Below are positions 1 through 64,000 of a DNA stretch of 64,000 nt, in pieces; position 1 is the stretch's first letter, and each line of letters opens with the position of its first letter. Origin of the DNA: Vibrio sp. JC009 (GTDB taxonomy: Bacteria; Pseudomonadota; Gammaproteobacteria; Enterobacterales; Vibrionaceae); contig NZ_CP092107.1 of assembly GCF_029016485.1 (NCBI RefSeq), forward strand, positions 1,302,001 to 1,366,000, given 5' to 3'. The notes below the pieces were generated by a model that saw only the letters and a list, made by a program, of their open reading frames with translations, did not search any database and was not told the origin of the DNA. The position numbers were made by a program, and so were the translations under genes.

Positions 1-834
1 TTTGGTTGGAAACTGGTGGCTCCCACACTAGGCATTATCGGGCTTCTGATACTCTATCCAATCGTTTTTAACGTCTACCTGAGCTTTTTTGATGTAAAGC
101 TTAACGGTGACAAAACTTTTATCGGGATTGAAAACTACGCCAAGCTGCTTTCGAACCCTGACTACTACTCATCCATTGCCACTACCACCGTTTATCTGAT
201 TGGTACTGTTGCCGGTACCACGCTTTTAGGTCTGGCTGTTGCTCTGTTGATGAAAAATCCGTTTAAAGGTCGCGGCCTTGTGAGTGCCGCGATTCTGATG
301 CCTTATTTTGCACCGGTTATCTCGGTTGTATTCGGCTGGCAGTTCCTGTTCGATCCTGTGAACGGTGTATTTAACTGGCTGATGGTGGATGTGCTGCATC
401 TGCTGGATACCAGAACCAACCTTATTGGTGAGCCGGATACAGCGGTTTGGGTGGTGATTATCTTTGATGTGTGGAAACACTTCCCGATCGCTTACCTGCT
501 GATTTTGTCAAAACTGACTTCTATTCCCAAGGATCAGTATGAAGCAGCAGCTATCGATGGCTATGGCCCGATCGGACGCTTCTTCCACGTTACTCTGCCG
601 GAAATTTACTTTGTGCTGGCAACGGTTGTGATACTTCGCCTGATCTGGAACCTGAACCGTTTTGAAGATGTATTCCTGTTGGCACCAAATGTAGAGACCC
701 TGCCAGTATTTACCTACTACCAGGCGTTTACCGGTGTTATCGACCAGGGTCTTGCTGCGGCGACCTCTGTTATCCAGTTCGGCGTGCTGTGCGTACTGAT
801 CTGGTTCTATGTGAAGAAAATTCTTAAGTGGTAA
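1..834 (+). CDS. Sugar ABC transporter permease, MalF/UgpA type (5' end outside window)
   Basis: Inner-membrane subunit of a carbohydrate ABC importer. The frame is open to the left edge (FGWKLVAPTLGI...), so the true start lies outside the window; a GTG at 16 is inside the first membrane helix and is unlikely to be the start. Several hydrophobic helices are visible, and the cytoplasmic EAA loop that docks the ATPase is seen as EAAAIDGYGPIGRFFHVTLP. It is followed directly by a second permease and an ATPase, so a solute-binding protein gene probably lies just upstream. The substrate cannot be read from the sequence; the neighbouring LacI regulator and aldo/keto reductase suggest a sugar or polyol. 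Confidence 0.9.
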   Translation, partial: FGWKLVAPTLGIIGLLILYPIVFNVYLSFFDVKLNGDKTFIGIENYAKLLSNPDYYSSIATTTVYLIGTVAGTTLLGLAVALLMKNPFKGRGLVSAAILMPYFAPVISVVFGWQFLFDPVNGVFNWLMVDVLHLLDTRTNLIGEPDTAVWVVIIFDVWKHFPIAYLLILSKLTSIPKDQYEAAAIDGYGPIGRFFHVTLPEIYFVLATVVILRLIWNLNRFEDVFLLAPNVETLPVFTYYQAFTGVIDQGLAAATSVIQFGVLCVLIWFYVKKILKW

Positions 835-840
835 GTGATT

Positions 841-1806
841 ATGTTAGGTAAATCAACTATTAAAGGACGCATTGGGTTCGTACTGGCTATCACGCTGCTG
901 GTTAGCTTCTGCCTGCTGCCATTTGCCCAGATTTTGTCTACTTCTTTAAAGCATCAGTTTGACTGGGGTAACCCGTCTCTGATCCCTCAGGTGATTAATC
1001 TGGATGCGTACAAAGAGCTGCTGGGGCTGACAGAGCAGAAGGAGATCGAAATCCCGCCTGCTATTCAGAAAGTACTGCAAAACCCTAAGCTTTCTCAGGC
1101 GAAGAAAGATGCCATTATGGCGAAATACACAGCCGATGCTGAAGATGTATTCCCATTTGGCCGCTTTATGCTTAACAGCTTCGGGCTTTCGGCAGGTGCG
1201 GCACTGATATCCATGATATTTGCGGTGATGGGCGCCTATTCCATCAGCAGGCTGCGCTTTAGCGGTCAGGTGGTGGTGCAGCGTTCAGTGCTCTTTGTCT
1301 ACATGGTCGGTGGCGTACTTCTGATGGTACCTCTGTATCAGATGGCGGTGAATGTAGGCCTGGCAAGCAGCATGTGGGGCAGTGTGCTCTGTCTGTTTGC
1401 AATCTATATCGTTCAGACGCTGCCTGTAGCTCTGTACATGCTGGGTAACTACTTCCGTACTATTCCGTTTGCCCTTGAAGAGGCGGCGATGATGGACGGT
1501 TACTCCCGTAAGGAAGCGATCTGGAAGGTGGTACTGCCACTGTCGCTGCCGATGCTGGCAACGGTATTTATGTACTGCTTTATTATCGGCTGGAACGAAT
1601 ACCTGTTTGCTTCTGTATTCCTGAAACAATTTAAAGAGTTCTATACATTGCCGCTGGCTCTGCAAGAGCTGTTTGTATCGAAAAACGCAATTTGGGACCG
1701 AATTATGGCAGCGTCTATGCTGACCCTGGCTCCAATCTTTGTCTGCTTCTTATTCGCAATGCGTCATATGGATGGCGGTAAAACTGATGGCGGTGTGAAA
1801 GGTTAA
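841..1806 (+). CDS. Sugar ABC transporter permease, MalG/UgpE type, with an inserted loop
   Basis: Second inner-membrane subunit of the importer. The EAA motif is [20 protein letters not shown]. The ATG at 841 gives [10 protein letters not shown]; a GTG at 835 abutting the previous stop codon is an alternative. Between the first helix and the conserved core (about residues 60-115) there is a long, charged segment ([11 protein letters not shown] ... [19 protein letters not shown]) that typical MalG-type permeases of about 280 residues lack. This accounts for the length of 321 residues. The segment should face the periplasm and may contact the binding protein (inference). Confidence 0.9.
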
Positions 1807-1810
1807 TATT

Positions 1811-2908
1811 ATGGCTTCTATTTCATTAAAAAATATCGTTAAAAACTATGGTGATACCAAGGTTGTTAAGAACATCAGCCTGGATATCGAAGATGGTGAG
1901 TTTGTTGTTCTTGTTGGTCCATCTGGCTGTGGTAAGTCAACGACTCTGCGCATGATAGCCGGCCTTGAGCAGGCAACATCCGGTGAGATCACCATTGGTG
2001 ATCGCGTGGTAAATGATGTTGAACCTCAGCACCGTAATATCGCCATGGTATTCCAGAACTATGCACTTTATCCGCACAAGACAGTGGAAGAGAACATTGT
2101 GTTTGCACTGCGTCGTCTGAAAATGGATGAAGCGGAAATTCAGCGTCGTCTTCAGGAAGTTTCCAAGATGCTTAAGCTGGAAGAGTATCTGAAGCGTAAG
2201 CCGGCAGACTTGTCAGGCGGTCAGCGTCAGCGTGTTGCCATGGGGCGCGCAATTGTGCGTGACGCTGACTGCTTCCTTTTCGATGAGCCTTTGTCGAACC
2301 TGGATGCGAAACTGCGTAACCACATGCGCACTGAGATCGCTCAGATTCACAATAACTTTGGCCGCACCAGCGTGTATGTTACCCACGATCAGGTGGAAGC
2401 GATGACTCTGGCTGACAAAGTGGTTGTGCTGCGAGACGGTATTATCGAGCAGGTTGGCTCTCCGATGGAGATCTTCCTGAATCCGAACAATATCTTTGTG
2501 GCTACCTTTATTGGTTCACCTTCCATGAACATCCTTGATGGCCGCCTGTTCAACGATTACCTGCAGCTTGGTGACTACAAACTGCCGCGTAATCTGCTGT
2601 CCAGTGTTCACTTTAAAGATGAAGTGGGTGAAGAAGGTATGGCGGTTAAGGTAGGTATCCGTCCGGATTTCTTTAACGATAAGAACTTCTTTGCAGAAAG
2701 CGGTACGACGTTTAACTTTGACCACATCCAGATTGATCTGGTTGAGCCGATGGGCTTTGACAAAGAGGTACTGTTCCAGCTTGGTGGCGAAAACGTAAAA
2801 GCACGTCTGGACCTGCGCTCGGAAGTGCAGCGCGGTGAAAAGATGGAACTGCTGGTGGATCTGTCCCGCGTGCTGGCGTTTGATGTGGAGAGTGAAGAGC
2901 GTATTTAA
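1811..2908 (+). CDS. Sugar ABC transporter ATPase, UgpC/MsmK/MalK type
   Basis: ATP-hydrolysing subunit of the same importer. Visible motifs are Walker A GPSGCGKS (residues 36-43), the Q-loop in [10 protein letters not shown], the signature [14 protein letters not shown], Walker [13 protein letters not shown] and the switch histidine in [10 protein letters not shown]. The C-terminal third (from about residue 240) is the TOBE/OB-type regulatory domain of this subfamily, and 365 residues is normal. The gap to the permease is 4 bases, so the three genes are one transcription unit. A perfect hairpin follows the stop codon. Confidence 0.93.
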
Positions 2909-2914
2909 GTAAAT

Positions 2915-2946
2915 AACGTCATTCCTGCCTTCGCAGGAATGACGTT
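2915..2946. repeat. Perfect palindrome, REP-like or terminator
   Basis: Two 14-base arms (aacgtcattcctgc and its exact complement) flank a cttc loop, just after the ATPase stop codon. A short A-rich, not T-rich, stretch follows. The core GTCATTCCTGC...GCAGGAATGAC matches the style of dispersed REP palindromes found in many gammaproteobacteria. It probably also ends or stabilises the ABC transcript. Confidence 0.7.
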
Positions 2947-3054
2947 AAAATGGAGTTTTCACTTTTTCGAATAAACATAGAAGGTTACACTAACTGTCCC
3001 GTATCAGAGATAAGCAGTTGGCAACGGGCCTGAGGTAACGAGTACAGAAATAAT

Positions 3055-4065
3055 ATGTCGATAAAAAAACTAGCAGAGCACCTGAACCTTTCAAAATCCA
3101 CGGTTTCAAGAGCACTAAACGGATATTCAGATGTAAATCCGGAAACGCGGAAAAAAGTGATGCAGGCGGCGCAGGAAATCGGATACCGCCCAAACCCTAC
3201 AGCCAAAAGGCTGGCTTCGGGTAAGTCACGTAATGTGGGTATTATTCTGCCAGCTAACCCGCGCATGTTTGTCTCACCTGCCTTTTCAAAAGTGCTGGCC
3301 AGCACCTCAGAGTTCCTCGCTAAACACGATTACCAGCTAATCGTTACCACCCTCGCCGCATTTCAGGACGAAACTAAGGTTTACTCAGACTTTATCAGCA
3401 GCGGCCTGATTGACGGCCTGTTTGTGATGCGTATTCGCCAGAATGATCCACGTATTGCCATGTTAAATGAGAAGGGCTTTCCTTATGTTTGTCACGGGCA
3501 TGACGAAAGCTTTGACGAAGCCAGCTTTGTTGACGTGGACAACGAGAACGCCTTCTATCAGCTAACCAGGCGTCAGATAGAAATGGGCCATAAGCAGATA
3601 GCTTTCCTGGATGCCCCGCTGGAGCTGAATTTCTCCCGGTCACGTAAGCGAGGTTATCTGAGAGCAATAGAAGAAGCCGGTCTGATTGCAGACCCAAGGC
3701 TGTTGCTCAATGGTGAACTGATTGAAGAGGCCGCACTAAAGATGGCCAAAGAGGTACTTTCTCTGGCAAAACGTCCTACTTCCATCCTTTGTGCAGACGA
3801 CATCATGGCTCTGGGTACCATTGCAGCCTGTGAAGAATTGGGCTATCAGCCGGGAACCGATATTGCCATCGCCGGTTATGGTGACTATGAATTAAGCCGA
3901 TATAGTAAGCCCTCAATTACAAGTTTGCGATATGACACTCATGCTGTGGGGGAAGAAATGGCTAAACTGATGCTGAATAAATTGGAGCGTCGTAATTACG
4001 AAGCCAAGAACTGGTATCAGGCAGAGATTATTGCTCGTCAGTCTGATGTGATCGATCTGGAATAA
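3055..4065 (+). CDS. LacI-family transcriptional regulator
   Basis: DNA-binding regulator of 336 residues. The N-terminal helix-turn-helix is MSIKKLAEHLNLSKSTVSRA, followed by the hinge RPNPTAKRLASGKS and a periplasmic-binding-protein-like effector domain. It lies downstream of the ABC transporter genes and 29 bases ahead of an aldo/keto reductase on the same strand. It probably senses the sugar handled by these neighbours and controls them (inference). The effector is unknown. About 108 bases lie between the upstream palindrome and this gene and probably hold its promoter; I could not define an operator there. Confidence 0.92.
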   Translation: MSIKKLAEHLNLSKSTVSRALNGYSDVNPETRKKVMQAAQEIGYRPNPTAKRLASGKSRNVGIILPANPRMFVSPAFSKVLASTSEFLAKHDYQLIVTTLAAFQDETKVYSDFISSGLIDGLFVMRIRQNDPRIAMLNEKGFPYVCHGHDESFDEASFVDVDNENAFYQLTRRQIEMGHKQIAFLDAPLELNFSRSRKRGYLRAIEEAGLIADPRLLLNGELIEEAALKMAKEVLSLAKRPTSILCADDIMALGTIAACEELGYQPGTDIAIAGYGDYELSRYSKPSITSLRYDTHAVGEEMAKLMLNKLERRNYEAKNWYQAEIIARQSDVIDLE

Positions 4066-4083
4066 ACCTGTCAGAAGACAGGT
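4066..4083 (+). other. Small intercistronic hairpin
   Basis: Seven-base arms acctgtc and gacaggt with an agaa loop begin right after the LacI stop codon and end just before the ribosome-binding region (aggaca) of the aldo/keto reductase. There is no T run, so this is more likely an RNA-stabilising or translation-coupling hairpin than a terminator. Confidence 0.5.
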
Positions 4084-4094
4084 AGGACATAATA

Positions 4095-5069
4095 ATGATA
4101 GAAAAAAGAATAAAAGACATTCAGAGCTCGGCTTTAGGTTTTGGATGCTGGGCCATGGGCGGCACCTGGAATAACGTTTCTGACAGAGAATCCATCAACG
4201 CTGTGCGTTCAGCGATTGATCTGGGAATTAACTTTTTTGATGTTGCGCCTGTGTATGGTCTGGGACATGCAGAGACCGTACTGGGACAGGCGCTTGAAGG
4301 CATTGACCGTTCAAAGGTGGTTATCGCGACCAAGTGCGGCCTTGTGTGGGACAGTAATAACAAGGTAACCAATAACCTGACTCCTTCCAGCCTTTTCCAG
4401 GAAGTGGAAGAATCTCTGTCACGACTCAAAACCGACTACATCGACCTTTACCAGGTGCACTGGCCGGATCCGAATGTACCGATTGCCGAAACGGCAAAAG
4501 CGCTGGCTGAACTGAAGCGTCAGGGAAAAATCCGTCATGTGGGTGTATCAAACTATTCGCTGGATATGACCAGAGAAATGATGGAAGAAGTGGAAGTGGC
4601 CACCTTCCAGGGACTGTACAACTTACTGGAACAGAACCCGGACCATTACCACAATATCCCGCTGCAGTATAAAGCGCGCGATGAGGCTCTGCCTTTCTGT
4701 AAAGAGCACGATATGAAGTATCTGCCATACTCACCTTTGATGCAGGGCTTGCTAACCGGAACACTCAAGCGCTCCGGAAACTGGGATGAAAAGGATGACC
4801 GCAGCAACAACCCTAAGCTGAATGGTGAAGCCTTTGAACCTTACTTCAACTGTGTAGAAGAGCTAAAAGTGCTGGCAAAAGAAGCCAACATTCCGCTGGC
4901 ACACCTGGCAATTCACTGGCTGGTGGCTCAGGATGAAATCGGACCGGTTATCGCCGGAGCGCATACGGTTTCTCAGGTGAAAGATAACGCCGCGTTTATG
5001 CAATCATCTGCCAGTGCTGAACTGCTTAAACGAGCAGAAGAGATCGTGATTAAGTGGGATCTCAAATAA
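4095..5069 (+). CDS. Aldo/keto reductase
   Basis: NAD(P)H-dependent oxidoreductase of the AKR TIM-barrel family, 324 residues. The catalytic tetrad is visible: Asp and Tyr in FFDVAPVYGLGHAE, Lys in VIATKCGL and His in YQVHWPDP. The family's C-terminal cofactor region is seen as GPVIAGAHTVSQVKDN. It probably interconverts a sugar or polyol carbonyl taken up by the adjacent ABC importer; the substrate is not known. A strong terminator follows. Confidence 0.92.
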   Translation: MIEKRIKDIQSSALGFGCWAMGGTWNNVSDRESINAVRSAIDLGINFFDVAPVYGLGHAETVLGQALEGIDRSKVVIATKCGLVWDSNNKVTNNLTPSSLFQEVEESLSRLKTDYIDLYQVHWPDPNVPIAETAKALAELKRQGKIRHVGVSNYSLDMTREMMEEVEVATFQGLYNLLEQNPDHYHNIPLQYKARDEALPFCKEHDMKYLPYSPLMQGLLTGTLKRSGNWDEKDDRSNNPKLNGEAFEPYFNCVEELKVLAKEANIPLAHLAIHWLVAQDEIGPVIAGAHTVSQVKDNAAFMQSSASAELLKRAEEIVIKWDLK

Positions 5070-5089
5070 TCTGACCCTCCTTAATTCGG

Positions 5090-5127
5090 CCCCGGCGTGA
5101 CAATTCACTGCCGGGGTTTTTATTTTC
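5090..5127 (+). terminator. Rho-independent terminator after aldo/keto reductase
   Basis: Arms ccccggc (5090-5096) and gccgggg (5110-5116) are followed by tttttatttt. It closes the LacI/aldo-keto reductase unit. Confidence 0.85.
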
Positions 5128-5264
5128 ATATGCGAGATAAACTCAGAGTAAGTTATGTTCGTGTCAGATCTCATGATCACAAGACCGGTCTGGTCACTCA
5201 GAAGATCATAAAGTACTTTCCTGATACAGAGTGTATTTATTTCTGTAATGAGTACATACACATT

Positions 5265-5311
5265 TGATATAATAATATCAATCAGTCGTTATTTTTGGTC
5301 TATATTGATAT
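5265..5311. promoter_or_regulatory. Dyad repeats upstream of hipB, probable autoregulatory operator
   Basis: tgatat-aata-atatca forms a perfect dyad at 5265-5280. The half site atatcaat (5275-5282) also pairs with attgatat at 5304-5311. HipB proteins bind paired palindromes in front of their own operon, so these repeats are the obvious candidates for repression by HipB-HipA. Assignment is by position and symmetry only. Confidence 0.5.
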
Positions 5312-5315
5312 GGTT

Positions 5316-5594
5316 ATGTCATTTAAGTCAACAAGTCAGATATCCAAAGAACTTGCTGCCAGCCTGAAAAAAAAGCGCATCTGGATGAAGCATAGCCGGG
5401 ACAAAGCGGCTGAGCTTTCCGGGGTTCCGGCTCCTACTATCCGGAGGTTTGAAGACACCGGAGAGATTTCATTTCGGCAACTACTGATGCTGACTCAGGT
5501 GTATGGCGATCTGTCCTGCTTCGAAGATATCTTTAGCCTGCCTAAAGCCCGAACTATGGATGAACTGATTAAGATGAAAGGAGGAGAACGATGA
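5316..5594 (+). CDS. hipB: HipB-like antitoxin, HTH (XRE type)
   Basis: Small Xre/Cro-type DNA-binding antitoxin of 92 residues if it starts at ATG 5316. ATG 5310 and TTG 5295 are also in frame, but the nearby dyad repeats overlap them, so the later start is preferred. The helix-turn-helix is seen in RDKAAELSGVPAPTIRRFEDTG. Its stop overlaps the hipA start by four bases (ATGA), and a strong GGAGGAG Shine-Dalgarno sits at its end, so translation of the pair is coupled. It should neutralise HipA and repress the operon. Confidence 0.82.
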   Translation: MSFKSTSQISKELAASLKKKRIWMKHSRDKAAELSGVPAPTIRRFEDTGEISFRQLLMLTQVYGDLSCFEDIFSLPKARTMDELIKMKGGER

Positions 5595-6838
5595 AGATCT
5601 TATCTGTTTTCTATCATGGTGATCCAAAAGAAAAGTCCATTTATGTCGGTCGACTTGCCTATGACGATAGTCGTGGATACTTTGAATATGACAGTGATTT
5701 TCTGAAAAGAGGCCTGCCTCTTTCTCCATTTCAACTGCACCCTCATGATCAACTGCAGGAAGCTAAGAGAGAGCCTTTTAACGGGATTCAAGGCGTCTTT
5801 AATGACTCTCTTCCTGATGGCTGGGGGCTTTATGTAATGGATAAGCACCTTCGAAAAAAAGGTGTTGATATCGATTCATTTACTCCAGTAGACCGTTTGG
5901 CATATATCGGAGACAGAGCCATGGGGGCTTTGTCTTATCAGCCGGATGAAGGAATAAAGTTATTTGATACTCAAGGTAAGCATATAGATCTGGATGGATT
6001 GGCTAAAGAGTCGATAGAGCTGTACACCGGTGAAACGGAAGAAGTGCTTAATCACCTGGCAATTAACGGCACGCCATCAGGTGGTGCCAGACCGAAAGCA
6101 CTGCTTGGGATAAATGGAGCGGAAACTATCTATGGTGCATACGATCTAGAACCAGGATTTGAACATTGGATAGCGAAGTTTCCGACAGGTACAAGCCCAG
6201 AAAAGAAATCAGAAGGTTCAATTGAATATCTGTACTCTCTTATGGCAAAGAGAGCGGGGATCGACTTTCCTGAAACCAGGCTGGTCTCAGGAACAGATGA
6301 CAATGCATACTTTCTTATCAAAAGGTTTGATCGCTTGAGTGATAACCAACGCGTGCATATGCATACTCTGGCAGGATTGGTTAATGCTAATTTCAGAGTC
6401 CCGGATTTTACATACGAAAGCCTGTTTAATGTATGTAAAGCAGTGACTAAATCGCATGCAGAGGTGAAAGAGTTATTCCGGAGAATGTTGTTTAATGTGA
6501 TAACCGGTAACCGGGATGATCATACCAAGAACTTTTCGTTTCTGATGGATGAGAAGGGAGCCTGGAAGAACTCACCAGCTTACGACATCACGTTTAACCC
6601 AGGTATTCAGGGTGAGCACTCAATGCTTGTTGGCAATTCAGGAAAAAATGTCTCTTGGGACGATATTAAGTATTTAGCCAATGTTGCGGATATAAAAGAA
6701 AAAGAGGCGCGTATTGTTGCTGATGAAGTGATTACATCAATAGAGCTCTGGAGAGCTGAAGCTAAGCACTTTAATGCTCCTCTAAGCCTCATTTCTGATA
6801 TATCACAATATATTGAAAAGCAGTTAAAGCGTTTGTAA
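5591..6838 (+). CDS. hipA: HipA-like serine/threonine kinase toxin
   Basis: Full-length HipA of 415 residues containing both the N-terminal subdomain and the kinase core, not the split HipS/HipT form. The glycine-rich loop is NGTPSGGARPK (159-169), and the catalytic and metal-binding motif NRDDHTKN (307-314) is intact, so the enzyme looks active. HipA of E. coli phosphorylates glutamyl-tRNA synthetase and causes persistence; other HipA-like kinases have other targets, so the target here is open. It overlaps hipB by four bases. Confidence 0.88.
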   Translation: MKILSVFYHGDPKEKSIYVGRLAYDDSRGYFEYDSDFLKRGLPLSPFQLHPHDQLQEAKREPFNGIQGVFNDSLPDGWGLYVMDKHLRKKGVDIDSFTPVDRLAYIGDRAMGALSYQPDEGIKLFDTQGKHIDLDGLAKESIELYTGETEEVLNHLAINGTPSGGARPKALLGINGAETIYGAYDLEPGFEHWIAKFPTGTSPEKKSEGSIEYLYSLMAKRAGIDFPETRLVSGTDDNAYFLIKRFDRLSDNQRVHMHTLAGLVNANFRVPDFTYESLFNVCKAVTKSHAEVKELFRRMLFNVITGNRDDHTKNFSFLMDEKGAWKNSPAYDITFNPGIQGEHSMLVGNSGKNVSWDDIKYLANVADIKEKEARIVADEVITSIELWRAEAKHFNAPLSLISDISQYIEKQLKRL

Positions 6839-6944
6839 CCCACTTCACATAGCAAAACCTGACTTAGTTCAGCTAAACTCTATTGATAAGTTGATAAAAC
6901 AACCAGAGCTTACTTACTTTCCATCAGTGACTGAAGGAGATGAG

Positions 6945-7478
6945 ATGTCAGACAAGTCAGAAAAAGAAGTACCCGTTCGCAGAGATGATTTGATTGTCAG
7001 TAAGACTGATCTTAAAGGCGATATTACTTATGCGAACCGTACCTTTATGAGAATTGCGAACTACTCAGAACAAGAGCTGCTTGGTGAACCGCACAGCATT
7101 ATTCGCCATCCGGATATTCCGAGAGGCGTGTTTTACGGTATGTGGAAAGCCATTAAGTCTGGTAAAGAGTTTTTTGGCTTGGTGAAAAACTACACATCAG
7201 ACAAAAATTATTACTGGGTATTTGCCAATATCACGCCTGATTATGAGAACGGAAAAATGATTGGCTTTTTTTCGGTACGTCGTCATGCACCAAAGGCGGC
7301 ACGTAAGATAATAGAGCCGGTTTATCAGCAGATGCTGGAAATGGAAAAAGGGTTACCGGCAAATACCGCCCCGAAAACTTCCTGGAGCTGGGTTGAAGAG
7401 CTGATCCGGGAAAATTATCAGCAGGAATATGAGGAATTTATCCTGAAACTGTACCAGAAGCACTGTGATGAAGATTAA
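6945..7478 (+). CDS. PAS-domain protein, Aer-type sensor domain without a signalling domain
   Basis: Soluble protein of 177 residues. ATG 6945 is chosen because AAGGAG lies 6-11 bases upstream; an in-frame TTG at 6891 lacks this. The PAS fold follows the Aer/redox-sensor pattern (GDITYANRTFMRIANYSEQELLGEPHSIIRHPDIP...). It then ends in about 60 residues with no transmembrane segment, HAMP or methyl-accepting domain. It may be a stand-alone adaptor that binds FAD or haem (inference). Confidence 0.85.
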   Translation: MSDKSEKEVPVRRDDLIVSKTDLKGDITYANRTFMRIANYSEQELLGEPHSIIRHPDIPRGVFYGMWKAIKSGKEFFGLVKNYTSDKNYYWVFANITPDYENGKMIGFFSVRRHAPKAARKIIEPVYQQMLEMEKGLPANTAPKTSWSWVEELIRENYQQEYEEFILKLYQKHCDED

Positions 7479-7587
7479 CCCGGAAAGCCCGGCACCGGCA
7501 GTAAACTCTTTCCGGCTCAATCTCTGATTGCAGCGGTTTGCTATTAAGCGATAGTATAAGGCCTCTTTTATTGTAAAAAATTTCGTT

Positions 7588-7995
7588 ATGTCAGATGAAA
7601 AACTGGCGCTAGAGTGGATGCGCCAACAAGCTTGCAAGATTGATCCATACCTTGAAGACCCTTCATTTGAGGATTGTGTTGAAAGGATTGGCCCTGCTTT
7701 TAAAAAGGGAAAAAGTGTCGCTCAACTGAGATTTCTGCTGGGTGAAGCCGATCGCCGGGCTGGTGCGGCAGAACGCAAGCATGCTGCTCTAAAATTTGCC
7801 AAAGAAAAAAGCCCGAATGCCGGGCAGATTCTGCGCCTTCAAAGCAAACTTCAGCGAGTTGAACTGGCACTGAAATTAGCAACGGGTGACAGCAACATGA
7901 CCATATCTCAGTTCTGCGCGGAGTATGACGTAAGCAAGCGGGACGGCAACACAGCGTGGCATGAAAAACTGGTTCAGCAGAATAAGAAAAGGTAA
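7588..7995 (+). CDS. Hypothetical protein, charged and helical
   Basis: 135 residues, not recognised. It is rich in Lys, Arg, Glu and Ala, with a long predicted helical stretch (AGAAERKHAALKFAKEKS ... LRLQSKLQRVELALKLA), no signal peptide and no membrane segment. The stop codon is followed within a few bases by the first copy of a 124-base repeat that carries a terminator. If the block between the two repeats were removed, this gene would face the SnoaL-like gene at 15170 convergently. Confidence 0.7.
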   Translation: MSDEKLALEWMRQQACKIDPYLEDPSFEDCVERIGPAFKKGKSVAQLRFLLGEADRRAGAAERKHAALKFAKEKSPNAGQILRLQSKLQRVELALKLATGDSNMTISQFCAEYDVSKRDGNTAWHEKLVQQNKKR

Positions 7996-8119
7996 CTCCC
8001 CCCTTTGTCCTTAACCCGGCTTCAAATAGATAGCGGTAGCCTCGCAACCCGAGTTTGATTAGAGGCTACCTGTGTTTTTTTACTTCATTGACTGGGCAAA
8101 TTCGTTAAAGAACTTGTCT
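7996..8119. repeat. Direct repeat, left copy, with terminator and a relic of a SnoaL gene 3' end
   Basis: This 124-base segment matches 15087-15209 except for about four positions, one of them an extra T. It carries the hairpin described separately and then, on the minus strand, codons for DKFFNEFAQSMK plus stop. The intact SnoaL-like protein at 15170 ends in DKFFNEFVQSMK. Homology stops abruptly after 8119, so this copy holds only the last dozen codons of that gene. Confidence 0.92.
8035..8082 (+). terminator. Terminator hairpin inside left repeat copy
   Basis: Arms ggtagcctc (8035-8043) and gaggctacc (8062-8070) are followed by tgttttttt-like sequence. It serves the hypothetical gene ending at 7995. 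Confidence 0.7.
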
Positions 8120-8260
8120 TCACCAAGCGATTCTTATACCAAAAACATGATCTAGCCAGAATTCTTTCCAACATAATCCACAATAGAGAATATTTTCCTC
8201 CTTTTAGTGAAAATTAAAGCAAATAAGGAAAAAAACATCTATGACAAAATTCGTATAGTG

Positions 8261-8365
8261 TAGCCACTGATTTGAAACCACAGCAGCCTGGTATCCGGCG
8301 TACCCTGCCAACTGCTGGCGGTAATGTTTTCTGGTTCCTGAAAAGCAGGAACTAAGTGGCTAAGG
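8261..8365 (+). ncRNA. Candidate structured leader RNA (riboswitch-like) before cyuA
   Basis: About 100 bases just ahead of the desulfidase fold on paper into a junction. The closing stem is tagccact (8261-8268) with agtggcta (8355-8362). One inner stem is cagcag (8281-8286) with ctgctg (8312-8317), holding a small ggta/tacc hairpin. A second is gttcctg (8334-8340) with caggaac (8346-8352) around an aaaag loop. The 3' strand of the closing stem touches the aagg ribosome-binding site (8362-8365), so folding could mask translation. I do not recognise a known riboswitch class. The rest of the gap from 8120 to 8260 is AT-rich and probably contains the promoter. Confidence 0.45.
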
Positions 8366-8372
8366 TATAAAT

Positions 8373-9659
8373 ATGAAAACTGAACTTTGGAATAAGTTTA
8401 CCCGTATAGTAAAGAGAGATGTGGCTCCAGCATTGGGATGTACAGAGCCTGTATCTGTCGCGCTGGCTGGCGCAATAGCTATGCAAAAGTTGACTGGAGA
8501 AGTTAAAGCCATCGCAGCGTATGTTTCGCCGAATCTTATGAAAAATGGTATGGGTGTAGGGATTCCTGGTACAGGTATGGTGGGACTACCAGTCGCGGCT
8601 GCTATTGGTGTGATTGCGGGAGATGCTCATGCTGGTCTTGAAGTGCTTAAGGATATTACTCCCGCAGATGTTACCAAAGCGAAAGCGCTTCTGGAGCAAG
8701 GTTGTGTTTCAGTCGAGGTAGCTGATGTTAGTAGTGTGATTTATGCAAAAGTAGTTGTAGGCAATGGCGAAAAGTGTGTTTCGGTGACGATTGCAGACAG
8801 CCACACGCATGTCGTTTCTATTGAGGAAGATGGCATCACCACCTTTACCGATAGCACAAAAAATGATGCACCTGAGAAACCTGAAACCGATTTAATGCAT
8901 GGTGCCTGCCTCGCGGATATCTATGATTTCGCCCTGAATGCGCCACTGGAACAAATAGAATTTATCGAGCAGGCCTATCAGCTAAACGATGAACTTTCCC
9001 GTGAAGGTCTGGAACGTGAATACGGCCTGCAGATTGGTGCCACTTTTAAGCGTAATGTGGAAAGAGGGCTGCTGGCGGAAGGTTTAATGACCAACATTCT
9101 TTGCCGTACTTCTGCAGCTTCAGATGCCCGCATGGATGGCGCGATGAAACCAGCTATGAGCAACTCCGGCTCCGGTAATCAGGGGATCGCCGCAACCATG
9201 CCTGTTGTAGTAGTGGCAGAACATCTGAACCTAGAAAAGGAACAGATGATACGAGCACTAATGCTTTCACACCTGACAGCTATCTACATTAAGAGCTACC
9301 AGAACAAACTATCTGCGCTTTGTGGTGCAACCACTGCATCTATGGGGGCTGCAGCTGGGATGACCTGGCTGATGGGAGGAAACTTTACCCAAATTAGTTA
9401 CGCTGTCGGCAGCATGATAGGTGATATCTCCGGCATTATTTGTGACGGAGCGAAGTCTAGCTGTTCAATGAAAGTCTCCTCATCAGCGAGTGCTGCATTC
9501 AAGGCTGCGCTAATGGCTCTGGATGGAATCCGCGTGACCGGAAATGAAGGCATTGTGTCTGACTGTGTGGATCAATCAATACGTAATCTTTCTGCATTGG
9601 CCAACGGTGCCATGACGCAGACTGATGTCCAGATCCTGGATATCATGGTAAGTAAATAA
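8373..9659 (+). CDS. cyuA: L-cysteine desulfidase, CyuA/YhaM (UPF0597) family
   Basis: 428 residues, close to the E. coli protein length. The family breaks L-cysteine into pyruvate, ammonia and sulfide using a [4Fe-4S] cluster; serine dehydratase alpha chains share the fold. Likely cluster cysteines are seen in ALGCTEP (C23) and in CDGAKSSCSMK near the C-terminus. The start follows AAGG at 8362-8365. It is the first gene of a block containing RidA, a permease, a peptidase-like amidohydrolase and a phytochelatin-synthase-like protein, which supports cysteine from peptides as the substrate. A structured leader precedes it. Confidence 0.85.
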   Translation: MKTELWNKFTRIVKRDVAPALGCTEPVSVALAGAIAMQKLTGEVKAIAAYVSPNLMKNGMGVGIPGTGMVGLPVAAAIGVIAGDAHAGLEVLKDITPADVTKAKALLEQGCVSVEVADVSSVIYAKVVVGNGEKCVSVTIADSHTHVVSIEEDGITTFTDSTKNDAPEKPETDLMHGACLADIYDFALNAPLEQIEFIEQAYQLNDELSREGLEREYGLQIGATFKRNVERGLLAEGLMTNILCRTSAASDARMDGAMKPAMSNSGSGNQGIAATMPVVVVAEHLNLEKEQMIRALMLSHLTAIYIKSYQNKLSALCGATTASMGAAAGMTWLMGGNFTQISYAVGSMIGDISGIICDGAKSSCSMKVSSSASAAFKAALMALDGIRVTGNEGIVSDCVDQSIRNLSALANGAMTQTDVQILDIMVSK

Positions 9660-9699
9660 CTCTCTTTTTTAAAAAACAAACATAATCTGGAAAGAAAAA

Positions 9700-10074
9700 A
9701 TGAAACAAACAATAAATTGTGAAAACGCACCAGCAGCGGTAGGTCCATTTGTCCATGCTAAGCTTGTCAATGGTGTATTGTACACTTCCGGTCAGCTACC
9801 TATTGATCCAGCAACAGGTAAAATGCCTGAAAGTGTTGAAGATCAAACCAGACAATCTTTGGCAAATGTTGAAGCAATTGTGAAAGAAGCAGGACTAAGT
9901 AAAGAAGATATCTTCAAGACCACAGTGTTTGTGAAAGATCTAAACGACTTTGCAGTAGTCAACGGCATTTATGGTGAGTTCTTTGGTGATAACTTCCCGG
10001 CACGGAGCTGTGTTGAGGTAGCACGGCTTCCATTGGATGCTAAGGTAGAGATAGAAGTCATCGCCACCAAATAG
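9700..10074 (+). CDS. ridA: RidA-family enamine/imine deaminase
   Basis: 124-residue RidA/YjgF trimer-type protein with the characteristic SGQLPIDPATGKMP and a C-terminal RSCVEVARLPLDAKVEIEVIA including the active-site arginine. RidA hydrolyses reactive enamines such as 2-aminoacrylate. That intermediate is released when cysteine or serine is eliminated, which fits its place 40 bases after the desulfidase. A terminator follows. Confidence 0.93.
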   Translation: MKQTINCENAPAAVGPFVHAKLVNGVLYTSGQLPIDPATGKMPESVEDQTRQSLANVEAIVKEAGLSKEDIFKTTVFVKDLNDFAVVNGIYGEFFGDNFPARSCVEVARLPLDAKVEIEVIATK

Positions 10075-10090
10075 ATTAACAAACTTTTAC

Positions 10091-10119
10091 AAGCCCGGTT
10101 ATTTACCGGGCTTTTTTTT
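10091..10119 (+). terminator. Rho-independent terminator after ridA
   Basis: aagcccgg and ccgggctt arms around ttattta, followed by a run of eight T. It ends the cyuA-ridA transcript, so the permease downstream has its own promoter. Confidence 0.9.
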
Positions 10120-10301
10120 GTTACCACACATTAAAATAACCTATCAATTGCAAGCCTAATCATTCACTCTGTTTATCGTAAACATTCTCCTGGATAAATA
10201 GTAACCAATAATTCCCGTAATTATATTTATAATTAGCCCTCTGTTTATTACAAAACTCATCGTAACATTAGTTATTACTTATTAAGTTATTATTGATAAA
10301 T

Positions 10302-10328
10302 ATTTATGTGACATATATCCACATAAAT
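10302..10328. promoter_or_regulatory. Inverted repeat in the long region before the permease
   Basis: A perfect 9-base dyad, atttatgtg and cacataaat, has a 9-base spacer (10302-10310 and 10320-10328). The TGTGA element resembles a CRP half site, but the spacing is off by one from the consensus, so the bound protein is unknown. The whole gap 10120-10681 is very AT-rich and holds no gene I can support. It probably contains the permease promoter and a long 5' leader. Confidence 0.35.
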
Positions 10329-10681
10329 GCTGAGTGTTTTTTACGCACTGTATAAATATAGATTGTTCATTATTTGAATCAGGTCATAAAGTACAAGGCT
10401 CTTAATTATCCAAAAGATATTCAAGATCAAAGCCAAGAAAATATTCCATGAAATGAATGCATTTATAGAAAAAAATACTATTTTTATCGCAAAATGCAGT
10501 TATTGAGTGATTTTTTTCTCCATTCTAAAGAGTATGATTCTCTCGAATTAAAGGTGAAGCATTTAATACAGCTCCGTGGCTAAAACGTTCTACTCCTTTT
10601 ATAAGGGGAATAACCTTCTAACTGTTGCTTATTAAATGAACACAAAAACCACTATATAAGTTATTTAATTAAGGTTGATTT

Positions 10682-12007
10682 ATGACTGAAAAGCAAAAGA
10701 AGTTTGGGCTCTGGTCGATAGTCCTTCTGGGTTTTAACTCTATTATTGGCTCTGGTATTTTCCTACTACCAGCATCTCTTTATAAATTTGCTGGAGACTG
10801 GTCAGTAGCAATGGTATTTATTACCGGAGCAATAGTAGCTACTATTGCTCTATGTTTTGCAGAAGCTGCTAGTTATTTTAGTAAAAACGGGGCTGCCTAT
10901 GTATACACCAAAGAAGCTTTCGGTAAATTTGCCGGTTTTGAAGTTGGCTTTTTAAAATGGTTTATGCAATGTATTGCCTGGGCAGTAATGGCAGTGGCAT
11001 TCAAGAATATTTTGTCAAATACATTTGGGTTTGCTGACGATCAGTTACTTTGTAACAGTATTGTGGTTGGCACAATCGCTCTGTTAACTGGCGTTAACCT
11101 GCTTGGTGTTGATGCAGCGAAAATCGTAAACAACATTTCAACCATAGCTAAGATGCTGCCATTGGTATTCCTGATTCTGGTTGGCATCTGGCACATTACT
11201 CCTGAAAATATCATTCCAAATTCAGCAGTTAACCCAACTTATACTCTGAACTCAGAAACCATTATTTCAGCTCTGATCTTAGCCTTCTACTCTTTCACTG
11301 GCTTTGAAACATTCGGTACAGCCGCTGAAGATATGGAAGACCCTAAGAAGAACCTACCTCGCGCAATTTGCTTGTCTCTTGGTATTGTGATGATGTTCTA
11401 CGCGCTGGTTATGGCTGTAACTGTGGGTGTTCTTGGTGAGTCTGTTGCAGATTCAGGCACACCTCTTGCGGATGCGGCACGCGTTATTTCCGGTGATTTC
11501 GGATACTGGTTAATCACTATTGGTTCTATCGTATCTATCGGTGGTATCAATGTGGCTGCATCTTTCCACATCCCTCGTGCACTGCTTCCTCTTGCAGATG
11601 ACAAAATGATCCCAGAGTTCTTCGGTAAGAAGAATGACAACGGTATCCCAACTGTTGCGATCATTGCTTCATGCCTGGTTACTGTGCCAATTGCTCTGAG
11701 CGGTACATTTGCACAGTTAGCAATGCTGTCTGTAGCGGCCCGCTTCCTTCAGTACATTCCTACTTGCTTGAGCGTTCTTGTATTCCGTAAACGCTTTGCA
11801 GAAGACAAAGAAGTACAGTCTTCATTCAAAGCTCCGTTCGGTCCTGTATTACCAATCCTTGCTGTTGCTATCTGTCTATATCTTCTTGCAGACCAGCCAC
11901 CAATGAAGATTGCAGTAGGTCTTGGCTTTATGGCGCTTATCTCACCGCTTTACCTGATGGCTCAGAAGAAAGCAAAACAACTACAAGAAGCAAAAGCAGA
12001 AGCATAA
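10682..12007 (+). CDS. APC-superfamily amino acid permease
   Basis: 441-residue membrane protein with about 12 helices. The N-terminal family hallmark GFNSIIGSGIFLLPASL is the substrate-backbone loop of APC amino acid transporters, and GFETFGTAAEDMEDPKKNLPRA is also typical. AAGG sits ahead of the ATG. It lies between cysteine-catabolic genes and the amidohydrolase, so it may carry cysteine, a cysteine-containing dipeptide or glutamate; the substrate is not readable from sequence. Confidence 0.88.
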   Translation: MTEKQKKFGLWSIVLLGFNSIIGSGIFLLPASLYKFAGDWSVAMVFITGAIVATIALCFAEAASYFSKNGAAYVYTKEAFGKFAGFEVGFLKWFMQCIAWAVMAVAFKNILSNTFGFADDQLLCNSIVVGTIALLTGVNLLGVDAAKIVNNISTIAKMLPLVFLILVGIWHITPENIIPNSAVNPTYTLNSETIISALILAFYSFTGFETFGTAAEDMEDPKKNLPRAICLSLGIVMMFYALVMAVTVGVLGESVADSGTPLADAARVISGDFGYWLITIGSIVSIGGINVAASFHIPRALLPLADDKMIPEFFGKKNDNGIPTVAIIASCLVTVPIALSGTFAQLAMLSVAARFLQYIPTCLSVLVFRKRFAEDKEVQSSFKAPFGPVLPILAVAICLYLLADQPPMKIAVGLGFMALISPLYLMAQKKAKQLQEAKAEA

Positions 12008-12027
12008 GAGAAGGGAGAGTAACAGTC

Positions 12028-13194
12028 ATGCTCACGGTAACAGAAACATTTACTATTGATGAATCTTTGGCTCAGGAAGCCATTCAGTGGCGTCGTGATT
12101 TACACCAGATTCCAGAGCTGCGTTTTGACCTGTATAAGACACAGAAGTACCTGATTAATCTGCTAAAGGGTTGGGGTGTTGAGTATGAAACAGGTTACGG
12201 TAACACTGGACTGGTAGCCACAATTCCTGGGCAAAAACCAGGCAAAGTCATCGCTTTTCGCTGCGATATGGATGCGCTGCCAATGGACGATGAATCTGGT
12301 AAAGAGTGGAGTTCTGTCCATGAAGGATGCTCCCACTCCTGTGGTCATGACGGGCATATGGCTATTACTCTCGCCGCGATTAAATGCTTATCAGATCATA
12401 ATCACTTCAGCGGGTGCGTAAAAATCCTGTTCCAGCCAAATGAAGAGACTGGCCAGGGAGCTAAAGCGATGATGAAGGATGGCCTTTTTAAGGCCCATCC
12501 GTACAGCGAGCTTTATGGATTCCATAATATGCCCCGCCTGGAGGATAGAACCGTTCAGCTTAGATACGGCGCGACAACCGGTGCAGGCGAATGCTTTACT
12601 CTTTCGGTAACAGGGAAAAGTGGCCATAGCTCAGTACCGGAAAAATGCATCAACCCGATCAGTGTTGCATGCGAGATTGTCAACTTGTGGAACGAGATAA
12701 CCTCAGGTATTGAAAACAACATGGCCATTATTGCTACTTGTAAACTCAATAGTGGCACAACCATTAATGGTATTCCCGAGACGGCACAATCGGGTGGCAC
12801 TATGCGCTATTTTGAAGCTCATATTGCCGATTATATGAGGGACAAAATGCACTTCATTGCTCAGGAAGTTTGCCTGAAATATGGGGCAAGCTACGAGCTG
12901 AATTTTGAAATCCTCTGTCCTGCAACCGTGAATACTATTGAACACACAGATTCGGTTATTCATTGCGCAACAGATATCTATGGCACAGACAGTATAGTCA
13001 CTGATGTTGCCGCTTCTCCCGGCGGAGAAGATATGCAGTTCTTTGTAACTGAAGATGTCGAAGGAGTTTGCTGGTTTATGATCGGAACTAAAGGTACCAA
13101 CCTGCACACCTCAGCTTTTGACTTTGATGACACCTGCTTGTCAGATGCGGCCTCACTATTGGTTAGCATTGCAAGAAAACGGTTGTCTCATTAA
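12028..13194 (+). CDS. M20D-family amidohydrolase/peptidase
   Basis: 388-residue metallohydrolase of the hippurate hydrolase/N-acyl-amino-acid amidohydrolase group. Metal ligands are in FRCDMDALPM, SCGHDGHM and QPNEETGQG, and the dimerisation domain lies between about residues 180 and 290. No signal peptide is present, so it acts in the cytoplasm. AGGGAG precedes the ATG, 20 bases after the permease stop. The likely job is cleaving an imported amide or dipeptide, for example gamma-Glu-Cys or Cys-Gly (inference from neighbours). Confidence 0.87.
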   Translation: MLTVTETFTIDESLAQEAIQWRRDLHQIPELRFDLYKTQKYLINLLKGWGVEYETGYGNTGLVATIPGQKPGKVIAFRCDMDALPMDDESGKEWSSVHEGCSHSCGHDGHMAITLAAIKCLSDHNHFSGCVKILFQPNEETGQGAKAMMKDGLFKAHPYSELYGFHNMPRLEDRTVQLRYGATTGAGECFTLSVTGKSGHSSVPEKCINPISVACEIVNLWNEITSGIENNMAIIATCKLNSGTTINGIPETAQSGGTMRYFEAHIADYMRDKMHFIAQEVCLKYGASYELNFEILCPATVNTIEHTDSVIHCATDIYGTDSIVTDVAASPGGEDMQFFVTEDVEGVCWFMIGTKGTNLHTSAFDFDDTCLSDAASLLVSIARKRLSH

Positions 13195-13236
13195 ATCCAA
13201 TACATTTTAACACTATAATAATTGAGTAAATTAACT

Positions 13237-14013
13237 ATGAAACTATTCACAAAAGGGTCAATCCTTGCTGTTACTCTGGCAACCGCTTTTAACGCATTTG
13301 CCGCACCAGTCTATTTCGGAACAGGTGAAAGCTTTGACCGTCTGGTTTCCTCGCAGCACAAAACAGACTTTGCAAGACTGGCAAATTTTTATGAAGCACA
13401 GGAAAACAAAGTATTCTGTGGTGTGGCTTCTACTGTTATCGTGCTAAACGCATTAAAAGTGAAAGAACTGGATGCAGCCACAGAGATTCCTTACGACAAC
13501 AGCCTGGTTGCAACCCATGAAAAAGGCTATTTTCCGACTAAAAACAATTGGCAGCCATACTTTCACCGCTACACTCAAAACACAGTGCTAACCAAGTCAC
13601 CAAAAACACGCCTGGAGATCATGGGTAAACCAACTTCAGAATTCAATTTTAACGATTACGGATTACAGCTTGATCAGTTTGCTGCGCTCGTAGAATCAAA
13701 TGGCGCACATGTAAAGGCTGTTGAACTGGCTAAATTAGATGATATTAATTCAGTAAAACAAGATCTTATCAAAGCACTAGATAAAAAAGATAACTACCTT
13801 GTCATCAACTACGCACGCAAAGGTGTTGAGCAAAAAGGCGGAGGTCACTTCTCCCCTATTGCTGCATACGATCAAAAGTCAGACTCCTTCCTGGTTATGG
13901 ATGTGAACAGTTCTAAATACCCATGGGCATGGATCGATGCTGACCTTGTGATCAAGTCTATGAACACTAAAGATATTGATGCATATCGTGGCTACGCTGT
14001 AATCACCAACTAA
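13237..14013 (+). CDS. Exported phytochelatin-synthase-like cysteine peptidase
   Basis: 258 residues when started at ATG 13237, which gives a clean signal peptide (MKLFTKGSILAVTLATAFNAFA); TTG 13222 is an alternative. The papain-like catalytic triad of phytochelatin synthases is intact: Cys61 in VFCGVAST, His near 204 in GGGHFSPI and Asp near 222 in VMDVNSS. Bacterial members, such as the cyanobacterial enzyme, mainly cleave glycine from glutathione to leave gamma-Glu-Cys. The C-terminal metal-sensing domain of plant enzymes is absent. A periplasmic glutathione hydrolase role is an inference. Confidence 0.85.
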   Translation: MKLFTKGSILAVTLATAFNAFAAPVYFGTGESFDRLVSSQHKTDFARLANFYEAQENKVFCGVASTVIVLNALKVKELDAATEIPYDNSLVATHEKGYFPTKNNWQPYFHRYTQNTVLTKSPKTRLEIMGKPTSEFNFNDYGLQLDQFAALVESNGAHVKAVELAKLDDINSVKQDLIKALDKKDNYLVINYARKGVEQKGGGHFSPIAAYDQKSDSFLVMDVNSSKYPWAWIDADLVIKSMNTKDIDAYRGYAVITN

Positions 14014-14148
14014 TCACTTCTACTTATCTCGGGCTACTACTCCACAAAAGTAGCCTGTATGGAGGCAGCTCTGGTCTATCTACTCCAGGTTGCCTCTATT
14101 TCACACACTTTCAACCTATTAAAAATTAGCATAATTCCGGGAGATTTT

Positions 14149-15060
14149 ATGTCTGACACTCTATCGCTTGTCGTGCTTGATTCCGGCCTTGGTGGTCTTT
14201 CTGTACTTGCAGATTTGGCAGAAAAAATATCAAAAAGCAGCCCTAAGCCTATCGTCAATCTGACCTTCTTCAATGCCTGGCCAAGCCTGAAATATCCATA
14301 TAACCTTATGTCATCACAAGAACTAAAAACGAAGGTATTCAGTGACGCCTTATATGGAACCGAAGCATTTAATCCAGAAAAGGTTCTTATCGCCTGTAAT
14401 ACGTTATCTGTATTGCTTGGGCAAACTGAGTTTGCCCGTGAGAGTGATACCAAGGCAGTGGGTATCATAGAATACGGCGTTAACAGTATTTTGGACAAGC
14501 TAACAGACAACCCTGATAGCAAGGTGTTGATTGCTGCTACCCCAACGACGATTGAGGCAAACACACACAAAGAAGCCCTGTTAAAGGCAGGCATTAAAGA
14601 AGAAAGAATAATTACTCAATCGTATGGACGTCTAGCAGAAAAAATTGAATCAGATCCTGATAGCGATATCGTCCGTGAGTTGATTGAACAGTACACTCAG
14701 GAAGCTAAAACGAAAGCCCAACTAGGTGAAGAGGCTAAACTATATGCGGCCTTATGCTGTACTCACTACGGTTACAGTATGACGGGATTCCAAGATTCCT
14801 TAAATTCAATATTCAATCGGCATGTTGAAATTCTAAACCCAAATGATGCCATGAGTGAAGGCTCAATACCTGCAACGGAAACGCCACTATCCGATGTAAC
14901 AATAAATATAAAAGTGGTTTCCAGAGTACCAATTGAAGAAGATAAGATAGAGTCGATTGGTGCAATCATCAAGCGAGTTTCTCCTGCAACAGAAGTAGCG
15001 CTCAGGCAATATCTGCTCGATGAGAACCTGTTTAACTTTGATACAACGCTGTTTGAATAG
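14149..15060 (+). CDS. Aspartate/glutamate racemase-like protein
   Basis: 303 residues from ATG 14149, preceded by GGGAG. An upstream in-frame ATG at 14059 would add 30 residues lying across hairpins and is not favoured. The protein has the cofactor-free racemase pattern: LDSGLGGLSV at the N-terminus (as in MurI) and two catalytic cysteine motifs, IACNTLSV and ALCCTHYG. It is longer than MurI, with a divergent C-terminal third. Because it ends the thiol-peptide block, it may act on glutamate released from gamma-glutamyl peptides. Duplicate MurI function is the other possibility. Confidence 0.8.
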   Translation: MSDTLSLVVLDSGLGGLSVLADLAEKISKSSPKPIVNLTFFNAWPSLKYPYNLMSSQELKTKVFSDALYGTEAFNPEKVLIACNTLSVLLGQTEFARESDTKAVGIIEYGVNSILDKLTDNPDSKVLIAATPTTIEANTHKEALLKAGIKEERIITQSYGRLAEKIESDPDSDIVRELIEQYTQEAKTKAQLGEEAKLYAALCCTHYGYSMTGFQDSLNSIFNRHVEILNPNDAMSEGSIPATETPLSDVTINIKVVSRVPIEEDKIESIGAIIKRVSPATEVALRQYLLDENLFNFDTTLFE

Positions 15061-15086
15061 TTATCGGCTAAAACAATCAGTTTACG

Positions 15087-15209
15087 CTCCCCCCTTTGTC
15101 CTTAACCTGGCTTCAAATAGATAGCGGTAGCCTCGCAACCCGAGTTTGATTAGAGGCTACCTGTGTTTTTTACTTCATTGATTGGACAAATTCGTTAAAG
15201 AACTTGTCT
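15087..15209. repeat. Direct repeat, right copy, with terminator and intact SnoaL gene 3' end
   Basis: Near-identical partner of 7996-8119. It begins with the same ctcccccctttg, carries the same hairpin and continues into the last codons of the minus-strand SnoaL-like gene. Here the gene is complete, so this copy is joined to the ancestral neighbour. Confidence 0.92.
15126..15169. terminator. Terminator hairpin inside right repeat copy
   Basis: ggtagcctc (15126-15134) and gaggctacc (15153-15161) precede tgtttttt. It closes the racemase transcript; the hairpin is symmetric, so it may also act on the opposing SnoaL-like gene. Confidence 0.7.
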
Positions 15210-15736
15210 GATTTATATAAATCACCTGAGAAATTCTGTACGCGCTTTATCTTTCCGTCTTCGATTTGGTAAAGAAGAATCCAGTTCAGGTCAACATTGT
15301 CTTTCGTATTGGAACTCCAGCCACGGTGGGCATCGATAACATAGGTATCATTTGCCGCAAGGATCATTACTTCTGCAGCAAAACCGGCTTTACCTAACTG
15401 GTTGAAGAATGAAACAAACTCATCAACGCCACGCTTTGTGCCTGCTAACTGATGACGGCCGGGAACATGCCACTCCACATCTTCAGCAACAAACTGCTTC
15501 AGGGCTTCCATATCGCTCTTACCGTAAGCAGCAAAGAACCCCTGAACCACCTTTAGTGCACTGCTGTTTTCAGAGCCGGGAGCGACAGGGTTAGCAGGTT
15601 TTGGCCATAAAGCAGGATTATTTATTTCAACCGCATCCTGAGCTGCTTTCGGGTTTTCAACGGGTACGTCAGCAGCGAACGCAGTTGCAGAAGCCAGGCC
15701 AGCAAGTAGTAACGTACGAGTAACTAAGTTTCTCAT
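15170..15736 (-). CDS. Exported SnoaL-like/NTF2-fold protein
   Basis: 188 residues with a signal peptide (MRNLVTRTLLLAGLASATAFA). The SnoaL-like cone fold follows (VVQGFFAAYGKSDMEALKQFVAEDVEWHVPG ... GVDEFVSFFNQLG). The family binds or turns over small hydrophobic molecules; the substrate here is unknown. It is divergent from a LysR gene at 15900, which probably controls it. Its last codons form part of the 124-base repeat. Confidence 0.85.
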   Translation of the reverse strand: MRNLVTRTLLLAGLASATAFAADVPVENPKAAQDAVEINNPALWPKPANPVAPGSENSSALKVVQGFFAAYGKSDMEALKQFVAEDVEWHVPGRHQLAGTKRGVDEFVSFFNQLGKAGFAAEVMILAANDTYVIDAHRGWSSNTKDNVDLNWILLYQIEDGKIKRVQNFSGDLYKSDKFFNEFVQSMK

Positions 15737-15899
15737 CTTATGATTCCTCTAATTAATAGACCCATGTATATCGCTATCACCTGATAGCTTTGGATTATGA
15801 ATGATTTTATTCTAGGGTTTTCGGTGTACATTTCTAGATGACTTAGTCCTAATAGACTGTTAGTGTTTTCCTTACACAACAAGTCTCTGAGGTGGAACG

Positions 15900-16814
15900 A
15901 TGAAAGGTGCCGGTGCCAGCTATAACCAGATAGTGATATTTCATACCATTGCAAAAGAAGGGAGTATCCGGGGTGCGGCCCGGAAGCTTGAAATGGCGGC
16001 GCCTTCTATCAGCCAGTCTCTCAAGCTGCTGGAGACTAAACTTGGTCTGCCGCTGTTTAACCGTTCCACCCGTCAGATGAGCCTGACAGAAGCAGGAAAG
16101 TATCTGCTGGAGAACACCACTGAAGCGATTGCAACACTGGATTATGCTCTGGAGGGGGTACATGACCTCAGTAACGCTCCCTCTGGAAAAGTGAGCATGA
16201 CAGTGCCCCGGTTTGTTTATCAGAGCGTAATAAGGCCGATCTTTCCCGAGTTTTGCCGGTTGTATCCGGATATCGAACTGGAGATATCTGTCTCTGAAGC
16301 CTCCATTAATATTATTAAAGAAGGCGTTGATGCAGGCATTCGTTTCGGAGACCGAATTGAAGAAGGGCTGGTTGCCCGGAAGCTAACCCCGCCAATTCAG
16401 GAGGCGCTTTTTGCTTCTCCTTCATACCTGGAGAAGTATGGTACGCCTCAGTCGTTAGAGGATCTGGAACAACACAGGCTGATTCAATACCGGTTTGGTT
16501 CCTCTAACCGGCTTGCGCCGACGATGCTGGAGAAAAACGGCAGCACGGTTACCGTAGAAATGCCAAGTGCGATGATAGTTAACGATACGGATATCATCAT
16601 AGATGCGGCGATCGAAGGTATTGGTATCGGTCGTTTCCTTACCCCCCTGGTGGAAAAGTATTTCGACCAGGGAACACTTGTTCCCGTCCTGCGTTCCCAT
16701 TGGTATGAATATCCTGGCCTTTATCTCTATTTTTCTCAAAATAGTCAGAAAGCCCGCAGGATCCGGGTGCTTGTTGATTTTCTGATAGAGAATGCCAGGC
16801 TGATACAGAAATAA
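15900..16814 (+). CDS. LysR-family transcriptional regulator
   Basis: 304 residues. The winged helix-turn-helix is seen in GSIRGAARKLEMAAPSISQSLKLLETKLG, followed by the two-lobed effector domain. The CrgA/DsdC-like end segment HWYEYPGLYLYFSQ is typical. It is divergently placed from the SnoaL-like gene with a 163-base gap, the classic layout for a LysR regulator and its target. Confidence 0.92.
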   Translation: MKGAGASYNQIVIFHTIAKEGSIRGAARKLEMAAPSISQSLKLLETKLGLPLFNRSTRQMSLTEAGKYLLENTTEAIATLDYALEGVHDLSNAPSGKVSMTVPRFVYQSVIRPIFPEFCRLYPDIELEISVSEASINIIKEGVDAGIRFGDRIEEGLVARKLTPPIQEALFASPSYLEKYGTPQSLEDLEQHRLIQYRFGSSNRLAPTMLEKNGSTVTVEMPSAMIVNDTDIIIDAAIEGIGIGRFLTPLVEKYFDQGTLVPVLRSHWYEYPGLYLYFSQNSQKARRIRVLVDFLIENARLIQK

Positions 16815-16911
16815 ACTCATTGTTAGCGGAGCAACAGGTTTCGATATCTTCCATTACTGATTCTGGTAAACTCCGCGTTTCATCTTCAGCATTGCAGGAA
16901 TACCCATAAAT

Positions 16912-17133
16912 ATGAGCCAAGAGCAACCCAATAATCCACTACACGGTTTAACTCTGGAAAAAATCCTTGTGCGCTTACAGGAACACTATGGCTGGGAAGG
17001 TTTGGACGCACAAATACAGATCAACTGCTTCTACAATAATCCGTCAATTAAGTCGTCTTTGAAGTTTTTACGTCGGACCCAATGGGCAAGAGACAAGGTT
17101 GAAGCACTGTATATTGATACCTTCTGCAAATAG
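16912..17133 (+). CDS. VF530-family small DNA-binding protein
   Basis: 73 residues matching the VF530/DUF2132 pattern ([25 protein letters not shown] ... [26 protein letters not shown]). Members are small conserved proteins first described in Aliivibrio fischeri and thought to bind DNA. AGGAA precedes the ATG. Confidence 0.88.
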
Positions 17134-17178
17134 GAAAGTACAGCTTGTTTGAGTCTGATACCGCGCGAAGAGGAGACA

Positions 17179-17261
17179 GTTCAAAAAAACAGGCTGTTAA
17201 TTCTGTCATTAGTGGACAGAGGGACCGCCCGGCCTGTAGGCTAATTCTTCCTCTTTTGAAC
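17179..17261 (+). ncRNA. Nested hairpin ahead of a 42-residue reading frame
   Basis: Three stems nest in one arm-and-loop structure: gttcaaaa (17179-17186) with ttttgaac (17254-17261), acaggc (17189-17194) with gcctgt (17232-17237), and ctgtc (17203-17207) with gacag (17215-17219). No T run follows directly, so it is not an obvious terminator. It could be a small RNA or a translation-controlling leader. Confidence 0.35.
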
Positions 17262-17276
17262 GGAATTTAAAGATTT

Positions 17277-17405
17277 ATGTTATTTAAGATCATGCTGGCT
17301 GCTGTTTTTCTATCGTGCTTTTTCGCTGAAATCAATTTCGATGACAGAAAAGTAAACACCGCGGCCCGCTACCAGCTGGAAAGCTCTTTATGTGACAGCT
17401 GCTAA
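17277..17405 (+). CDS. Possible 42-residue exported or membrane peptide
   Basis: Short frame MLFKIMLAAVFLSCFFAEINF... ending in SSLCDSC. The N-terminus is a plausible signal or membrane segment, and a cysteine follows the hydrophobic core (FLSCFF). A weak ribosome site (ggaattt) precedes it. The family is not recognised. It lies between a structured element and a hairpin at 17412-17458. It could be chance, but no other gene fills this gap. Confidence 0.4.
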   Translation: MLFKIMLAAVFLSCFFAEINFDDRKVNTAARYQLESSLCDSC

Positions 17406-17465
17406 GGTTAAACGGCTTCTTTAGTTGTATGGTTTCTGAACAGATTCAGAATAAGAAGCCCGCTT

Positions 17466-18248
17466 ATGCCCCATTTCCCAAACTTTCCCCCTCTTGATCC
17501 GCCTTTATCGTATGCTGAGTACACCGATACTCTGCACATTGAACAAAGTGAAGCTCTACAATACCTTGATTCTGCAACCGCCGACTGGAGCGTTCCTGAC
17601 TCTCTTAAGCACAAAGTGAGGAACAACGGTGAACTGGCTCCTTTTTATGGCGACACTGTTGTTTTCATACTTCCTGAAGAGGCCCGTCAGCGAATTGGCG
17701 GTGTGATGGAGCGCCTTACTGCTTTACAGGAAATGCTTGCGGTTCCCCTTGATAGAAAGCAGTTGCACCTTACTCTGCATGATTTGTCGAATTCTCCGTC
17801 AGAGTTGCAGATAACAAGTCAGATCGCGCTGAATGAAGTCAAGGTAAAAGCGGTCATGAAAAGGATCTGGCACTACTTAGAGCTGCACCCAGATCAAAGA
17901 AAAATAAAAATGGTGTCGAGCAGCGTTTACCCCTGCCTCAATATATCGGTTTTATTGGGTTTTAAACCTAAAACTGAGCAGGACTTCAATAAACTGATTA
18001 ACCTTTATCGTCTTTTCGATGAAGTGGTTTATCTTGATTACGGGTTCAGACCTCATGTCACGCTGTCATATTTTGCTCCGCGGGTTATGAACAGAGATGA
18101 AATAGTAAAGCTAAGCGGCCTGTTAAAGGATCTGAACAGAGGCAGTATTGAGCTGGAACTTGATATGTTTGATATCGCGTATCAGCACTTTTTTAATATG
18201 AACCATTACGAGACGCTGTTTACACTGAAAGGCCCAGTCGTTAACTGA
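17466..18248 (+). CDS. 2H (LigT-type) phosphoesterase-like protein
   Basis: 260 residues. Two HxT motifs of the 2H phosphoesterase superfamily are present: LHLTLHD and PHVTLSY, about 120 residues apart. Members act on 2',3'-cyclic phosphates, 2'-5' linkages or related RNA ends. It is longer than LigT/ThpR, with an N-terminal extension of about 90 residues, and closer to bacterial uncharacterised members. Substrate unknown. Confidence 0.75.
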   Translation: MPHFPNFPPLDPPLSYAEYTDTLHIEQSEALQYLDSATADWSVPDSLKHKVRNNGELAPFYGDTVVFILPEEARQRIGGVMERLTALQEMLAVPLDRKQLHLTLHDLSNSPSELQITSQIALNEVKVKAVMKRIWHYLELHPDQRKIKMVSSSVYPCLNISVLLGFKPKTEQDFNKLINLYRLFDEVVYLDYGFRPHVTLSYFAPRVMNRDEIVKLSGLLKDLNRGSIELELDMFDIAYQHFFNMNHYETLFTLKGPVVN

Positions 18249-18319
18249 AGATAAGCTGGAACCCATTGCCGGTGAATCCCAGTGTGTTTCTGCATTTAAC
18301 GATCAGGCGCTTTGGTAAA

Positions 18320-19507
18320 TCAGGTCTGCTTTTGCATATCAGCAAAAGGAGCTTTTTCCACTTCTTTGGGAAGCACTATGTTTGAGATTATTACCAGCGA
18401 GAGCATAACCAAAACCACAGGCCACAGGGTTCCGTTATAAATCTGCGTGGTAAGTCCGCCCATCAGAGCTCCGGCCAGAAATTGTCCTGCCCCCAAAAGT
18501 GCTGAAGCTGAGCCGGTATTTTCTTTAAACTGACTCATATACAAAGCATTGGCGTTGGGCATAATTGCGCCCAGCATGCCGACTGCTCCCATGATGCCCA
18601 GTGCGAATACATACACAGATACTTCGATAGCGGTAAAGATTACCAGTGCGAATACAAAAAAGGCCTGAAATACAATCGCGGCTCTCAGTAGCTTATGTGC
18701 GGCAAGAGAGTTTAAAAGCTTTGCATTACTCCTGTTTACCAGCACATTAACCAGAGTGTTTGCCGCGAATGCCAGTCCGAATATTTGCTCACTCAGGCCA
18801 TATTGTCCCTGATAGATAAAAGAAGCATTGGTGACAAACACCATCATGACGCTATAGCCACAGGCCTGAACCAGAAGATAGCGCATAGCTACACGGTTCT
18901 GCATTACCTGGAGGTAACGACGATATGCAGGGATTTTTTCCTGGCTAGCCTTAGGCGGACATTTAGGCAGCGATTTTGCCACCAGTGTTGCAACAAACAG
19001 TGCATAAGCAGCGGTAAAGTAAAAGATGTTCTGCCACTTTCCGGTAAGCAGGATTAATGCCCCGATACTGGGAGCGATAGCCGGTGCAAGAACCATAATT
19101 AAGGCAATCAGGCCAAATAGTTTGGCAGCGGCATTGCCTTTTTCCCGCATTCTTACCAGAGGGGCGATACACACGCCAGCAAATCCACCACCAACAGCCT
19201 GCAGTATCCGGGAAATCTGAATGACGTGCAGATCGCTTGCCGAAGCAATAATCAATGAGCTGGCTGCATATAAAACAAGGCCGCCTATAATAATGCTGCG
19301 TTTTTCAAAGCGGTCTGCAAACGGGCCTCCAATTAACTGGCCTAATGCCATTCCGAAAATATAAAAACTTACCGTGGTGGCAACGGAGTCAACACCGACA
19401 CCTAAATACTCTGCCATAGACGGGATCCCCGGCAGGTAGGCATCTACAGCAAATGGGCCGGCGGCCATAATCATTGCCATCAAAACGACAAAATGTCCTT
19501 TAGACAT
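18320..19507 (-). CDS. Bcr/CflA-family MFS drug exporter
   Basis: 395 residues, about 12 membrane helices. The Bcr/CflA-type start is visible (MAAGPFAVDAYLPGIPSMAEYLG), as is the MFS loop motif IGGPFADRFEKRS. It is divergent from a MarR gene with paired palindromes in the gap, so it is probably an inducible efflux pump for toxic small molecules. Confidence 0.9.
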   Translation of the reverse strand: MSKGHFVVLMAMIMAAGPFAVDAYLPGIPSMAEYLGVGVDSVATTVSFYIFGMALGQLIGGPFADRFEKRSIIIGGLVLYAASSLIIASASDLHVIQISRILQAVGGGFAGVCIAPLVRMREKGNAAAKLFGLIALIMVLAPAIAPSIGALILLTGKWQNIFYFTAAYALFVATLVAKSLPKCPPKASQEKIPAYRRYLQVMQNRVAMRYLLVQACGYSVMMVFVTNASFIYQGQYGLSEQIFGLAFAANTLVNVLVNRSNAKLLNSLAAHKLLRAAIVFQAFFVFALVIFTAIEVSVYVFALGIMGAVGMLGAIMPNANALYMSQFKENTGSASALLGAGQFLAGALMGGLTTQIYNGTLWPVVLVMLSLVIISNIVLPKEVEKAPFADMQKQT

Positions 19508-19527
19508 AATTACATCTCACTTAAATT

Positions 19528-19545
19528 TATCTTGCTAGGAAGATA
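19528..19545. promoter_or_regulatory. Probable MarR operator, site 1
   Basis: Dyad tatctt-gctagg-aagata just upstream of the exporter start. It has the same half-site and spacing as site 2, as expected for a MarR dimer binding in a divergent promoter. Confidence 0.6.
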
Positions 19546-19558
19546 TCTTAGGTTGAAT

Positions 19559-19578
19559 ATATCTTTCTGGCAAGATAT
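19559..19578. promoter_or_regulatory. Probable MarR operator, site 2
   Basis: Dyad atatctt-tctggc-aagatat, 31 bases from site 1 and upstream of the MarR gene. The pair would let MarR repress both itself and the exporter. Confidence 0.6.
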
Positions 19579-19612
19579 ATTTGTGCTTCATTGAATAACT
19601 GAAGATCTGAAA

Positions 19613-20116
19613 ATGACAATTGAGAAGTTTGAAACCTTCCTTTCCCTGATGGAGGAAAACTGGCCTGAAGCCTATAAGGAGATGGCTACGGTTCTGCCAC
19701 GTATAGATAAAATTCAGTCGGTCAATGAAACCAGGCGTAGCAAAATAATGACTGAATACGGGCTGCAAGGCGCTGACTTTGGTTTACTTACAGCACTAAG
19801 AAGAAGTCCTCCTCCTCACTTGCTGAAACCAACTCAGATTATGGATTATATGCTCATCAGCTCCGGAGGTCTGACAAAAGCTCTTTACCGGCTGGAAAAT
19901 AAAGAGCTGGTGTCCAGAAGTGCTTCTGCAGAAGATGGAAGAATCAAACTGGTTCAGTTAACAGAAAAGGGCAAAGCAACAATAGAAGAAATCGTGGTTA
20001 AAGTGCAGGAAAATCACCGCATACTGAGAAATACGTTTTCTTCAGAAGAAGAGCAATTGCTCGATAGTTTGCTGGCCAAACTGCTTAATGCACTGGAACA
20101 ACATGAGAATAGTTAA
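19613..20116 (+). CDS. MarR-family transcriptional regulator
   Basis: 167 residues. The winged helix is seen in TQIMDYMLISSGGLTKALYRLENKELVSRSASAEDGR, including the conserved DGR wing. It faces the Bcr-type exporter across two matching dyads, so it is very likely its repressor. The inducer is unknown. Confidence 0.92.
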   Translation: MTIEKFETFLSLMEENWPEAYKEMATVLPRIDKIQSVNETRRSKIMTEYGLQGADFGLLTALRRSPPPHLLKPTQIMDYMLISSGGLTKALYRLENKELVSRSASAEDGRIKLVQLTEKGKATIEEIVVKVQENHRILRNTFSSEEEQLLDSLLAKLLNALEQHENS

Positions 20117-20140
20117 AGGTCTTTATTTTGGCGAAGCAAA

Positions 20141-21094
20141 TCAGAAGTTTTCGCTGATATGATCGTCAAATCGTCTGAAGTCAGATTCTTTTGTTTTTGC
20201 AGGTAGCTTAACGACCTGCAACACCAGACAGATACCGATAAACAACATACCAATCCAGCCAATTGAGTAAAACTTCTCACCGACAATGGTGATGGCAAAT
20301 ATCGTTGCAATGGCCGGCTCTAAAAGCGTTATCAGGGTCGCTTTACTGGCCTCGATATGCCTGAGCGCAAAGCCAAAACAGATATAGCCCAAAAACATAG
20401 GTATGACGGCCATATAAATTGCGACTGCGGTGTTTACCGGGCCCGTAAGCAGGTTATCCCCGGTAAGCATCAGTGACGGCAGAAGAAAAAGGGCTGCGAT
20501 TCCAAACATACTCGCCATGGAAGAATTTGAGCTGATGCCTTTTTCTATCATCTGCCTTGCTGCCCAGGAATAGGTGGCATAGGTCAGTCCGGCGATTAAA
20601 CCCAGCAGGATCCCCCAGTACAGAGTGTTGTCTGCCGGGTTGATTCCTGATTCGCTCTGTTTTCCTGCGGTTAAAAATACAATGCCAAGTCCGCCAAAAA
20701 TAAAGCTGATTATCCATTGCAGGCTGATGGTTTTTTTGCTTATCAGACGCTCAAGCAATACAGTGAAAAAAGGCGCGCTGGCGATGGATACCACAGTTCC
20801 GATAGCCACTCCGGACAGTCTCATGGAACTATAAAAGGCCAGCGGATAAGCGGCAACGGATAAGCCCCCGGCTAACAGCATTTTAGGCTGAGAAAGCAGG
20901 CGCTCCTTATCTCGAAATAAGTGTTTTAATGAGCTTATTACTAACAAAACGCCACCTATACCCATGGAAAAAGCGCCGGTTGCCAGCGGGCTGACATTTG
21001 GTGTAAAGCTTGCTGCTGTGCCGGTTGTTCCCCAGAAAACGCAGGCTACTACAATACTGATTACACCACTTAATGAAGCATTATTTTTAAGCAT
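20141..21094 (-). CDS. EamA-family (DMT) transporter
   Basis: 317 residues with ten hydrophobic helices in two EamA repeats (VFWGTTGTAASFTP at the start, and a second repeat from about residue 155). Such carriers export amino acids, purines or other metabolites. It ends 24 bases from the MarR gene, convergent. The AraC gene upstream on the same strand (21213) may control it. Confidence 0.88.
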   Translation of the reverse strand: MLKNNASLSGVISIVVACVFWGTTGTAASFTPNVSPLATGAFSMGIGGVLLVISSLKHLFRDKERLLSQPKMLLAGGLSVAAYPLAFYSSMRLSGVAIGTVVSIASAPFFTVLLERLISKKTISLQWIISFIFGGLGIVFLTAGKQSESGINPADNTLYWGILLGLIAGLTYATYSWAARQMIEKGISSNSSMASMFGIAALFLLPSLMLTGDNLLTGPVNTAVAIYMAVIPMFLGYICFGFALRHIEASKATLITLLEPAIATIFAITIVGEKFYSIGWIGMLFIGICLVLQVVKLPAKTKESDFRRFDDHISENF

Positions 21095-21212
21095 AAAAAT
21101 CCCGGTGAGCTATTGAAATCGGGGCTATTTTATTACTCTTTTATGCATAATATTTTGCTGATTGGACGGTTTTTTCTGCTTGCGGGACGCAATTATCCCG
21201 AGCTGAGGTTAA

Positions 21213-21920
21213 TTAATTCGAAAACTTAGAAGGAGGCATGCCAAAGTACTTTGAAAAGCGCCGGCTGAATGCGGTCAGGTCTGTGTAGCCCACGGTCTCG
21301 GCAACGATCTGGACCGGGTAGTCGGTATGAAGCAAAAGCGCCTGCGCTTTTTCCATACGCAATTTGGTTATGTACTGAGTGACGGTTTGTCCGGTCTGCT
21401 GCTTAAATACGGTTTTAAACTGAGTCGGGCTCAGGTTAGCGATACCGGATAAAATGGTGACTGAAAGCACCTCCGACAGGTGAGCCTCCATATACTCAAG
21501 AACTTTCCGTATCCTTGGCTGAACCGGTTTGACTAAGCGCTGCTGCGCCATAAGCTGATAAAAAGTATCAAACATCAGACCTTCAATATCCTTATTAACC
21601 TGATAGTTCAATTGTTCTTCTACAAAGTTCAGGAAATGTAAAAGTGGCGAGCTTATAGACAAGACAATGGTGTCAGATTCAGCGATTTGTTCAGGCAGAT
21701 TATCCAGATCCGCAACCACAAACCGGGCTTCGCTGTCAGCATCAAAATGATGCATCTCACCCGATTTCACCACAACGCACTCTCCGGGCGTGACCTTTCC
21801 GGAAAAAGAGCCTACCTCAATATTAATCACTCCACGCAGTGGAAGTACCAGTTGGTGAAAGCTGTGAGAGTGCCCTTTTCGCTGGCGGCTGTAGGAGCGG
21901 ATAGATATTAGATTGGCCAT
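21213..21920 (-). CDS. AraC-family transcriptional regulator
   Basis: 235 residues: an N-terminal cupin-type sensor (HSHSFHQLVLPLRGVINIEVG ... GEMHHFD) and a C-terminal pair of helix-turn-helices ending in the AraC signature VGYTDLTAFSRRFSKYFGMPPSKF. The DMT transporter downstream on the same strand is the likely target. Confidence 0.91.
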   Translation of the reverse strand: MANLISIRSYSRQRKGHSHSFHQLVLPLRGVINIEVGSFSGKVTPGECVVVKSGEMHHFDADSEARFVVADLDNLPEQIAESDTIVLSISSPLLHFLNFVEEQLNYQVNKDIEGLMFDTFYQLMAQQRLVKPVQPRIRKVLEYMEAHLSEVLSVTILSGIANLSPTQFKTVFKQQTGQTVTQYITKLRMEKAQALLLHTDYPVQIVAETVGYTDLTAFSRRFSKYFGMPPSKFSN

Positions 21921-22164
21921 GGATTTATAGGTAAACGTTTGTCGGTTTTAATACGGCTTTGGATATATCAAAAGATTCTCATTGATAAATTTGACTAATC
22001 ATTTGATGCACATCATATAGTCATCATAAAGTTACAACTGAGATACTTATTTGTTACAAAAGAATAGCATAATCAACAATTAGCACCTAACATGCATAAA
22101 GAGTCAGGTGGTGCCACTGAACTGCTCTTTCGCTTGGTCACATATGGGGTAAAGGTTTTCTGTT

Positions 22165-24120
22165 ATGCTAAGTCGTTTAAAACTAAATACGCAGTTATAC
22201 GTTTCTTTCGGTCTTGTCTTGATGTTATTGGCAGTGATCTCAATTACATCTCTGATTGGATTTAACCGGATAAATGAGGATTTTGTCGAGTACAGGGGAC
22301 TGGCAAGAGATACCAACCTTGCGGGCCGGGTTCAGGCTAATATGCTGATGATGAGATTAGCTGTTCTTAATTATGTTAATACGCAGTCAGACACTTCCGT
22401 TGCTCAGTATGAAGAGCGTAAGTCCAAAATGTTTGATTTCCTGAACGAAGCAGAAAGAGAGATCCAGAAACCAGAACGAGCGGCACTGGTAAAGAACATT
22501 GTTTCTGAAGTTGACGACTATGAGCATGGTTTTGAACAGGTTGTTAAACTGTTTGGAGAACGAAATCAGATAGTAAAGCAGCAGTTGGATCCGAACGGCC
22601 TTAGCATGAGAAAGGCGCTGTCAGACATTATTATATCGGCTTACGATGATAACGATGCGGAAGCTTCCTTTTACGCTGCGCAGTTGCAAGAACACCTTTT
22701 GCTTGCTCGTTTGTACGTAACCAAATATTTGGTAACTAATAGCTCCGAGGATGCCGGAAGAGCGAAACAAGAGCTTTCAGATAAGATGCCGGTTTTCCTG
22801 AATAAACTTGATACCAGCCTTCAGAATCCGGCAAGGCGTGCTCTGCTGGCACAGGTCACTGATAGCCATTCTAAATATGTTGCCGCTTTCAATAGTGTTG
22901 AGGAGACGATTCTCAGCCGGAATAACCTGATTGACAATACCCTGAATACTATCGGACCCATTGTCGCGAGCGATATTGAGAAAGTGAAACTGTCGGTGAA
23001 AGGGGAGCAGGATGCGCTTGGACCAAAGGTTCAGACTGATACTGAAAACGGCTTATTCATTGTCACTATTACTTCTCTGTCGGCATTTTTGTTGGGCGCA
23101 GCTATCGCTGTGTTTATGCCTCGGGTGATCAGAAAGCCTATTGGTGGTGAGCCGAATGATATCGCAGAAATTACCCATAAAGTCGCGGATGGCGATCTTA
23201 GCCAGAATCTGGTTGTAAAAGAGAGTGATTCGGGTATTTATAAAGCTATTTGCGGCATGAATGGCCGGTTACGGACAGTTATCGGCACCCTGGTTGATAC
23301 CAACCGTTCTCTTACCGACTCGGCAACACGCAGTGCCAGTATTGCCTCTGAGAACGTGAATACTGTGGCTTATCAAAAACAGACCACAGAGCAGATCGTT
23401 GTCGCTGTGGAAGAGATGTCTCAGAGCATTAATGAAGTTTCTGATCTGGCCAGGCGTTCAGAAGATAAATCAAGAGAGGGTATGGCGCATGCAACAGAAG
23501 GCCGGGACGTATTAAAACACGCACTGGAGTCAGTGAATACGCTGGCAGAAGGTATGCAAAGCTCGATGTCTGCAATAAAAAATCTCGAAGAAAAGAACGC
23601 GGACATTGTTTCGGTTCTGGATGTCATCGGCTCTATTTCAGAGCAGACAAACTTGCTGGCTCTGAATGCCGCCATTGAGGCCGCCCGGGCAGGTGAAGCA
23701 GGACGAGGCTTTGCTGTGGTCGCGGACGAGGTGCGGACACTGGCCTCAAGAACACAGGAATCCACCGCTGAAATTCAAAAGATTATCGACAGCCTGCAAA
23801 AAGGAACCCAGGAAGTGGTCAGTGTGATGGAAACCAGCACTGATCTGGCGAATGATACGGTGGATAAATCCAATCAAACAGACCAGGCCCTGGAAGTTAT
23901 CTATCAAACCATAAACGAAATTTCTGAAATGAATACCCTGGTTGCAACGGCGGTATCTCAGCAATCTGTTGCGGCTGGTGAAGTCACGCAAAATATGACG
24001 GAAATTCGCAATACGATTGAAAAAACCATGAGCGCCGCCAGTGAGGCGCATAACGCCAGTGAAGATGTGATGCAGATGGCCGGACAAATTGGTGAAATCA
24101 CGTCACGGTTTAAGGTTTAG
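22165..24120 (+). CDS. Methyl-accepting chemotaxis protein
   Basis: 651 residues. A transmembrane helix at about 10-32 is followed by a roughly 260-residue all-helical periplasmic domain (HBM-like, with no Cache fold evident). A second helix lies near 290-312, then a HAMP domain and the signalling domain with hairpin tip [35 protein letters not shown]. There is no C-terminal CheR-tether pentapeptide. HBM receptors of Pseudomonas sense TCA intermediates or other organic acids; the ligand here is unknown. Confidence 0.92.
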
Positions 24121-24138
24121 AACGCCCTACTAATAAGA

Positions 24139-24177
24139 GGCCTGATTCTGGTATTAACCTGAATCAGGCCTTTTATT
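24139..24177 (+). terminator. Terminator after the chemoreceptor
   Basis: ggcctgattc (24139-24148) and gaatcaggcc (24161-24170) form a 10-base stem, followed by ttttatt. It ends right at the stop codon of the convergent hypothetical gene. Confidence 0.8.
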
Positions 24178-24478
24178 ATGCGTTAATAACATTGATGAGA
24201 TAGTCACTCTTTCTCTTGTTGTCGCCGGTGTGTTCGTTGTGTATATCAATCTCGGATTGCAGCTCTGAAGACGCCGGACCTTTGACCGGTTCTTTGAACT
24301 GTCTGCCACATACCTCATAGAGCCCGATGCTGAGTTCGGCTTTTTCCAGCTCGGTGATAACAGTATTGATTCGGTCTCGTATAGCCATAAGTTCTGCTGA
24401 TGTGGTGCCCAACTCCCGAATAGATTCTTCACTGGATAATATCTCCAGTGCCGCCCCGATTTTTTCTGACTTGTTCAT
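24176..24478 (-). CDS. Hypothetical helical protein
   Basis: 100 residues from the ATG at 24478, chosen because GGGGGT lies just upstream; a TTG 21 bases earlier is in frame. Acidic and helical (KIGAALEILSSEESIRELGTTSAELMAIRDRINTVITELEKAE), with no membrane segment. Not recognised. Convergent with the chemoreceptor. Confidence 0.6.
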   Translation of the reverse strand: MNKSEKIGAALEILSSEESIRELGTTSAELMAIRDRINTVITELEKAELSIGLYEVCGRQFKEPVKGPASSELQSEIDIHNEHTGDNKRKSDYLINVINA

Positions 24479-24629
24479 TTTTACCCCCATTTTGAACAAT
24501 GGAAATAGCTGTCCTTTATAATTCTAGTCTTCTTTGAAAGAAACAGTAATCCGATTTAGAATTAGCGACCAAAGTAGTGATGCCGGCGAATAAATTCTTA
24601 TTGACCCGGATGAGAAATAGAGAAACAAG

Positions 24630-25286
24630 ATGAGTGAGTGGACAATTCTGGTAACCCTTGCCACAGTGCATTTTATTGGCTTATTAAGTCCGGGGCCGGA
24701 TTTCGCTCTGGTTGTCCAGAATGCAACTCATCATGGCAGACAAACCGGGCTCTATATTGCTCTTGGCCTGTCCTGCGGCATTCTGCTTCATTCAATACTG
24801 AGTTTAACCGGGATCAGTTACCTGGTTCACCAGCAGCCTACTTTATTTGCCCTGCTGCAACTGGCTGGCGGGAGCTACTTAGCTTACCTTGGCTCGGGGG
24901 CGCTCAAAAGCGTTTGGCATCGTGTCAGACTACCTAAGACGCAACAGGGCGAGATGTCATCCCGGCTGCTGCTGACCAGCAAACGCCAGGCATTTTCCCG
25001 TGGTTTAACGACCAATATCCTTAACCCTAAGGCGTTAGTGTTTTTTGTCAGTCTGATGTCAAGCCTTGTGCCTGCCTCAATGTCGGTAACCGGTAAGGGG
25101 ATCGCGCTGGTTATTCTGTGGGTACTTGCGCTGGCCTGGTTTTCTTTTCTGGCCTGGGGGCTTTCAACTGCCCGCATGCAGAAGAGACTGCATGCGGTGA
25201 CAATCTATATTGATGGCTTGTGTGGGTTTGTCTTTTCTGCCATCGGGGCAACAATCTTATATCAGTCGGTTTCTTCGTTAGTTTAA
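24630..25286 (+). CDS. LysE/RhtB-family amino acid exporter
   Basis: 218 residues, about six helices. The family hallmark LLSPGPDFALVVQNATHHGRQTG is present near the N-terminus. Family members export homoserine, threonine, leucine or lysine; the substrate here cannot be assigned. Confidence 0.9.
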   Translation: MSEWTILVTLATVHFIGLLSPGPDFALVVQNATHHGRQTGLYIALGLSCGILLHSILSLTGISYLVHQQPTLFALLQLAGGSYLAYLGSGALKSVWHRVRLPKTQQGEMSSRLLLTSKRQAFSRGLTTNILNPKALVFFVSLMSSLVPASMSVTGKGIALVILWVLALAWFSFLAWGLSTARMQKRLHAVTIYIDGLCGFVFSAIGATILYQSVSSLV

Positions 25287-25333
25287 GTGTTACTGTCCGT
25301 TCTGGTGTGCATCTGCACTTCTTTGCTTTCAGG

Positions 25334-25513
25334 TTAGCTGAGGTGGTATTTCTTTAGCACTTCATTTTTCTTCTCATCTTCAAGTGAGGCCATGTAAGCT
25401 TTCCAGCCCGGACAAAAATTGATATGCCAGCGCCATAACTTCCCAGAAAGGGAGTTCGGATTTTGGTCGTATTTTCCTCTAAATTTACATTCTTCACAGT
25501 TATGCTTTTTCAT
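25334..25513 (-). CDS. Small cysteine-containing protein next to an ECF sigma factor
   Basis: 59 residues, MKKHNCEECKFRGKYDQNPN... with a CxxC at residues 6-9 and a further Cys at 34 in a Trp-rich stretch (WRWHINFCPGWKAYM). GGAG lies 7 bases before the ATG. It starts 24 bases after the sigma factor stop on the same strand, so the two are probably co-transcribed. It may bind zinc or iron and could act as a redox partner or anti-sigma modulator (speculative). Confidence 0.7.
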   Translation of the reverse strand: MKKHNCEECKFRGKYDQNPNSLSGKLWRWHINFCPGWKAYMASLEDEKKNEVLKKYHLS

Positions 25514-25536
25514 AATGGATCTCCAAACAACAGTGG

Positions 25537-26379
25537 TTAGTTAAAAACGTTATATTTTCCGGAGCCAATCAAGCCGCTTACAATATGAGAAAATGATTCC
25601 GGGGACTGGTATTCCGGGTACTGACGAAACATCTCGATGGTGCGGTCGATTTCTGCAAACTCATTTAAATGAGCCAGCAACGCTTCTCTGCCTTTCTCCG
25701 CTACGTCTTTTCTGAGGATTGTGTCCTGGTTAGAAAAGGTTTTACCTTGCTTTAAGGCGACGGCAGCATGCTGATGACATTTACAGGCGTTCTTTTTGTT
25801 CACTAAACCGCAGTGGTTCGTCATAAACTTCTGCAACGCCTTCCTGCCACGGGAGAGACGGGCCCGGAATGCTTCCGGAGTGATCCCTAATATAAACGCT
25901 CCCTCCTTGCTCGTAACGCCGTAGGTTTCACCAAGTATGACAGCAACCCGCACATCCTTTTCCAGGCAGGTCAAAGCGCCCTGCATACAGTTGAGCCTGA
26001 CTTCCTCCAGTAGGAGCCCTCTTTCTGGGTCGGAAACCTCTAAGGGAGGTGCATCGATGGTGACGGTGGTAATGATTTCTCCAAAGGAGTCGAACGTCAG
26101 TTCAGGGCGCGCACTTATCTGCTTGCGTTTTGTGAGCAGATGATTACAGGCAATTTGATATACCCAGGTGTTGAAAGCACTCTCTTCCCGAAAGTCACTC
26201 AGGTGCGTAATCACTTTAATCAATATTTCATGTGTCTGGTCTTCGGCATCTTCAGGATGGCCCAACATCCTTAACGCTAAACCATAAATATTGTCTTTGA
26301 TGCTGCATACCACTGCATCCAGTGCCTCTTGATCACCGCTCTTTGCAAGCCTGACATTTTGCTCCAGATTTGAACTCAT
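25537..26379 (-). CDS. ECF-type RNA polymerase sigma factor with C-terminal extension
   Basis: 280 residues. Sigma region 2 spans about 15-90 (YGLALRMLGHPEDAEDQTHEILIKVITHL) and region 4 about 130-190 (LGITPEAFRARLSRGRKALQKFM). After these comes a Cys/His motif, CGLVNKKNACKCHQH, and a further 70 helical residues not found in minimal ECF factors. Similar CGLV..CxC tails occur in other bacterial ECF proteins and may replace an anti-sigma factor. A promoter that looks like its own lies at 26406-26437, matched by one before the neighbouring membrane protein. Confidence 0.88.
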   Translation of the reverse strand: MSSNLEQNVRLAKSGDQEALDAVVCSIKDNIYGLALRMLGHPEDAEDQTHEILIKVITHLSDFREESAFNTWVYQIACNHLLTKRKQISARPELTFDSFGEIITTVTIDAPPLEVSDPERGLLLEEVRLNCMQGALTCLEKDVRVAVILGETYGVTSKEGAFILGITPEAFRARLSRGRKALQKFMTNHCGLVNKKNACKCHQHAAVALKQGKTFSNQDTILRKDVAEKGREALLAHLNEFAEIDRTIEMFRQYPEYQSPESFSHIVSGLIGSGKYNVFN

Positions 26380-26405
26380 TGATTCGCCTTTTAGCTTCTG
26401 TTTTT

Positions 26406-26437
26406 TATTTAGACTTTTTCAGGAAAAAAGTGTGACA
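26406..26437 (-). promoter_or_regulatory. Putative ECF-dependent promoter of the sigma factor gene
   Basis: On the minus strand: TGTCACA (-35 like, 26431-26437) then, 16 bases on, GTCTAAATA (-10 like, 26406-26414). The same two elements at the same spacing occur at 27035-27066. TGTCACA with GTC resembles known ECF promoter forms. Confidence 0.6.
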
Positions 26438-26454
26438 CAAAAAAGCGAAAAAAA

Positions 26455-27006
26455 TCAGAGATGATAACTGGAATGTCGTTTGTGCACGCTTTTCCTTTGA
26501 TCTTTGTATTGGTTAATCCAGTGTATACGCAGGTTTCTGTATGCTAATGCTATGAGCAAAATGCCAAGCACCTGAGGTTTAAAGTCAATCGGCAGGATGA
26601 TTGTCGTAATATCGTAGAAATACTGAACGCTATAGTCGGCCACTCCAATAGTTATCAGTGCGACATGAGCCAGAACAAAGACATAATGCGCCAGATTTTG
26701 TGGGAGTTTTGACCTGCACAGAGCTAACACAAGCATAAGAATACCAATGCTGATCTCCCCTGACTGACCAAGCCATCTGGTTAACCCAGGCACAGGGTTC
26801 GGGCTTACCGCAATCTGGTTAAAGAACATCGTGGCAAATGGATCAATCAGTTTTATCGCTCCTGCGATCAGAACGAACCCACCGAGAAATCCGGTTAATA
26901 TTATCTCGGCTTTATCCCGTTTGTTCCGCTGAAGCATCAGATAGCCTGATAATGCATAGAGTATAGTCAGCGCAGCCATCACATAGCCTGTTAGGTGCTG
27001 GTTCAT
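26455..27006 (-). CDS. Membrane protein in the ECF sigma locus
   Basis: 183 residues with about five hydrophobic segments (MAALTILYALSGYLML, IILTGFLGGFVLIAGAIKL, ISIGILMLVLAL, YVFVLAHVALITIGVADY, VLGILLIALAY) and a basic C-terminus. Not recognised beyond a DoxX-like look. It lies immediately upstream of the sigma gene and carries a matching promoter, so it is a likely member of that regulon. Confidence 0.75.
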   Translation of the reverse strand: MNQHLTGYVMAALTILYALSGYLMLQRNKRDKAEIILTGFLGGFVLIAGAIKLIDPFATMFFNQIAVSPNPVPGLTRWLGQSGEISIGILMLVLALCRSKLPQNLAHYVFVLAHVALITIGVADYSVQYFYDITTIILPIDFKPQVLGILLIALAYRNLRIHWINQYKDQRKSVHKRHSSYHL

Positions 27007-27034
27007 ATTGTCCCCTCAAGATTGTTGGTTTTTC

Positions 27035-27066
27035 TATTTAGACTGATTAGAAAAAAAACTGTGACG
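27035..27066 (-). promoter_or_regulatory. Putative ECF-dependent promoter of the membrane protein gene
   Basis: On the minus strand: CGTCACA (27060-27066) then GTCTAAATA (27035-27043), with the same spacing and T-rich spacer as the sigma gene promoter. The -10-like element ends about 28 bases before the start codon. Confidence 0.6.
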
Positions 27067-27154
27067 GGGGGAGAGAATAAAGTTTGGAATTAGTGCGCTT
27101 ACAGTTAGGTACCCGTTTTCTTATAGGGAGGGCCTGGTGAGTGATTTGACGTTT

Positions 27155-28591
27155 TTACCGAGAGGTGCTGTTAACAAAGAACAACTGCGCCAGCGTCTTA
27201 ACCTTGCTCTCTATCTCTTCAACTGCAACGTTGCCAAAGCCCATAACAGCGCCATGCCAGTCTCTTTCAGGGCAGTTTTCAGGCTCGTAATATTTTAGCG
27301 GGCGGATGATTATTCCTGCCTCACTGGCTCGTTTTGTCCATGTGCTTTCATCTATCCCTCCGTACCACTTCAAGGTGATATGCAGCCCGGCGGCCTGGCT
27401 TATTACCTGTACGTGTTCATCAAAGTGATGCTTAATCGCTTCAAGCATTCTCTGATGTTTAGCTTTGTACAAGCGGCGCATTTTCCTGATATGCCTGAGC
27501 AGGTCCCCTTCGGCAATAAAATCAGCCAGTGCGGCCTGAGTATGGGCAGGTGAATTGCCAGTGAGTGCATCTTTAACCGCTAAACACTGAGCTACCATGG
27601 ATTCCGGTACCACGGCATAACCAAGCCGCAGCCCGTTAAACATCACCTTGCTAAACGATCCTATGTAGATGATGTGCTCATCCAGCCCCATCTGACCGGC
27701 CAGTCCCTGCAAGCTGGTATATGGGCGGTGGGCAAACTGAAACTCACTGTCGTAATCGTCTTCGATAATCCAGCGTTTTCCTTCTGCTGCCCATTCGATC
27801 AGCTTAATTCGCTGCTCTGTGTTAAGTGTGGTGCCCATGGGGTATTGATTACTCGGGGTAACATAAAGCGCTTTGGCACTGCTGCTTAATACAGTATTCA
27901 GATCGAGACCACTGTGTTCTTTTACCGGTACCGGCTGATACCTGAGTTTGAGCAAGTCGATAATCTTCCGGACCTGAGCGTAACCCGGTTGTTCCATCAA
28001 TATGGTGTCTGTGCGGTTCAGTAGCGTCATTAGTGCCAGAGACAGAGCCTGCTGGGCTCCGGTGGTAATAATTATCCGTTCCGGATCACAGTGAACCGAT
28101 CGACTGCTGGCAAGGTAATCTGAAAGGACTAAACGTAACTGAGCATCCCCCTGAATATCCTGATTGCCAAGTAGTGATATCCGTGAGGCGTGCCGTTGCA
28201 GTAAACGCTGCCATTTTGCGGCTGGAAAGTTGCCAAGATCAGGGACGCCCGGAGCAAAGGAAGTATTGATATCTAAAACCGGGGAAGCTGAGCTGATTTT
28301 AGTCTGGGTTATATCCGTTGCCAGATACTGTTCCGGTAATTCAACGGCAACATAATATCCAGAACCTGCTCTGCTTTCGATATAGCCTTCAGCCGCAAGT
28401 TGTTCATAGGCATTGATAACCGTATTCCGGCTCAATGCCAGAGCCTGAGCCAGCTTTCGTGTAGAGGGTAGCTTTCCTCCCTTCGGCCAAAGACCGCAAA
28501 CAATTTTATTCTGGACGGAGAGAAACAAACTCTGCTGCTTTGAACCTTCTTCTGAGCTCAGAGCAAGGTCGCCAATATCGATAAGTTGCAT
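27155..28591 (-). CDS. MocR/PdxR-type regulator (GntR wing fused to aminotransferase fold)
   Basis: 478 residues. The N-terminal GntR winged helix (GGKLPSTRKLAQALALSRNTVINAYEQL) is followed by a fold-type I aminotransferase domain. Its PLP lysine is in IYIGSFSKVMFNGLRLGY, with PSNQYPMGTTL and EDDYDSEF also typical. Such regulators sense PLP or an amino substrate. It is divergent from a PNPOx-like gene, a frequent MocR pairing. Confidence 0.92.
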   Translation of the reverse strand: MQLIDIGDLALSSEEGSKQQSLFLSVQNKIVCGLWPKGGKLPSTRKLAQALALSRNTVINAYEQLAAEGYIESRAGSGYYVAVELPEQYLATDITQTKISSASPVLDINTSFAPGVPDLGNFPAAKWQRLLQRHASRISLLGNQDIQGDAQLRLVLSDYLASSRSVHCDPERIIITTGAQQALSLALMTLLNRTDTILMEQPGYAQVRKIIDLLKLRYQPVPVKEHSGLDLNTVLSSSAKALYVTPSNQYPMGTTLNTEQRIKLIEWAAEGKRWIIEDDYDSEFQFAHRPYTSLQGLAGQMGLDEHIIYIGSFSKVMFNGLRLGYAVVPESMVAQCLAVKDALTGNSPAHTQAALADFIAEGDLLRHIRKMRRLYKAKHQRMLEAIKHHFDEHVQVISQAAGLHITLKWYGGIDESTWTKRASEAGIIIRPLKYYEPENCPERDWHGAVMGFGNVAVEEIESKVKTLAQLFFVNSTSR

Positions 28592-28592
28592 T

Positions 28593-28625
28593 AACTGGAT
28601 CTCTCACTTTGTACAAACCGGATCC
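28593..28625. promoter_or_regulatory. Direct repeats, probable MocR operator
   Basis: aactggatct (28593-28602) and aaccggatcc (28616-28625) are similar and 23 bases apart, on about the same DNA face. They lie in the gap between the MocR gene and the PNPOx-like gene. MocR regulators are known to bind direct repeats. Confidence 0.45.
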
Positions 28626-28686
28626 AAAAAACTTACCAGTTTGACGGTAGATTGCAACCAGACAGGCAGATATGAGGAGGACTGTG

Positions 28687-29343
28687 ATGCTTTCATCGAC
28701 AAAAAGAACAGAAGTTAAAAAGGGTGCGCATAAGGCGAAATTTGAGAAAGAGCATCTTTTCCAGATTATCGACGAAAGTCTGGTCGCGCATATTGCAATC
28801 AACCAGGAGTCTGGCCCTGTGGTTATTCCTGTTCTGGCCTGGCGGGTAGATGAGTTTGTTTATATTCACGGTGCAAACAATAGCCGGTTATTTAGAACGC
28901 TGAAGGCGGGAGGCCAAACTTGCCTGACCTTCACTTTATTTGATGGCTGGATTCTGGCTCGTGCGGCAGCTCATCACAGCGCGCACTATCGCTCGGCCGT
29001 TGTATTTGGTGCATTTGAATCTGTAGAGGATATGAGCGAGAAAGACCGGGTGCTCAATCACTTTATAGAGCAGATAGCACCCGGAAGAACCGAACAGATC
29101 CGCTTGAGCGGTGAGCGGGAGCTGACCGCCACAATGGTGTTACGGATACCGCTGAATGAGGCATCAGTCAAAGTCAGCAATGGTGAGGTAAATGATGATG
29201 CGGGAGATATGACCTTACCTGTCTGGGCTGGCTATCTGCCGTACAGAACTCAGGTTGGACCGCTGGAAGCGGTGAAAGATCTGCCGGAAGGTATTTGTCT
29301 TCCTGATTATAGTGCGGCTTACGGATCGCGTTGGAAAGCGTAA
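28687..29343 (+). CDS. Pyridoxamine-phosphate-oxidase-fold flavin-binding protein
   Basis: 218 residues from ATG 28687, preceded by GAGGAGG at 28674-28680. The in-frame ATG at 28672 overlaps this ribosome site and is not used. The split-barrel FMN-binding pattern of the PNPOx-like/NimA-related family is visible (LVAHIAINQESGPVVIPVLAWRVDEFVYIHGANNSRLFRTLKAG). Regulated by the divergent MocR protein by position. Substrate unknown. Confidence 0.85.
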   Translation: MLSSTKRTEVKKGAHKAKFEKEHLFQIIDESLVAHIAINQESGPVVIPVLAWRVDEFVYIHGANNSRLFRTLKAGGQTCLTFTLFDGWILARAAAHHSAHYRSAVVFGAFESVEDMSEKDRVLNHFIEQIAPGRTEQIRLSGERELTATMVLRIPLNEASVKVSNGEVNDDAGDMTLPVWAGYLPYRTQVGPLEAVKDLPEGICLPDYSAAYGSRWKA

Positions 29344-29354
29344 CTTCTTGATAA

Positions 29355-29391
29355 TTTAAACTCAGTGGTATTAGTTTCCACTGAGTTTAAA
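29355..29391. terminator. Bidirectional hairpin between convergent genes
   Basis: tttaaactcagtgg (29355-29368) and its complement (29378-29391) form a 14-base stem with A/T-rich ends, between the flavoprotein gene and the convergent SnoaL-like gene. It can terminate both. Confidence 0.75.
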
Positions 29392-29407
29392 TTAGTTCGT
29401 GAAGTTA

Positions 29408-29857
29408 TTATTTTTGTTCTTCACCACCTAGCAGCAATAACGTTGGTTTTTTGTATAGCTTTGATGCAATCGTCTGAACTTTAATAATTCCATCTTCTAC
29501 AAAGAAAGTATCGGTTCCGTAGATTGGTGCATTTTCTTCAGAAGGTGTAAAGTTCCAGGTAATATAAATAGTACGGTCATCAACGATTGCCGGATCTATT
29601 GCATTTGAGCCATTGTCAAATCGCTTAAACAGGTAATTAAATACACCGCGAATTTTTTCTGGCCCTCTGAACATCATGTTATTTACGATCATCAGAGAAT
29701 CTTTGTCGTAGTGAACGGCAATTCCGTCAAGGTCACGATCTACCCATGCCTGGATATGCTCCTGCCATACCTGGCCTGTTGGGGCTTTAGATGCAGCTGA
29801 TGCTGAGAATGCAGATAAACCGAGTACCAGTGCCGCGAAGTAATGTCTAAGTTTCAT
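29408..29857 (-). CDS. Exported SnoaL-like/NTF2-fold protein
   Basis: 149 residues with signal peptide MKLRHYFAALVLGLSAFSASA, then an NTF2-like fold (WQEHIQAWVDRDLDGIAVHYDKDSLMIVN ... GPEKIRGVFNYLFKRF). A second, unrelated-by-sequence SnoaL-type protein in the window (compare 15170). Function unknown. Confidence 0.8.
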   Translation of the reverse strand: MKLRHYFAALVLGLSAFSASAASKAPTGQVWQEHIQAWVDRDLDGIAVHYDKDSLMIVNNMMFRGPEKIRGVFNYLFKRFDNGSNAIDPAIVDDRTIYITWNFTPSEENAPIYGTDTFFVEDGIIKVQTIASKLYKKPTLLLLGGEEQK

Positions 29858-30038
29858 TGTAGGGATTCCTTATTGGATTATTTTATATTGTCTCTATTTA
29901 AGTTTGCCAGTTGTCTGGCTCGCTTATATTTATAATCTTTTAATCGGATGAAATAAATAAAATTTCATGTATTTAAATGTGGTTTGATAATGCCGAATTA
30001 TTTTATGATAATGAGTGACCGAAAATGTTTTTAAATAA

Positions 30039-30081
30039 AAATAGCTTTAACTGGTAGTTATATTACCAGTTAAAGCTATTT
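30039..30081 (-). terminator. Long perfect hairpin after the IclR gene
   Basis: An 18-base perfect stem (30039-30056 with 30064-30081), core aatagctttaactggta, around a 7-base loop. On the minus strand it is followed by ttttattta, so it terminates the IclR gene. The adjacent gap 29858-30038 is AT-rich and should hold the SnoaL-like gene promoter. Confidence 0.8.
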
Positions 30082-30109
30082 AATTAATCTAGAGTTACAA
30101 GACTTATAT

Positions 30110-30835
30110 TTAAGAATCTATTGGGTTAATAGATAATTTTTTGAATATATGTGCATAGTGGGATAATTTTTCTGTTGTTAATTCCTGTGATGAGCCGCTC
30201 ATACCTGCTGCTGCAACCAGTTTTCCACTTTGATACAGGGGAATTGACATACAGCTCAGTCCTTCCTGTGCGCCGCCATGGTCTATTGAGTAACCCTGAT
30301 GGATGATCTGATCCAGCTTCTGTTCCAGCGGGGCGTCAAGCATGCTCGCCTTGCGAAGGCTGCGTCTGAGATCCTGCTCTTCATCCAGTGCCAGAAATAG
30401 CTTACCAATTGCTGATGTTGTCAGTCCTTCCCTTTTTCCGCGTGGGCTTCTTATGGTCAGAGGGTGTTCGCCCTCCACGGCTTCAATATAAAGGTATTCC
30501 CGGCTGCCGCACGGGACAGCCAGGTATGCTGTATTTCCTGTGGTTGAAGCCATTTCTTTAATCAGGGGAAGATAGCGTTCCCTCAGCTCGTCATACTTAC
30601 AGACCAGAGAACGGGAAAGCTCGTTTAATCTCATTCCAAGGCTGTAGCCCGCGCTTGAGTTACTGACATATCCCATTGCCGCCATGGTATTTAACAGCCC
30701 ATGCAGAGTTGTTTTGTTGATCATCAGCTCGGATGATAACTGCTGCAACTGGATCGCATTTTCACATGCTGCCAATGCTTCAAGGATCAGAAAGGTGCGT
30801 TCAACGGATTGTATTCTCTTTGTTTCGTTAATCAT
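30110..30835 (-). CDS. IclR-family transcriptional regulator
   Basis: 241 residues. N-terminal winged helix (SVERTFLILEALAACENAIQLQQLSSELMINKTTLHGLLNTM), then the IclR effector domain ending around GYSIDHGGAQEGLSCMSIPLY. Divergent from the HAD phosphatase gene across 248 bases; possible partner. That gap carries a wide inverted repeat (aacctgg near 30912, ccaggtt near 30981). Confidence 0.91.
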   Translation of the reverse strand: MINETKRIQSVERTFLILEALAACENAIQLQQLSSELMINKTTLHGLLNTMAAMGYVSNSSAGYSLGMRLNELSRSLVCKYDELRERYLPLIKEMASTTGNTAYLAVPCGSREYLYIEAVEGEHPLTIRSPRGKREGLTTSAIGKLFLALDEEQDLRRSLRKASMLDAPLEQKLDQIIHQGYSIDHGGAQEGLSCMSIPLYQSGKLVAAAGMSGSSQELTTEKLSHYAHIFKKLSINPIDS

Positions 30836-31083
30836 TTTGTGTGCCCGATAGCTGCCCTCTGAAGAAACTAAGATGTTTTCTATTGATTAAATAATAACTA
30901 AATATAACGAGAACCTGGCTCATGAGGCTATGTATCCCGGTTACTTTTGGTATGTCGATCAGTGCGTTTGATAATATCGAACCAGGTTATTTTAAAGTTC
31001 TCATATTTTTATAATGAAAACCGTGATTTTCTCTTGTTTTTGTTTATCATGGTCAGACTGATGACAAATTATGAGAGGAAAGT

Positions 31084-31743
31084 ATGCAGTTTAAAGGGCT
31101 TCTTTTTGACCTGGACGGTACGCTGGTGGATTCAAACGCGGCTGTCGATCGCTCCTGGGAGACGTGGTGTCAGCGCAACAATATCGATTTTGCTGAAGCG
31201 TCTAAGGTTTATCATGGCAGACCAGCCGGAGATACTATTAAAGAGTTTCTTGCCGGCGTTTCTGAAGACAAGGTAGAAGAAGAGATTCTCTGGCTTCAGA
31301 AACAGGAAAGTACGGATGTTGAGGGCGTTGTGGCTCTGCCAGGCGCCATTGAGTTTCTTAATGAGATCAGTGCTCATGGTATTCCGTGGGCGATAGTGAC
31401 ATCCGGTACTCTGCCGGTTGCAACAGCACGAATAAAAGCGGCTGGTATTCCACAGCCTTCAGTGCTCATTACTCCTGAGCGTGTTACCAAAGGTAAGCCG
31501 GATCCGGAACCATTTGTTCTTGGCGCAACAGAGCTGGGTTTAACCGCAGAAGAGTGCATTGTGTTTGAAGATGCGCCGTCAGGACTGAATGCAGGAAATG
31601 CAGCGGGTGCAAAAACCGTGGCGGTATTAAGCCAGTTTGAAGCTGAAGATCTTCCGCCTGCTTCAGCACATATCCGTTCTATTGCGGATCTTAGGTTAAC
31701 AAAAGACAGCTCAGGACAGTTTGGGTTAGCTTTTAGCCAGTAG
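31084..31743 (+). CDS. HAD-superfamily sugar phosphatase, HxpA/YfbT-like
   Basis: 219 residues. HAD motif I FDLDGTLVDSN, motif II VTSG, motif III Lys in VTKGKPDPEPF and motif IV FEDAPSGLNAGNAAG are all present. The cap type matches beta-phosphoglucomutase-like sugar phosphatases. AGAGGAAAG precedes the ATG. It may remove phosphate from sugar phosphates that accumulate during use of the neighbouring sugar genes (inference). Confidence 0.88.
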   Translation: MQFKGLLFDLDGTLVDSNAAVDRSWETWCQRNNIDFAEASKVYHGRPAGDTIKEFLAGVSEDKVEEEILWLQKQESTDVEGVVALPGAIEFLNEISAHGIPWAIVTSGTLPVATARIKAAGIPQPSVLITPERVTKGKPDPEPFVLGATELGLTAEECIVFEDAPSGLNAGNAAGAKTVAVLSQFEAEDLPPASAHIRSIADLRLTKDSSGQFGLAFSQ

Positions 31744-31760
31744 TAAAAATGTAGTTGGAT

Positions 31761-31795
31761 GCCTCGTTCCCATGCGTGGGAATGTATACCGAGGC
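31761..31795. repeat. REP-like palindrome 1
   Basis: gcctcg...cgaggc encloses ttccca-tgcg-tgggaa. The CGTTCCCAtGCGTGGGAATG core is shared, inverted, with 31881-31908. It lies between convergent genes, the usual site for REP elements. Confidence 0.65.
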
Positions 31796-31880
31796 TAAAA
31801 TAGGAGTGAATAGTACACCTTTTTACGCTGATGCTTTTCGTGTAACAGTTTAAATTTGAAGAAGAATTCTTGTCTGATAT

Positions 31881-31908
31881 GCATTCCCACGCTGGGCGTG
31901 GGAACGAG
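31881..31908. repeat. REP-like palindrome 2
   Basis: ttcccacgc-tgg-gcgtgggaa plus gcat/aacgag ends: the inverted partner of the element at 31761-31795, about 110 bases away, forming a pair between the HAD and FBPase genes. Confidence 0.65.
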
Positions 31909-31944
31909 AATTGATGGGATTTAGGTGGGGGGAGAACGCGGGCG

Positions 31945-32949
31945 TTAAACAGCATCAAGCATAGCGTGGATCTCAGCCATCATCTGATTGGAACCTGCAT
32001 AAAACGGCGTTCTCTGATGCAGCTTATCCGGCTGAATATCCAGAATATCCTGTACGCCATCTGTGGCCCTGCCACCGGACTGTTCTACCAGATAGGCCAT
32101 AGGATTACACTCGTACAATAATCTGAGTTTTCCTTCCTTCAGAGTTTCTGTTGCAGGGTAGAGATAAATACCGCCTTTCAGAAGATTTCTGTGAATATCG
32201 GCGATAAGTGAGCCGATATAACGGGATGTGTATGGACGGTTTTCCTGAGGCACATTTTCCTGGCAGTATTTGATATAACGTTTCACCCCTTCCGGGAAAG
32301 CCAGATAGTTTCCTTCATTGACCGAATAGATGGTGCCGGATTCCGGGATTTTTATATCCGGATGAGAAAGGAAAAAGCTGCCCAGACTTGGATCATAGGT
32401 GAACCCGTTGGTTCCGACGCCAGTGGTATACACAAGCACAGTGGACGAACCATAGATGACATAACCGGCAGCCACCTGCGCTCTTCCTGGCTGAAGGAAG
32501 TCATTTTGAGTCGGAGGAGAGCCCACCGGGGAAATTCTTTTATAAACAGAGAAAATCGTTCCTACCGATGCGTTAACATCAATATTGGAAGAACCGTCCA
32601 GCGGATCAAGCAACACAACGTATTTTGCGTTCTTGTTGAGTTCGCCGTCAAAAAGAACAACCTGTTCTTCTTCTTCACTGGCGATACCGCAAACCTGATC
32701 CCGGCTTTCCAGCGAAGATTTAAAAGTTTCATTGGCAATTAAATCCAGCTTCTGCTGAATTTCACCCTGAATATTTTCATCACCTGTAGCGCCGAAAATA
32801 TCTAAAAGACCCGCCTTATTTATTTCGCGGTTAACGACCTTGGCTGCTAATGCGATAGAGCTGAGCAGAGAAGATAATTCACCGGTTGCGTGGGGAAAGT
32901 CCTTTTTCTTTTCGATTATAAATTCACCGAGGGAAAGTGAGCCGGGCAT
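31945..32949 (-). CDS. fbp: Fructose-1,6-bisphosphatase class I
   Basis: 334 residues, the usual length. Metal and substrate motifs are intact: [24 protein letters not shown], and the C-terminal catalytic region [21 protein letters not shown]. It hydrolyses fructose 1,6-bisphosphate in gluconeogenesis. It is unusual as an accessory copy beside a sugar transporter; Vibrio normally keeps fbp elsewhere, so this could be a second copy. A terminator separates it from the transporter gene upstream on the same strand. Confidence 0.93.
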
Positions 32950-32971
32950 GATAAGTCCTTTTTGTTGAGAT

Positions 32972-33002
32972 GAAAAAAAGCCAGCCGGGAAATGGCTGGC
33001 TT
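32972..33002 (-). terminator. Terminator after the MFS sugar transporter gene
   Basis: aagccagcc (32978-32986) and ggctggctt (32994-33002) with a 7-base loop; on the minus strand the right-hand side continues into a run of T. It precedes the fbp start, so fbp needs read-through or its own promoter. Confidence 0.8.
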
Positions 33003-33017
33003 CTGATGTGTTAATGC

Positions 33018-34331
33018 TTATGCATTTTCGTTAGCTTCAGTTACTGAGCTGTTTTTTTTTGAGATTTTGTCGTAAACCCAGATGATAGCGAAGACAGGCA
33101 GGATAATCAGAGGTACCACAGAGATTGCCTGGAATGATTCAACTGATGCAATTCGAGTTACTTCTGTCATCATTTCTGGTGATAGTGTAGCCAGTTTATC
33201 CGCACCACCTGCTGCTTCAGCACGTGCTGTATCAAAGATTGAACCCATCATAGGAAGTACGAACTGGATAGACAGACCACCTGCGAAACCAAGCAGACCA
33301 AGAGCCAGTGCGCCACCGTTAGGGAAACGTTCAGTAATGATACCCTGCATAGTTGGCCACATGTAACATACACCGATACCCCAGATAGTCGCTGCAAGGA
33401 ATGCAGGTAGTGGAGAGTCAGCAATACTTAGTGCGTACAGACCAGCTGCTGCAAACACACAGCTTACCGTCATCAGACCAACAGATGAGATGTGCTTAAA
33501 TACAACACCGGCAAAGTTACGTAGTACAAACATCAGGCCACTTACGTAAACCAGTAGCAGGATACCTTTCATACCTACAATGTTAGACAGAGCAACGTTT
33601 ACCCACTGACCTGGTGCCAGCTCGGATGCAGCAGTCAGGAACATACAAGCCCAGATCACCCAATATAGTGGACGACGAACCAGTTCCAGTACCATATCTT
33701 TATAGCTTACGCCGTTTGCAACACGTTCGGTTACCGGGAACTCAACACCGATAGACCACTTAATCATCAGCAAGCCAGGAAGGAACAGTAGCAGAAGGTT
33801 AATCTGCCAAGGTAGATCCAGGGCACTGAACAGTACGCCAGACAAACCACCAACAACGATGCCCGCTGGCCACCAGGCGTGCAGCACGTTCAGGCGGTGT
33901 GCTTTCTCTTCAGGGAACAGGGCGGCAATCATAGGGTTTGCTGCGGCCTCTACCGCACCCCAACCCAGACCGGTGAGCAACAGACTACACCACACTATCA
34001 GCACGGACAGGTCAGTCACAGGTAATACTGCTGCTGCAAGCAGGCCACCAGTACTTAAGATGTAGCCAAAAGCGGAAAACAGTAGCATGTTTTTCATGCC
34101 AACCTTATCAACCATTGCACTACCAAATAGCAGTGTCAGGGCAAAGCCGATGAAGGTAGCGCCCAGCGCCTCACCCACCATAGAGGCTGAGCTCATAATA
34201 TCGATTTTATCGTAGATATCCGCTTGCAGATCAGGTGCAATGTTTGCACGTACTGCAAAACCAAGCCCTATCATAAAGATAGAGAGGTTACCGATTCTAA
34301 ACAGTAACTTTGTATCGAATTCTTTTTTCAT
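33018..34331 (-). CDS. MFS sugar transporter (FucP-like group)
   Basis: 437 residues, about 12 helices. The pattern ([22 protein letters not shown] ... [22 protein letters not shown] ... [35 protein letters not shown]) matches proton-coupled sugar symporters related to FucP. It is divergent from the mutarotase gene; the 584-base gap carries a TTCGAA-type operator candidate on its side. It probably brings in the sugar used by genes 37-46 kb. Confidence 0.88.
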
Positions 34332-34488
34332 AATCCATTTCCTAATTTGTAGGGTAGTTTTGTTTGGCTTATCCCGTAACTAATCCGGTAGCGGCAGGGA
34401 AAGTCATGTAATTCAGAAAGCCTCGTTCATCGAACGTCAAAATTGGTTATTTCTGCAAAAGGATGACTTGCGGCGATCGTCAATTTTT

Positions 34489-34527
34489 ATTTCGAAAATA
34501 ATATATACGCATTTTTTACATCGAAAA
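34489..34527. promoter_or_regulatory. TCGAAAA-type sites upstream of the MFS transporter
   Basis: atttcgaaaat (34489-34499, with a ttcgaa core) and tcgaaaaa (34521-34527) lie about 160-195 bases upstream of the transporter start. The same motif recurs at the deoC-like and isomerase promoters and suits DeoR-family operators. The remaining gap 34332-34768 shows no gene; a weak CRP-like half site (TGTGA) is at 34597. Confidence 0.4.
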
Positions 34528-34768
34528 ACACAACTTTTGATTGTTTGTGTTGTTGGTCATGTTTTTTCATCTTAAAAGCGCAATTTGGTGAAAAACTGTG
34601 ATCTGAGACACTTAAATGCGAAGCGGAGTGACAATTTGTAGGTAATAGTCGTTGGAACGAGTTTCATTTTAAAAATGATTTTGATCAGATTTTCGTGCTT
34701 AAATTCGCCACTTCAACTGATGAATGCTCAAAAAGTCGATCAGAATCAAAAATACATAAAAGTTGCAT

Positions 34769-34795
34769 TTTTATTTCAAAAATTAAAGATACACT
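34769..34795 (+). promoter_or_regulatory. Promoter of the mutarotase gene, shared architecture
   Basis: tttt...ttcaaaaattaaag followed by atacact (34789-34795). It aligns with the promoters at 37577 and 42688 (TTTTCA...CGAAAATNTAAGG.TATAGT), though less strictly. Confidence 0.45.
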
Positions 34796-34837
34796 ACTCC
34801 GTATTGAGTCGATACTAAGTAAAAGCTTTTTTGGGAG

Positions 34838-34885
34838 GCAGTAACTACAGAAGGTGTTTACCTCTTTGGTTACTGCTTTTTTTTT
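34838..34885 (+). terminator. Intrinsic terminator in the mutarotase leader (attenuator or sRNA end)
   Basis: gcagtaac (34838-34845) and gttactgc (34869-34876), with an inner aggt/acct hairpin, are followed by nine T. It lies between the likely promoter and the mutarotase start at 34916, so transcripts either stop here (a small RNA of about 80 bases) or read through under control. Confidence 0.7.
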
Positions 34886-34915
34886 CGGGAGACAGGACAT
34901 AAACGAGGTGAACAA

Positions 34916-35959
34916 ATGGCTGAAACAATGACGTTGCACCCTGCATATGATGGTGAAAGTGCAAGGATATACGAGCTTAAAAACAAAAATGGCATGAAGG
35001 TGAGCTTCATGGATATCGGAGCAACCTGGTTAAGCTGCAAACTTCCGGTAAACAACCAAGGCAAAGAAGTGCTACTGGGGCTGTCTTCTATGCCTGATTT
35101 TGAAAAGCACGGAACTTATCTGGGGGCAACCGTCGGGCGTTTTGCAAACCGTATTGCCAACGGCTGCTTTACAATTGATGGCGAGACATTCCAGGTCTGG
35201 ACAAATCAGGGCGAGAACGTACTGCATGGCGGTCCGGAGGGGTTTAACAAAAGACGCTGGGCAGCCACCGAACTGGAAGACAACAGCATTATGTTTGCTT
35301 TGGTTTCACCTGATGGCGATCAGGGCTTTCCGGGAGAGCTAAAAGCGACGGTTACCTATACACTGACTAATGATAATGAAGTGGTTATCCGCTATACCGC
35401 AACAAGTGATAAGCCAACGCCTGTTAACCTGACCAATCACGCTTATTTTAACCTTGAGAATGCAGAAGAGGGTGTTGATTGCCGGGAGCATAAGATTCGT
35501 ATAAATGCCAACTACTATTTACCGACCAGAGCGGATGGTATTCCTTTCGATGAGTTTGCAGCAGTAAAAAATACCAGTTTTGATTTTACGCAGTTTAAGG
35601 CGATCAGCACAGATTTCCTGGCTGATGAGCAGCAAAAAGGGGCGAAAGGGTATGATCACTCCTATATTTTCAATCCGCTAAGGAACACGAAAGAGCCGGT
35701 TGCCACTCTGACCAACCGTGATGAATCCATTTCGCTAGAAGTCTATACAGATAAGCCGGCAATGCAGTTCTACACAGGGAACTGGAATGACGGAACGCCA
35801 AGACGTATCGGTGGCGAATATCAGGATTATTCAGGTATTGCTCTGGAAACCCAACTTTTGCCGGATGCGCCAAACCATCCGGAGTGGCCGGGAGAGAATT
35901 CTATTCTGCAGCCAGGTGAAGTCTATCGTTACCGGACGAAGTATAAGTTTGGTTTTTGA
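34916..35959 (+). CDS. Aldose 1-epimerase (galactose mutarotase family)
   Basis: 347 residues. It interconverts sugar anomers. Active-site features: GRFANRIANG, the histidines in VLHGGPEGFNKRRW and LTNHAYFNL, and the catalytic Glu in the C-terminal GIALETQLLPDAPNHPEW. It is divergent from the MFS transporter, and the pair would present the right anomer to the catabolic enzymes. I avoid the name galM because the sugar here may not be galactose. Confidence 0.92.
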   Translation: MAETMTLHPAYDGESARIYELKNKNGMKVSFMDIGATWLSCKLPVNNQGKEVLLGLSSMPDFEKHGTYLGATVGRFANRIANGCFTIDGETFQVWTNQGENVLHGGPEGFNKRRWAATELEDNSIMFALVSPDGDQGFPGELKATVTYTLTNDNEVVIRYTATSDKPTPVNLTNHAYFNLENAEEGVDCREHKIRINANYYLPTRADGIPFDEFAAVKNTSFDFTQFKAISTDFLADEQQKGAKGYDHSYIFNPLRNTKEPVATLTNRDESISLEVYTDKPAMQFYTGNWNDGTPRRIGGEYQDYSGIALETQLLPDAPNHPEWPGENSILQPGEVYRYRTKYKFGF

Positions 35960-35974
35960 TTTTCAGGTTTGAGG

Positions 35975-36010
35975 AAATGGGCGAGCGAATCGAAGCTCGC
36001 CCATTTTTGT
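35975..36010 (+). terminator. Terminator after the mutarotase gene
   Basis: aaatgggcgagc (35975-35986) and gctcgcccattt (35995-36006) followed by T residues. Confidence 0.88.
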
Positions 36011-36040
36011 TTCCCATCGTGCATTACGGGAAAGGAGTGG

Positions 36041-36268
36041 TTAGCTGTATAAAGGGCTGATATGGCAAAGTCTTCTTTTTACTTTTTTACCTATATCATT
36101 GATTACCTTGTCTACCATCTCAACATGAGAGCTGTGCTGTGAGTTGAGGATATTGGTTAAGCCAGACATCTTATTGCCTTTAATCTGAAAATTACCCTTA
36201 TTCTCAAGATCCTTCACTACTACAACAGAACCGCCTTCAAATTCTACGCGGGTAAATTTTCTAACCAT
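36041..36268 (-). CDS. Small hypothetical protein
   Basis: 75 residues, MVRKFTRVEFEGGSVVVVKDLENKGNFQIKGNKMSG..., preceded by AAAGG. Basic, with a beta-rich start and helical second half. Not recognised, with no clear link to the sugar genes around it. The gap 36269-36524 holds a dyad (aataccaat/attggtatt near 36418-36448) typical of dispersed Vibrio palindromes. Confidence 0.5.
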   Translation of the reverse strand: MVRKFTRVEFEGGSVVVVKDLENKGNFQIKGNKMSGLTNILNSQHSSHVEMVDKVINDIGKKVKRRLCHISPLYS

Positions 36269-36460
36269 ATTTTTTGCCTTTGACGTTTATAACTATGTTA
36301 ATTATCTATAGTGATTTCATTAAAAAAATGGAAATCAGGCGTGAATTATAATGTTGAAATAATATTTGTAAATGTATAAAAAATGTAAATTATGCTTGAT
36401 GATTTGTGATGTCATACCAATACCAATAGTTAGCTGGGATTGGTATTAGATATAATTGAT

Positions 36461-36497
36461 GAAAAAACGCACTTTCCGGTAAGGAAAAGTGCGCTTT
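36461..36497 (-). terminator. Terminator after the DeoR regulator gene
   Basis: cgcactttcc (36468-36477) pairs with ggaaaagtgcg (36483-36493, one-base bulge); on the minus strand it is followed by TTTTTTC. Confidence 0.75.
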
Positions 36498-36524
36498 AGA
36501 AAAGAGGGGGGCTTTGGGGCAGAG

Positions 36525-37301
36525 CTAAGCAATGATTACATTATCAATGCTTTCAGACAGATTCTGATAGTCGAATTTAGATATCTCGTTATCTACCACC
36601 ACAGTATCAATCTCTTTCAGGTCTGCAAACTGAGCAAACGAATCTTTATTGATTTTTGTTGAGTCCAGAAGAAGGATTTTGTTGCTGGCAGAGTTAATCA
36701 TCTCTACTTTCAGATCCGCAGTTTCTGTGTGATAGGTTGTCAGACCTTTATCAAAGCTAAGTGAAGAGGTTGCAAGAACCAGTTTATCAAACTTATATTT
36801 TCTCAGTTCAGAAATGGCTGTGCCGCCGTAACTGTAATGGAAGCCTTTACGAACCCGGCCACCTAAGATGTGGACATCAAATTCACTTTTACCTTCCAGC
36901 AATTTGGCGATTTCAAAATCGTTGGTAAATATTCTCAGTCTGCTGATGTCTGAGTTTGCAAGAATTCTGGCAAAAGCTGCTGTACTTGTACCTGTGTCGA
37001 TAAGAATAGAGTCATCTTCTTCTATCAGATCCAGCGCTTTAAAAGCGACTTTTATTTTCTTATCTTCGTTTTCCCTTTCATTCAAAAACTGCTCATGAGC
37101 AATGTCTGATTTCAGGATAGCACCGCCATGAGTCCGGATCACTTCGCCAGCTTTTTCAAGCTCGGTTAAATCTGTGCGGATGGTTGCGGTTGTTACATCA
37201 AAGTATTGGGCAAGCTCATTTACACTTGCACTTTTCTTTTCTTTTATTAAACCGAGGATTTGCTGCTTACGCTGCTCCCCGTACATCACTTTCTTAGACA
37301 T
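36525..37301 (-). CDS. DeoR-family transcriptional regulator
   Basis: 258 residues. N-terminal helix-turn-helix (RKQQILGLIKEKKSASVNELAQYFDVTTATIRTDLTELEKAGEVIRTHGGA) and a DeoR C-terminal sensor domain that binds phosphorylated sugars (DSILIDTGTST ... LDSTKINKDSFAQF). It sits between the mutarotase and the aldolase genes and is divergent from the latter. It is the obvious controller of the TTCGAAA-bearing promoters in this locus (inference). Confidence 0.91.
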   Translation of the reverse strand: MSKKVMYGEQRKQQILGLIKEKKSASVNELAQYFDVTTATIRTDLTELEKAGEVIRTHGGAILKSDIAHEQFLNERENEDKKIKVAFKALDLIEEDDSILIDTGTSTAAFARILANSDISRLRIFTNDFEIAKLLEGKSEFDVHILGGRVRKGFHYSYGGTAISELRKYKFDKLVLATSSLSFDKGLTTYHTETADLKVEMINSASNKILLLDSTKINKDSFAQFADLKEIDTVVVDNEISKFDYQNLSESIDNVIIA

Positions 37302-37541
37302 GTTGGTCAGACCCCTCTGAAATTACCTATTTTTATTTGTTTTCATTATATGGGGGCTATTTACTAATTACAACCAAATAAAAAATATATTACGAATCAA
37401 AAGTGTAAATCTATCTTGTTGAAGTGTAATGAAAAATAGGTGCTTTATCAGGAGTTGTGGTGAACTTAATGGTTTTTAATTATTTTTGCTATACAAAAGT
37501 GGTAATCGCAACTGGCGAGTTAAAACAAAAAAAAAGAAAAG

Positions 37542-37559
37542 TTTTGACCTATATCACAA
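37542..37559. promoter_or_regulatory. Candidate CRP site upstream of the deoC-like operon
   Basis: TTTTGACCTATATCACAA fits the TGTGA-N6-TCACA form with mismatches in the left arm. Its centre is about 61.5 bases before the start point expected from the -10 box, the usual class I activator position. Confidence 0.45.
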
Positions 37560-37576
37560 GCAAACACAAATTAGGC

Positions 37577-37616
37577 TTTTCAAAACGAAAATTAAGGGGT
37601 ATAGTGTTTTCGAAAT
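37577..37616 (+). promoter_or_regulatory. Promoter and operator of the deoC-like operon
   Basis: TTTTCA (37577-37582), a spacer containing CGAAAATTAAGG, TATAGT (37600-37605), and a TTTTCGAAAT site over the start region (37607-37616). Nearly the same string occurs at 42688-42715. The gap 37302-37687 otherwise holds only AT-rich sequence. Confidence 0.6.
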
Positions 37617-37687
37617 GAAGATAAAGGGACGCTTTCAAAAAAAGACAAAAGTGTTCATTTGATTAAATGAAAATCTCGGAGAGAACG

Positions 37688-38374
37688 ATGAGCTTAACAG
37701 TTAAAGAACTTGCTGCACTATTTGACCACACTAACCTTCACGCTTACGCGACAAAGGAAGATTTGCAGAAACTATGTGACGAAGCGCGTGAATACGGTTT
37801 TGCTTCAGTTGCAATCAACTCTTACCCGGTAGAAATGTGCCGTGAAATGCTTCAGGGCTGTGACGTACTGACTGGTGCTGCTATCGGTTTCCCTCTGGGT
37901 CAGACTACTATCGAAGCAAAAACTTTCGAAGCGCAGGACGCTGTTGAAAAAGGTGCTGAAGAATTCGATTACCTTCTTAACGTAGGTAAAGTACGTGAGC
38001 ACGACTGGGATTACATCAAGCGTGAAATGGAATCTCTTGTAGCGGTTGCTCGTAAAGGCGGCATCGTATGTAAAGTTATCTACGAAACTTGCTACCTGAC
38101 TGAAGAAGAGATCATCGAAGTATCTAAGATCGCAGCTGAAGTGAAGCCTGACTTCGTTAAGACTTCTACAGGTATGGGTACTGCTGGTGCAAAACCTGAG
38201 CACATTGCAATCATGAAGCAGTACTCTGGCGTTCAGGTTAAAGCATCTGGCGGCGTACGTTCTCTGGCTGATGCCCGTGCAATGATTGAAGCTGGTGCAA
38301 CTCGTATCGGTAGTTCTTCTGGTATCAAGATTGTTGAAGAACTAAAAGCTGAACTGGCGGCTACTCCAGCTTAA
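37688..38374 (+). CDS. Deoxyribose-phosphate aldolase-like (DeoC family) aldolase
   Basis: 228 residues from ATG 37688, preceded by CGGAGAG. The class I DERA residues are present: EFDYLLNVGKV, VCKVIYETCYL, the Schiff-base lysine in DFVKTSTGMGTAGA and the second lysine in VKASGGVRS. DERA cleaves 2-deoxyribose 5-phosphate to acetaldehyde and glyceraldehyde 3-phosphate. Here no nucleoside genes accompany it; kinases, isomerases and dehydrogenases do. It probably performs the final aldol cleavage of an unusual sugar phosphate. Confidence 0.88.
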   Translation: MSLTVKELAALFDHTNLHAYATKEDLQKLCDEAREYGFASVAINSYPVEMCREMLQGCDVLTGAAIGFPLGQTTIEAKTFEAQDAVEKGAEEFDYLLNVGKVREHDWDYIKREMESLVAVARKGGIVCKVIYETCYLTEEEIIEVSKIAAEVKPDFVKTSTGMGTAGAKPEHIAIMKQYSGVQVKASGGVRSLADARAMIEAGATRIGSSSGIKIVEELKAELAATPA

Positions 38375-38457
38375 TTAATACCAAATAAATCACTGATGTC
38401 CGGGCCAGCTTCCTGAGATAGGTATCGGGCATCAGTTTTAAAACCAACGAAGGTTGA

Positions 38458-39489
38458 ATGAAGATGAAAGATAAAATTAACGTATGTCTTATTGGTTGTG
38501 GTCGTGCTGGCATGATCCACGCAAGAAGCTACAACGGTAACGTACCAAATGCTCAGTTGATCGCTATCTGTGACCCGTTCGAAGAGAACCTGAAAACAGC
38601 ACAGGCTGAACTGAATGTTAAATACCAGTACACAGATTACAACGACGTTCTGAAGAACGATGAAGTTGATGCAATCGTTGTTGTTACTCCAACTCAGTTC
38701 CACAAAGATATCGTTGTAGCAGCAGCTAACGCAGGCAAGCACGTATTCTGTGAAAAGCCAATGGCGGGTAGTGCAGAAGAGTGTGATGCAATGATTGAAG
38801 CGTGCAAAGCAAATAACGTTAAGCTTCAGCTTGGCTTTATGCGCCGCTTTGACGAAAGTTTCCAGAAGGGTAAAGAGATCATCGACAATAAGCAGGTTGG
38901 TGAAGTGACAATGATCAAATCTCTTACTCACGGCCCAAGTGAGCCAAAAGCCTGGATGTTCGATATCTCAGACAGTGCCGGTCCAATTGGTGAAGTAAAC
39001 AGCCACGACCTGGATACTCTACGCTGGTACGCAGGCTCAGAAGTAAAAATGATTCACGCTATCGGCCGTAACTTCCGTTCACCTGAAGTTGCTGCAGACT
39101 ACCCTGATTACTACGACACCTGTGCAGTTCTGCTTGAGTTTGAAAACGGTGTTCTTGGTATGGTAGACGGCGCTCAGTACGTTCAGTATGGCTATGATGC
39201 GCGCGCAGAAATTCTTGGTACTCACGGCATTGCGAAAGTGGGTAGCCAGAAAAACAACAATGTAGAACTTGTGACTAAAGACAAGCTTCTGCACACAGAT
39301 TCAATGCCTTCATGGACCAAGCTGTACAAAGACGCTTATATCGCAGAAGCGAAAGCATTTGTTGAAGCAATCCAGAACGATACAGAAACTTTGGTTACCG
39401 GTCATGACGGTAAGATGGCACTAATTCTGGTTCAGGAAGGTCTGAAGTCACTTCTTGAAAAACGCCCTGTCTACATTGGCAAAGAATAA
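38458..39489 (+). CDS. Gfo/Idh/MocA dehydrogenase 1 (inositol-dehydrogenase-like)
   Basis: 343 residues. NAD(P)-binding Rossmann motif VCLIGCGRAGMIHA, the family's catalytic lysine in CEKPMAGS and the H/D motif in GEVNSHDLDTLRWYAG. Enzymes of this type oxidise a ring hydroxyl of inositols or sugars. AAGG precedes the ATG. It is second in the operon, 83 bases after the aldolase. Confidence 0.9.
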   Translation: MKMKDKINVCLIGCGRAGMIHARSYNGNVPNAQLIAICDPFEENLKTAQAELNVKYQYTDYNDVLKNDEVDAIVVVTPTQFHKDIVVAAANAGKHVFCEKPMAGSAEECDAMIEACKANNVKLQLGFMRRFDESFQKGKEIIDNKQVGEVTMIKSLTHGPSEPKAWMFDISDSAGPIGEVNSHDLDTLRWYAGSEVKMIHAIGRNFRSPEVAADYPDYYDTCAVLLEFENGVLGMVDGAQYVQYGYDARAEILGTHGIAKVGSQKNNNVELVTKDKLLHTDSMPSWTKLYKDAYIAEAKAFVEAIQNDTETLVTGHDGKMALILVQEGLKSLLEKRPVYIGKE

Positions 39490-39506
39490 GTTTGGAGAAG
39501 AGTAAG

Positions 39507-40556
39507 ATGAGTATGATGAAAGCAGCACGTCTTAAAGGCAAATTAGACATTCAGGTTGAAGAAGTAGCAATTCCTGAGATCGCAGAAAACGAGATGCTGT
39601 TAAAAGTAAAATCAGCTTCTCTGTGTGGTACTGACGTACGTATGTACAAAAACGGCTACAAAGATGTTTCCCCTGAAAACCCGCTTATCATCGGTCACGA
39701 ATTTGCCGGTGAAATTGCGAAAGTAGGTTCAGAAGTAAAAGGCGGCTACTTCGAAGGTCAGAAAGTGGCTATCGCACCAAACATCGGCTGTGGTACCTGT
39801 GATCTTTGTGTAAGCGGTCAGACACACCTTTGTGACGACTATGATGCATGGGGCGTAACAATGGACGGTGGTTTTGCTGAGTATGTTCGCATTCCTGCAT
39901 TCGCTATCGAGCAGGGCAACATTGCACCACTGGATGATGAAATCTCTTACGCTGAAGCATCACTGGTTGAGCCTCTGAGCTGTGTATACAACGGCCAGAA
40001 GCAAATCAACATCCTGCCGGGTGACGATGTACTGGTTGTGGGCATGGGTCCAATCGGTCTGATGCACGTAATGGTTTGTAAGCTGTTTGGTGCTGCTAAG
40101 GTTATCGTTGCTGACCTGAGTGACGAGCGTCTGGCAAAAGCAAAAGAGCTGTTCCCTGATGTATACACTGTTAAGGGTGATCTGAAGGAAGAGATCAAGA
40201 AGATCACTGGTAAGGGTGTAGATGTAAGTATCATCGCAGCGCCTGCGGCAATCGCTCAGTCTGAGTCTACCGAGTACATGAACATGAACGGTAAGATCCT
40301 GTTCTTCGGTGGCCTGCCAAAAGACAAAGAGATGGTGCCACTGAACTCAAACACCATCCACTACAAACAGCTGAGCATCCACGGTTGTACTAAGCAGAGC
40401 GTTTACGACTACCGTCTGTGCAGCAAGCTTGTAAACGACAAGCGTATCCCTCTGAACCTGATTGTTTCAGAAACTTACTCAATTGATGAGTTTGATAAGG
40501 CACTGGACAACGCTGCAGCGGCGAAAGGCCTTAAGCATGTGATTGCTTTTGACTAA
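39507..40556 (+). CDS. Zinc-dependent medium-chain dehydrogenase (sugar/polyol type)
   Basis: 349 residues from ATG 39507, with GGAG upstream; TTG 39492 is in frame but weaker. Catalytic zinc ligands are in SLCGTDVR and GHEFAGEI; structural zinc cysteines are in CGTCDLCVSGQTHLC; the Rossmann motif is VVGMGPIGLM. The closest known relatives act on sorbitol, threonine or galactitol 1-phosphate. It probably oxidises or reduces a polyol in the pathway. Confidence 0.9.
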   Translation: MSMMKAARLKGKLDIQVEEVAIPEIAENEMLLKVKSASLCGTDVRMYKNGYKDVSPENPLIIGHEFAGEIAKVGSEVKGGYFEGQKVAIAPNIGCGTCDLCVSGQTHLCDDYDAWGVTMDGGFAEYVRIPAFAIEQGNIAPLDDEISYAEASLVEPLSCVYNGQKQINILPGDDVLVVGMGPIGLMHVMVCKLFGAAKVIVADLSDERLAKAKELFPDVYTVKGDLKEEIKKITGKGVDVSIIAAPAAIAQSESTEYMNMNGKILFFGGLPKDKEMVPLNSNTIHYKQLSIHGCTKQSVYDYRLCSKLVNDKRIPLNLIVSETYSIDEFDKALDNAAAAKGLKHVIAFD

Positions 40557-40565
40557 GTGATCATT

Positions 40566-40591
40566 GCTCCTCCCCCTGAAGGGGGAGGAGC
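40566..40591 (+). other. Strong intercistronic hairpin before the kinase gene
   Basis: An 11-base perfect stem (gctcctccccc with gggggaggagc) and tgaa loop. No T run follows. The left arm contains cctcc, complementary to the GGAGG ribosome site of the kinase 45 bases downstream, so it could either protect the RNA or tune kinase translation. Confidence 0.6.
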
Positions 40592-40648
40592 TAAAATACA
40601 AAAATATAAAGAATTCAGAACATCTTGTACTTACAAAGGAGGCAGTCA

Positions 40649-42154
40649 ATGGAACCGACATTTCTTGCGGCGATTGACTTAGGGACAAGTTATATAAAAG
40701 TTGGTATCTACGACACTTCAGGTAATTGTCTCGCGCTATCAACAAAAGAAATGAAAATTGATAACCCGGCTGCAGGCGTATTTCTGCAAAGCGGTGAGTA
40801 TATTTTCGATTCTGTTTTAACTTGCTTCAAAGACGCACTGACTAAAATCGACAACCCGGCAAACGTTAAATCCATCGCTTTTACTGGTCAGATGGCCGGT
40901 GTTATGGGTGTTGATGAGAACCTGAACGATATCACTTCATGGTCTTGTTCACTGGATACTCGCTACTATCCGTATGCGAAAAACATGCTGCAGAAGCACA
41001 GTCGTCTGCTGGTTGAAATATCAGGCACCAACTCACCATTGATGGCACCAAAAATCGAATGGTATGAGAAAGAGTTCCCTGAAGACGCTGCCAAAATCAA
41101 AAAGTACATGATGATCAGCAGTTATATCATTGCCAAACTTGCCAAGAGCAAGGTGGAAGATACCACTATCGACAGCTCCTTCATCACTTGGACAGGACTG
41201 GCCGATATCGCAAATTGTTCATGGAGCAAAAGGCTTTGTGACCTGGTTGGTATCTCAATTGATAAACTGCCTCGTATTACCAAGTCCAACGAAAAAGTGG
41301 CGACTATGGCGCCGGAATACTCTGAGATGCTGGGTCTGAGCCCAGATGTTACTCTGGTATCAGGTTCTGGTGATAAAGTTGCCGGTATCGTTGGTTCAAA
41401 TGTTTCAGAGATCAATGACTTAGTATTTGAAGCTTCTTCCTACGGCGCAGTGAGCTGCCTGGTTGACAAGTACATCCCTAACCTGAAGTCAATGAACTAT
41501 GACGCGCTGCTTAATGCAACGGATAACAACTACATTCTGCATAAGTACATCCCGGGTTCAGGCATTATCATTAAATGGTTTAAGGATAACTTCTGTGAAG
41601 GCCGTGAGTTCACTGAAATCGATCTGGAAGCAAAAGAGATCGCTGTCGGTTCAGATGCACTTATGTGTATTGGCCTGCTAAGCGGAAGCAATATGCCGTT
41701 TAACGAAGACATTAAAGGTATGTTCCTTGGTCACACTCTGATGCATAAACCAGCGCATTTCTATCGCTCACTTCTGGAATCTTATGCTTATGAGATTTCA
41801 CTAACGGTGGACTCTATCAGAGAGCTTTATCCGCACATTAAGATGGAATCCATCAAGATGATCGGTGGTGGTGCAAACTCTTCGGTCTGGCCACAGATTA
41901 TTGCCGATGTATGTGACCTGCGAGTGGACATTATGTCCCGACATGATGAAGCCCTATGGGGTACAGCACTTCTTGCGGGTAATGCAATTGGCGCGATTGA
42001 TGATATCGCAGCAACGGCTAATGCGCATATCGAAGTGAAGCAGTCCTATGAGCCGATTGCTGAGAACAAGGCGAAGTACAACAAGTACAGAGGCCTGTAC
42101 AGCAAGCTGTGCCACGATATGAACGACTACTTTGTTGAGCTGAACAATATTTAA
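40649..42154 (+). CDS. FGGY-family carbohydrate kinase (xylulokinase-like)
   Basis: 501 residues from ATG 40649, with AAAGGAGG just upstream. ATP/substrate motifs: AAIDLGTSYIKVGIYD at the N-terminus, FTGQMAGVMGVDE, SGSGDKVAG and IGGGANSSVWPQIIADV. It phosphorylates a ketose or polyol. It shares the operon with two dehydrogenases and a DERA-type aldolase. Confidence 0.9.
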   Translation: MEPTFLAAIDLGTSYIKVGIYDTSGNCLALSTKEMKIDNPAAGVFLQSGEYIFDSVLTCFKDALTKIDNPANVKSIAFTGQMAGVMGVDENLNDITSWSCSLDTRYYPYAKNMLQKHSRLLVEISGTNSPLMAPKIEWYEKEFPEDAAKIKKYMMISSYIIAKLAKSKVEDTTIDSSFITWTGLADIANCSWSKRLCDLVGISIDKLPRITKSNEKVATMAPEYSEMLGLSPDVTLVSGSGDKVAGIVGSNVSEINDLVFEASSYGAVSCLVDKYIPNLKSMNYDALLNATDNNYILHKYIPGSGIIIKWFKDNFCEGREFTEIDLEAKEIAVGSDALMCIGLLSGSNMPFNEDIKGMFLGHTLMHKPAHFYRSLLESYAYEISLTVDSIRELYPHIKMESIKMIGGGANSSVWPQIIADVCDLRVDIMSRHDEALWGTALLAGNAIGAIDDIAATANAHIEVKQSYEPIAENKAKYNKYRGLYSKLCHDMNDYFVELNNI

Positions 42155-42687
42155 AATTAAGACAGAATATCTGTCGTGCACCGGACAACTTCAGAGGGTA
42201 GTTTTCAGTTACAGGCATAAACTCCAAATTGTCCCTCTGGCATAGCATCGCGCTATGTGGATAACTATAACGATTTTTCGTTCGGGTATCTCACCTTGGA
42301 TGAAAGTAGAAGTTCCAAGCCTCTGCTTTCATCTTTTTTTTGTTTCCTTTCTTTCATTTCAAAAATCCCATTTGCAAAAATTATCACCTCTTTGTGGTTT
42401 GTTTTTGACCTAAATGTATAGTCAATAGCAAATATGTAATTTTTATATCACAAATGTTCGTTTTTCTGTCTATTTAGCCTCTTATCTTGTGTTTCTTATA
42501 ATAAAAATCCTTTTCATTTCTCCGTAGGCCTTGTGTAACAGCCTGTTACATTGACTGTGATGTAAGTAACACAGTCAGTATTTATAAAAATTAATGCCAA
42601 AATTTCTTTTTGAATCGAAAATCAATGGCTATCTTAAGAAAAGTAATCGAAAAATTTGACGGCTAGCACAAATATACGAAAGCCTCA

Positions 42688-42715
42688 TTTTCATATCGAA
42701 AATATAAGGTATAGT
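42688..42715 (+). promoter_or_regulatory. Promoter of the isomerase operon
   Basis: TTTTCA (42688-42693), spacer with TCGAAAATATAAGG, TATAGT (42710-42715): the twin of the deoC-like promoter. Extra TCGAAAA sites lie at about 42614 and 42648, and a good CRP-like site TGTGA-N6-TAACA at 42556-42571. The gap 42155-42687 has no supportable gene. Confidence 0.6.
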
Positions 42716-42774
42716 GTAAGCATAAAGTGATTAGACAGTCAGATTACAAATCGGGGAGACCTGAAAGGATCTAA

Positions 42775-42858
42775 ATGAAACTGACTGTTTTCGAAAAAAA
42801 AGGCGGGAGCGATGAAACTAGATACAAGAGCAAAATTAGTACCTGTAACTTTCAGTGA
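42775..42858 (+). CDS. Possible upstream reading frame overlapping the isomerase start
   Basis: A 27-residue frame (MKLTVFEKKGGSDE...) starts after AAGGAT and runs past the isomerase start in another frame. It contains a run of eight A at about 42794-42801; one A fewer would put it in frame with the isomerase as an extended N-terminus. A TTTTCGAAAA palindrome lies inside (42788-42797). It may be a leader peptide, or chance. Confidence 0.3.
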   Translation: MKLTVFEKKGGSDETRYKSKISTCNFQ

Positions 42859-44158
42859 GACTAATGACAGAGAAAAACTGGAATTTGACGACCAGATGTT
42901 ACGTCTGAAAGAGATGTACGGTAAGGAAGCTGAATTCCTGGATCCGATTGTTGTTGGTGACGAACTGCCAAAAGAAGCTGATGCTATTGTTTTTCCTCAG
43001 CTAATCTTTGCTGCTTTCCGTCATCAGGAAGAGCTAAGCCAGTATGACCTGCCAATGGTGGTTCTGACTTCTAAGTTCGGCACAGTTGAAATGTGGGACT
43101 GGGAAATTGTTTCTTACCTTCGTGCTCGCGGCATGAACGTATTCTCACCTTACAGTGTTGACCTGGCTAAAGTGGTTCTTCGCTCTATCGGCGTTAAGTC
43201 TCACCTTCAGGAAGGCGCTAAATTCCTTATGTTCCAGGACGATCCGGGCGAAGGCATGCAGCCAGGTATCTTCAAGCGTTTCTACTGGTGGGAGCAAGAG
43301 TGTACTGAGCGCATGGAAGAAGCAACCGGTGTTCAGATCATCTACCGCAGCTGGAAAGCCGTTAACGAACGTGCTGCTGAAATCTCAGACGAAGATGCGA
43401 TGGCCGAGTGGGAAACCTGGAATGTAGAGAACGAAGGCCTGAACCAGCAACAGCAACTGCTTCCTGCAAAACTGTACATTGCAATCAAAGAAGTTATCGA
43501 TGAAGTGGGTGATGTTGAAGGTATCGGTGCAAACTGTCTGAACGAATCTGAAAGCTGTGCAACGACCCCGTGTGTTGTATGGAACATGCTGTTCGAGAAA
43601 GAAGACATCATTTGGTGCTGTGAGGGCGATACCCTGACTATGCTTAGTACCTACATCATGTACCGTTCACTGTACGAACCAATCATGATGACAAACATCT
43701 ACCCATTCCTTGTTGGTATGGCGGCAATTGCTCACGAAAGAATGGATGCCTTCCCGGATGTACCTGAGCCGGACAACTGTGCTCTGGGTGTTCACTGTGG
43801 CTACGGCGGTAACGCAAACCGTAAGTTCTGTACTAAGTACAAGATGGTTCCTAAGTGTCTTGCTATCGTGGATGACAATGCGCACGTAATTGATTGTGAA
43901 CTACCAACGGGCCCTATCACTCTTGCGAAAATCCATCAGGATTTCAATGAGATTGCGATTATCCCTGCTCAGCTTGAAGAGTACATGCAATTCCCTGGAA
44001 CCGACGCGCTAAACGCATCACTGATCCGCTACAAAGATGGCGAGAAGGTAATGGATGAACTATCCAGCCACCACCAGATGATTATCGTTGGTAACCAGAA
44101 GGCGAAACTTCAGCAGATGGCTCGCGTGTTTAACTGGAATGCAAAAGTAATCGACTAA
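42812..44158 (+). CDS. Sugar isomerase-like protein (L-fucose/L-arabinose isomerase fold)
   Basis: 448 residues. The overall plan fits fucose/arabinose-isomerase-like proteins: an N-terminal alpha/beta domain (EADAIVFPQLIFAAFRHQEEL ... VVLTSKFGTVEMWDWE) and a metal-site region with acidic and His residues (GIGANCLNESESCATTPC, CCEGDTLTMLS, CALGVHCGYGG). It is a distant, uncharacterised member. It probably converts an aldose to a ketose, or acts on an unusual sugar. GGGAG precedes the start. Confidence 0.75.
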   Translation: MKLDTRAKLVPVTFSETNDREKLEFDDQMLRLKEMYGKEAEFLDPIVVGDELPKEADAIVFPQLIFAAFRHQEELSQYDLPMVVLTSKFGTVEMWDWEIVSYLRARGMNVFSPYSVDLAKVVLRSIGVKSHLQEGAKFLMFQDDPGEGMQPGIFKRFYWWEQECTERMEEATGVQIIYRSWKAVNERAAEISDEDAMAEWETWNVENEGLNQQQQLLPAKLYIAIKEVIDEVGDVEGIGANCLNESESCATTPCVVWNMLFEKEDIIWCCEGDTLTMLSTYIMYRSLYEPIMMTNIYPFLVGMAAIAHERMDAFPDVPEPDNCALGVHCGYGGNANRKFCTKYKMVPKCLAIVDDNAHVIDCELPTGPITLAKIHQDFNEIAIIPAQLEEYMQFPGTDALNASLIRYKDGEKVMDELSSHHQMIIVGNQKAKLQQMARVFNWNAKVID

Positions 44159-44176
44159 CACAACATATAACAAAAC

Positions 44177-44213
44177 TGGCGCGGCCTGCGGGGGGCGGAG
44201 GTCGCCGCCAGAA
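44177..44213 (+). other. GC-rich intercistronic hairpin
   Basis: ctggcgcggcct and aggtcgccgccag pair with one G-U and one bulge around a G-rich loop. It stands out from the AT-rich surroundings and lies between the isomerase and the second Gfo/Idh gene. No T run; probably tunes RNA stability. Confidence 0.5.
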
Positions 44214-44243
44214 CCAACAAATTATGAAATAAGGATGAAACAA

Positions 44244-45383
44244 ATGAAAAAGTATAGAGCTGCCGTTATCGGTACTGGTTTTATCGGTCTGGGTCACGTT
44301 GAAGCACTGCGCCGTATGGGTAATGTAGAAGTTGTTGCTATCTGTGATGCTATGAATGCAAAAGAAAAAGCAGAACTGATGCATGTAGAGAAATACTACT
44401 ACGACTACAACGAGATGCTTGCAGCGGAAGATCTGGACGTAGTTCACGTTTGTACACCAAACAACACTCACTACAAGATCACAGTTGATGCGATGAAAGC
44501 AGGCGTTAACGTGATGTGTGAAAAACCACTTTGTCTGAACCCTGAAGAAGCAGAAGAGATGGTTAAGGTGAAGAACGAAACTGGTATGACTGGCGGCATC
44601 AACTTCCACAACCGTTTCTACCCAATGCCAACTGAAATGCGCCAGATGGTTAAAGAAGGCAAACTGGGCCGTATCTTTAACGTTCACGGTGGCTATGTTC
44701 AGGACTGGATGTCTAAGCAGACGGACTACTCTTGGCACGTAGAACGCGAGAACACAGGTAACTCTCGTTGTGTTGCTGATATCGGTCTTCACTGGGCTGA
44801 CCTGGCTGAAAACGTAACAGGCTCTCGCATTGTTGAGGTTATGGCTCAGTACGCGACTGTATGGGAAGAGCGTCTGCAACCTGAAGGTGAAGTTGAAACT
44901 TTTGCTGAAGCATCTGACGATATGACTTACACCAAGCGTCCTATCAACACTGAAGACCACGGTAACCTGATGATGAAGTTTGACAACGGTGCAATCGGTA
45001 CTGCTGTTATCTCTCAGGTAATGCCTGGCCGTAAGAACAAGACTGACCTTATCGTTTCTGGTACTGAGCTGTCTGTTCACTGGGATACCGACTCTATTAC
45101 TGAGCTGTGGGTTGGTCACCGTGATAAGCACAACGAAATTGCAACTAAGTCTGCATGTGTTTCTCCGCAAAGTATGGCGGTTTCTACTTACCCGAACGGA
45201 CACGTGGAAGGCTTCCCGGATGCATTCAAGCACAACTTCACTAAGTTCTACGCGTCTCTGGATAAAGAGAATACAGATGAGATTGAATACGCGACGTTTG
45301 AAGACGGTCTGCACCTGATGAAGGTTCTGGAAGGCTTCTACCAGTCAAGTGTTGAAGGTAAGTGGATTAAAATCCCTGAGTAA
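44244..45383 (+). CDS. Gfo/Idh/MocA dehydrogenase 2
   Basis: 379 residues from ATG 44244, with AAGGA upstream; ATG 44235 overlaps that site. Rossmann motif AAVIGTGFIGLGHVEAL, catalytic lysine in CEKPLCLNP, and GLHWADLAENVTG as the active-site H/D segment. Its long middle (from RIFNVHGGYVQDWM) resembles 3-keto-glycoside and other sugar-ring oxidoreductases. Different from the first copy, so it probably works on another intermediate. Confidence 0.9.
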   Translation: MKKYRAAVIGTGFIGLGHVEALRRMGNVEVVAICDAMNAKEKAELMHVEKYYYDYNEMLAAEDLDVVHVCTPNNTHYKITVDAMKAGVNVMCEKPLCLNPEEAEEMVKVKNETGMTGGINFHNRFYPMPTEMRQMVKEGKLGRIFNVHGGYVQDWMSKQTDYSWHVERENTGNSRCVADIGLHWADLAENVTGSRIVEVMAQYATVWEERLQPEGEVETFAEASDDMTYTKRPINTEDHGNLMMKFDNGAIGTAVISQVMPGRKNKTDLIVSGTELSVHWDTDSITELWVGHRDKHNEIATKSACVSPQSMAVSTYPNGHVEGFPDAFKHNFTKFYASLDKENTDEIEYATFEDGLHLMKVLEGFYQSSVEGKWIKIPE

Positions 45384-45400
45384 ATTCCGGGCTTACTGGA

Positions 45401-45484
45401 TGTGCCTGATTCCACAAACCGCTTGCAAGGCTCCGGTGTGTGGATGATACATCACCGACCGGCATGTTTGCTCCATCAGGCACA
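45401..45484 (+). ncRNA. Structured intercistronic RNA element
   Basis: A 10-base perfect outer stem, tgtgcctgat (45401-45410) with atcaggcaca (45475-45484), encloses a second stem tccaca (45411-45416) with tgtgga (45439-45444) and small hairpins tgat/atca and ccg/cgg. No T run. The branched fold between two co-directional genes may be a regulatory or processing element. Confidence 0.5.
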
Positions 45485-45542
45485 ACCAGCAATCCCTACG
45501 CAGTTAATAAAATTAAAATGAATATTCAATAGGTGAAATAAA

Positions 45543-46421
45543 ATGAAAATCGGAATTGATAGCTACTGTTTCCATCGTTTCTTTGGTGAAGTTTACCCAG
45601 GACAAGAAGTACCTGAGAAGAATCTGACTGTATTTGAATTCATCGACTTCGCGGCAAGCGTTGGTTGTGACGGTGTTTCTCTTGAGTCTTGTTTCCTGCC
45701 TGGCCGTGATGACGAAACTCTGGCTAAGATCAAAGCTAAGCTGGATGAGCATGGTCTGGACCGTGTTTACGCATGGGGTCACCCGGATGGTCTTGAGCGT
45801 GGTCAGAACCCTGAAGCGTTCGCGGATATGAAAGAGCAGATCCGCTGCGCGGTAGCGATTGGCGCTGACGTAATGCGTGTTTGTGGTTCATCTCTGATGT
45901 TCCGTCACGAAGATCACCAGCCACAGATTGAAGCTCTGATTGCTCAGTTTAAAGAAGCGGTAGTTATTGCTGAAGAAGCTGGCGTGAAACTGGCTATCGA
46001 AAACCACATCGACTACACAGCGGATGAAATCATGCAGATCCTTGAAGGTGTTGATTCTTCTTACTTCGGTGTGAACTTCGATACAGGTAACTTCCTGCGT
46101 CTGCTGGACGATCCAATCGAAGGTATGCGTAAGCTGGCTCCACACGTAATGGCGACTCACACTAAAGACCTGATGGTTGATACAAGTGTTCCGCCAACAG
46201 AGTGGCACTTCTTCGCTGGTGTTCCTGTAGGCATGGGTCTGGTGGATAACCTTGAGCTTGCACGTATCCTTGATAAGGCAGACTTCCAGGGCTTTATGGC
46301 TGTAGAAATCGACTTCCCGCACAAAGACTGGACCGGTCTGGAAGAAGAAGCGGTACGTATTTCTGTTAAGAAGCTACGTGAAATCTCAAACCAGGTTATT
46401 GCTGAGCGCAACGCTGCCTAA
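45543..46421 (+). CDS. Sugar phosphate isomerase/epimerase-like TIM-barrel protein
   Basis: 292 residues of the xylose-isomerase-like AP endonuclease-2 barrel family (IolE/IolI/tagatose-epimerase type). Metal-binding residues can be seen in KLAIENHIDYTADEI, GVNFDTGNFLR, VMATHTKDL and FMAVEIDFPHKD. It would epimerise, isomerise or dehydrate a keto-sugar made by the neighbouring Gfo/Idh enzyme. It ends the operon. Confidence 0.87.
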   Translation: MKIGIDSYCFHRFFGEVYPGQEVPEKNLTVFEFIDFAASVGCDGVSLESCFLPGRDDETLAKIKAKLDEHGLDRVYAWGHPDGLERGQNPEAFADMKEQIRCAVAIGADVMRVCGSSLMFRHEDHQPQIEALIAQFKEAVVIAEEAGVKLAIENHIDYTADEIMQILEGVDSSYFGVNFDTGNFLRLLDDPIEGMRKLAPHVMATHTKDLMVDTSVPPTEWHFFAGVPVGMGLVDNLELARILDKADFQGFMAVEIDFPHKDWTGLEEEAVRISVKKLREISNQVIAERNAA

Positions 46422-46430
46422 CAAACCTCG

Positions 46431-46465
46431 GAAGCAGCACTGTCTGGTGCTGCTTCAATCTCTGT
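46431..46465 (+). terminator. Terminator after the epimerase gene
   Basis: gaagcagcac (46431-46440) and gtgctgcttc (46447-46456) followed by aatctctgttt. The T run is weak, but the stem is perfect. Confidence 0.65.
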
Positions 46466-46651
46466 TTAAATACTTTTTCGTTTTTATCAGAAAGCTAAAA
46501 ATTATTTAGGCACACCAAATATAAACACAAATCAATAGCCTGCCATGGAGCTTCTCTATCTGTTTTTCACAGGGGGAGGAGGTTCTGTAATTGCCCGCCA
46601 TAGGTGTTGCTCAGAAAGAATTCAGTTGAAACTGCACAGAGAGGGAGAAAA

Positions 46652-46981
46652 GTGAAAACGGCAAAAGAGATATTAGGGGATTGTCTGCAAAAGATATTCC
46701 CTGAGAGCAGCATTGATACATCAGAGACAAAGCTAAGTGTGAATATTGACGAACCGAGACTTATAGGCGTTTCTGTACAGTCACTGGATTTTGATTTTTA
46801 TGACAGGGAGCTGGCTTCTGTACAGGTCACAGCAGAAAACAACGGTCATCAGCTTTTATTTGGGGAAGATTTTGCCGCTCAGGTCAGTTTTAGTATGCAT
46901 GAAAAACTACTAAGAATAGCGGATTTTCCCATCTATTCACTAAGTGACCTGAAAAAGGTTATCAGACAGCAATACTGCTAA
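46652..46981 (+). CDS. Hypothetical protein at the head of the formate dehydrogenase operon
   Basis: 109 residues from GTG 46652, chosen because GAGGGAG lies just upstream; TTG 46604 is in frame without it. Sequence MKTAKEILGDCLQKIF..., acidic, no membrane segment, one internal Cys and a C-terminal Cys. Not recognised. It ends 11 bases before the dehydrogenase, so it is probably an accessory or chaperone protein for that enzyme. Confidence 0.65.
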   Translation: MKTAKEILGDCLQKIFPESSIDTSETKLSVNIDEPRLIGVSVQSLDFDFYDRELASVQVTAENNGHQLLFGEDFAAQVSFSMHEKLLRIADFPIYSLSDLKKVIRQQYC

Positions 46982-46992
46982 GGACTGGCAAT

Positions 46993-49092
46993 ATGATAAA
47001 AACGACTTGCTCTGTGTGCCCTTATTGCGGCACAGGGTGCGGCATTGGTTTGCGCAGCGACGGGGATAAGGTAATTGGCGTGGAGCCTATTGCCGGTCAT
47101 CCAATCAGTAAAGGAAGGCTCTGTTCAAAAGGGTGGAGCTCTGCTTTTGCAACCAGCCATGAAAACCGCATTACCAGCCCGATGATCCGCGAAGGAAACG
47201 AGTTCAGGAAAGCCAGCTGGGATGAAGCGCTTTCACTTATTCATGAACAGTTCAGCTATTACCGCGAGCATCATGGCCCTGAATCTGTGGGTATGATTAG
47301 CTGTGCGCGTGCAACCAACGAAGACAACTACGCCATTCAGAAATTTGCCCGTTCGGTACTGAAAACCAACAATATCGACCACTGTGCCCGTATCTGTCAC
47401 AGTCCTTCGGTTGCCGGTCTGAAGCAGACGCTGGGTGAGGGTGCGATGACCAACAGCATAGGTGATGTCAGCAAGGCGGACGTTATCGTTGTTTTCGGTT
47501 GCGATCCCACAGAAAGTCATTCCATTATCGGCAGCGATATTATTAAAGCCAAGGAAGCCGGGGCGCTTCTGATGGTTGTGGATCCGCGTAAAACCCGTCT
47601 GGCAGAGATGGCGGATGTGCATCTTCAGCTTCGTCTTGGTACTAACGTTGCGCTTCTTAATGGTCTGGTGAACATTATTCTGGAAAGAGGCTGGGAAGAT
47701 AAAGCCTTCCTTAGCGAGCGCTGTGACCACCTGGATTTACTGGGTAAAACCGCAGCGGAATATACGCCGGAGCGTGTACAGGAAATTACCGGTGTGCCTG
47801 TTGATCAGCAAATTCAGTTTGCTCGTCTGTATAGCCATGCCCGCGCGGCCTTTCTGGCCTACGGTATGGGGGTAACTCAGTATGTGAGCGGCACCAACAA
47901 TGTGATGGCGGTGTCTAACCTTGCTCTGGTTTGTGGTCAGGTGGGTAAGCCGGGTGCCGGTATTAACCCGCTTCGCGGGCAGAACAATGTTCAGGGTGCC
48001 TGTGATATGGGCTGTTTGCCGGGGGTTTATCCGGGGTATCAGTCCACCGATGATGAAGCGGTTCGTAATAAATTCGCTCATGCCTGGGGAACGGAAGTGG
48101 CTGATCATCCGGGCATGACTTCTCTGGGCATGAATGAAGCCGCGCTGCAGGACAGGTTCCACGCCATGATGATTTTTGGTGAAGATCCCGTTGTGACCGA
48201 CCCTGACCAGAATCAGGTCACCAAATCGCTGAAGAAACTGGATTGTCTGGTGGTGGTTGAAATGACCATGACAGAAACGGCGAAACTGGCTGATGTGATT
48301 CTGCCTGCTGCCAGCTTTGCCGAAAAAGAGGGCACCTTTGCCAACTGTGAGCGCCGGGTTCAGCGGGTCCGTAAAGCGGTGAATCCGCCGGGTGAATGTA
48401 AAGCGGACTGGCAGATCATGGCAGATCTGGCGAAGCGGTTTGGTATTAACGGTTTTGAATGGCAGCACGCAGAAGAGATCTTTGATGAGCTGGTTTCTCT
48501 GGTCCCTATCTATTCCCAGATGAGTTATCCGCGCCTTGAAGATGCTCAGGGGCTGCAGTGGCCATGTGATATTCAGCATCCGGACGGTTCTGCCGTTTTG
48601 CATGAGCGTAGCTTCCCTAACGGCAAAGCCCGTCTTATGCCTGTACATTACCTGCCAACGGCTGAGCAGCCTGATGGCGAATATCCGTATTATCTGACGA
48701 CTATCCGGCTTCACTTCCATTACGGCTGCGGGTCAATGACAAGGAAATCTCCGCTGCTGGAGCGTGAATCTCCGAAAGGCCTGCTGTTTATGAACCCGAG
48801 AGACGCCAATAACCAGGGACTGTTTAACCACGCTCCTGTGGGTGTGCGTTCCCGTCGCGGTTATCTGGAAACCCGTGTGATAGTCACCGATCAGGTCCCG
48901 CCGGGGCTGGTAAGCATTCCGTATCACTTTAATGATGTGCCGTCGAACCAACTGACCAATGATGCTCAGGATCCGGTTACCCGTATGCCGGAACTTAAAG
49001 CCTGTGCCGTCAGAGTGGAACCACTGGCCCGTGATGCAGAACCACGCCCGATTCATGTGCTGAGAGAAGTGCATGAAGCGCTCAATGCGTAG
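46993..49092 (+). CDS. fdhF: Formate dehydrogenase catalytic subunit, cysteine type (molybdopterin)
   Basis: 699 residues. A [4Fe-4S] cluster is bound by Cys 6, 9, (12,) 16 and 44 (TTCSVCPYCGTGCG ... GRLCSKG). The Mo/W ligand position is Cys135 followed by His136 (HCARICHSPSVAGL), where E. coli FdhF has selenocysteine, and the catalytic Arg region is also kept. The C-terminal MoCo domain is present (HFHYGCGSMTRKSPLL). No N-terminal Tat signal, so it is cytoplasmic. The two next genes provide electron transfer. Confidence 0.85.
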   Translation: MIKTTCSVCPYCGTGCGIGLRSDGDKVIGVEPIAGHPISKGRLCSKGWSSAFATSHENRITSPMIREGNEFRKASWDEALSLIHEQFSYYREHHGPESVGMISCARATNEDNYAIQKFARSVLKTNNIDHCARICHSPSVAGLKQTLGEGAMTNSIGDVSKADVIVVFGCDPTESHSIIGSDIIKAKEAGALLMVVDPRKTRLAEMADVHLQLRLGTNVALLNGLVNIILERGWEDKAFLSERCDHLDLLGKTAAEYTPERVQEITGVPVDQQIQFARLYSHARAAFLAYGMGVTQYVSGTNNVMAVSNLALVCGQVGKPGAGINPLRGQNNVQGACDMGCLPGVYPGYQSTDDEAVRNKFAHAWGTEVADHPGMTSLGMNEAALQDRFHAMMIFGEDPVVTDPDQNQVTKSLKKLDCLVVVEMTMTETAKLADVILPAASFAEKEGTFANCERRVQRVRKAVNPPGECKADWQIMADLAKRFGINGFEWQHAEEIFDELVSLVPIYSQMSYPRLEDAQGLQWPCDIQHPDGSAVLHERSFPNGKARLMPVHYLPTAEQPDGEYPYYLTTIRLHFHYGCGSMTRKSPLLERESPKGLLFMNPRDANNQGLFNHAPVGVRSRRGYLETRVIVTDQVPPGLVSIPYHFNDVPSNQLTNDAQDPVTRMPELKACAVRVEPLARDAEPRPIHVLREVHEALNA

Positions 49093-49111
49093 CAACAAGG
49101 AAGAACAAATT

Positions 49112-50134
49112 ATGTATGTATATGAACTGGACCGGATTGAGCACCTGAGAGACTGGCTGGCTCTGCGCAATGACGTTTATCAGCCGGTGGATAAAGGTAC
49201 CGGCAACAGTAGCTGGGAAGTGATTGAGCATGGTGAGGTTGCACATTTCAACCCGGAATTACGCCCGTTAATGTCTCCGAAAGGCATGTTTTTCTCAGAG
49301 CGTGAAGATCTGTTTTTCTTTGATGGAGAGACCTTTGAGGAAACAAAACCTCAGCACGGTTCTCAGGTGCTGTTTGGCGTAAAAGCCTGCGATCTGACCG
49401 CCATCTCTTATCAGGACAGGCACTTTAAAGGTGACCCTTATTATCAGGAGCGCAGACAAAAGACGCTGCTGGTGGGCATCGACTGTTCAACACCCTGTGA
49501 AAACGGATTCTGCCGCAGTGTGGATGCCGGGCCTCAGGTAAAAGATGAAATTGCCGATCTTATTCTGACGCCTATGCCGAGTATCGGCGGTGATATGCAG
49601 GGCTGGTGGCTTATCTGTAGCAGTGACGCCGGTCGCGCAGCCGTTGCCGATATGGACCTTCGTCCTGCTGACAACAGCTGGCAGTCCTGGCGTGAGATGA
49701 ACCTGCGTCATACTGAAGCCGAGTTTAAGAGCGATACCCATATCATCAACGGCATTCAGCGGATTAATGCCCGCGCTGTGCCTGATGAGCAGTGGGAAAA
49801 GTTCGCTCACCAGTGCATCAGCTGTTCAGGTTGCAGCCAGGTCTGTCCGACCTGCAGCTGTTATACCACCCATGATGTAAAACAGGACGGCGGCTATGTG
49901 CGCCAGCGGGTATGGGATTCCTGCCTGCTGGAAGGTTTCCAGAAGGAAGCAAGCGGCGCAAACCCGGCAGCACAGGCCGGTAAACGAATGTACCGCTACT
50001 GGTTCCATAAGTTTTCTGAAGATATTGCAGAGAAAATGGGGCGTTATGGCTGCGTTGGCTGCGGACGCTGTGAATCAACCTGTCCGGGCTCTGTGGGAGT
50101 TCATTCCATAATGGAGAAGATTTCGAATGCATGA
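49112..50134 (+). CDS. 4Fe-4S electron-transfer subunit, AsrA/sulfhydrogenase-beta type
   Basis: 340 residues from ATG 49112, with AAGGAAG upstream; an earlier in-frame ATG at 49073 lies inside the previous gene. Two ferredoxin clusters are near the C-terminus: CISCSGCSQVCPTCSC and CVGCGRCESTCPG. The N-terminal part (GVKACDLTAISYQDRHF ... LLVGIDCSTPCENGFCRS) matches the beta subunits of anaerobic sulfite reductase and sulfhydrogenase. It should pass electrons from the dehydrogenase to the flavin subunit. Confidence 0.87.
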   Translation: MYVYELDRIEHLRDWLALRNDVYQPVDKGTGNSSWEVIEHGEVAHFNPELRPLMSPKGMFFSEREDLFFFDGETFEETKPQHGSQVLFGVKACDLTAISYQDRHFKGDPYYQERRQKTLLVGIDCSTPCENGFCRSVDAGPQVKDEIADLILTPMPSIGGDMQGWWLICSSDAGRAAVADMDLRPADNSWQSWREMNLRHTEAEFKSDTHIINGIQRINARAVPDEQWEKFAHQCISCSGCSQVCPTCSCYTTHDVKQDGGYVRQRVWDSCLLEGFQKEASGANPAAQAGKRMYRYWFHKFSEDIAEKMGRYGCVGCGRCESTCPGSVGVHSIMEKISNA

Positions 50135-51020
50135 TTTAACACCGCAACCCATCCGCCTGATCAGATGCTATGACGACGGGCAGGATATCAAACATTTTAC
50201 CTTTGAAGCGGCGGATAAAAGCAAGGGATTACCAGATTTTGCCAACCCGGATGTGGTGCAGCCGGGGCAGTTCTTTATGCTTTCGATCCCCGGGTTTGGT
50301 GAAGCGGCTTTCACTTATGCCAGCATGCCGGATAAAGAGGGACGCTTTAATGCTCTGATCAGGCGTATCGGCTCCTTGACAGATGCCCTGTTTCTTCACG
50401 AAGAAGGTGACCTTCTGGGGGCTCGCGGGCCGTTTGGCAAAGGCTGGCCTGATCTGAAAGGCACCAAAGTACTGGTTGTTGCCGGAGGTGTGGGTCTGGC
50501 GCCTGTTGCGGCGGAAATCGATGCGCTGATCTCAGCCGGATCGGCACCGGTTGTCTATTTCAGTGCCCGTAATGAAGCCATGCTGGTGATGAAAGAAGAG
50601 CGTGCCCGCTGGGAAAATCAGTGCACCCTTTATCAGGCGGTGGATGATATCGACAACGCAAAAGGGGATTTTCTTCCGGGACGTAAACTGGCCGATAACC
50701 TGCACTTTATTGAAGAGAAGCAGGGCCCCTTCGACCACGTTATTACCTGTGGCCCTGAAGGTATGATGGAAGCGGTTTGTAAAATTGTTGCTCAGCATGG
50801 TCATCCTGCAAACCGTATCTGGCTGTCACTGGAGCGCCGGATGCACTGCGGAGTCGGTTTGTGCGGTCACTGCTATGTTGCTGACGATCTGGTTTGCCTG
50901 GATGGACCGACCTACCGCTGGGATCAACTGGGAGAGCTGGTGGTTAAGGAGAAAGCGATAAAACCACCAACAGAGCCGGTGGCGATGGTGGGAGAAACAG
51001 GAAAGTGCTGCAGGAGTTAG
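50127..51020 (+). CDS. FAD/NAD(P)-binding oxidoreductase subunit, AsrB/sulfhydrogenase-gamma type
   Basis: 297 residues, overlapping the previous gene by eight bases. Ferredoxin-reductase fold with a FAD site (FTYASMPDKEGRFNALIRRIG), an NAD(P) site (LVVAGGVGLAPVAAEIDALI) and a C-terminal [2Fe-2S] motif MHCGVGLCGHCYVADDLVC. It lets the formate dehydrogenase complex reduce NAD(P)+ or run in reverse. It ends three bases before the convergent LysR gene. Confidence 0.88.
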   Translation: MHDLTPQPIRLIRCYDDGQDIKHFTFEAADKSKGLPDFANPDVVQPGQFFMLSIPGFGEAAFTYASMPDKEGRFNALIRRIGSLTDALFLHEEGDLLGARGPFGKGWPDLKGTKVLVVAGGVGLAPVAAEIDALISAGSAPVVYFSARNEAMLVMKEERARWENQCTLYQAVDDIDNAKGDFLPGRKLADNLHFIEEKQGPFDHVITCGPEGMMEAVCKIVAQHGHPANRIWLSLERRMHCGVGLCGHCYVADDLVCLDGPTYRWDQLGELVVKEKAIKPPTEPVAMVGETGKCCRS

Positions 51021-51023
51021 CGG

Positions 51024-51929
51024 TCAGAAGCGCTCCTGAATAGCGATATAGGCGTCGCGGATATGCTCGATGAGTGCCTGGATGCGTTTGGCCGGTTTTC
51101 GGGTGTAAGGGTAGACCGCATAGATGCCCACGACCTTGCTGGTGTGCTCTGCCAGCACTTCCGTCAGTTTGCCTTCCTGCAGGTCATCGTATATCAGACA
51201 GGTTGGCAGATAAGCCAGCCCGTTTCCTGCCAGAGCGCTTTTACGCAGTGCTACGGCATTGTCCGATGAGAAGTTGCCGTATACTTTCAGCGTGTAATTG
51301 TCACTGTTACGGCGGAACATCCAGTTAAAGGTACCGGATGTTTCGTGGGTGTAACCAAGACAGTTATGATGCTGCAAAAGATCGTTGGGGGCTTCTGGTG
51401 TGCCGTATTGCTCCAGATATTCAGGAGAGGCGCAGATCATCCAGCGGGAATTAAAGATAAAGCGGGCTATCAGGCTGGAGTCTTCCAGATAGCCTGTGCG
51501 GATCACCAGATCGTAGTTCTCTGCCAGCAGATCGACAAAGTGGTTATCCATGGACATCTCTACCGTCAGTCCCGGATGCTGATTGCAAAAGTCAGAGATG
51601 CTTTCAGCAAGCAGCAGTTCACCAGAAATGGTCGGGACAGATACACGAATGTGACCGGCCACCGCCTCGTTATAGCCTGTTATTGACTCAAACGCGGCCT
51701 TGGCCGTTGTGCTGATATCTCTGGAGCGGTGATAAAGTACCTCACCGGCCTCTGTCAGGGTCAGCTTACGGGTGGTCCGGTAGAGCAGTTGCGTCCCCAG
51801 AGCAGACTCCAGCTTACTTATCCGCTTACTGACCATAGACTTTGTGGTCTGGTTCGCTTCAGCAGCTTTGCTGAATGATCCACATTCAACAACTTGGGTA
51901 AACAGGACAAGGTCATCAATCTGAGGCAT
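51024..51929 (-). CDS. LysR-family transcriptional regulator
   Basis: 301 residues. The winged helix is in GSFSKAAEANQTTKSMVSKRISKLESALGTQLL; the CrgA-like effector domain follows, ending in YPYTRKPAKRIQALIEHIRD. It lies 17 bases after lutC on the same strand, so it is probably co-transcribed with the lut genes and may control them. Confidence 0.91.
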   Translation of the reverse strand: MPQIDDLVLFTQVVECGSFSKAAEANQTTKSMVSKRISKLESALGTQLLYRTTRKLTLTEAGEVLYHRSRDISTTAKAAFESITGYNEAVAGHIRVSVPTISGELLLAESISDFCNQHPGLTVEMSMDNHFVDLLAENYDLVIRTGYLEDSSLIARFIFNSRWMICASPEYLEQYGTPEAPNDLLQHHNCLGYTHETSGTFNWMFRRNSDNYTLKVYGNFSSDNAVALRKSALAGNGLAYLPTCLIYDDLQEGKLTEVLAEHTSKVVGIYAVYPYTRKPAKRIQALIEHIRDAYIAIQERF

Positions 51930-51946
51930 AGCATCACTCGGGTTAG

Positions 51947-52693
51947 TTACATATCTTCAATAATAACGTATGTGGCCGCGACCGGTCCGTGCACACCCAC
52001 GACTTTTATTAACTCAATATCCGCGGTTGAGCTGGGCCCTGAGATAAAGTTAACGCAGGACGGAATGCGCTCGCCGCGCTGTGCCATCTGGTGCAGTTGC
52101 GATGTGGCCTGAGTCAGACGCGGGATCAGGGTGCTTTTGGCCACCACAAATATTGAGGTTTCCGGCAGCAGGCTAACCGCACGGCCCTGCTCCGGGCGGC
52201 TGTACAGAACCATAGTTCCGGACTCGGCCAGTGCCTGCTCAGCCATCACTATTCCTACCTTGGCACGTTCTGCTATGGTGATATTGGCTTTATAGCCCTT
52301 TTGTTGCTCCCAGACATGCACTGTGTGTTCTTCACTTGCCAGATTTTCAGGCTGAATAAGATTTAGCAGCGAGGCTGAAGCGGAAACCATGGTTTCTCCT
52401 TTCTCACCGTCACAGTAATCAAGGCATAACTTACGCAGTGTTTCTTCCAGTTCGCCAGTGTTTGTTCCGATAACCTGGGCGCCAAGCGTCGTTCGTGCAT
52501 ATTCAGTTAGTGATTGTTGCAACTCATCCTGGCTGTAGTCTGCCATTACCTCATGGTGACAGTTGTGGCGGAATGCCGGACGTTCAACACATGTCAGTGG
52601 TTTGCTGCGGCCCAGCTTATCGGCGATGTTTTGCACAAATGTATCACGGTTGGTCACTGCGCCTTGCTTTGTATTTGATTGTGATGCCGACAT
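51947..52693 (-). CDS. lutC: L-lactate utilisation protein C (LUD domain)
   Basis: 248 residues. LUD domain with GIVMAEQALAESGTMVLYSRPEQGRAVSLLPETSIFVV, typical of LutC/YkgG. With LutA and LutB it forms the iron-sulfur L-lactate oxidase complex. Its start overlaps the lutB stop codon. Confidence 0.92.
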   Translation of the reverse strand: MSASQSNTKQGAVTNRDTFVQNIADKLGRSKPLTCVERPAFRHNCHHEVMADYSQDELQQSLTEYARTTLGAQVIGTNTGELEETLRKLCLDYCDGEKGETMVSASASLLNLIQPENLASEEHTVHVWEQQKGYKANITIAERAKVGIVMAEQALAESGTMVLYSRPEQGRAVSLLPETSIFVVAKSTLIPRLTQATSQLHQMAQRGERIPSCVNFISGPSSTADIELIKVVGVHGPVAATYVIIEDM

Positions 52694-54120
52694 TATGATT
52701 CCCCCATGTTCTTTTCTCTGTTAGCAAACCAGCTCCGGAATGACTCACCGTCCGGACTAGGCAGATCACGTGCTTCATTCCATGGACGGATAGCCCCGAT
52801 ATTGATCGGCATCTTGCCGTCGCGGATGATGCTACCGGCGACTTTTGCCCCGACCTTAATGCTGCTGTCCCACAGAGCCGGTTTGGCGTTAACAAAGTTA
52901 AATGCTCCGACTGTAACGCGTTCAGAGAGCGGGGTGAGTTTTTCCTCTGCCATTTTTTCTCTGTGCTTCATTAGCAGGTCGGACAGCGGGATCTTAACCG
53001 GACAGACATCATGGCAGGCACGACACAGGCTGCAGGCATACGGCAGATCTTTAAAGTCGTCGTAGCCACCCAGCAGCGGAGAAAGTACAGCGCCGATAGG
53101 GCCAGAATAGATAGAGCCATAGGACTGACCGCCGATATGACGGTAGGCCGGGCAGGTATTCACGCAGGCGGCGCAACGCACGCAGCGCAGGATATCTTTA
53201 AAATCGGAACCCAGGATATCAGAGCGGCCGTTGTCGACGATAACCAGATGGAACTCCTCCGGTCCGTCACAGTGTTCGTCCTCGCGGGGGCCGGTCAGAG
53301 CGGTAACATAACCGGTCAGCGGGATACCCACCGCGCTGCGGCAAAGCAGGCTGATAACAATATCCAGCTCTTCAAAGGTGGGAACAATACGCTCCATGCC
53401 CATCACCGCGATATGGGTTTTCGGCAGGCTGGTGGCAAGGCGTGCGTTCCCTTCATTGGTGACCAGAGCGACGGTGCCGGATTCCGCCACAGCAAAGTTA
53501 CAGCCAGTGATACCGATATCGGCCTGCAGGAAATCCTGCCGGATATAGTCGCGTACAAAGCGGGTCATCTCTTCCGGATCGTCACTGCCCTGATAGTTCA
53601 GCTTGTCTTTGAAAATATCTTTAATCTGGGTGCGGTTTTTATGCAGCGCCGGAACTACGATATGCGATGGCGGATCGCAGTCATCCACCTGCAGGATATA
53701 TTCGCCCAGGTCGGTTTCCACCACTTCACAATTGTTGCGCTGGATTACCTTGTTAAGGCCGATCTCTTCGGTCACCATGGACTTGGATTTTACGACCTTC
53801 TTTGCCTTCTTTTCCTGAACGATACCTTCGATGTAACTGGTCGCCTCTTCGGCGGTCCGGGCAAAAAATACTTTGCCACCGTTGGCAGCAACCTTCTCGC
53901 TCAACTGATGGAGGTAATAATCCAGATTCTCCAGAACATGGTTACGGATATCTTCTCCCATGTCGCGCCACTGTTCCCAGTTTCCCAGTTTGTCGGCGGC
54001 GATCTGGCGGTTGGTAAACATCCGCTCCTGCGCGTTTGCCACCGAGTGACGCATAAACTCGTCCTGCATTTTGACCTTGATACGCTGTTTAAAGCCAAGG
54101 TCGCTGGTTTTCATCGACAT
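52693..54120 (-). CDS. lutB: L-lactate utilisation protein B (iron-sulfur LUD protein)
   Basis: 475 residues. N-terminal LUD domain (GITGCNFAVAESGTVALVTNEGNARLA) and two C-terminal [4Fe-4S] motifs, CVRCAACVNTCPAYRHIGG and CSLCRACHDVCPVKIP. It carries electrons from lactate in the LutABC complex. It begins 11 bases after lutA. Confidence 0.94.
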   Translation of the reverse strand: MSMKTSDLGFKQRIKVKMQDEFMRHSVANAQERMFTNRQIAADKLGNWEQWRDMGEDIRNHVLENLDYYLHQLSEKVAANGGKVFFARTAEEATSYIEGIVQEKKAKKVVKSKSMVTEEIGLNKVIQRNNCEVVETDLGEYILQVDDCDPPSHIVVPALHKNRTQIKDIFKDKLNYQGSDDPEEMTRFVRDYIRQDFLQADIGITGCNFAVAESGTVALVTNEGNARLATSLPKTHIAVMGMERIVPTFEELDIVISLLCRSAVGIPLTGYVTALTGPREDEHCDGPEEFHLVIVDNGRSDILGSDFKDILRCVRCAACVNTCPAYRHIGGQSYGSIYSGPIGAVLSPLLGGYDDFKDLPYACSLCRACHDVCPVKIPLSDLLMKHREKMAEEKLTPLSERVTVGAFNFVNAKPALWDSSIKVGAKVAGSIIRDGKMPINIGAIRPWNEARDLPSPDGESFRSWFANREKNMGES

Positions 54121-54131
54121 AATAATCTCTC

Positions 54132-54851
54132 CTAACGGCTTAGCAGCACATCGACGATATGCATTACTTTGACAGGCTTGCCTTCACGGCTGAGACGGCC
54201 GGCAATATTGATCAGACAACTGATATCCGCACCAATCAGGTATTCAGGATTTACTTCACTGATATGGCGTACTTTTTCTTTTACCATCTCACCGGAGATT
54301 TCAGACATCTTCACCGAAAAAGTACCGCCAAATCCGCAACAGGTTTCCTGGTTTTTAATTGGTAACAGTTCCAGTCCTTCAACATTCGCCAGCAGTTTCA
54401 GTGGTTCTTCACGCACACCCAGTTTGCGGATCAGACTACATGAAGGATGGTACACCGCGCGGCCTGGCAGGCGGGCGCCAATATCACTGAGGCCCAGTTC
54501 GTTCACGATAAACTGAGTCAGTTCAAACAGACGGTCGGCGATGACCTGTGCACGCTGAGCCCATTCAGGTTCATCAGCCAGATATTGCGGATATTTCTTG
54601 ATGGAGGCGGCGCAGGAGCCAGCAGGTGTGATGATAGGGAAGTCATTCACCTCAAAAGCCTCAATCAGCTTTTTCATTGCGGGTTTGCTCTGCTCAATGT
54701 AGCCACTGTTCAGCGAAGGCTGACCACAGCAGCCCTGCTCACGTGGAAATATCACCTCACAGCCAAGTTGCTCCAGCAACAGGATCGTTTTTTTGGCAAC
54801 TTCAGACTTAATGGCGTCACCCAGGCAGGTGACAAAAAAGTTTACCTTCAT
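54132..54851 (-). CDS. lutA: L-lactate utilisation protein A (CCG-domain Fe-S oxidoreductase)
   Basis: 239 residues. Two CCG heterodisulfide-reductase-type motifs: EQGCCGQPSLNSG and ETCCGFGGTFSVK. First gene of the lut operon; GGAGC precedes the ATG. No lactate permease lies next to it. The gap 54852-55351 is the divergent regulatory region of lut and the ROK gene. I see no gene there; a dyad actgtg/cacagt is near 55010-55040. Confidence 0.93.
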   Translation of the reverse strand: MKVNFFVTCLGDAIKSEVAKKTILLLEQLGCEVIFPREQGCCGQPSLNSGYIEQSKPAMKKLIEAFEVNDFPIITPAGSCAASIKKYPQYLADEPEWAQRAQVIADRLFELTQFIVNELGLSDIGARLPGRAVYHPSCSLIRKLGVREEPLKLLANVEGLELLPIKNQETCCGFGGTFSVKMSEISGEMVKEKVRHISEVNPEYLIGADISCLINIAGRLSREGKPVKVMHIVDVLLSR

Positions 54852-55351
54852 AGTATTGCTCCGGTGGTATGGCGCTGTTTATCAGGCCGTCCCTCGTAGA
54901 GGGTTGTAATTGTTATCAGGTGTGCTTTTGTGCTTAGAGATATTTTAGGTAGCGGGTTTGTGTGAGGCTACTGTTGGATTTGTTAGTAGTGATTGTTCAA
55001 CTGCCGAAACTGTGACTCTGTCCGTTTATCGCACAGTCAGTAAAAGGCCTTTTTCTACTATTTTTCAGTTTGTTAATACTCTCTGTACTGTCTGTGTAAC
55101 TGTTGATTGGTTCGCTTGTGGAAACAATAAAGTTCCTATTGGAATCATTTTGGTGATGGTTTTGAAGCCTAGCTGACGGGTAAACCGCTAATTTCTGTGT
55201 GATCTGAGTCGGTGGTTTAACTACAAAGTAGTAACGTTAATTTTGATGTAAAGGATGACGAAGCTTACGTATTTCGTCTAATTCCCTTTAGATACCTGAT
55301 GAGATCTGATTAATTAATAAAAGCAAATGATTAACCGGAAACAGACCGACA

Positions 55352-56254
55352 ATGACGAAGCATTATTTGGTTTTAGATTTTGGTGGCAGTGCAGTGAAAT
55401 GCGCTGTTATGACGGAATGCGCTGAAATGCTTGAGCATTTCTCCCTACCCAGTCAGGCGCAAAGCTATCAGGACTGGCTGGATGGTTTTACTCCATATTT
55501 TGAAAAGTATAACCAGGAGTACGCTTTTTCAGGTATCGCAATCAGTACCTGTGGAGCGGTGGATGTGGAGAGCGGAGTAATAGGCGGAGCCAGTTCTTTG
55601 CCGTACATTCATGGCTTTGATGTAAGAGCTTTGTATAAGAAACAATTTGGTATTCCGGTTGAGCTGGAAAATGATGCCTGCTGTGCGGCGCTGGCGGAAG
55701 CCTGGTTAGGTGCAGGTAAATCGTCAGGCCATTTCTGCACAGTGGTGATAGGCTCAGGAATTGGCGGAGCTATCGTAACCGGTAAAAAAGTTCAGAAAGG
55801 GCATAACCTGCATGGCGGTGAGTTTGGCTTTGCGATTACTGAGTTTCAAAACGGCAAGCCGGTTATCTGGGGTAATCTTGCCTCCACCAAAGCCCTGGTG
55901 AAATCTGTCGCTTCAGCTCTGAATTTTGATGAAAATAAGCTTAATGGCCGGACGGTATTTGAGATGGCAGATGCGGGTAATGATATTGTCCGTAAGCTTA
56001 TTGATGACTGGTATCTCAAGCTGGCTACCGGTATGTACAATATTCAGTATCATGTCGATCCTGAACTGATTCTGATTGGCGGAGCCGTTAGCAGGCGAGA
56101 AGGCTTTATCGACAGAATTAATGAAAAACTGGATGGTATTTTGCAGTCTATACCGATTCCCACTATTCGCCCCCGGCTGCGGGTGTCTAAATTCGGCAAC
56201 GATGCAAATCTTATTGGTGCACTGAGGCACTATCTAAACCGACAGGAGCAGTAA
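55352..56254 (+). CDS. ROK-family sugar kinase
   Basis: 300 residues. ATP-binding DFGGSAVKCAVM at the start and GIGGAIVTGKKVQKGHNLHGGEFG as the ROK signature region, though the usual zinc-binding CxCGxxGC motif is absent. It phosphorylates glucose or a related hexose. It precedes a GH1 glycosidase by one base, and together they form a two-gene beta-glucoside unit. Confidence 0.9.
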   Translation: MTKHYLVLDFGGSAVKCAVMTECAEMLEHFSLPSQAQSYQDWLDGFTPYFEKYNQEYAFSGIAISTCGAVDVESGVIGGASSLPYIHGFDVRALYKKQFGIPVELENDACCAALAEAWLGAGKSSGHFCTVVIGSGIGGAIVTGKKVQKGHNLHGGEFGFAITEFQNGKPVIWGNLASTKALVKSVASALNFDENKLNGRTVFEMADAGNDIVRKLIDDWYLKLATGMYNIQYHVDPELILIGGAVSRREGFIDRINEKLDGILQSIPIPTIRPRLRVSKFGNDANLIGALRHYLNRQEQ

Positions 56255-56255
56255 A

Positions 56256-57650
56256 ATGACAGTATATCAATTTCCGCAAGGCTTCCTGTGGGGAGCGGCT
56301 GCCTCAGGCATTCAGACCGAAGGTGTCACCAATAAAGCGAACCCGTCTATCTGGGAGCTTTGGCATAAGGAGTCTCCTGAGCGTTTTTTCCGGGGAATAG
56401 GATCTCAGGTGGTCACGGACACTTACAACCGTTATCAGGAAGATGTGCAGTTGATGAAGCAGGTTGGATTTAACTCCTTCCGTACTTCTATTCAGTGGTC
56501 TCGCCTGATCAAAAATTTTGAAACCGGAGAAGTCTGCCCGGATGCCGTAGTGTTTTACAACAACTATCTGGATGAGATGATAGCTAATGGCATCGAGCCG
56601 ATGATCAACCTTTATCACTTTGATATGCCGGCTGAACTGCAGCAAAAGTTTGGCGGGTTTGAGTCGAAAAAAGTGGTCGATCTCTACGTGGATTATGCGG
56701 TGAAAGCCTTTCAGTTATTTGGTCATAAGGTGAAGTACTGGATCACCTTTAATGAGCCGATTGTTCCGGTTGAAGGGGGGTACCTCTACGACTTCCATTA
56801 CCCCTGCAAAAAAGATGGAAAGCTGGCGGTTCAGGTTGGTTATAACATTATGCTTGCCCATGCCAAAGCCGTTCATGCCTTTCAGAAACTTGGGCTGGAA
56901 AACAGCCAGATTGGTGTGGTGCTAAACCTTACGCCGTCTTATACCCGAAGTGACAGCGAAGCCGATCAGAAAGCTGCCTGGTATGCAGATCTTCTGTTTA
57001 ACCGGAGCTTCCTTGATCCTATGGTGAAAAATGACATACCCCAGGAATTATGTGAAGTGCTGAAAGAGCAGGGGGTAACTCCGGAAACTACCGAAGAAGA
57101 GCTACAAACTATTACCTCAGCGAAAATTGGTTTTCTTGGCGTAAATTATTATGTACCGCGCCGGGTAAAAGCCCGTGAGGCGGAATATGAGCTGGATTAC
57201 TTTACACCGGAAGTCTACTTCGAAAACTATCTGAATCCGGAAGGCCGGTTTAACCCGTACCGCGACAACAATGAAATTCTGCCAACGGCGATTTACGATA
57301 TAGCAACCAATGTGAAGAAGAACTATGGCAATATTCCATGGTTTCTGGCTGAAATCGGCATTGCTATGGATGAAGCCTCGGAAGGGGAGCCGGATGGAAA
57401 TGGGGTGATTGATGACTCCTTCCGCACCGAATTGATGAAGGAGCATCTGGCTCAGTTACACAGGGCCATAGAAGAGGGAGCCAACTGTTTTGGTGTTCAC
57501 CAGTGGACCTTTATTGATAACTGGTCGTGGATAAACTCCTTTAAGCGTCGCTATGGTTTCTATCGTTTGGATCTGGATAGTGGAAATCGCATCCCTAAAA
57601 AACATGGGTTATGGTTTAGGGAGCTGGCCCGGACAGGGAAGTTTAGATAA
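56256..57650 (+). CDS. GH1-family beta-glucosidase (or 6-phospho-beta-glucosidase)
   Basis: 464 residues. GH1 landmarks: FLWGAAASGIQTEG, acid/base glutamate in WITFNEPIVPVEG, and the region of the nucleophile in WFLAEIGIAMD, which is altered from the usual T/I-E-N-G to AEIG. It probably cleaves an unmodified beta-glucoside, whose glucose the ROK kinase then phosphorylates. AGGAG precedes the ATG. Confidence 0.88.
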   Translation: MTVYQFPQGFLWGAAASGIQTEGVTNKANPSIWELWHKESPERFFRGIGSQVVTDTYNRYQEDVQLMKQVGFNSFRTSIQWSRLIKNFETGEVCPDAVVFYNNYLDEMIANGIEPMINLYHFDMPAELQQKFGGFESKKVVDLYVDYAVKAFQLFGHKVKYWITFNEPIVPVEGGYLYDFHYPCKKDGKLAVQVGYNIMLAHAKAVHAFQKLGLENSQIGVVLNLTPSYTRSDSEADQKAAWYADLLFNRSFLDPMVKNDIPQELCEVLKEQGVTPETTEEELQTITSAKIGFLGVNYYVPRRVKAREAEYELDYFTPEVYFENYLNPEGRFNPYRDNNEILPTAIYDIATNVKKNYGNIPWFLAEIGIAMDEASEGEPDGNGVIDDSFRTELMKEHLAQLHRAIEEGANCFGVHQWTFIDNWSWINSFKRRYGFYRLDLDSGNRIPKKHGLWFRELARTGKFR

Positions 57651-57700
57651 CGGGATCTCAGCAGACTGAATTTTACTACCTGATAGATAGCTGCCCTTCC

Positions 57701-58183
57701 TCAGGACAGCAACAACTCATCCGTTATCGGCTGATAACTGCTTGCAGCTTCAATCAGTGAATCTGCTGTCAGGGCTTTAGCTCCATAAACTTCAAAGCGT
57801 TTCCTGTACTTTTCGATGGCTCTTTTAGCCAGCATATCGAAATCTCCGTCGCCTGAGAGCAGTATGATTTTGTCCACGTCTTCACGCATTGCCGTTTCAA
57901 TGACATCAATGGCAATGCCCACATCCCAGTCACCTTTGGCGCTGCCATCAAAGCGCTGAATAAAAGGCTTAAGTTTTACCTGAAATCCTATCCCGCGAAG
58001 TATGTGGTGAAATTGCCTCTGCTTTTCGTTGTTGCTGGCGATTGCGTAGGCATTTGCCAGAACGACCTGATTTCCCTGCGTTGCTTTGCGCCAGAAAGCG
58101 TTGTAATCAAAGTGTTTTCCAAACGCATCGCGTGTGGTGTAGTAGATATTCTGGACATCAACGAAGATGGCAATGTTTTCCAT
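57701..58183 (-). CDS. NYN-domain (LabA/DUF88-like) putative ribonuclease
   Basis: 160 residues from ATG 58183 (MENIAIFVDVQNIYYTTRDAFG), preceded by GGGAAA. The PIN-like nuclease acidic residues are seen in IFVDVQN, KGDWDVGIAIDV and LLSGDGDFDMLAKRA. NYN proteins are predicted metal-dependent RNA nucleases. An upstream in-frame extension of 60 residues to 58363 has no family resemblance and is rejected. The gap 58184-58429 shows nothing recognisable. Confidence 0.85.
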   Translation of the reverse strand: MENIAIFVDVQNIYYTTRDAFGKHFDYNAFWRKATQGNQVVLANAYAIASNNEKQRQFHHILRGIGFQVKLKPFIQRFDGSAKGDWDVGIAIDVIETAMREDVDKIILLSGDGDFDMLAKRAIEKYRKRFEVYGAKALTADSLIEAASSYQPITDELLLS

Positions 58184-58429
58184 TTGGTTTTCCCGTTGGT
58201 GGATTGTTAGCTCATACGGCATGAGCCAGGTCAATGTATGCGATGCATAGGCTACTTTCAACAAAAACAGAAAGCTTGCGGTGGATAACTGGATTATTCT
58301 CGCTTCGCCGCAATCTGGGCTGTGTATCCAAGCTCCAGGTTGCGTATTACCCCAACCCATCACTGATTCTGAGTAACACGATCACGCCCATTTTGGCTGC
58401 CCGAACACGAGCACACCCAGGTAAAAGGT

Positions 58430-58867
58430 TTATCGAATAACCAGATAAGCGCCAGCAAACAACAGAGCAAGACCTATCATCCTGTTTATTTCGAGACCTC
58501 GTGGAATGGTGCCAAAAGCACCTAAATAATCAATAACTACCCCAGCCAAAAGTTGGCCTACTATGATTAATGTTATAGCAGATACCGCTCCCAACTTTGG
58601 AATGGTATGACTAACGGTTAGAAACAGCACCAGACCAAACCCGCCGCAACACAACATGTACCACGGCAACTCTCGCCATTGGGTGATATCTTCTCCTCGT
58701 CTGGAAACCAGAAGAATAAGCGACGCAACTAATCCACCAAAATGCACAATAACACTACTGGCAGCCCCACCAATTCGCTGAGACATTGCACCAGCGATAG
58801 GTGTCTGTGTACCAACAGCAACCCCACCAAGGAGGCCAATTGTTATCGTTATTAGCATCTCAATCAT
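58430..58867 (-). CDS. DMT-family membrane protein, YdcZ/DUF606 type
   Basis: 145 residues from the ATG at 58867, with GAGGAG just upstream; a slightly earlier ATG (58885) overlaps this. About five helices (IGLLGGVAVGTQTPIAGAMSQRIG ... ITLIIVGQLLAGVVIDYLGAFG). Small multidrug- or metabolite-exporter family. Divergent from a LysR gene, its likely regulator. Confidence 0.87.
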   Translation of the reverse strand: MIEMLITITIGLLGGVAVGTQTPIAGAMSQRIGGAASSVIVHFGGLVASLILLVSRRGEDITQWRELPWYMLCCGGFGLVLFLTVSHTIPKLGAVSAITLIIVGQLLAGVVIDYLGAFGTIPRGLEINRMIGLALLFAGAYLVIR

Positions 58868-58994
58868 AATGACACTCCTCATCAATCGATACGTTTGTAA
58901 TTGAGAGAAAGGTTAAAATAATCGATTTATGAATTGAAATGGTTTAAATTCATTGCATCTATTCCTTGAAAGAATACATGACCAGAAACTGCTT

Positions 58995-59960
58995 ATGTCT
59001 TTAGAAAAACTAGCCCGCCTCGATTTAAATTTACTGGTTTGTCTGCACGTTCTGCTGGAACACAACAGTGTTAGTAAAGCAGCTGAACATCTCAACCTGA
59101 GTCAATCTGCCGTCAGCAAAAGTTTGGCCAGACTGAGGGAGCTGTTTGATGATCCCCTACTGGAGCGGTCAGGCTATGGAATGGAGCCAACAACAAGGGC
59201 TAAACAAATTCATCCAGATTTAGTTAACCTGTTATTTGATATAGAAAAGCTTACTGCCCCAAATTGGTTTGAACCACAGCATAGCTCCAGATGTTTTAAA
59301 GTGGCAGTGGTTGAGAGTATTTATCCGCTCATGTTTCCTCGGTTCATCGGTGAAGCACTTTCTCAAGCTCCGAAAATAACGATCGATACCTGTAACTGGG
59401 ATTCTGGCACATTCGAACAATTATTGAGGGGGGAATTAGACTTCGCTATTACTGGTAAACAACAGCACCCCAGAGATGCAGAGAGAACTCTGCAACCACC
59501 AAAGGGCATTGCTACTTACGAACTCTTTCAGGATCAGCTCTGCTGCATAGTGAACCCGAAGCATTTTAGTTCAGAGGATAAATGGGAGTTAGAAGCCTAT
59601 CTGTCACACAGGCATATAGTAACCAAATACTATAAGAATGAACGTTGGCTGCTGGATGTTAAGTTAGCCGAGATGGAATTTAAACGAGACGTTGCTATCT
59701 ACGTACCTGACTTTAACAGCGCAGCAGAATTATGTTGTCATACAAACCTGATACTCACAGTTCCAAGTCTTTATGCTAAACATATAGCGAAGAAATTTGA
59801 CCTGAAGGTTGTGCCGTTACCTTTTAGCATTGCCCCCTTATCTTATACGCTGTTCTACCATGAAAGCAGGGAGAATGATCTGGCACACCAGTGGCTGAAG
59901 CAACTGATAACGTCCCGCTGTTCAGAGCTAAAGCTATCTGACCACCAGCCTTGCCGATGA
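58995..59960 (+). CDS. LysR-family transcriptional regulator
   Basis: 321 residues from ATG 58995; 58953 would add residues outside the family pattern. The start LARLDLNLLVCLHVLLEHNSVSKAAEHLNLSQSAVSKSLARLRELFDDPLLER is the classic NodD/TfdS-type LysR wing. It probably controls the divergent DMT gene. Confidence 0.9.
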   Translation: MSLEKLARLDLNLLVCLHVLLEHNSVSKAAEHLNLSQSAVSKSLARLRELFDDPLLERSGYGMEPTTRAKQIHPDLVNLLFDIEKLTAPNWFEPQHSSRCFKVAVVESIYPLMFPRFIGEALSQAPKITIDTCNWDSGTFEQLLRGELDFAITGKQQHPRDAERTLQPPKGIATYELFQDQLCCIVNPKHFSSEDKWELEAYLSHRHIVTKYYKNERWLLDVKLAEMEFKRDVAIYVPDFNSAAELCCHTNLILTVPSLYAKHIAKKFDLKVVPLPFSIAPLSYTLFYHESRENDLAHQWLKQLITSRCSELKLSDHQPCR

Positions 59961-60031
59961 CCGTTATCGACTACTTTTCTGATTATTACGGTAAACCACC
60001 CAACTGGGACCAGGAGCTGAGCCAGTAACTT

Positions 60032-60424
60032 CTATGCCATAGCCACCGGGCCATGGGAGTGTGCCAGTGCCCGGCGTACCCATGCTTTTTCATGGAAGTA
60101 GTAAGCGAAAGAGTTAATGCTTGGCTCAATCGCGGCGACCATTCCGCCGATAAAGGCATCACCTGTGATGATAAAGGTAACTAAAAACGCTACGCTAAAA
60201 TGAACCACTGCAAAGCTGGCTGTTTTCACTTTTGTGTTAGCCCCGTTTTTGTTTAGAAACGGTACCCATTGCCACACTTTCTCGTGGAAGTAAAAGGCCA
60301 CTGTGTTGATTGACGGCTCAATCATTGCAATTAAACTGCTGATTAAAATGTCACCTGTTAATGCATAAGCGACTGCTGTAGCGATAGAAAAATGTATGAC
60401 TGCAAATGTGATTGTTTTGATCAT
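60032..60424 (-). CDS. DUF2061 membrane protein, tandem duplication
   Basis: 130 residues made of two repeats of one unit: TITFAVIHFSIATAVAYALTGDILISSLIAMIEPSINTVAFYFHEKVW and TASFAVVHFSVAFLVTFIITGDAFIGGMVAAIEPSINSFAYYFHEKAW. Each has two helices and an FHEK(V/A)W end. DUF2061 function is unknown. A Fur-like box lies about 40 bases before the start codon. Confidence 0.88.
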   Translation of the reverse strand: MIKTITFAVIHFSIATAVAYALTGDILISSLIAMIEPSINTVAFYFHEKVWQWVPFLNKNGANTKVKTASFAVVHFSVAFLVTFIITGDAFIGGMVAAIEPSINSFAYYFHEKAWVRRALAHSHGPVAMA

Positions 60425-60462
60425 GAGCTTATCTCCCTAACCATTTCTGCGTTGCTATAAAT

Positions 60463-60481
60463 ATTATTGAGAATCATTCGC
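60463..60481. promoter_or_regulatory. Fur-like box upstream of the DUF2061 gene
   Basis: ATTATTGAGAATCATTCGC matches the 19-base Fur consensus at 13 positions, including the core GAnAATCATT. It lies 39-57 bases upstream of the DUF2061 start. The gap up to 60679 otherwise holds the glyoxalase promoter region. Confidence 0.5.
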
Positions 60482-60679
60482 ATTTGGTCAAGGTGAAATT
60501 TGCTACTTTTTTAGTTGGTGCAGGAGAGTAACAAGATCTCATACTAATGGCTCAGTTAACTGGATGTGCTATAACAATAAATTATCAAATTCATCACTAA
60601 TAATAATTTCTAGCGATATCAATAAACGAGTATTGTGGGTGCCTGATTAATTATCACCATCCTAAGCACAAGGCGAGAT

Positions 60680-61060
60680 ATGAAATTTCTGCACACTATG
60701 GTTCGCGTAGGCGATCTGGAAAAATCTATTGAATTTTACACCAAAGTACTTGGTATGAGCATTCTGGATAAATTTGAAAACCCTGAATACCGTTACTCAC
60801 TGGTATTTGTCGGTTATGAAGATCAGTCAGTAACGCTGGAGCTGACATATAACTGGGATACTGATGAATACGACCTTGGTAATGGGTTTGGTCACCTTGC
60901 TCTGGGTGTAGAAGATATTTACGCTACCTGCGACAAAATTAAAGCGCTTGGTGGAAAAGTTACCCGCGAGCCAGGCCCAATGAAAGGCGGCACAACTCAT
61001 ATTGCATTTGTAACCGACCCAGATGGTTATCAAATTGAACTCATTCAAATGAATAAGTGA
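60680..61060 (+). CDS. gloA: Lactoylglutathione lyase (glyoxalase I)
   Basis: 126 residues. The metal ligands of the E. coli (nickel-type) enzyme are kept with a two-residue shift: His5, Glu54, His72, Glu120. Substrate region EFYTKVLGM and the C-terminal [18 protein letters not shown] are typical. It makes S-lactoylglutathione from methylglyoxal. It is 16 bases before an Old Yellow Enzyme gene; the two form a carbonyl-detoxification pair. Confidence 0.93.
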
Positions 61061-61076
61061 TTGAGGGGATTACAGA

Positions 61077-62177
61077 ATGGAAAAAGCACTTTTTCAGCCT
61101 ATTAAATTAGGCAACCTTCACCTGCAAAACCGGATTGTTATGCCGCCAATGACCCGCTCACGTGCAAGCCAACCTGGCAACATAGCGAATGACATGATGG
61201 CGGAGTACTATGCACAGCGCGCAACCGCTGGTCTTATTGTCGCTGAAGGTACGCAGATTTCTCAGTCAGGTCAGGGTTATGCGTGGACTCCGGGTATTTA
61301 TACTAAGGAGCAGATCGCGGGCTGGAAAAAAGTTACAGAGGCGGTACACGCAAAAAACGGCGTTATCTTTGCCCAACTTTGGCATGTGGGCCGTGTTACT
61401 CATCCGGATAACATTGGTGGTCAACAACCGATTTCTTCCTCTGCACTTAAAGCAGAAAACGTGAAAGTGTTTATTGATAACGGTACTGACGAGCCAGGTT
61501 TTGTGGATGTTGTAGAGCCACGAGCTATGAACAGAGAGGAAATTAAAAACGTTGTTGCCGAATATCGTCAGGCAGCACTGAATGCCATAGAGGCCGGTTT
61601 TGATGGAATAGAACTTCATGCTGCAAATGGCTATCTGATAAACCAGTTTATCGACTCAGAAGCTAACAATCGTACCGATGAGTACGGAGGCTCTGTAGAA
61701 AACCGGCTGCGCTTTCTTGCTGAGGTGGTTGAAGCAATGATTGATGCTATCGGTGCAGAGCGTGTTGGTGTCCGCCTGGCTCCGTTTACTTCTCTGAATG
61801 GCACAGTGGATAAAACTCCGCTTGAGACCTATACCGCAGCAGCAGAATTGCTAAACAAACTTGATGTGGTTTACATGCATATCGCTGAGGTAGATTGGGA
61901 AGATGCACCAGAAACCCCGGCTGAATTTAAGCCTGCGGTACGTGAAGCGTATAAAGGTACTATCATCTATGCCGGTAAATACGACAGTGAAAAAGCGGAA
62001 AAAACCATTACTGACGGTTTAGCGGATATGATTGGCTTTGGTCGTCCGTTTGTCTCTAACCCGGATTTACCAAGCCGTATTAAAAATGGCTACCCGCTGG
62101 CAGATCACGATCCTGCGACACTGTTTGGTGGAGCAGAAAAAGGCCTTCTGGATTATCCTGAATATCAGGGAAGTTAA
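61077..62177 (+). CDS. nemA: Old Yellow Enzyme-family alkene reductase, NemA-like
   Basis: 366 residues. FMN barrel motifs: MPPMTRSRA, FAQLWHVGRVTHP, and the active-site pair in ELHAANGYLINQFI (His and Asn). It reduces activated alkenes, N-ethylmaleimide and nitrate esters with NADPH. Its stop codon overlaps the convergent ATPase stop by four bases. Confidence 0.92.
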   Translation: MEKALFQPIKLGNLHLQNRIVMPPMTRSRASQPGNIANDMMAEYYAQRATAGLIVAEGTQISQSGQGYAWTPGIYTKEQIAGWKKVTEAVHAKNGVIFAQLWHVGRVTHPDNIGGQQPISSSALKAENVKVFIDNGTDEPGFVDVVEPRAMNREEIKNVVAEYRQAALNAIEAGFDGIELHAANGYLINQFIDSEANNRTDEYGGSVENRLRFLAEVVEAMIDAIGAERVGVRLAPFTSLNGTVDKTPLETYTAAAELLNKLDVVYMHIAEVDWEDAPETPAEFKPAVREAYKGTIIYAGKYDSEKAEKTITDGLADMIGFGRPFVSNPDLPSRIKNGYPLADHDPATLFGGAEKGLLDYPEYQGS

Positions 62178-64000
62178 TTTCTGGTCCGTCGCCACCATTT
62201 ATAAACCTCTTCCACAACCAGCAGGCTGGATGCGATCATCATCAGCTCACCGATCTGAGTCCATGAAATAGGCTGGATTTCCAGTACTGTGCTCAGACCG
62301 GGTGTGTAAAGTGAGATGATATGAACCAGCAGCGCACCGGGAACGGCGAACATTAAAAATGGATTGGCATTAATGGGCTGAGAGAAGAGTGACTGAGTTT
62401 CTGAGCGGGCATTTAGCGCACGGATATTACCGAACAGAACCATCAGCATCAGAGTCAGATTTCTGGCCATTTCCACAGACTCACCGGACTGGAGCGTCAG
62501 GTAGTAACTGACAAACGCCAGTATGCCCATGACTGCACCGGAGACCAGAATGTGCTCGACCAGTTTGCGGTCAAAGACAGGTTCAGCGGGATCCCGTGGT
62601 CGGCAAGAAAGCTCATCCCCTTCTTTGGGCTCAAAGGCGAGCGCCACATCCTGAAGGCCATTGGCGATAAGGTTGAGCCATAATAGCTGGACTGCAGTCA
62701 TCGGCATTGGCAGTCCGGCGAGAACGGTGAGGAAGAAGAGCAGGATTGCAGAAAAACCGGTTGCGACAAGAAGCGCTATCACTTTGCGAATATTGTTATA
62801 AACCACCCGGCCCTGCTCGATACCGGAGACAATGGAGGCAAAGTTATCGTCAGTGATGATCAGATCGGCGGTTTCTTTGGCAACATCCGTCCCCCGTTTA
62901 CCCATGGCAATACCTGTGTTGGCGCGGCGCATGGCGGGCGCATCGTTTACCCCGTCCCCGGTCACGGCGACAAAGTGATTCTGGCGCATAAAGCTGTCGA
63001 CAATAAGCTCTTTTTGCTGTGGTTCGATACGGGCAAATACCCTGGCATTGCGGATCAATGCATCGGTTTCAGCAAGGCCTTTACCGGCTACCTGATGCAG
63101 CATAGGCCCGGTAACGACCTCGGCGTCTTCCTGACACAGGCCCAGCTCCAGTGCGATGGATTTTGCCGTTGCGGGGTGGTCGCCCGTTACCATGGCAACC
63201 TCGATACCGGCAGAGCGGCAGTGAGAAATCGCAGCGAAGGCTTCCTGACGCACAGGATCGATCATGGCAACCATGCCCAGAAAACACATCTCTTCTAACT
63301 GGTGATGTTCTTTTTCTATGATTTCCCGTTTTGCCAGCGCAATCAGACGGTATCCCTGTTTCGCCAGTGACTCAAACTGCTCTTCAATCCGCTTGTGATC
63401 GATATCTACCAGTCCTTCTGCGGTTGCCATCTGGTGACACATGCTCAGCATTTTCTCCGGGCTGCCTTTAGCGTAAAGCCAGTGCGTATCGCCATCATAG
63501 TTTACGCTGCCGCTGTAGGCTTTTTCCGGTTCATAGGGGATAAGCTCAAGCTGAGTCTGCTGCCTGCGCAGTTCAGTAATCGACATTCCCAGTTTTTTTG
63601 CCAGCACCAGAAAAGCGATATCGACAATATCACCATTGGAAACCCATTCACCGCCGGCATAGTTTAGGTGGCTTTCGTTGGCGAGAACGCCTGCAATGCA
63701 CAGTTCCTGTAGCTGTTGCAGTTCATTGTGACCGCGAACTTCGCCTCCCGGAGCGACCCCTTCGCCCGTAGTATGGAATACTTTTCCGTCCGGCAGAACC
63801 ACCTGACGAATGGTCAGCTCATTCACCGTCAGGGTGCCGGTTTTATCTGAGCAGATAAAGGTGCAGGAGCCCAGGGCTTCTACCGCAACCAGTTTGCGGA
63901 TGATCACGCTGTTTTTCGCCATCCGGCGCATACCGATAGCCAGTGCAACCGTCAGGGCTACCGGAAGACCTTCAGGGATCACGGACACTGCCAGTCCGAC
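62174..64000 (-). CDS. P2-type cation-transporting ATPase (5' part outside window)
   Basis: At least 604 residues; the frame stays open to the right edge, where a GTG is inside the sequence VGLAVSVIPEGLPVALTVALAIG, so the true start is outside. Seen: the transmembrane PEGLP motif, phosphorylation site CSDKTGTLT, nucleotide-binding KGSPEK, hinge TGDGVNDAPA and C-terminal membrane helices. It resembles bacterial Ca2+/Na+/K+-type (P2) pumps; the ion is not readable. Confidence 0.92.
   Translation of the reverse strand, partial: VGLAVSVIPEGLPVALTVALAIGMRRMAKNSVIIRKLVAVEALGSCTFICSDKTGTLTVNELTIRQVVLPDGKVFHTTGEGVAPGGEVRGHNELQQLQELCIAGVLANESHLNYAGGEWVSNGDIVDIAFLVLAKKLGMSITELRRQQTQLELIPYEPEKAYSGSVNYDGDTHWLYAKGSPEKMLSMCHQMATAEGLVDIDHKRIEEQFESLAKQGYRLIALAKREIIEKEHHQLEEMCFLGMVAMIDPVRQEAFAAISHCRSAGIEVAMVTGDHPATAKSIALELGLCQEDAEVVTGPMLHQVAGKGLAETDALIRNARVFARIEPQQKELIVDSFMRQNHFVAVTGDGVNDAPAMRRANTGIAMGKRGTDVAKETADLIITDDNFASIVSGIEQGRVVYNNIRKVIALLVATGFSAILLFFLTVLAGLPMPMTAVQLLWLNLIANGLQDVALAFEPKEGDELSCRPRDPAEPVFDRKLVEHILVSGAVMGILAFVSYYLTLQSGESVEMARNLTLMLMVLFGNIRALNARSETQSLFSQPINANPFLMFAVPGALLVHIISLYTPGLSTVLEIQPISWTQIGELMMIASSLLVVEEVYKWWRRTRN

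Follow-up and report, generated by a model that had tools for sequence, protein, structure and literature searches.

A block of about 7.1 kb in the genome of Vibrio sp. JC009, with six genes that all lie on the plus strand, is bounded by two near-identical copies of a direct repeat, here called R (Table 1). On grounds of parsimony and rarity, the block is read with moderate confidence as a small island without a recombinase of its own that was inserted at the common 3′ end of a convergent gene pair. Should this reading hold, the block would be a clean case of cargo lacking its own recombinase that entered a chromosome via a short shared gene end. All positions refer to the 64-kb stretch of DNA that was analysed (the window).

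Table 1. Repeats, genes and predicted signals of the block and its flanks (positions in the window)
Feature	Position	Strand	Basis
Left flank, conserved 135-aa protein	7588..7995	+	homologues in Vibrio genomes
Left repeat R (124 nt)	7996..8119	.	alignment to right copy
Predicted stable leader before cyuA-like gene	8255..8372	+	MFE -42.5, z -3.06
L-cysteine desulfidase-like (CyuA)	8373..9659	+	SDH_alpha PF03313; solved L-cysteine desulfidase 9he0, E 2.8e-30
RidA-family enamine/imine deaminase	9700..10074	+	PF01042; TIGR00004 above cut-off
Terminator-like site, 3′ of RidA gene	10091..10113	+	consensus match only
APC-family amino-acid permease	10682..12007	+	PF13520, E 2e-50
M20 peptidase / amidohydrolase	12028..13194	+	PF01546; TIGR01891 above cut-off; YxeP 1ysj
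Phytochelatin-synthase-like (PCS-like) cysteine protease	13237..14013	+	PF05023; alignment to Nostoc Alr0975
Glutamate-racemase-like protein	14149..15060	+	PDB glutamate racemases, E 2.4e-8; TIGR00067 below cut-off
Right repeat R (123 nt)	15087..15209	.	alignment to left copy
Right flank, SnoaL-like / NTF2-like protein, complete	15170..15736	-	PF12680
LysR regulator, divergent from SnoaL-like gene	15900..16814	+	family match

The near-identical direct repeats that a preliminary description had placed at 7996-8119 and 15087-15209 are confirmed to the nucleotide. Pairwise alignment of the copies shows three substitutions and one indel of a single T in a T run; the similarity ends at both edges, and the flanks outside R are unrelated. 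Local alignment of the block flanks scores 226, while 100 single-base shuffles reach 28 at most. Further direct repeats of at least 40 nt were not reported within the window. A lenient search of the JC009 genome (5,210,079 bases, three contigs) returns the two copies and ten other matches of 14-32 nt, the best with an E value of 0.196. At E 0.01, five of 227 Vibrio genomes match R, namely JC009 with its two whole copies and four others with stretches of 20-32 nt only, which leaves JC009 as the single species genome of the 227 with a whole R. R has no match in phage or plasmid collections, its exact hairpin was not found in viral contigs, and the 8.4-kb region has no match in plasmids in a near mode search. 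With just two copies in its own genome and no whole copy in the other 226 Vibrio genomes, R is rejected as a dispersed element, a reading that had been named as speaking against insertion.

The first nucleotide of R follows directly on the stop codon that closes the 7588-7995 reading frame, and on the right R ends 40 nt into the SnoaL-like gene. Each copy harbors a 9-bp hairpin with the arms GGTAGCCTC/GAGGCTACC and a loop of 18 nt, followed by TGTGTTTTTT(T), with the T tract on the plus strand. The hairpin of the left copy could terminate transcription of the 135-aa gene, and that of the right copy could do so for the racemase-like gene. Folding of the entire R is no better than chance (z -1.23, with 21 of 200 shuffles as good). 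The terminator scan, in which nine sites were found versus 7.5 expected, was confined to loops of 3-8, and the R hairpin with its longer loop is therefore missing from its list. In addition, each copy carries the final 13 codons, counting the stop, of the SnoaL-like gene on the minus strand (DKFFNEF(V/A)QSMK-stop). The body of this gene (15170-15736) continues from the right copy only, and the tail in the left copy is an orphan. The terminator-like hairpin and the last SnoaL codons in each copy, together with a whole gene at the right copy alone, are thus present as first described.

Two of the three substitutions between the copies fall within the SnoaL codons, and one of them leads to a valine in the whole gene versus an alanine in the orphan tail. 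In seven SnoaL homologues that were aligned by eye, this position is occupied by alanine (P0002, P0003, P0004 and P0006), leucine (P0005) or phenylalanine (P0008 and P0009). Since the three closest homologues (P0002, P0003 and P0004; 84, 81 and 78% identical) and P0006 all carry alanine, the residue of the orphan tail is probably the older one. Either the tail arrived with the inserted DNA, or the resident gene changed once the duplication had taken place; the pattern fits both.

The insertion would start from an ancestral order of 135-aa gene, R and SnoaL-like gene, in which the two genes converge on one terminator region. An incoming molecule, probably circular or an excised island, would have brought in the six-gene block joined to one R. 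One crossover between this R and the resident one would then place the block between R copies and leave the SnoaL-like gene whole. The crossover may have been catalyzed by a recombinase that acted in trans or has since been lost, or by RecA over the 124 bp, agents between which the sequence cannot discriminate. The reverse crossover between the R copies would release the block as a circle.

The genes that flank the block differ in their distribution. At E 0.001, the 135-aa protein matches nothing in Pfam, NCBIfam or PHROGs, and its gene is found in 71 of the 227 Vibrio genomes at E 1e-5, while the SnoaL-like gene is found in nine at E 1e-20 (own genome included in both counts); the two lists overlap in JC009 only. 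Regions of 20 kb were fetched for the SnoaL-like gene of nine relatives (eight Vibrio, plus G042 from a different family) and for the 135-aa gene of nine of its 70 relatives, and none of the regions in either set contains a block gene. A LysR gene adjoins the SnoaL-like gene in five of the nine SnoaL neighbourhoods (L050 and L052-L055). A query with the right flank (15880-18250) has matches in 74 of the 227 genomes, mostly via one small reading frame. Inspection of the listed places by eye shows none that lies less than 20 kb from the 135-aa gene; the smallest distance is about 31 kb, in G062. The stretch at 16858-17139 is conserved and was considered as an RNA, but it overlaps a 73-aa reading frame and has no Rfam match, and this reading was rejected. 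At 90% identity, the protein clusters of the SnoaL-like and racemase-like proteins hold the JC009 sequence only, and the desulfidase cluster holds two member sequences on one contig.

Several observations argue for insertion. The duplication of R is clean, the similarity ending at both edges, and was found at this locus only, and the orphan tail can be read as the undamaged 3′ end of a SnoaL gene with the alanine of the closest homologues. In relatives, all 18 of the 20-kb regions fetched for the two flanking genes lack the block genes. Furthermore, the PCS-like gene is rare (8 of the 227 Vibrio genomes, JC009 among them), and the related gene clusters in G168, G061 and G212, described below, lie in fetched stretches from which the flanking genes of the window are absent. 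Against insertion stand the lack of an observed empty site, JC009 alone among the 227 genomes having both flanking genes, and the lack of a recombinase in the block. R was not found in the other 226 Vibrio genomes or in the phage and plasmid collections and has no known use as an attachment site, and three of the seven SnoaL homologues do not carry the alanine.

As the preliminary description had noted, there is no integrase or transposase inside the block: all six proteins belong to other families in Pfam and NCBIfam scans, which covered these six proteins. Elsewhere, the JC009 genome has 15 matches to the tyrosine integrase domain (PF00589), the nearest on the same replicon being about 142 kb from the block in a 141-aa frame. 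The scan outside of the block was for this domain; serine recombinases and transposases were scanned for in the block only. The block does not fit a composite transposon or IS-flanked unit, given the two-copy status of R and the lack of a transposase among the six proteins. R is also rejected as an integron attC site, as the attC core consensus is not fully matched by eye and the DNA fold has a z of 0.37. A tRNA gene as insertion target is rejected, as the window contains none.

Two forms of the insertion can be differentiated, each of which is a possibility that we hold only tentatively. In the first, the R copies are true attL and attR sites, and the block is what remains of an integrase-type element that lost its integration module. 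Cis-mobilizable elements are such integrase-less remnants, which have repeats like attL/attR at the 3′ end of a gene and carry only cargo. The block shares these repeats and the cargo-only content, but the analysis turned up no related element that has the same sites and an integrase. The location at a gene 3′ end, the restored gene and the one terminator-like hairpin per copy suit this form, and the 15 integrase-domain matches could work in trans. The six block proteins include no integrase, however, and R was found as a site in none of the other 226 Vibrio genomes. The likeness to attL/attR that was proposed earlier stands as far as the direct repeats around cargo at a gene 3′ end are concerned; an integrase gene inside, beside one repeat, is missing, the nearest integrase domain is far off, and the label is used here as an analogy.

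In the second form, which we regard as equally doubtful, the block entered by a Campbell-type RecA-dependent insertion across R from a relative that carried R beside the block. No site-specific enzyme is involved, as a crossover over 124 bp requires only RecA, and vibrios are capable of taking up DNA. This form leaves the origin of R beside the block unexplained.

A local rearrangement is an unlikely source of the anatomy. In this case the SnoaL-like gene would already have had the block as its neighbour, and a piece comprising the gene's 3′ end and terminator would have been duplicated leftward, for example as the remnant of a tandem SnoaL duplication of which the remainder was deleted. A short duplication requires no mobile element, and such a history agrees with the failure to find an empty site in the 227 Vibrio genomes and to see the two flanks together in relatives. 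However, duplication and deletion must both end exactly at the left edge of the block, by the stop codon of the 135-aa gene, and none of the nine fetched SnoaL neighbourhoods of relatives contains block genes.

For the preferred insertion, a known island of Escherichia coli offers a comparison. According to two reports, the microcin H47 island is 12.6 kb long, has imperfect direct repeats at its ends (148 and 144 bp) and lacks a recombinase gene (PMC5426353, PMC3191183). Its excision and integration were detected by PCR (PMC5426353, PMC3191183), and many E. coli strains are reported to have its sites (PMC3191183, PMC5426353). The block looks like the H47 island in being small, in its long imperfect direct repeats and in the lack of an internal recombinase gene, with a mobility that is putative. 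It differs from the H47 island in that it is known here from sequence alone, in its other cargo and in its sites, as a whole R was found in only one of the 227 species genomes. The block would thus join a kind of recombinase-less, repeat-bounded cargo island that is already known from H47.

The R copies differ at three of 123 aligned positions (2.4%). A fairly recent event, as had been suggested, does not follow from this value: the incoming copy of R may already have differed, and 2.4% therefore gives no date and fits an old event as well as a recent import with a diverged copy. In G+C content the block does not depart from the local range (window positions 1-30000) except in an AT-rich spacer at about 10.1-10.7 kb. 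A second CyuA with 79% identity is encoded on the same chromosome (C2:689610-690893). In the CyuA tree, the block protein groups with this paralogue and eight other sequences with weak support (80/57), and the block desulfidase is Vibrio-like. Because of its G+C content and its desulfidase, a distant donor is not indicated for the block. Consequently, the proposal of a transferred island or an insertion via the repeat can be retained for the insertion at a gene 3′ end, which fits the anatomy and the rarity of the block, and is unsupported for a transfer from afar.

The six genes probably constitute a catabolic module for thiol peptides, i.e., sulfur-containing peptides. The CyuA-like protein has no NCBIfam match and the racemase-like protein no Pfam match; for the permease, no NCBIfam model exceeds its cut-off among the 25 of 34 matches listed. 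In the PCS-like protease, Cys, His and Asp residues, which we take to be catalytic, are conserved in the stretches aligned to Nostoc Alr0975, and the N terminus resembles a signal peptide by eye. The protease would be exported and trim glutathione or a related peptide, a substrate that is proposed from homology to Alr0975-type proteins with their presumed glutathione chemistry. The permease may subsequently take up the product, from which the M20 enzyme would free cysteine. The desulfidase would cleave cysteine to pyruvate, sulfide and ammonia, and RidA would clear the reactive enamine.

The distribution of the cargo is sporadic, as judged by the PCS-like gene in the genus and order samples; in the latter it is found in two of 345 genomes, own included. 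In four of its eight Vibrio carriers (JC009, G168, G061 and G212) it is accompanied by the permease, M20, RidA and CyuA genes, while in the other four (G201, G091, G020 and G144) no other block gene lies within the fetched 20 kb. The gene order in G168, G061 and G212 is permease-M20-PCS-RidA-CyuA. Their permeases are 82-83% identical to that of the block and their CyuA proteins 43-46%. The CyuA tree, which includes the proteins of G061 and G168 and leaves out that of G212, places both far from the block CyuA. Parendozoicomonas callyspongiae (L127) has the order CyuA-permease-M20-PCS, with a CyuA that is 53% identical. The block thus shares its gene families with these clusters in another gene order. 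A racemase-like gene was not seen in any of the four, the L127 stretch reaching 238 nt past the PCS gene. The cyuA-ridA pairs of Vibrio and Photobacterium (Photobacterium indicum L104, G203 and L185) have the same cyuA-ridA order as the block, which adds the permease, M20, PCS-like and racemase-like genes.

Given the low CyuA identity and the distant tree placement of the G168 and G061 proteins, different desulfidases appear to have joined the same permease, peptidase and protease, which we regard as good evidence from gene content for a shared pathway. As the same neighbours recur in several genomes with distantly related desulfidases, PCS-like proteins beside a permease, an M20 enzyme and a desulfidase may have a role in feeding on thiol peptides and not in metal binding. 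The most far-reaching reading is quite improbable: a still excisable, recombinase-less 7.1-kb island with a complete and undescribed route from a glutathione-like peptide to sulfide whose assembly took place at least twice in Vibrio and involved different desulfidases.

A pattern scan of genome contigs with a PCS-like protein gave 66 matches, none of which was confirmed. PCS-like genes in three of 12 plasmid records (Pantoea, Vibrio and Salipiger) have no permease-M20-desulfidase neighbours in a gene listing that is incomplete. In the Pantoea record, an aspartate/glutamate racemase gene lies about 2 kb from the PCS-like gene; in the Salipiger record, the distance to an amidohydrolase-family gene is about 4 kb. 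A literature search for 'phytochelatin synthase' together with 'cysteine desulfidase' found no paper, and searches for PCS with an amidohydrolase operon or a Vibrio gene cluster returned no such cluster among the matches listed.

The leader before the cyuA-like gene has an unusually good fold, yet it is not seen in relatives, and a conserved riboswitch is not claimed. It has no Rfam match, is absent by eye from 32 other cyuA upstream regions (taken from 82 loci with a cyuA-like gene) and gives short matches only in a genus DNA search and the fetched loci.

The clusters in L013, L014, L017 and L127 have no repeat like R. Their module flanks yield short direct matches above shuffles in L013 and L014 (scores of 46 versus 31 and 49 versus 36, respectively) and none in L017 and L127. 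Each match is a small palindrome, about 27-45 nt long, of the type TATACC...GGTATA or ATACCA...TGGTAT. These palindromes are not taken as evidence of movement, although a part in it is conceivable. L013 holds an additional copy of its flank palindrome. In the window, a loose form of the palindrome pattern has one match at the left end of the block (8136-8294) and others elsewhere.

For the predicted leader in front of the cyuA-like gene of the six-gene block, the computed structure is a three-way junction with an MFE of −42.5 (z −3.06), and equal stability was reached in 1 of 200 shuffles. A search of Rfam returned no match to this leader, and no counterpart was seen in the 32 cyuA upstream regions of relatives that were read for comparison. 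At most ~200 bp upstream of the same gene lies a AGAAAATNNTTTCT-like palindrome (window 8180-8201), which was found by eye at a like distance 5′ of several cyuA-like genes from Vibrio, Photobacterium, Shewanella, and Psychromonas (several of the loci L104-L119, not counted) and is perhaps a regulator site.

Small palindromes of the form ATACCA...TGGTAT or TATACC...GGTATA flank both sides of the related, differently ordered cluster in two other Vibrio genomes, G061 and G168. The left end of the block (window 8136-8294) loosely matches the ATACCA...TGGTAT pattern. In a third genome with this cluster, G212, a pair of near-identical tRNA-like repeats with an anticodon read by eye as GCA (Cys) is located ~2 kb away from it (locus L017, 7723-7802 and 8155-8234).

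Predicted leader and palindromes flanking the related cluster.
Feature	Locus	Coordinates	Remark
Predicted leader, 118 nt	window	8255-8372	directly 5′ of cyuA-like start codon; fold prediction
Flanking palindromes	L014	6633-6783 and 12406-12453	
Flanking palindromes	L013	9357-9400 and 15052-15095	

The phytochelatin-synthase and racemase families, which are neighbors in the block, are also found near each other on the Pantoea stewartii plasmid NZ_CP017591.1, where an aspartate/glutamate racemase gene lies ~2 kb from a phytochelatin-synthase-family gene (L203 5995-9749). Outside the block, the window harbors what we take to be a HipB/HipA-like pair (5295-6838), separated by ~0.75 kb from the 135-aa gene to its right that borders the block, and a 73-aa ORF (16912-17133) with DNA matches in about 70 of the 227 Vibrio genomes.
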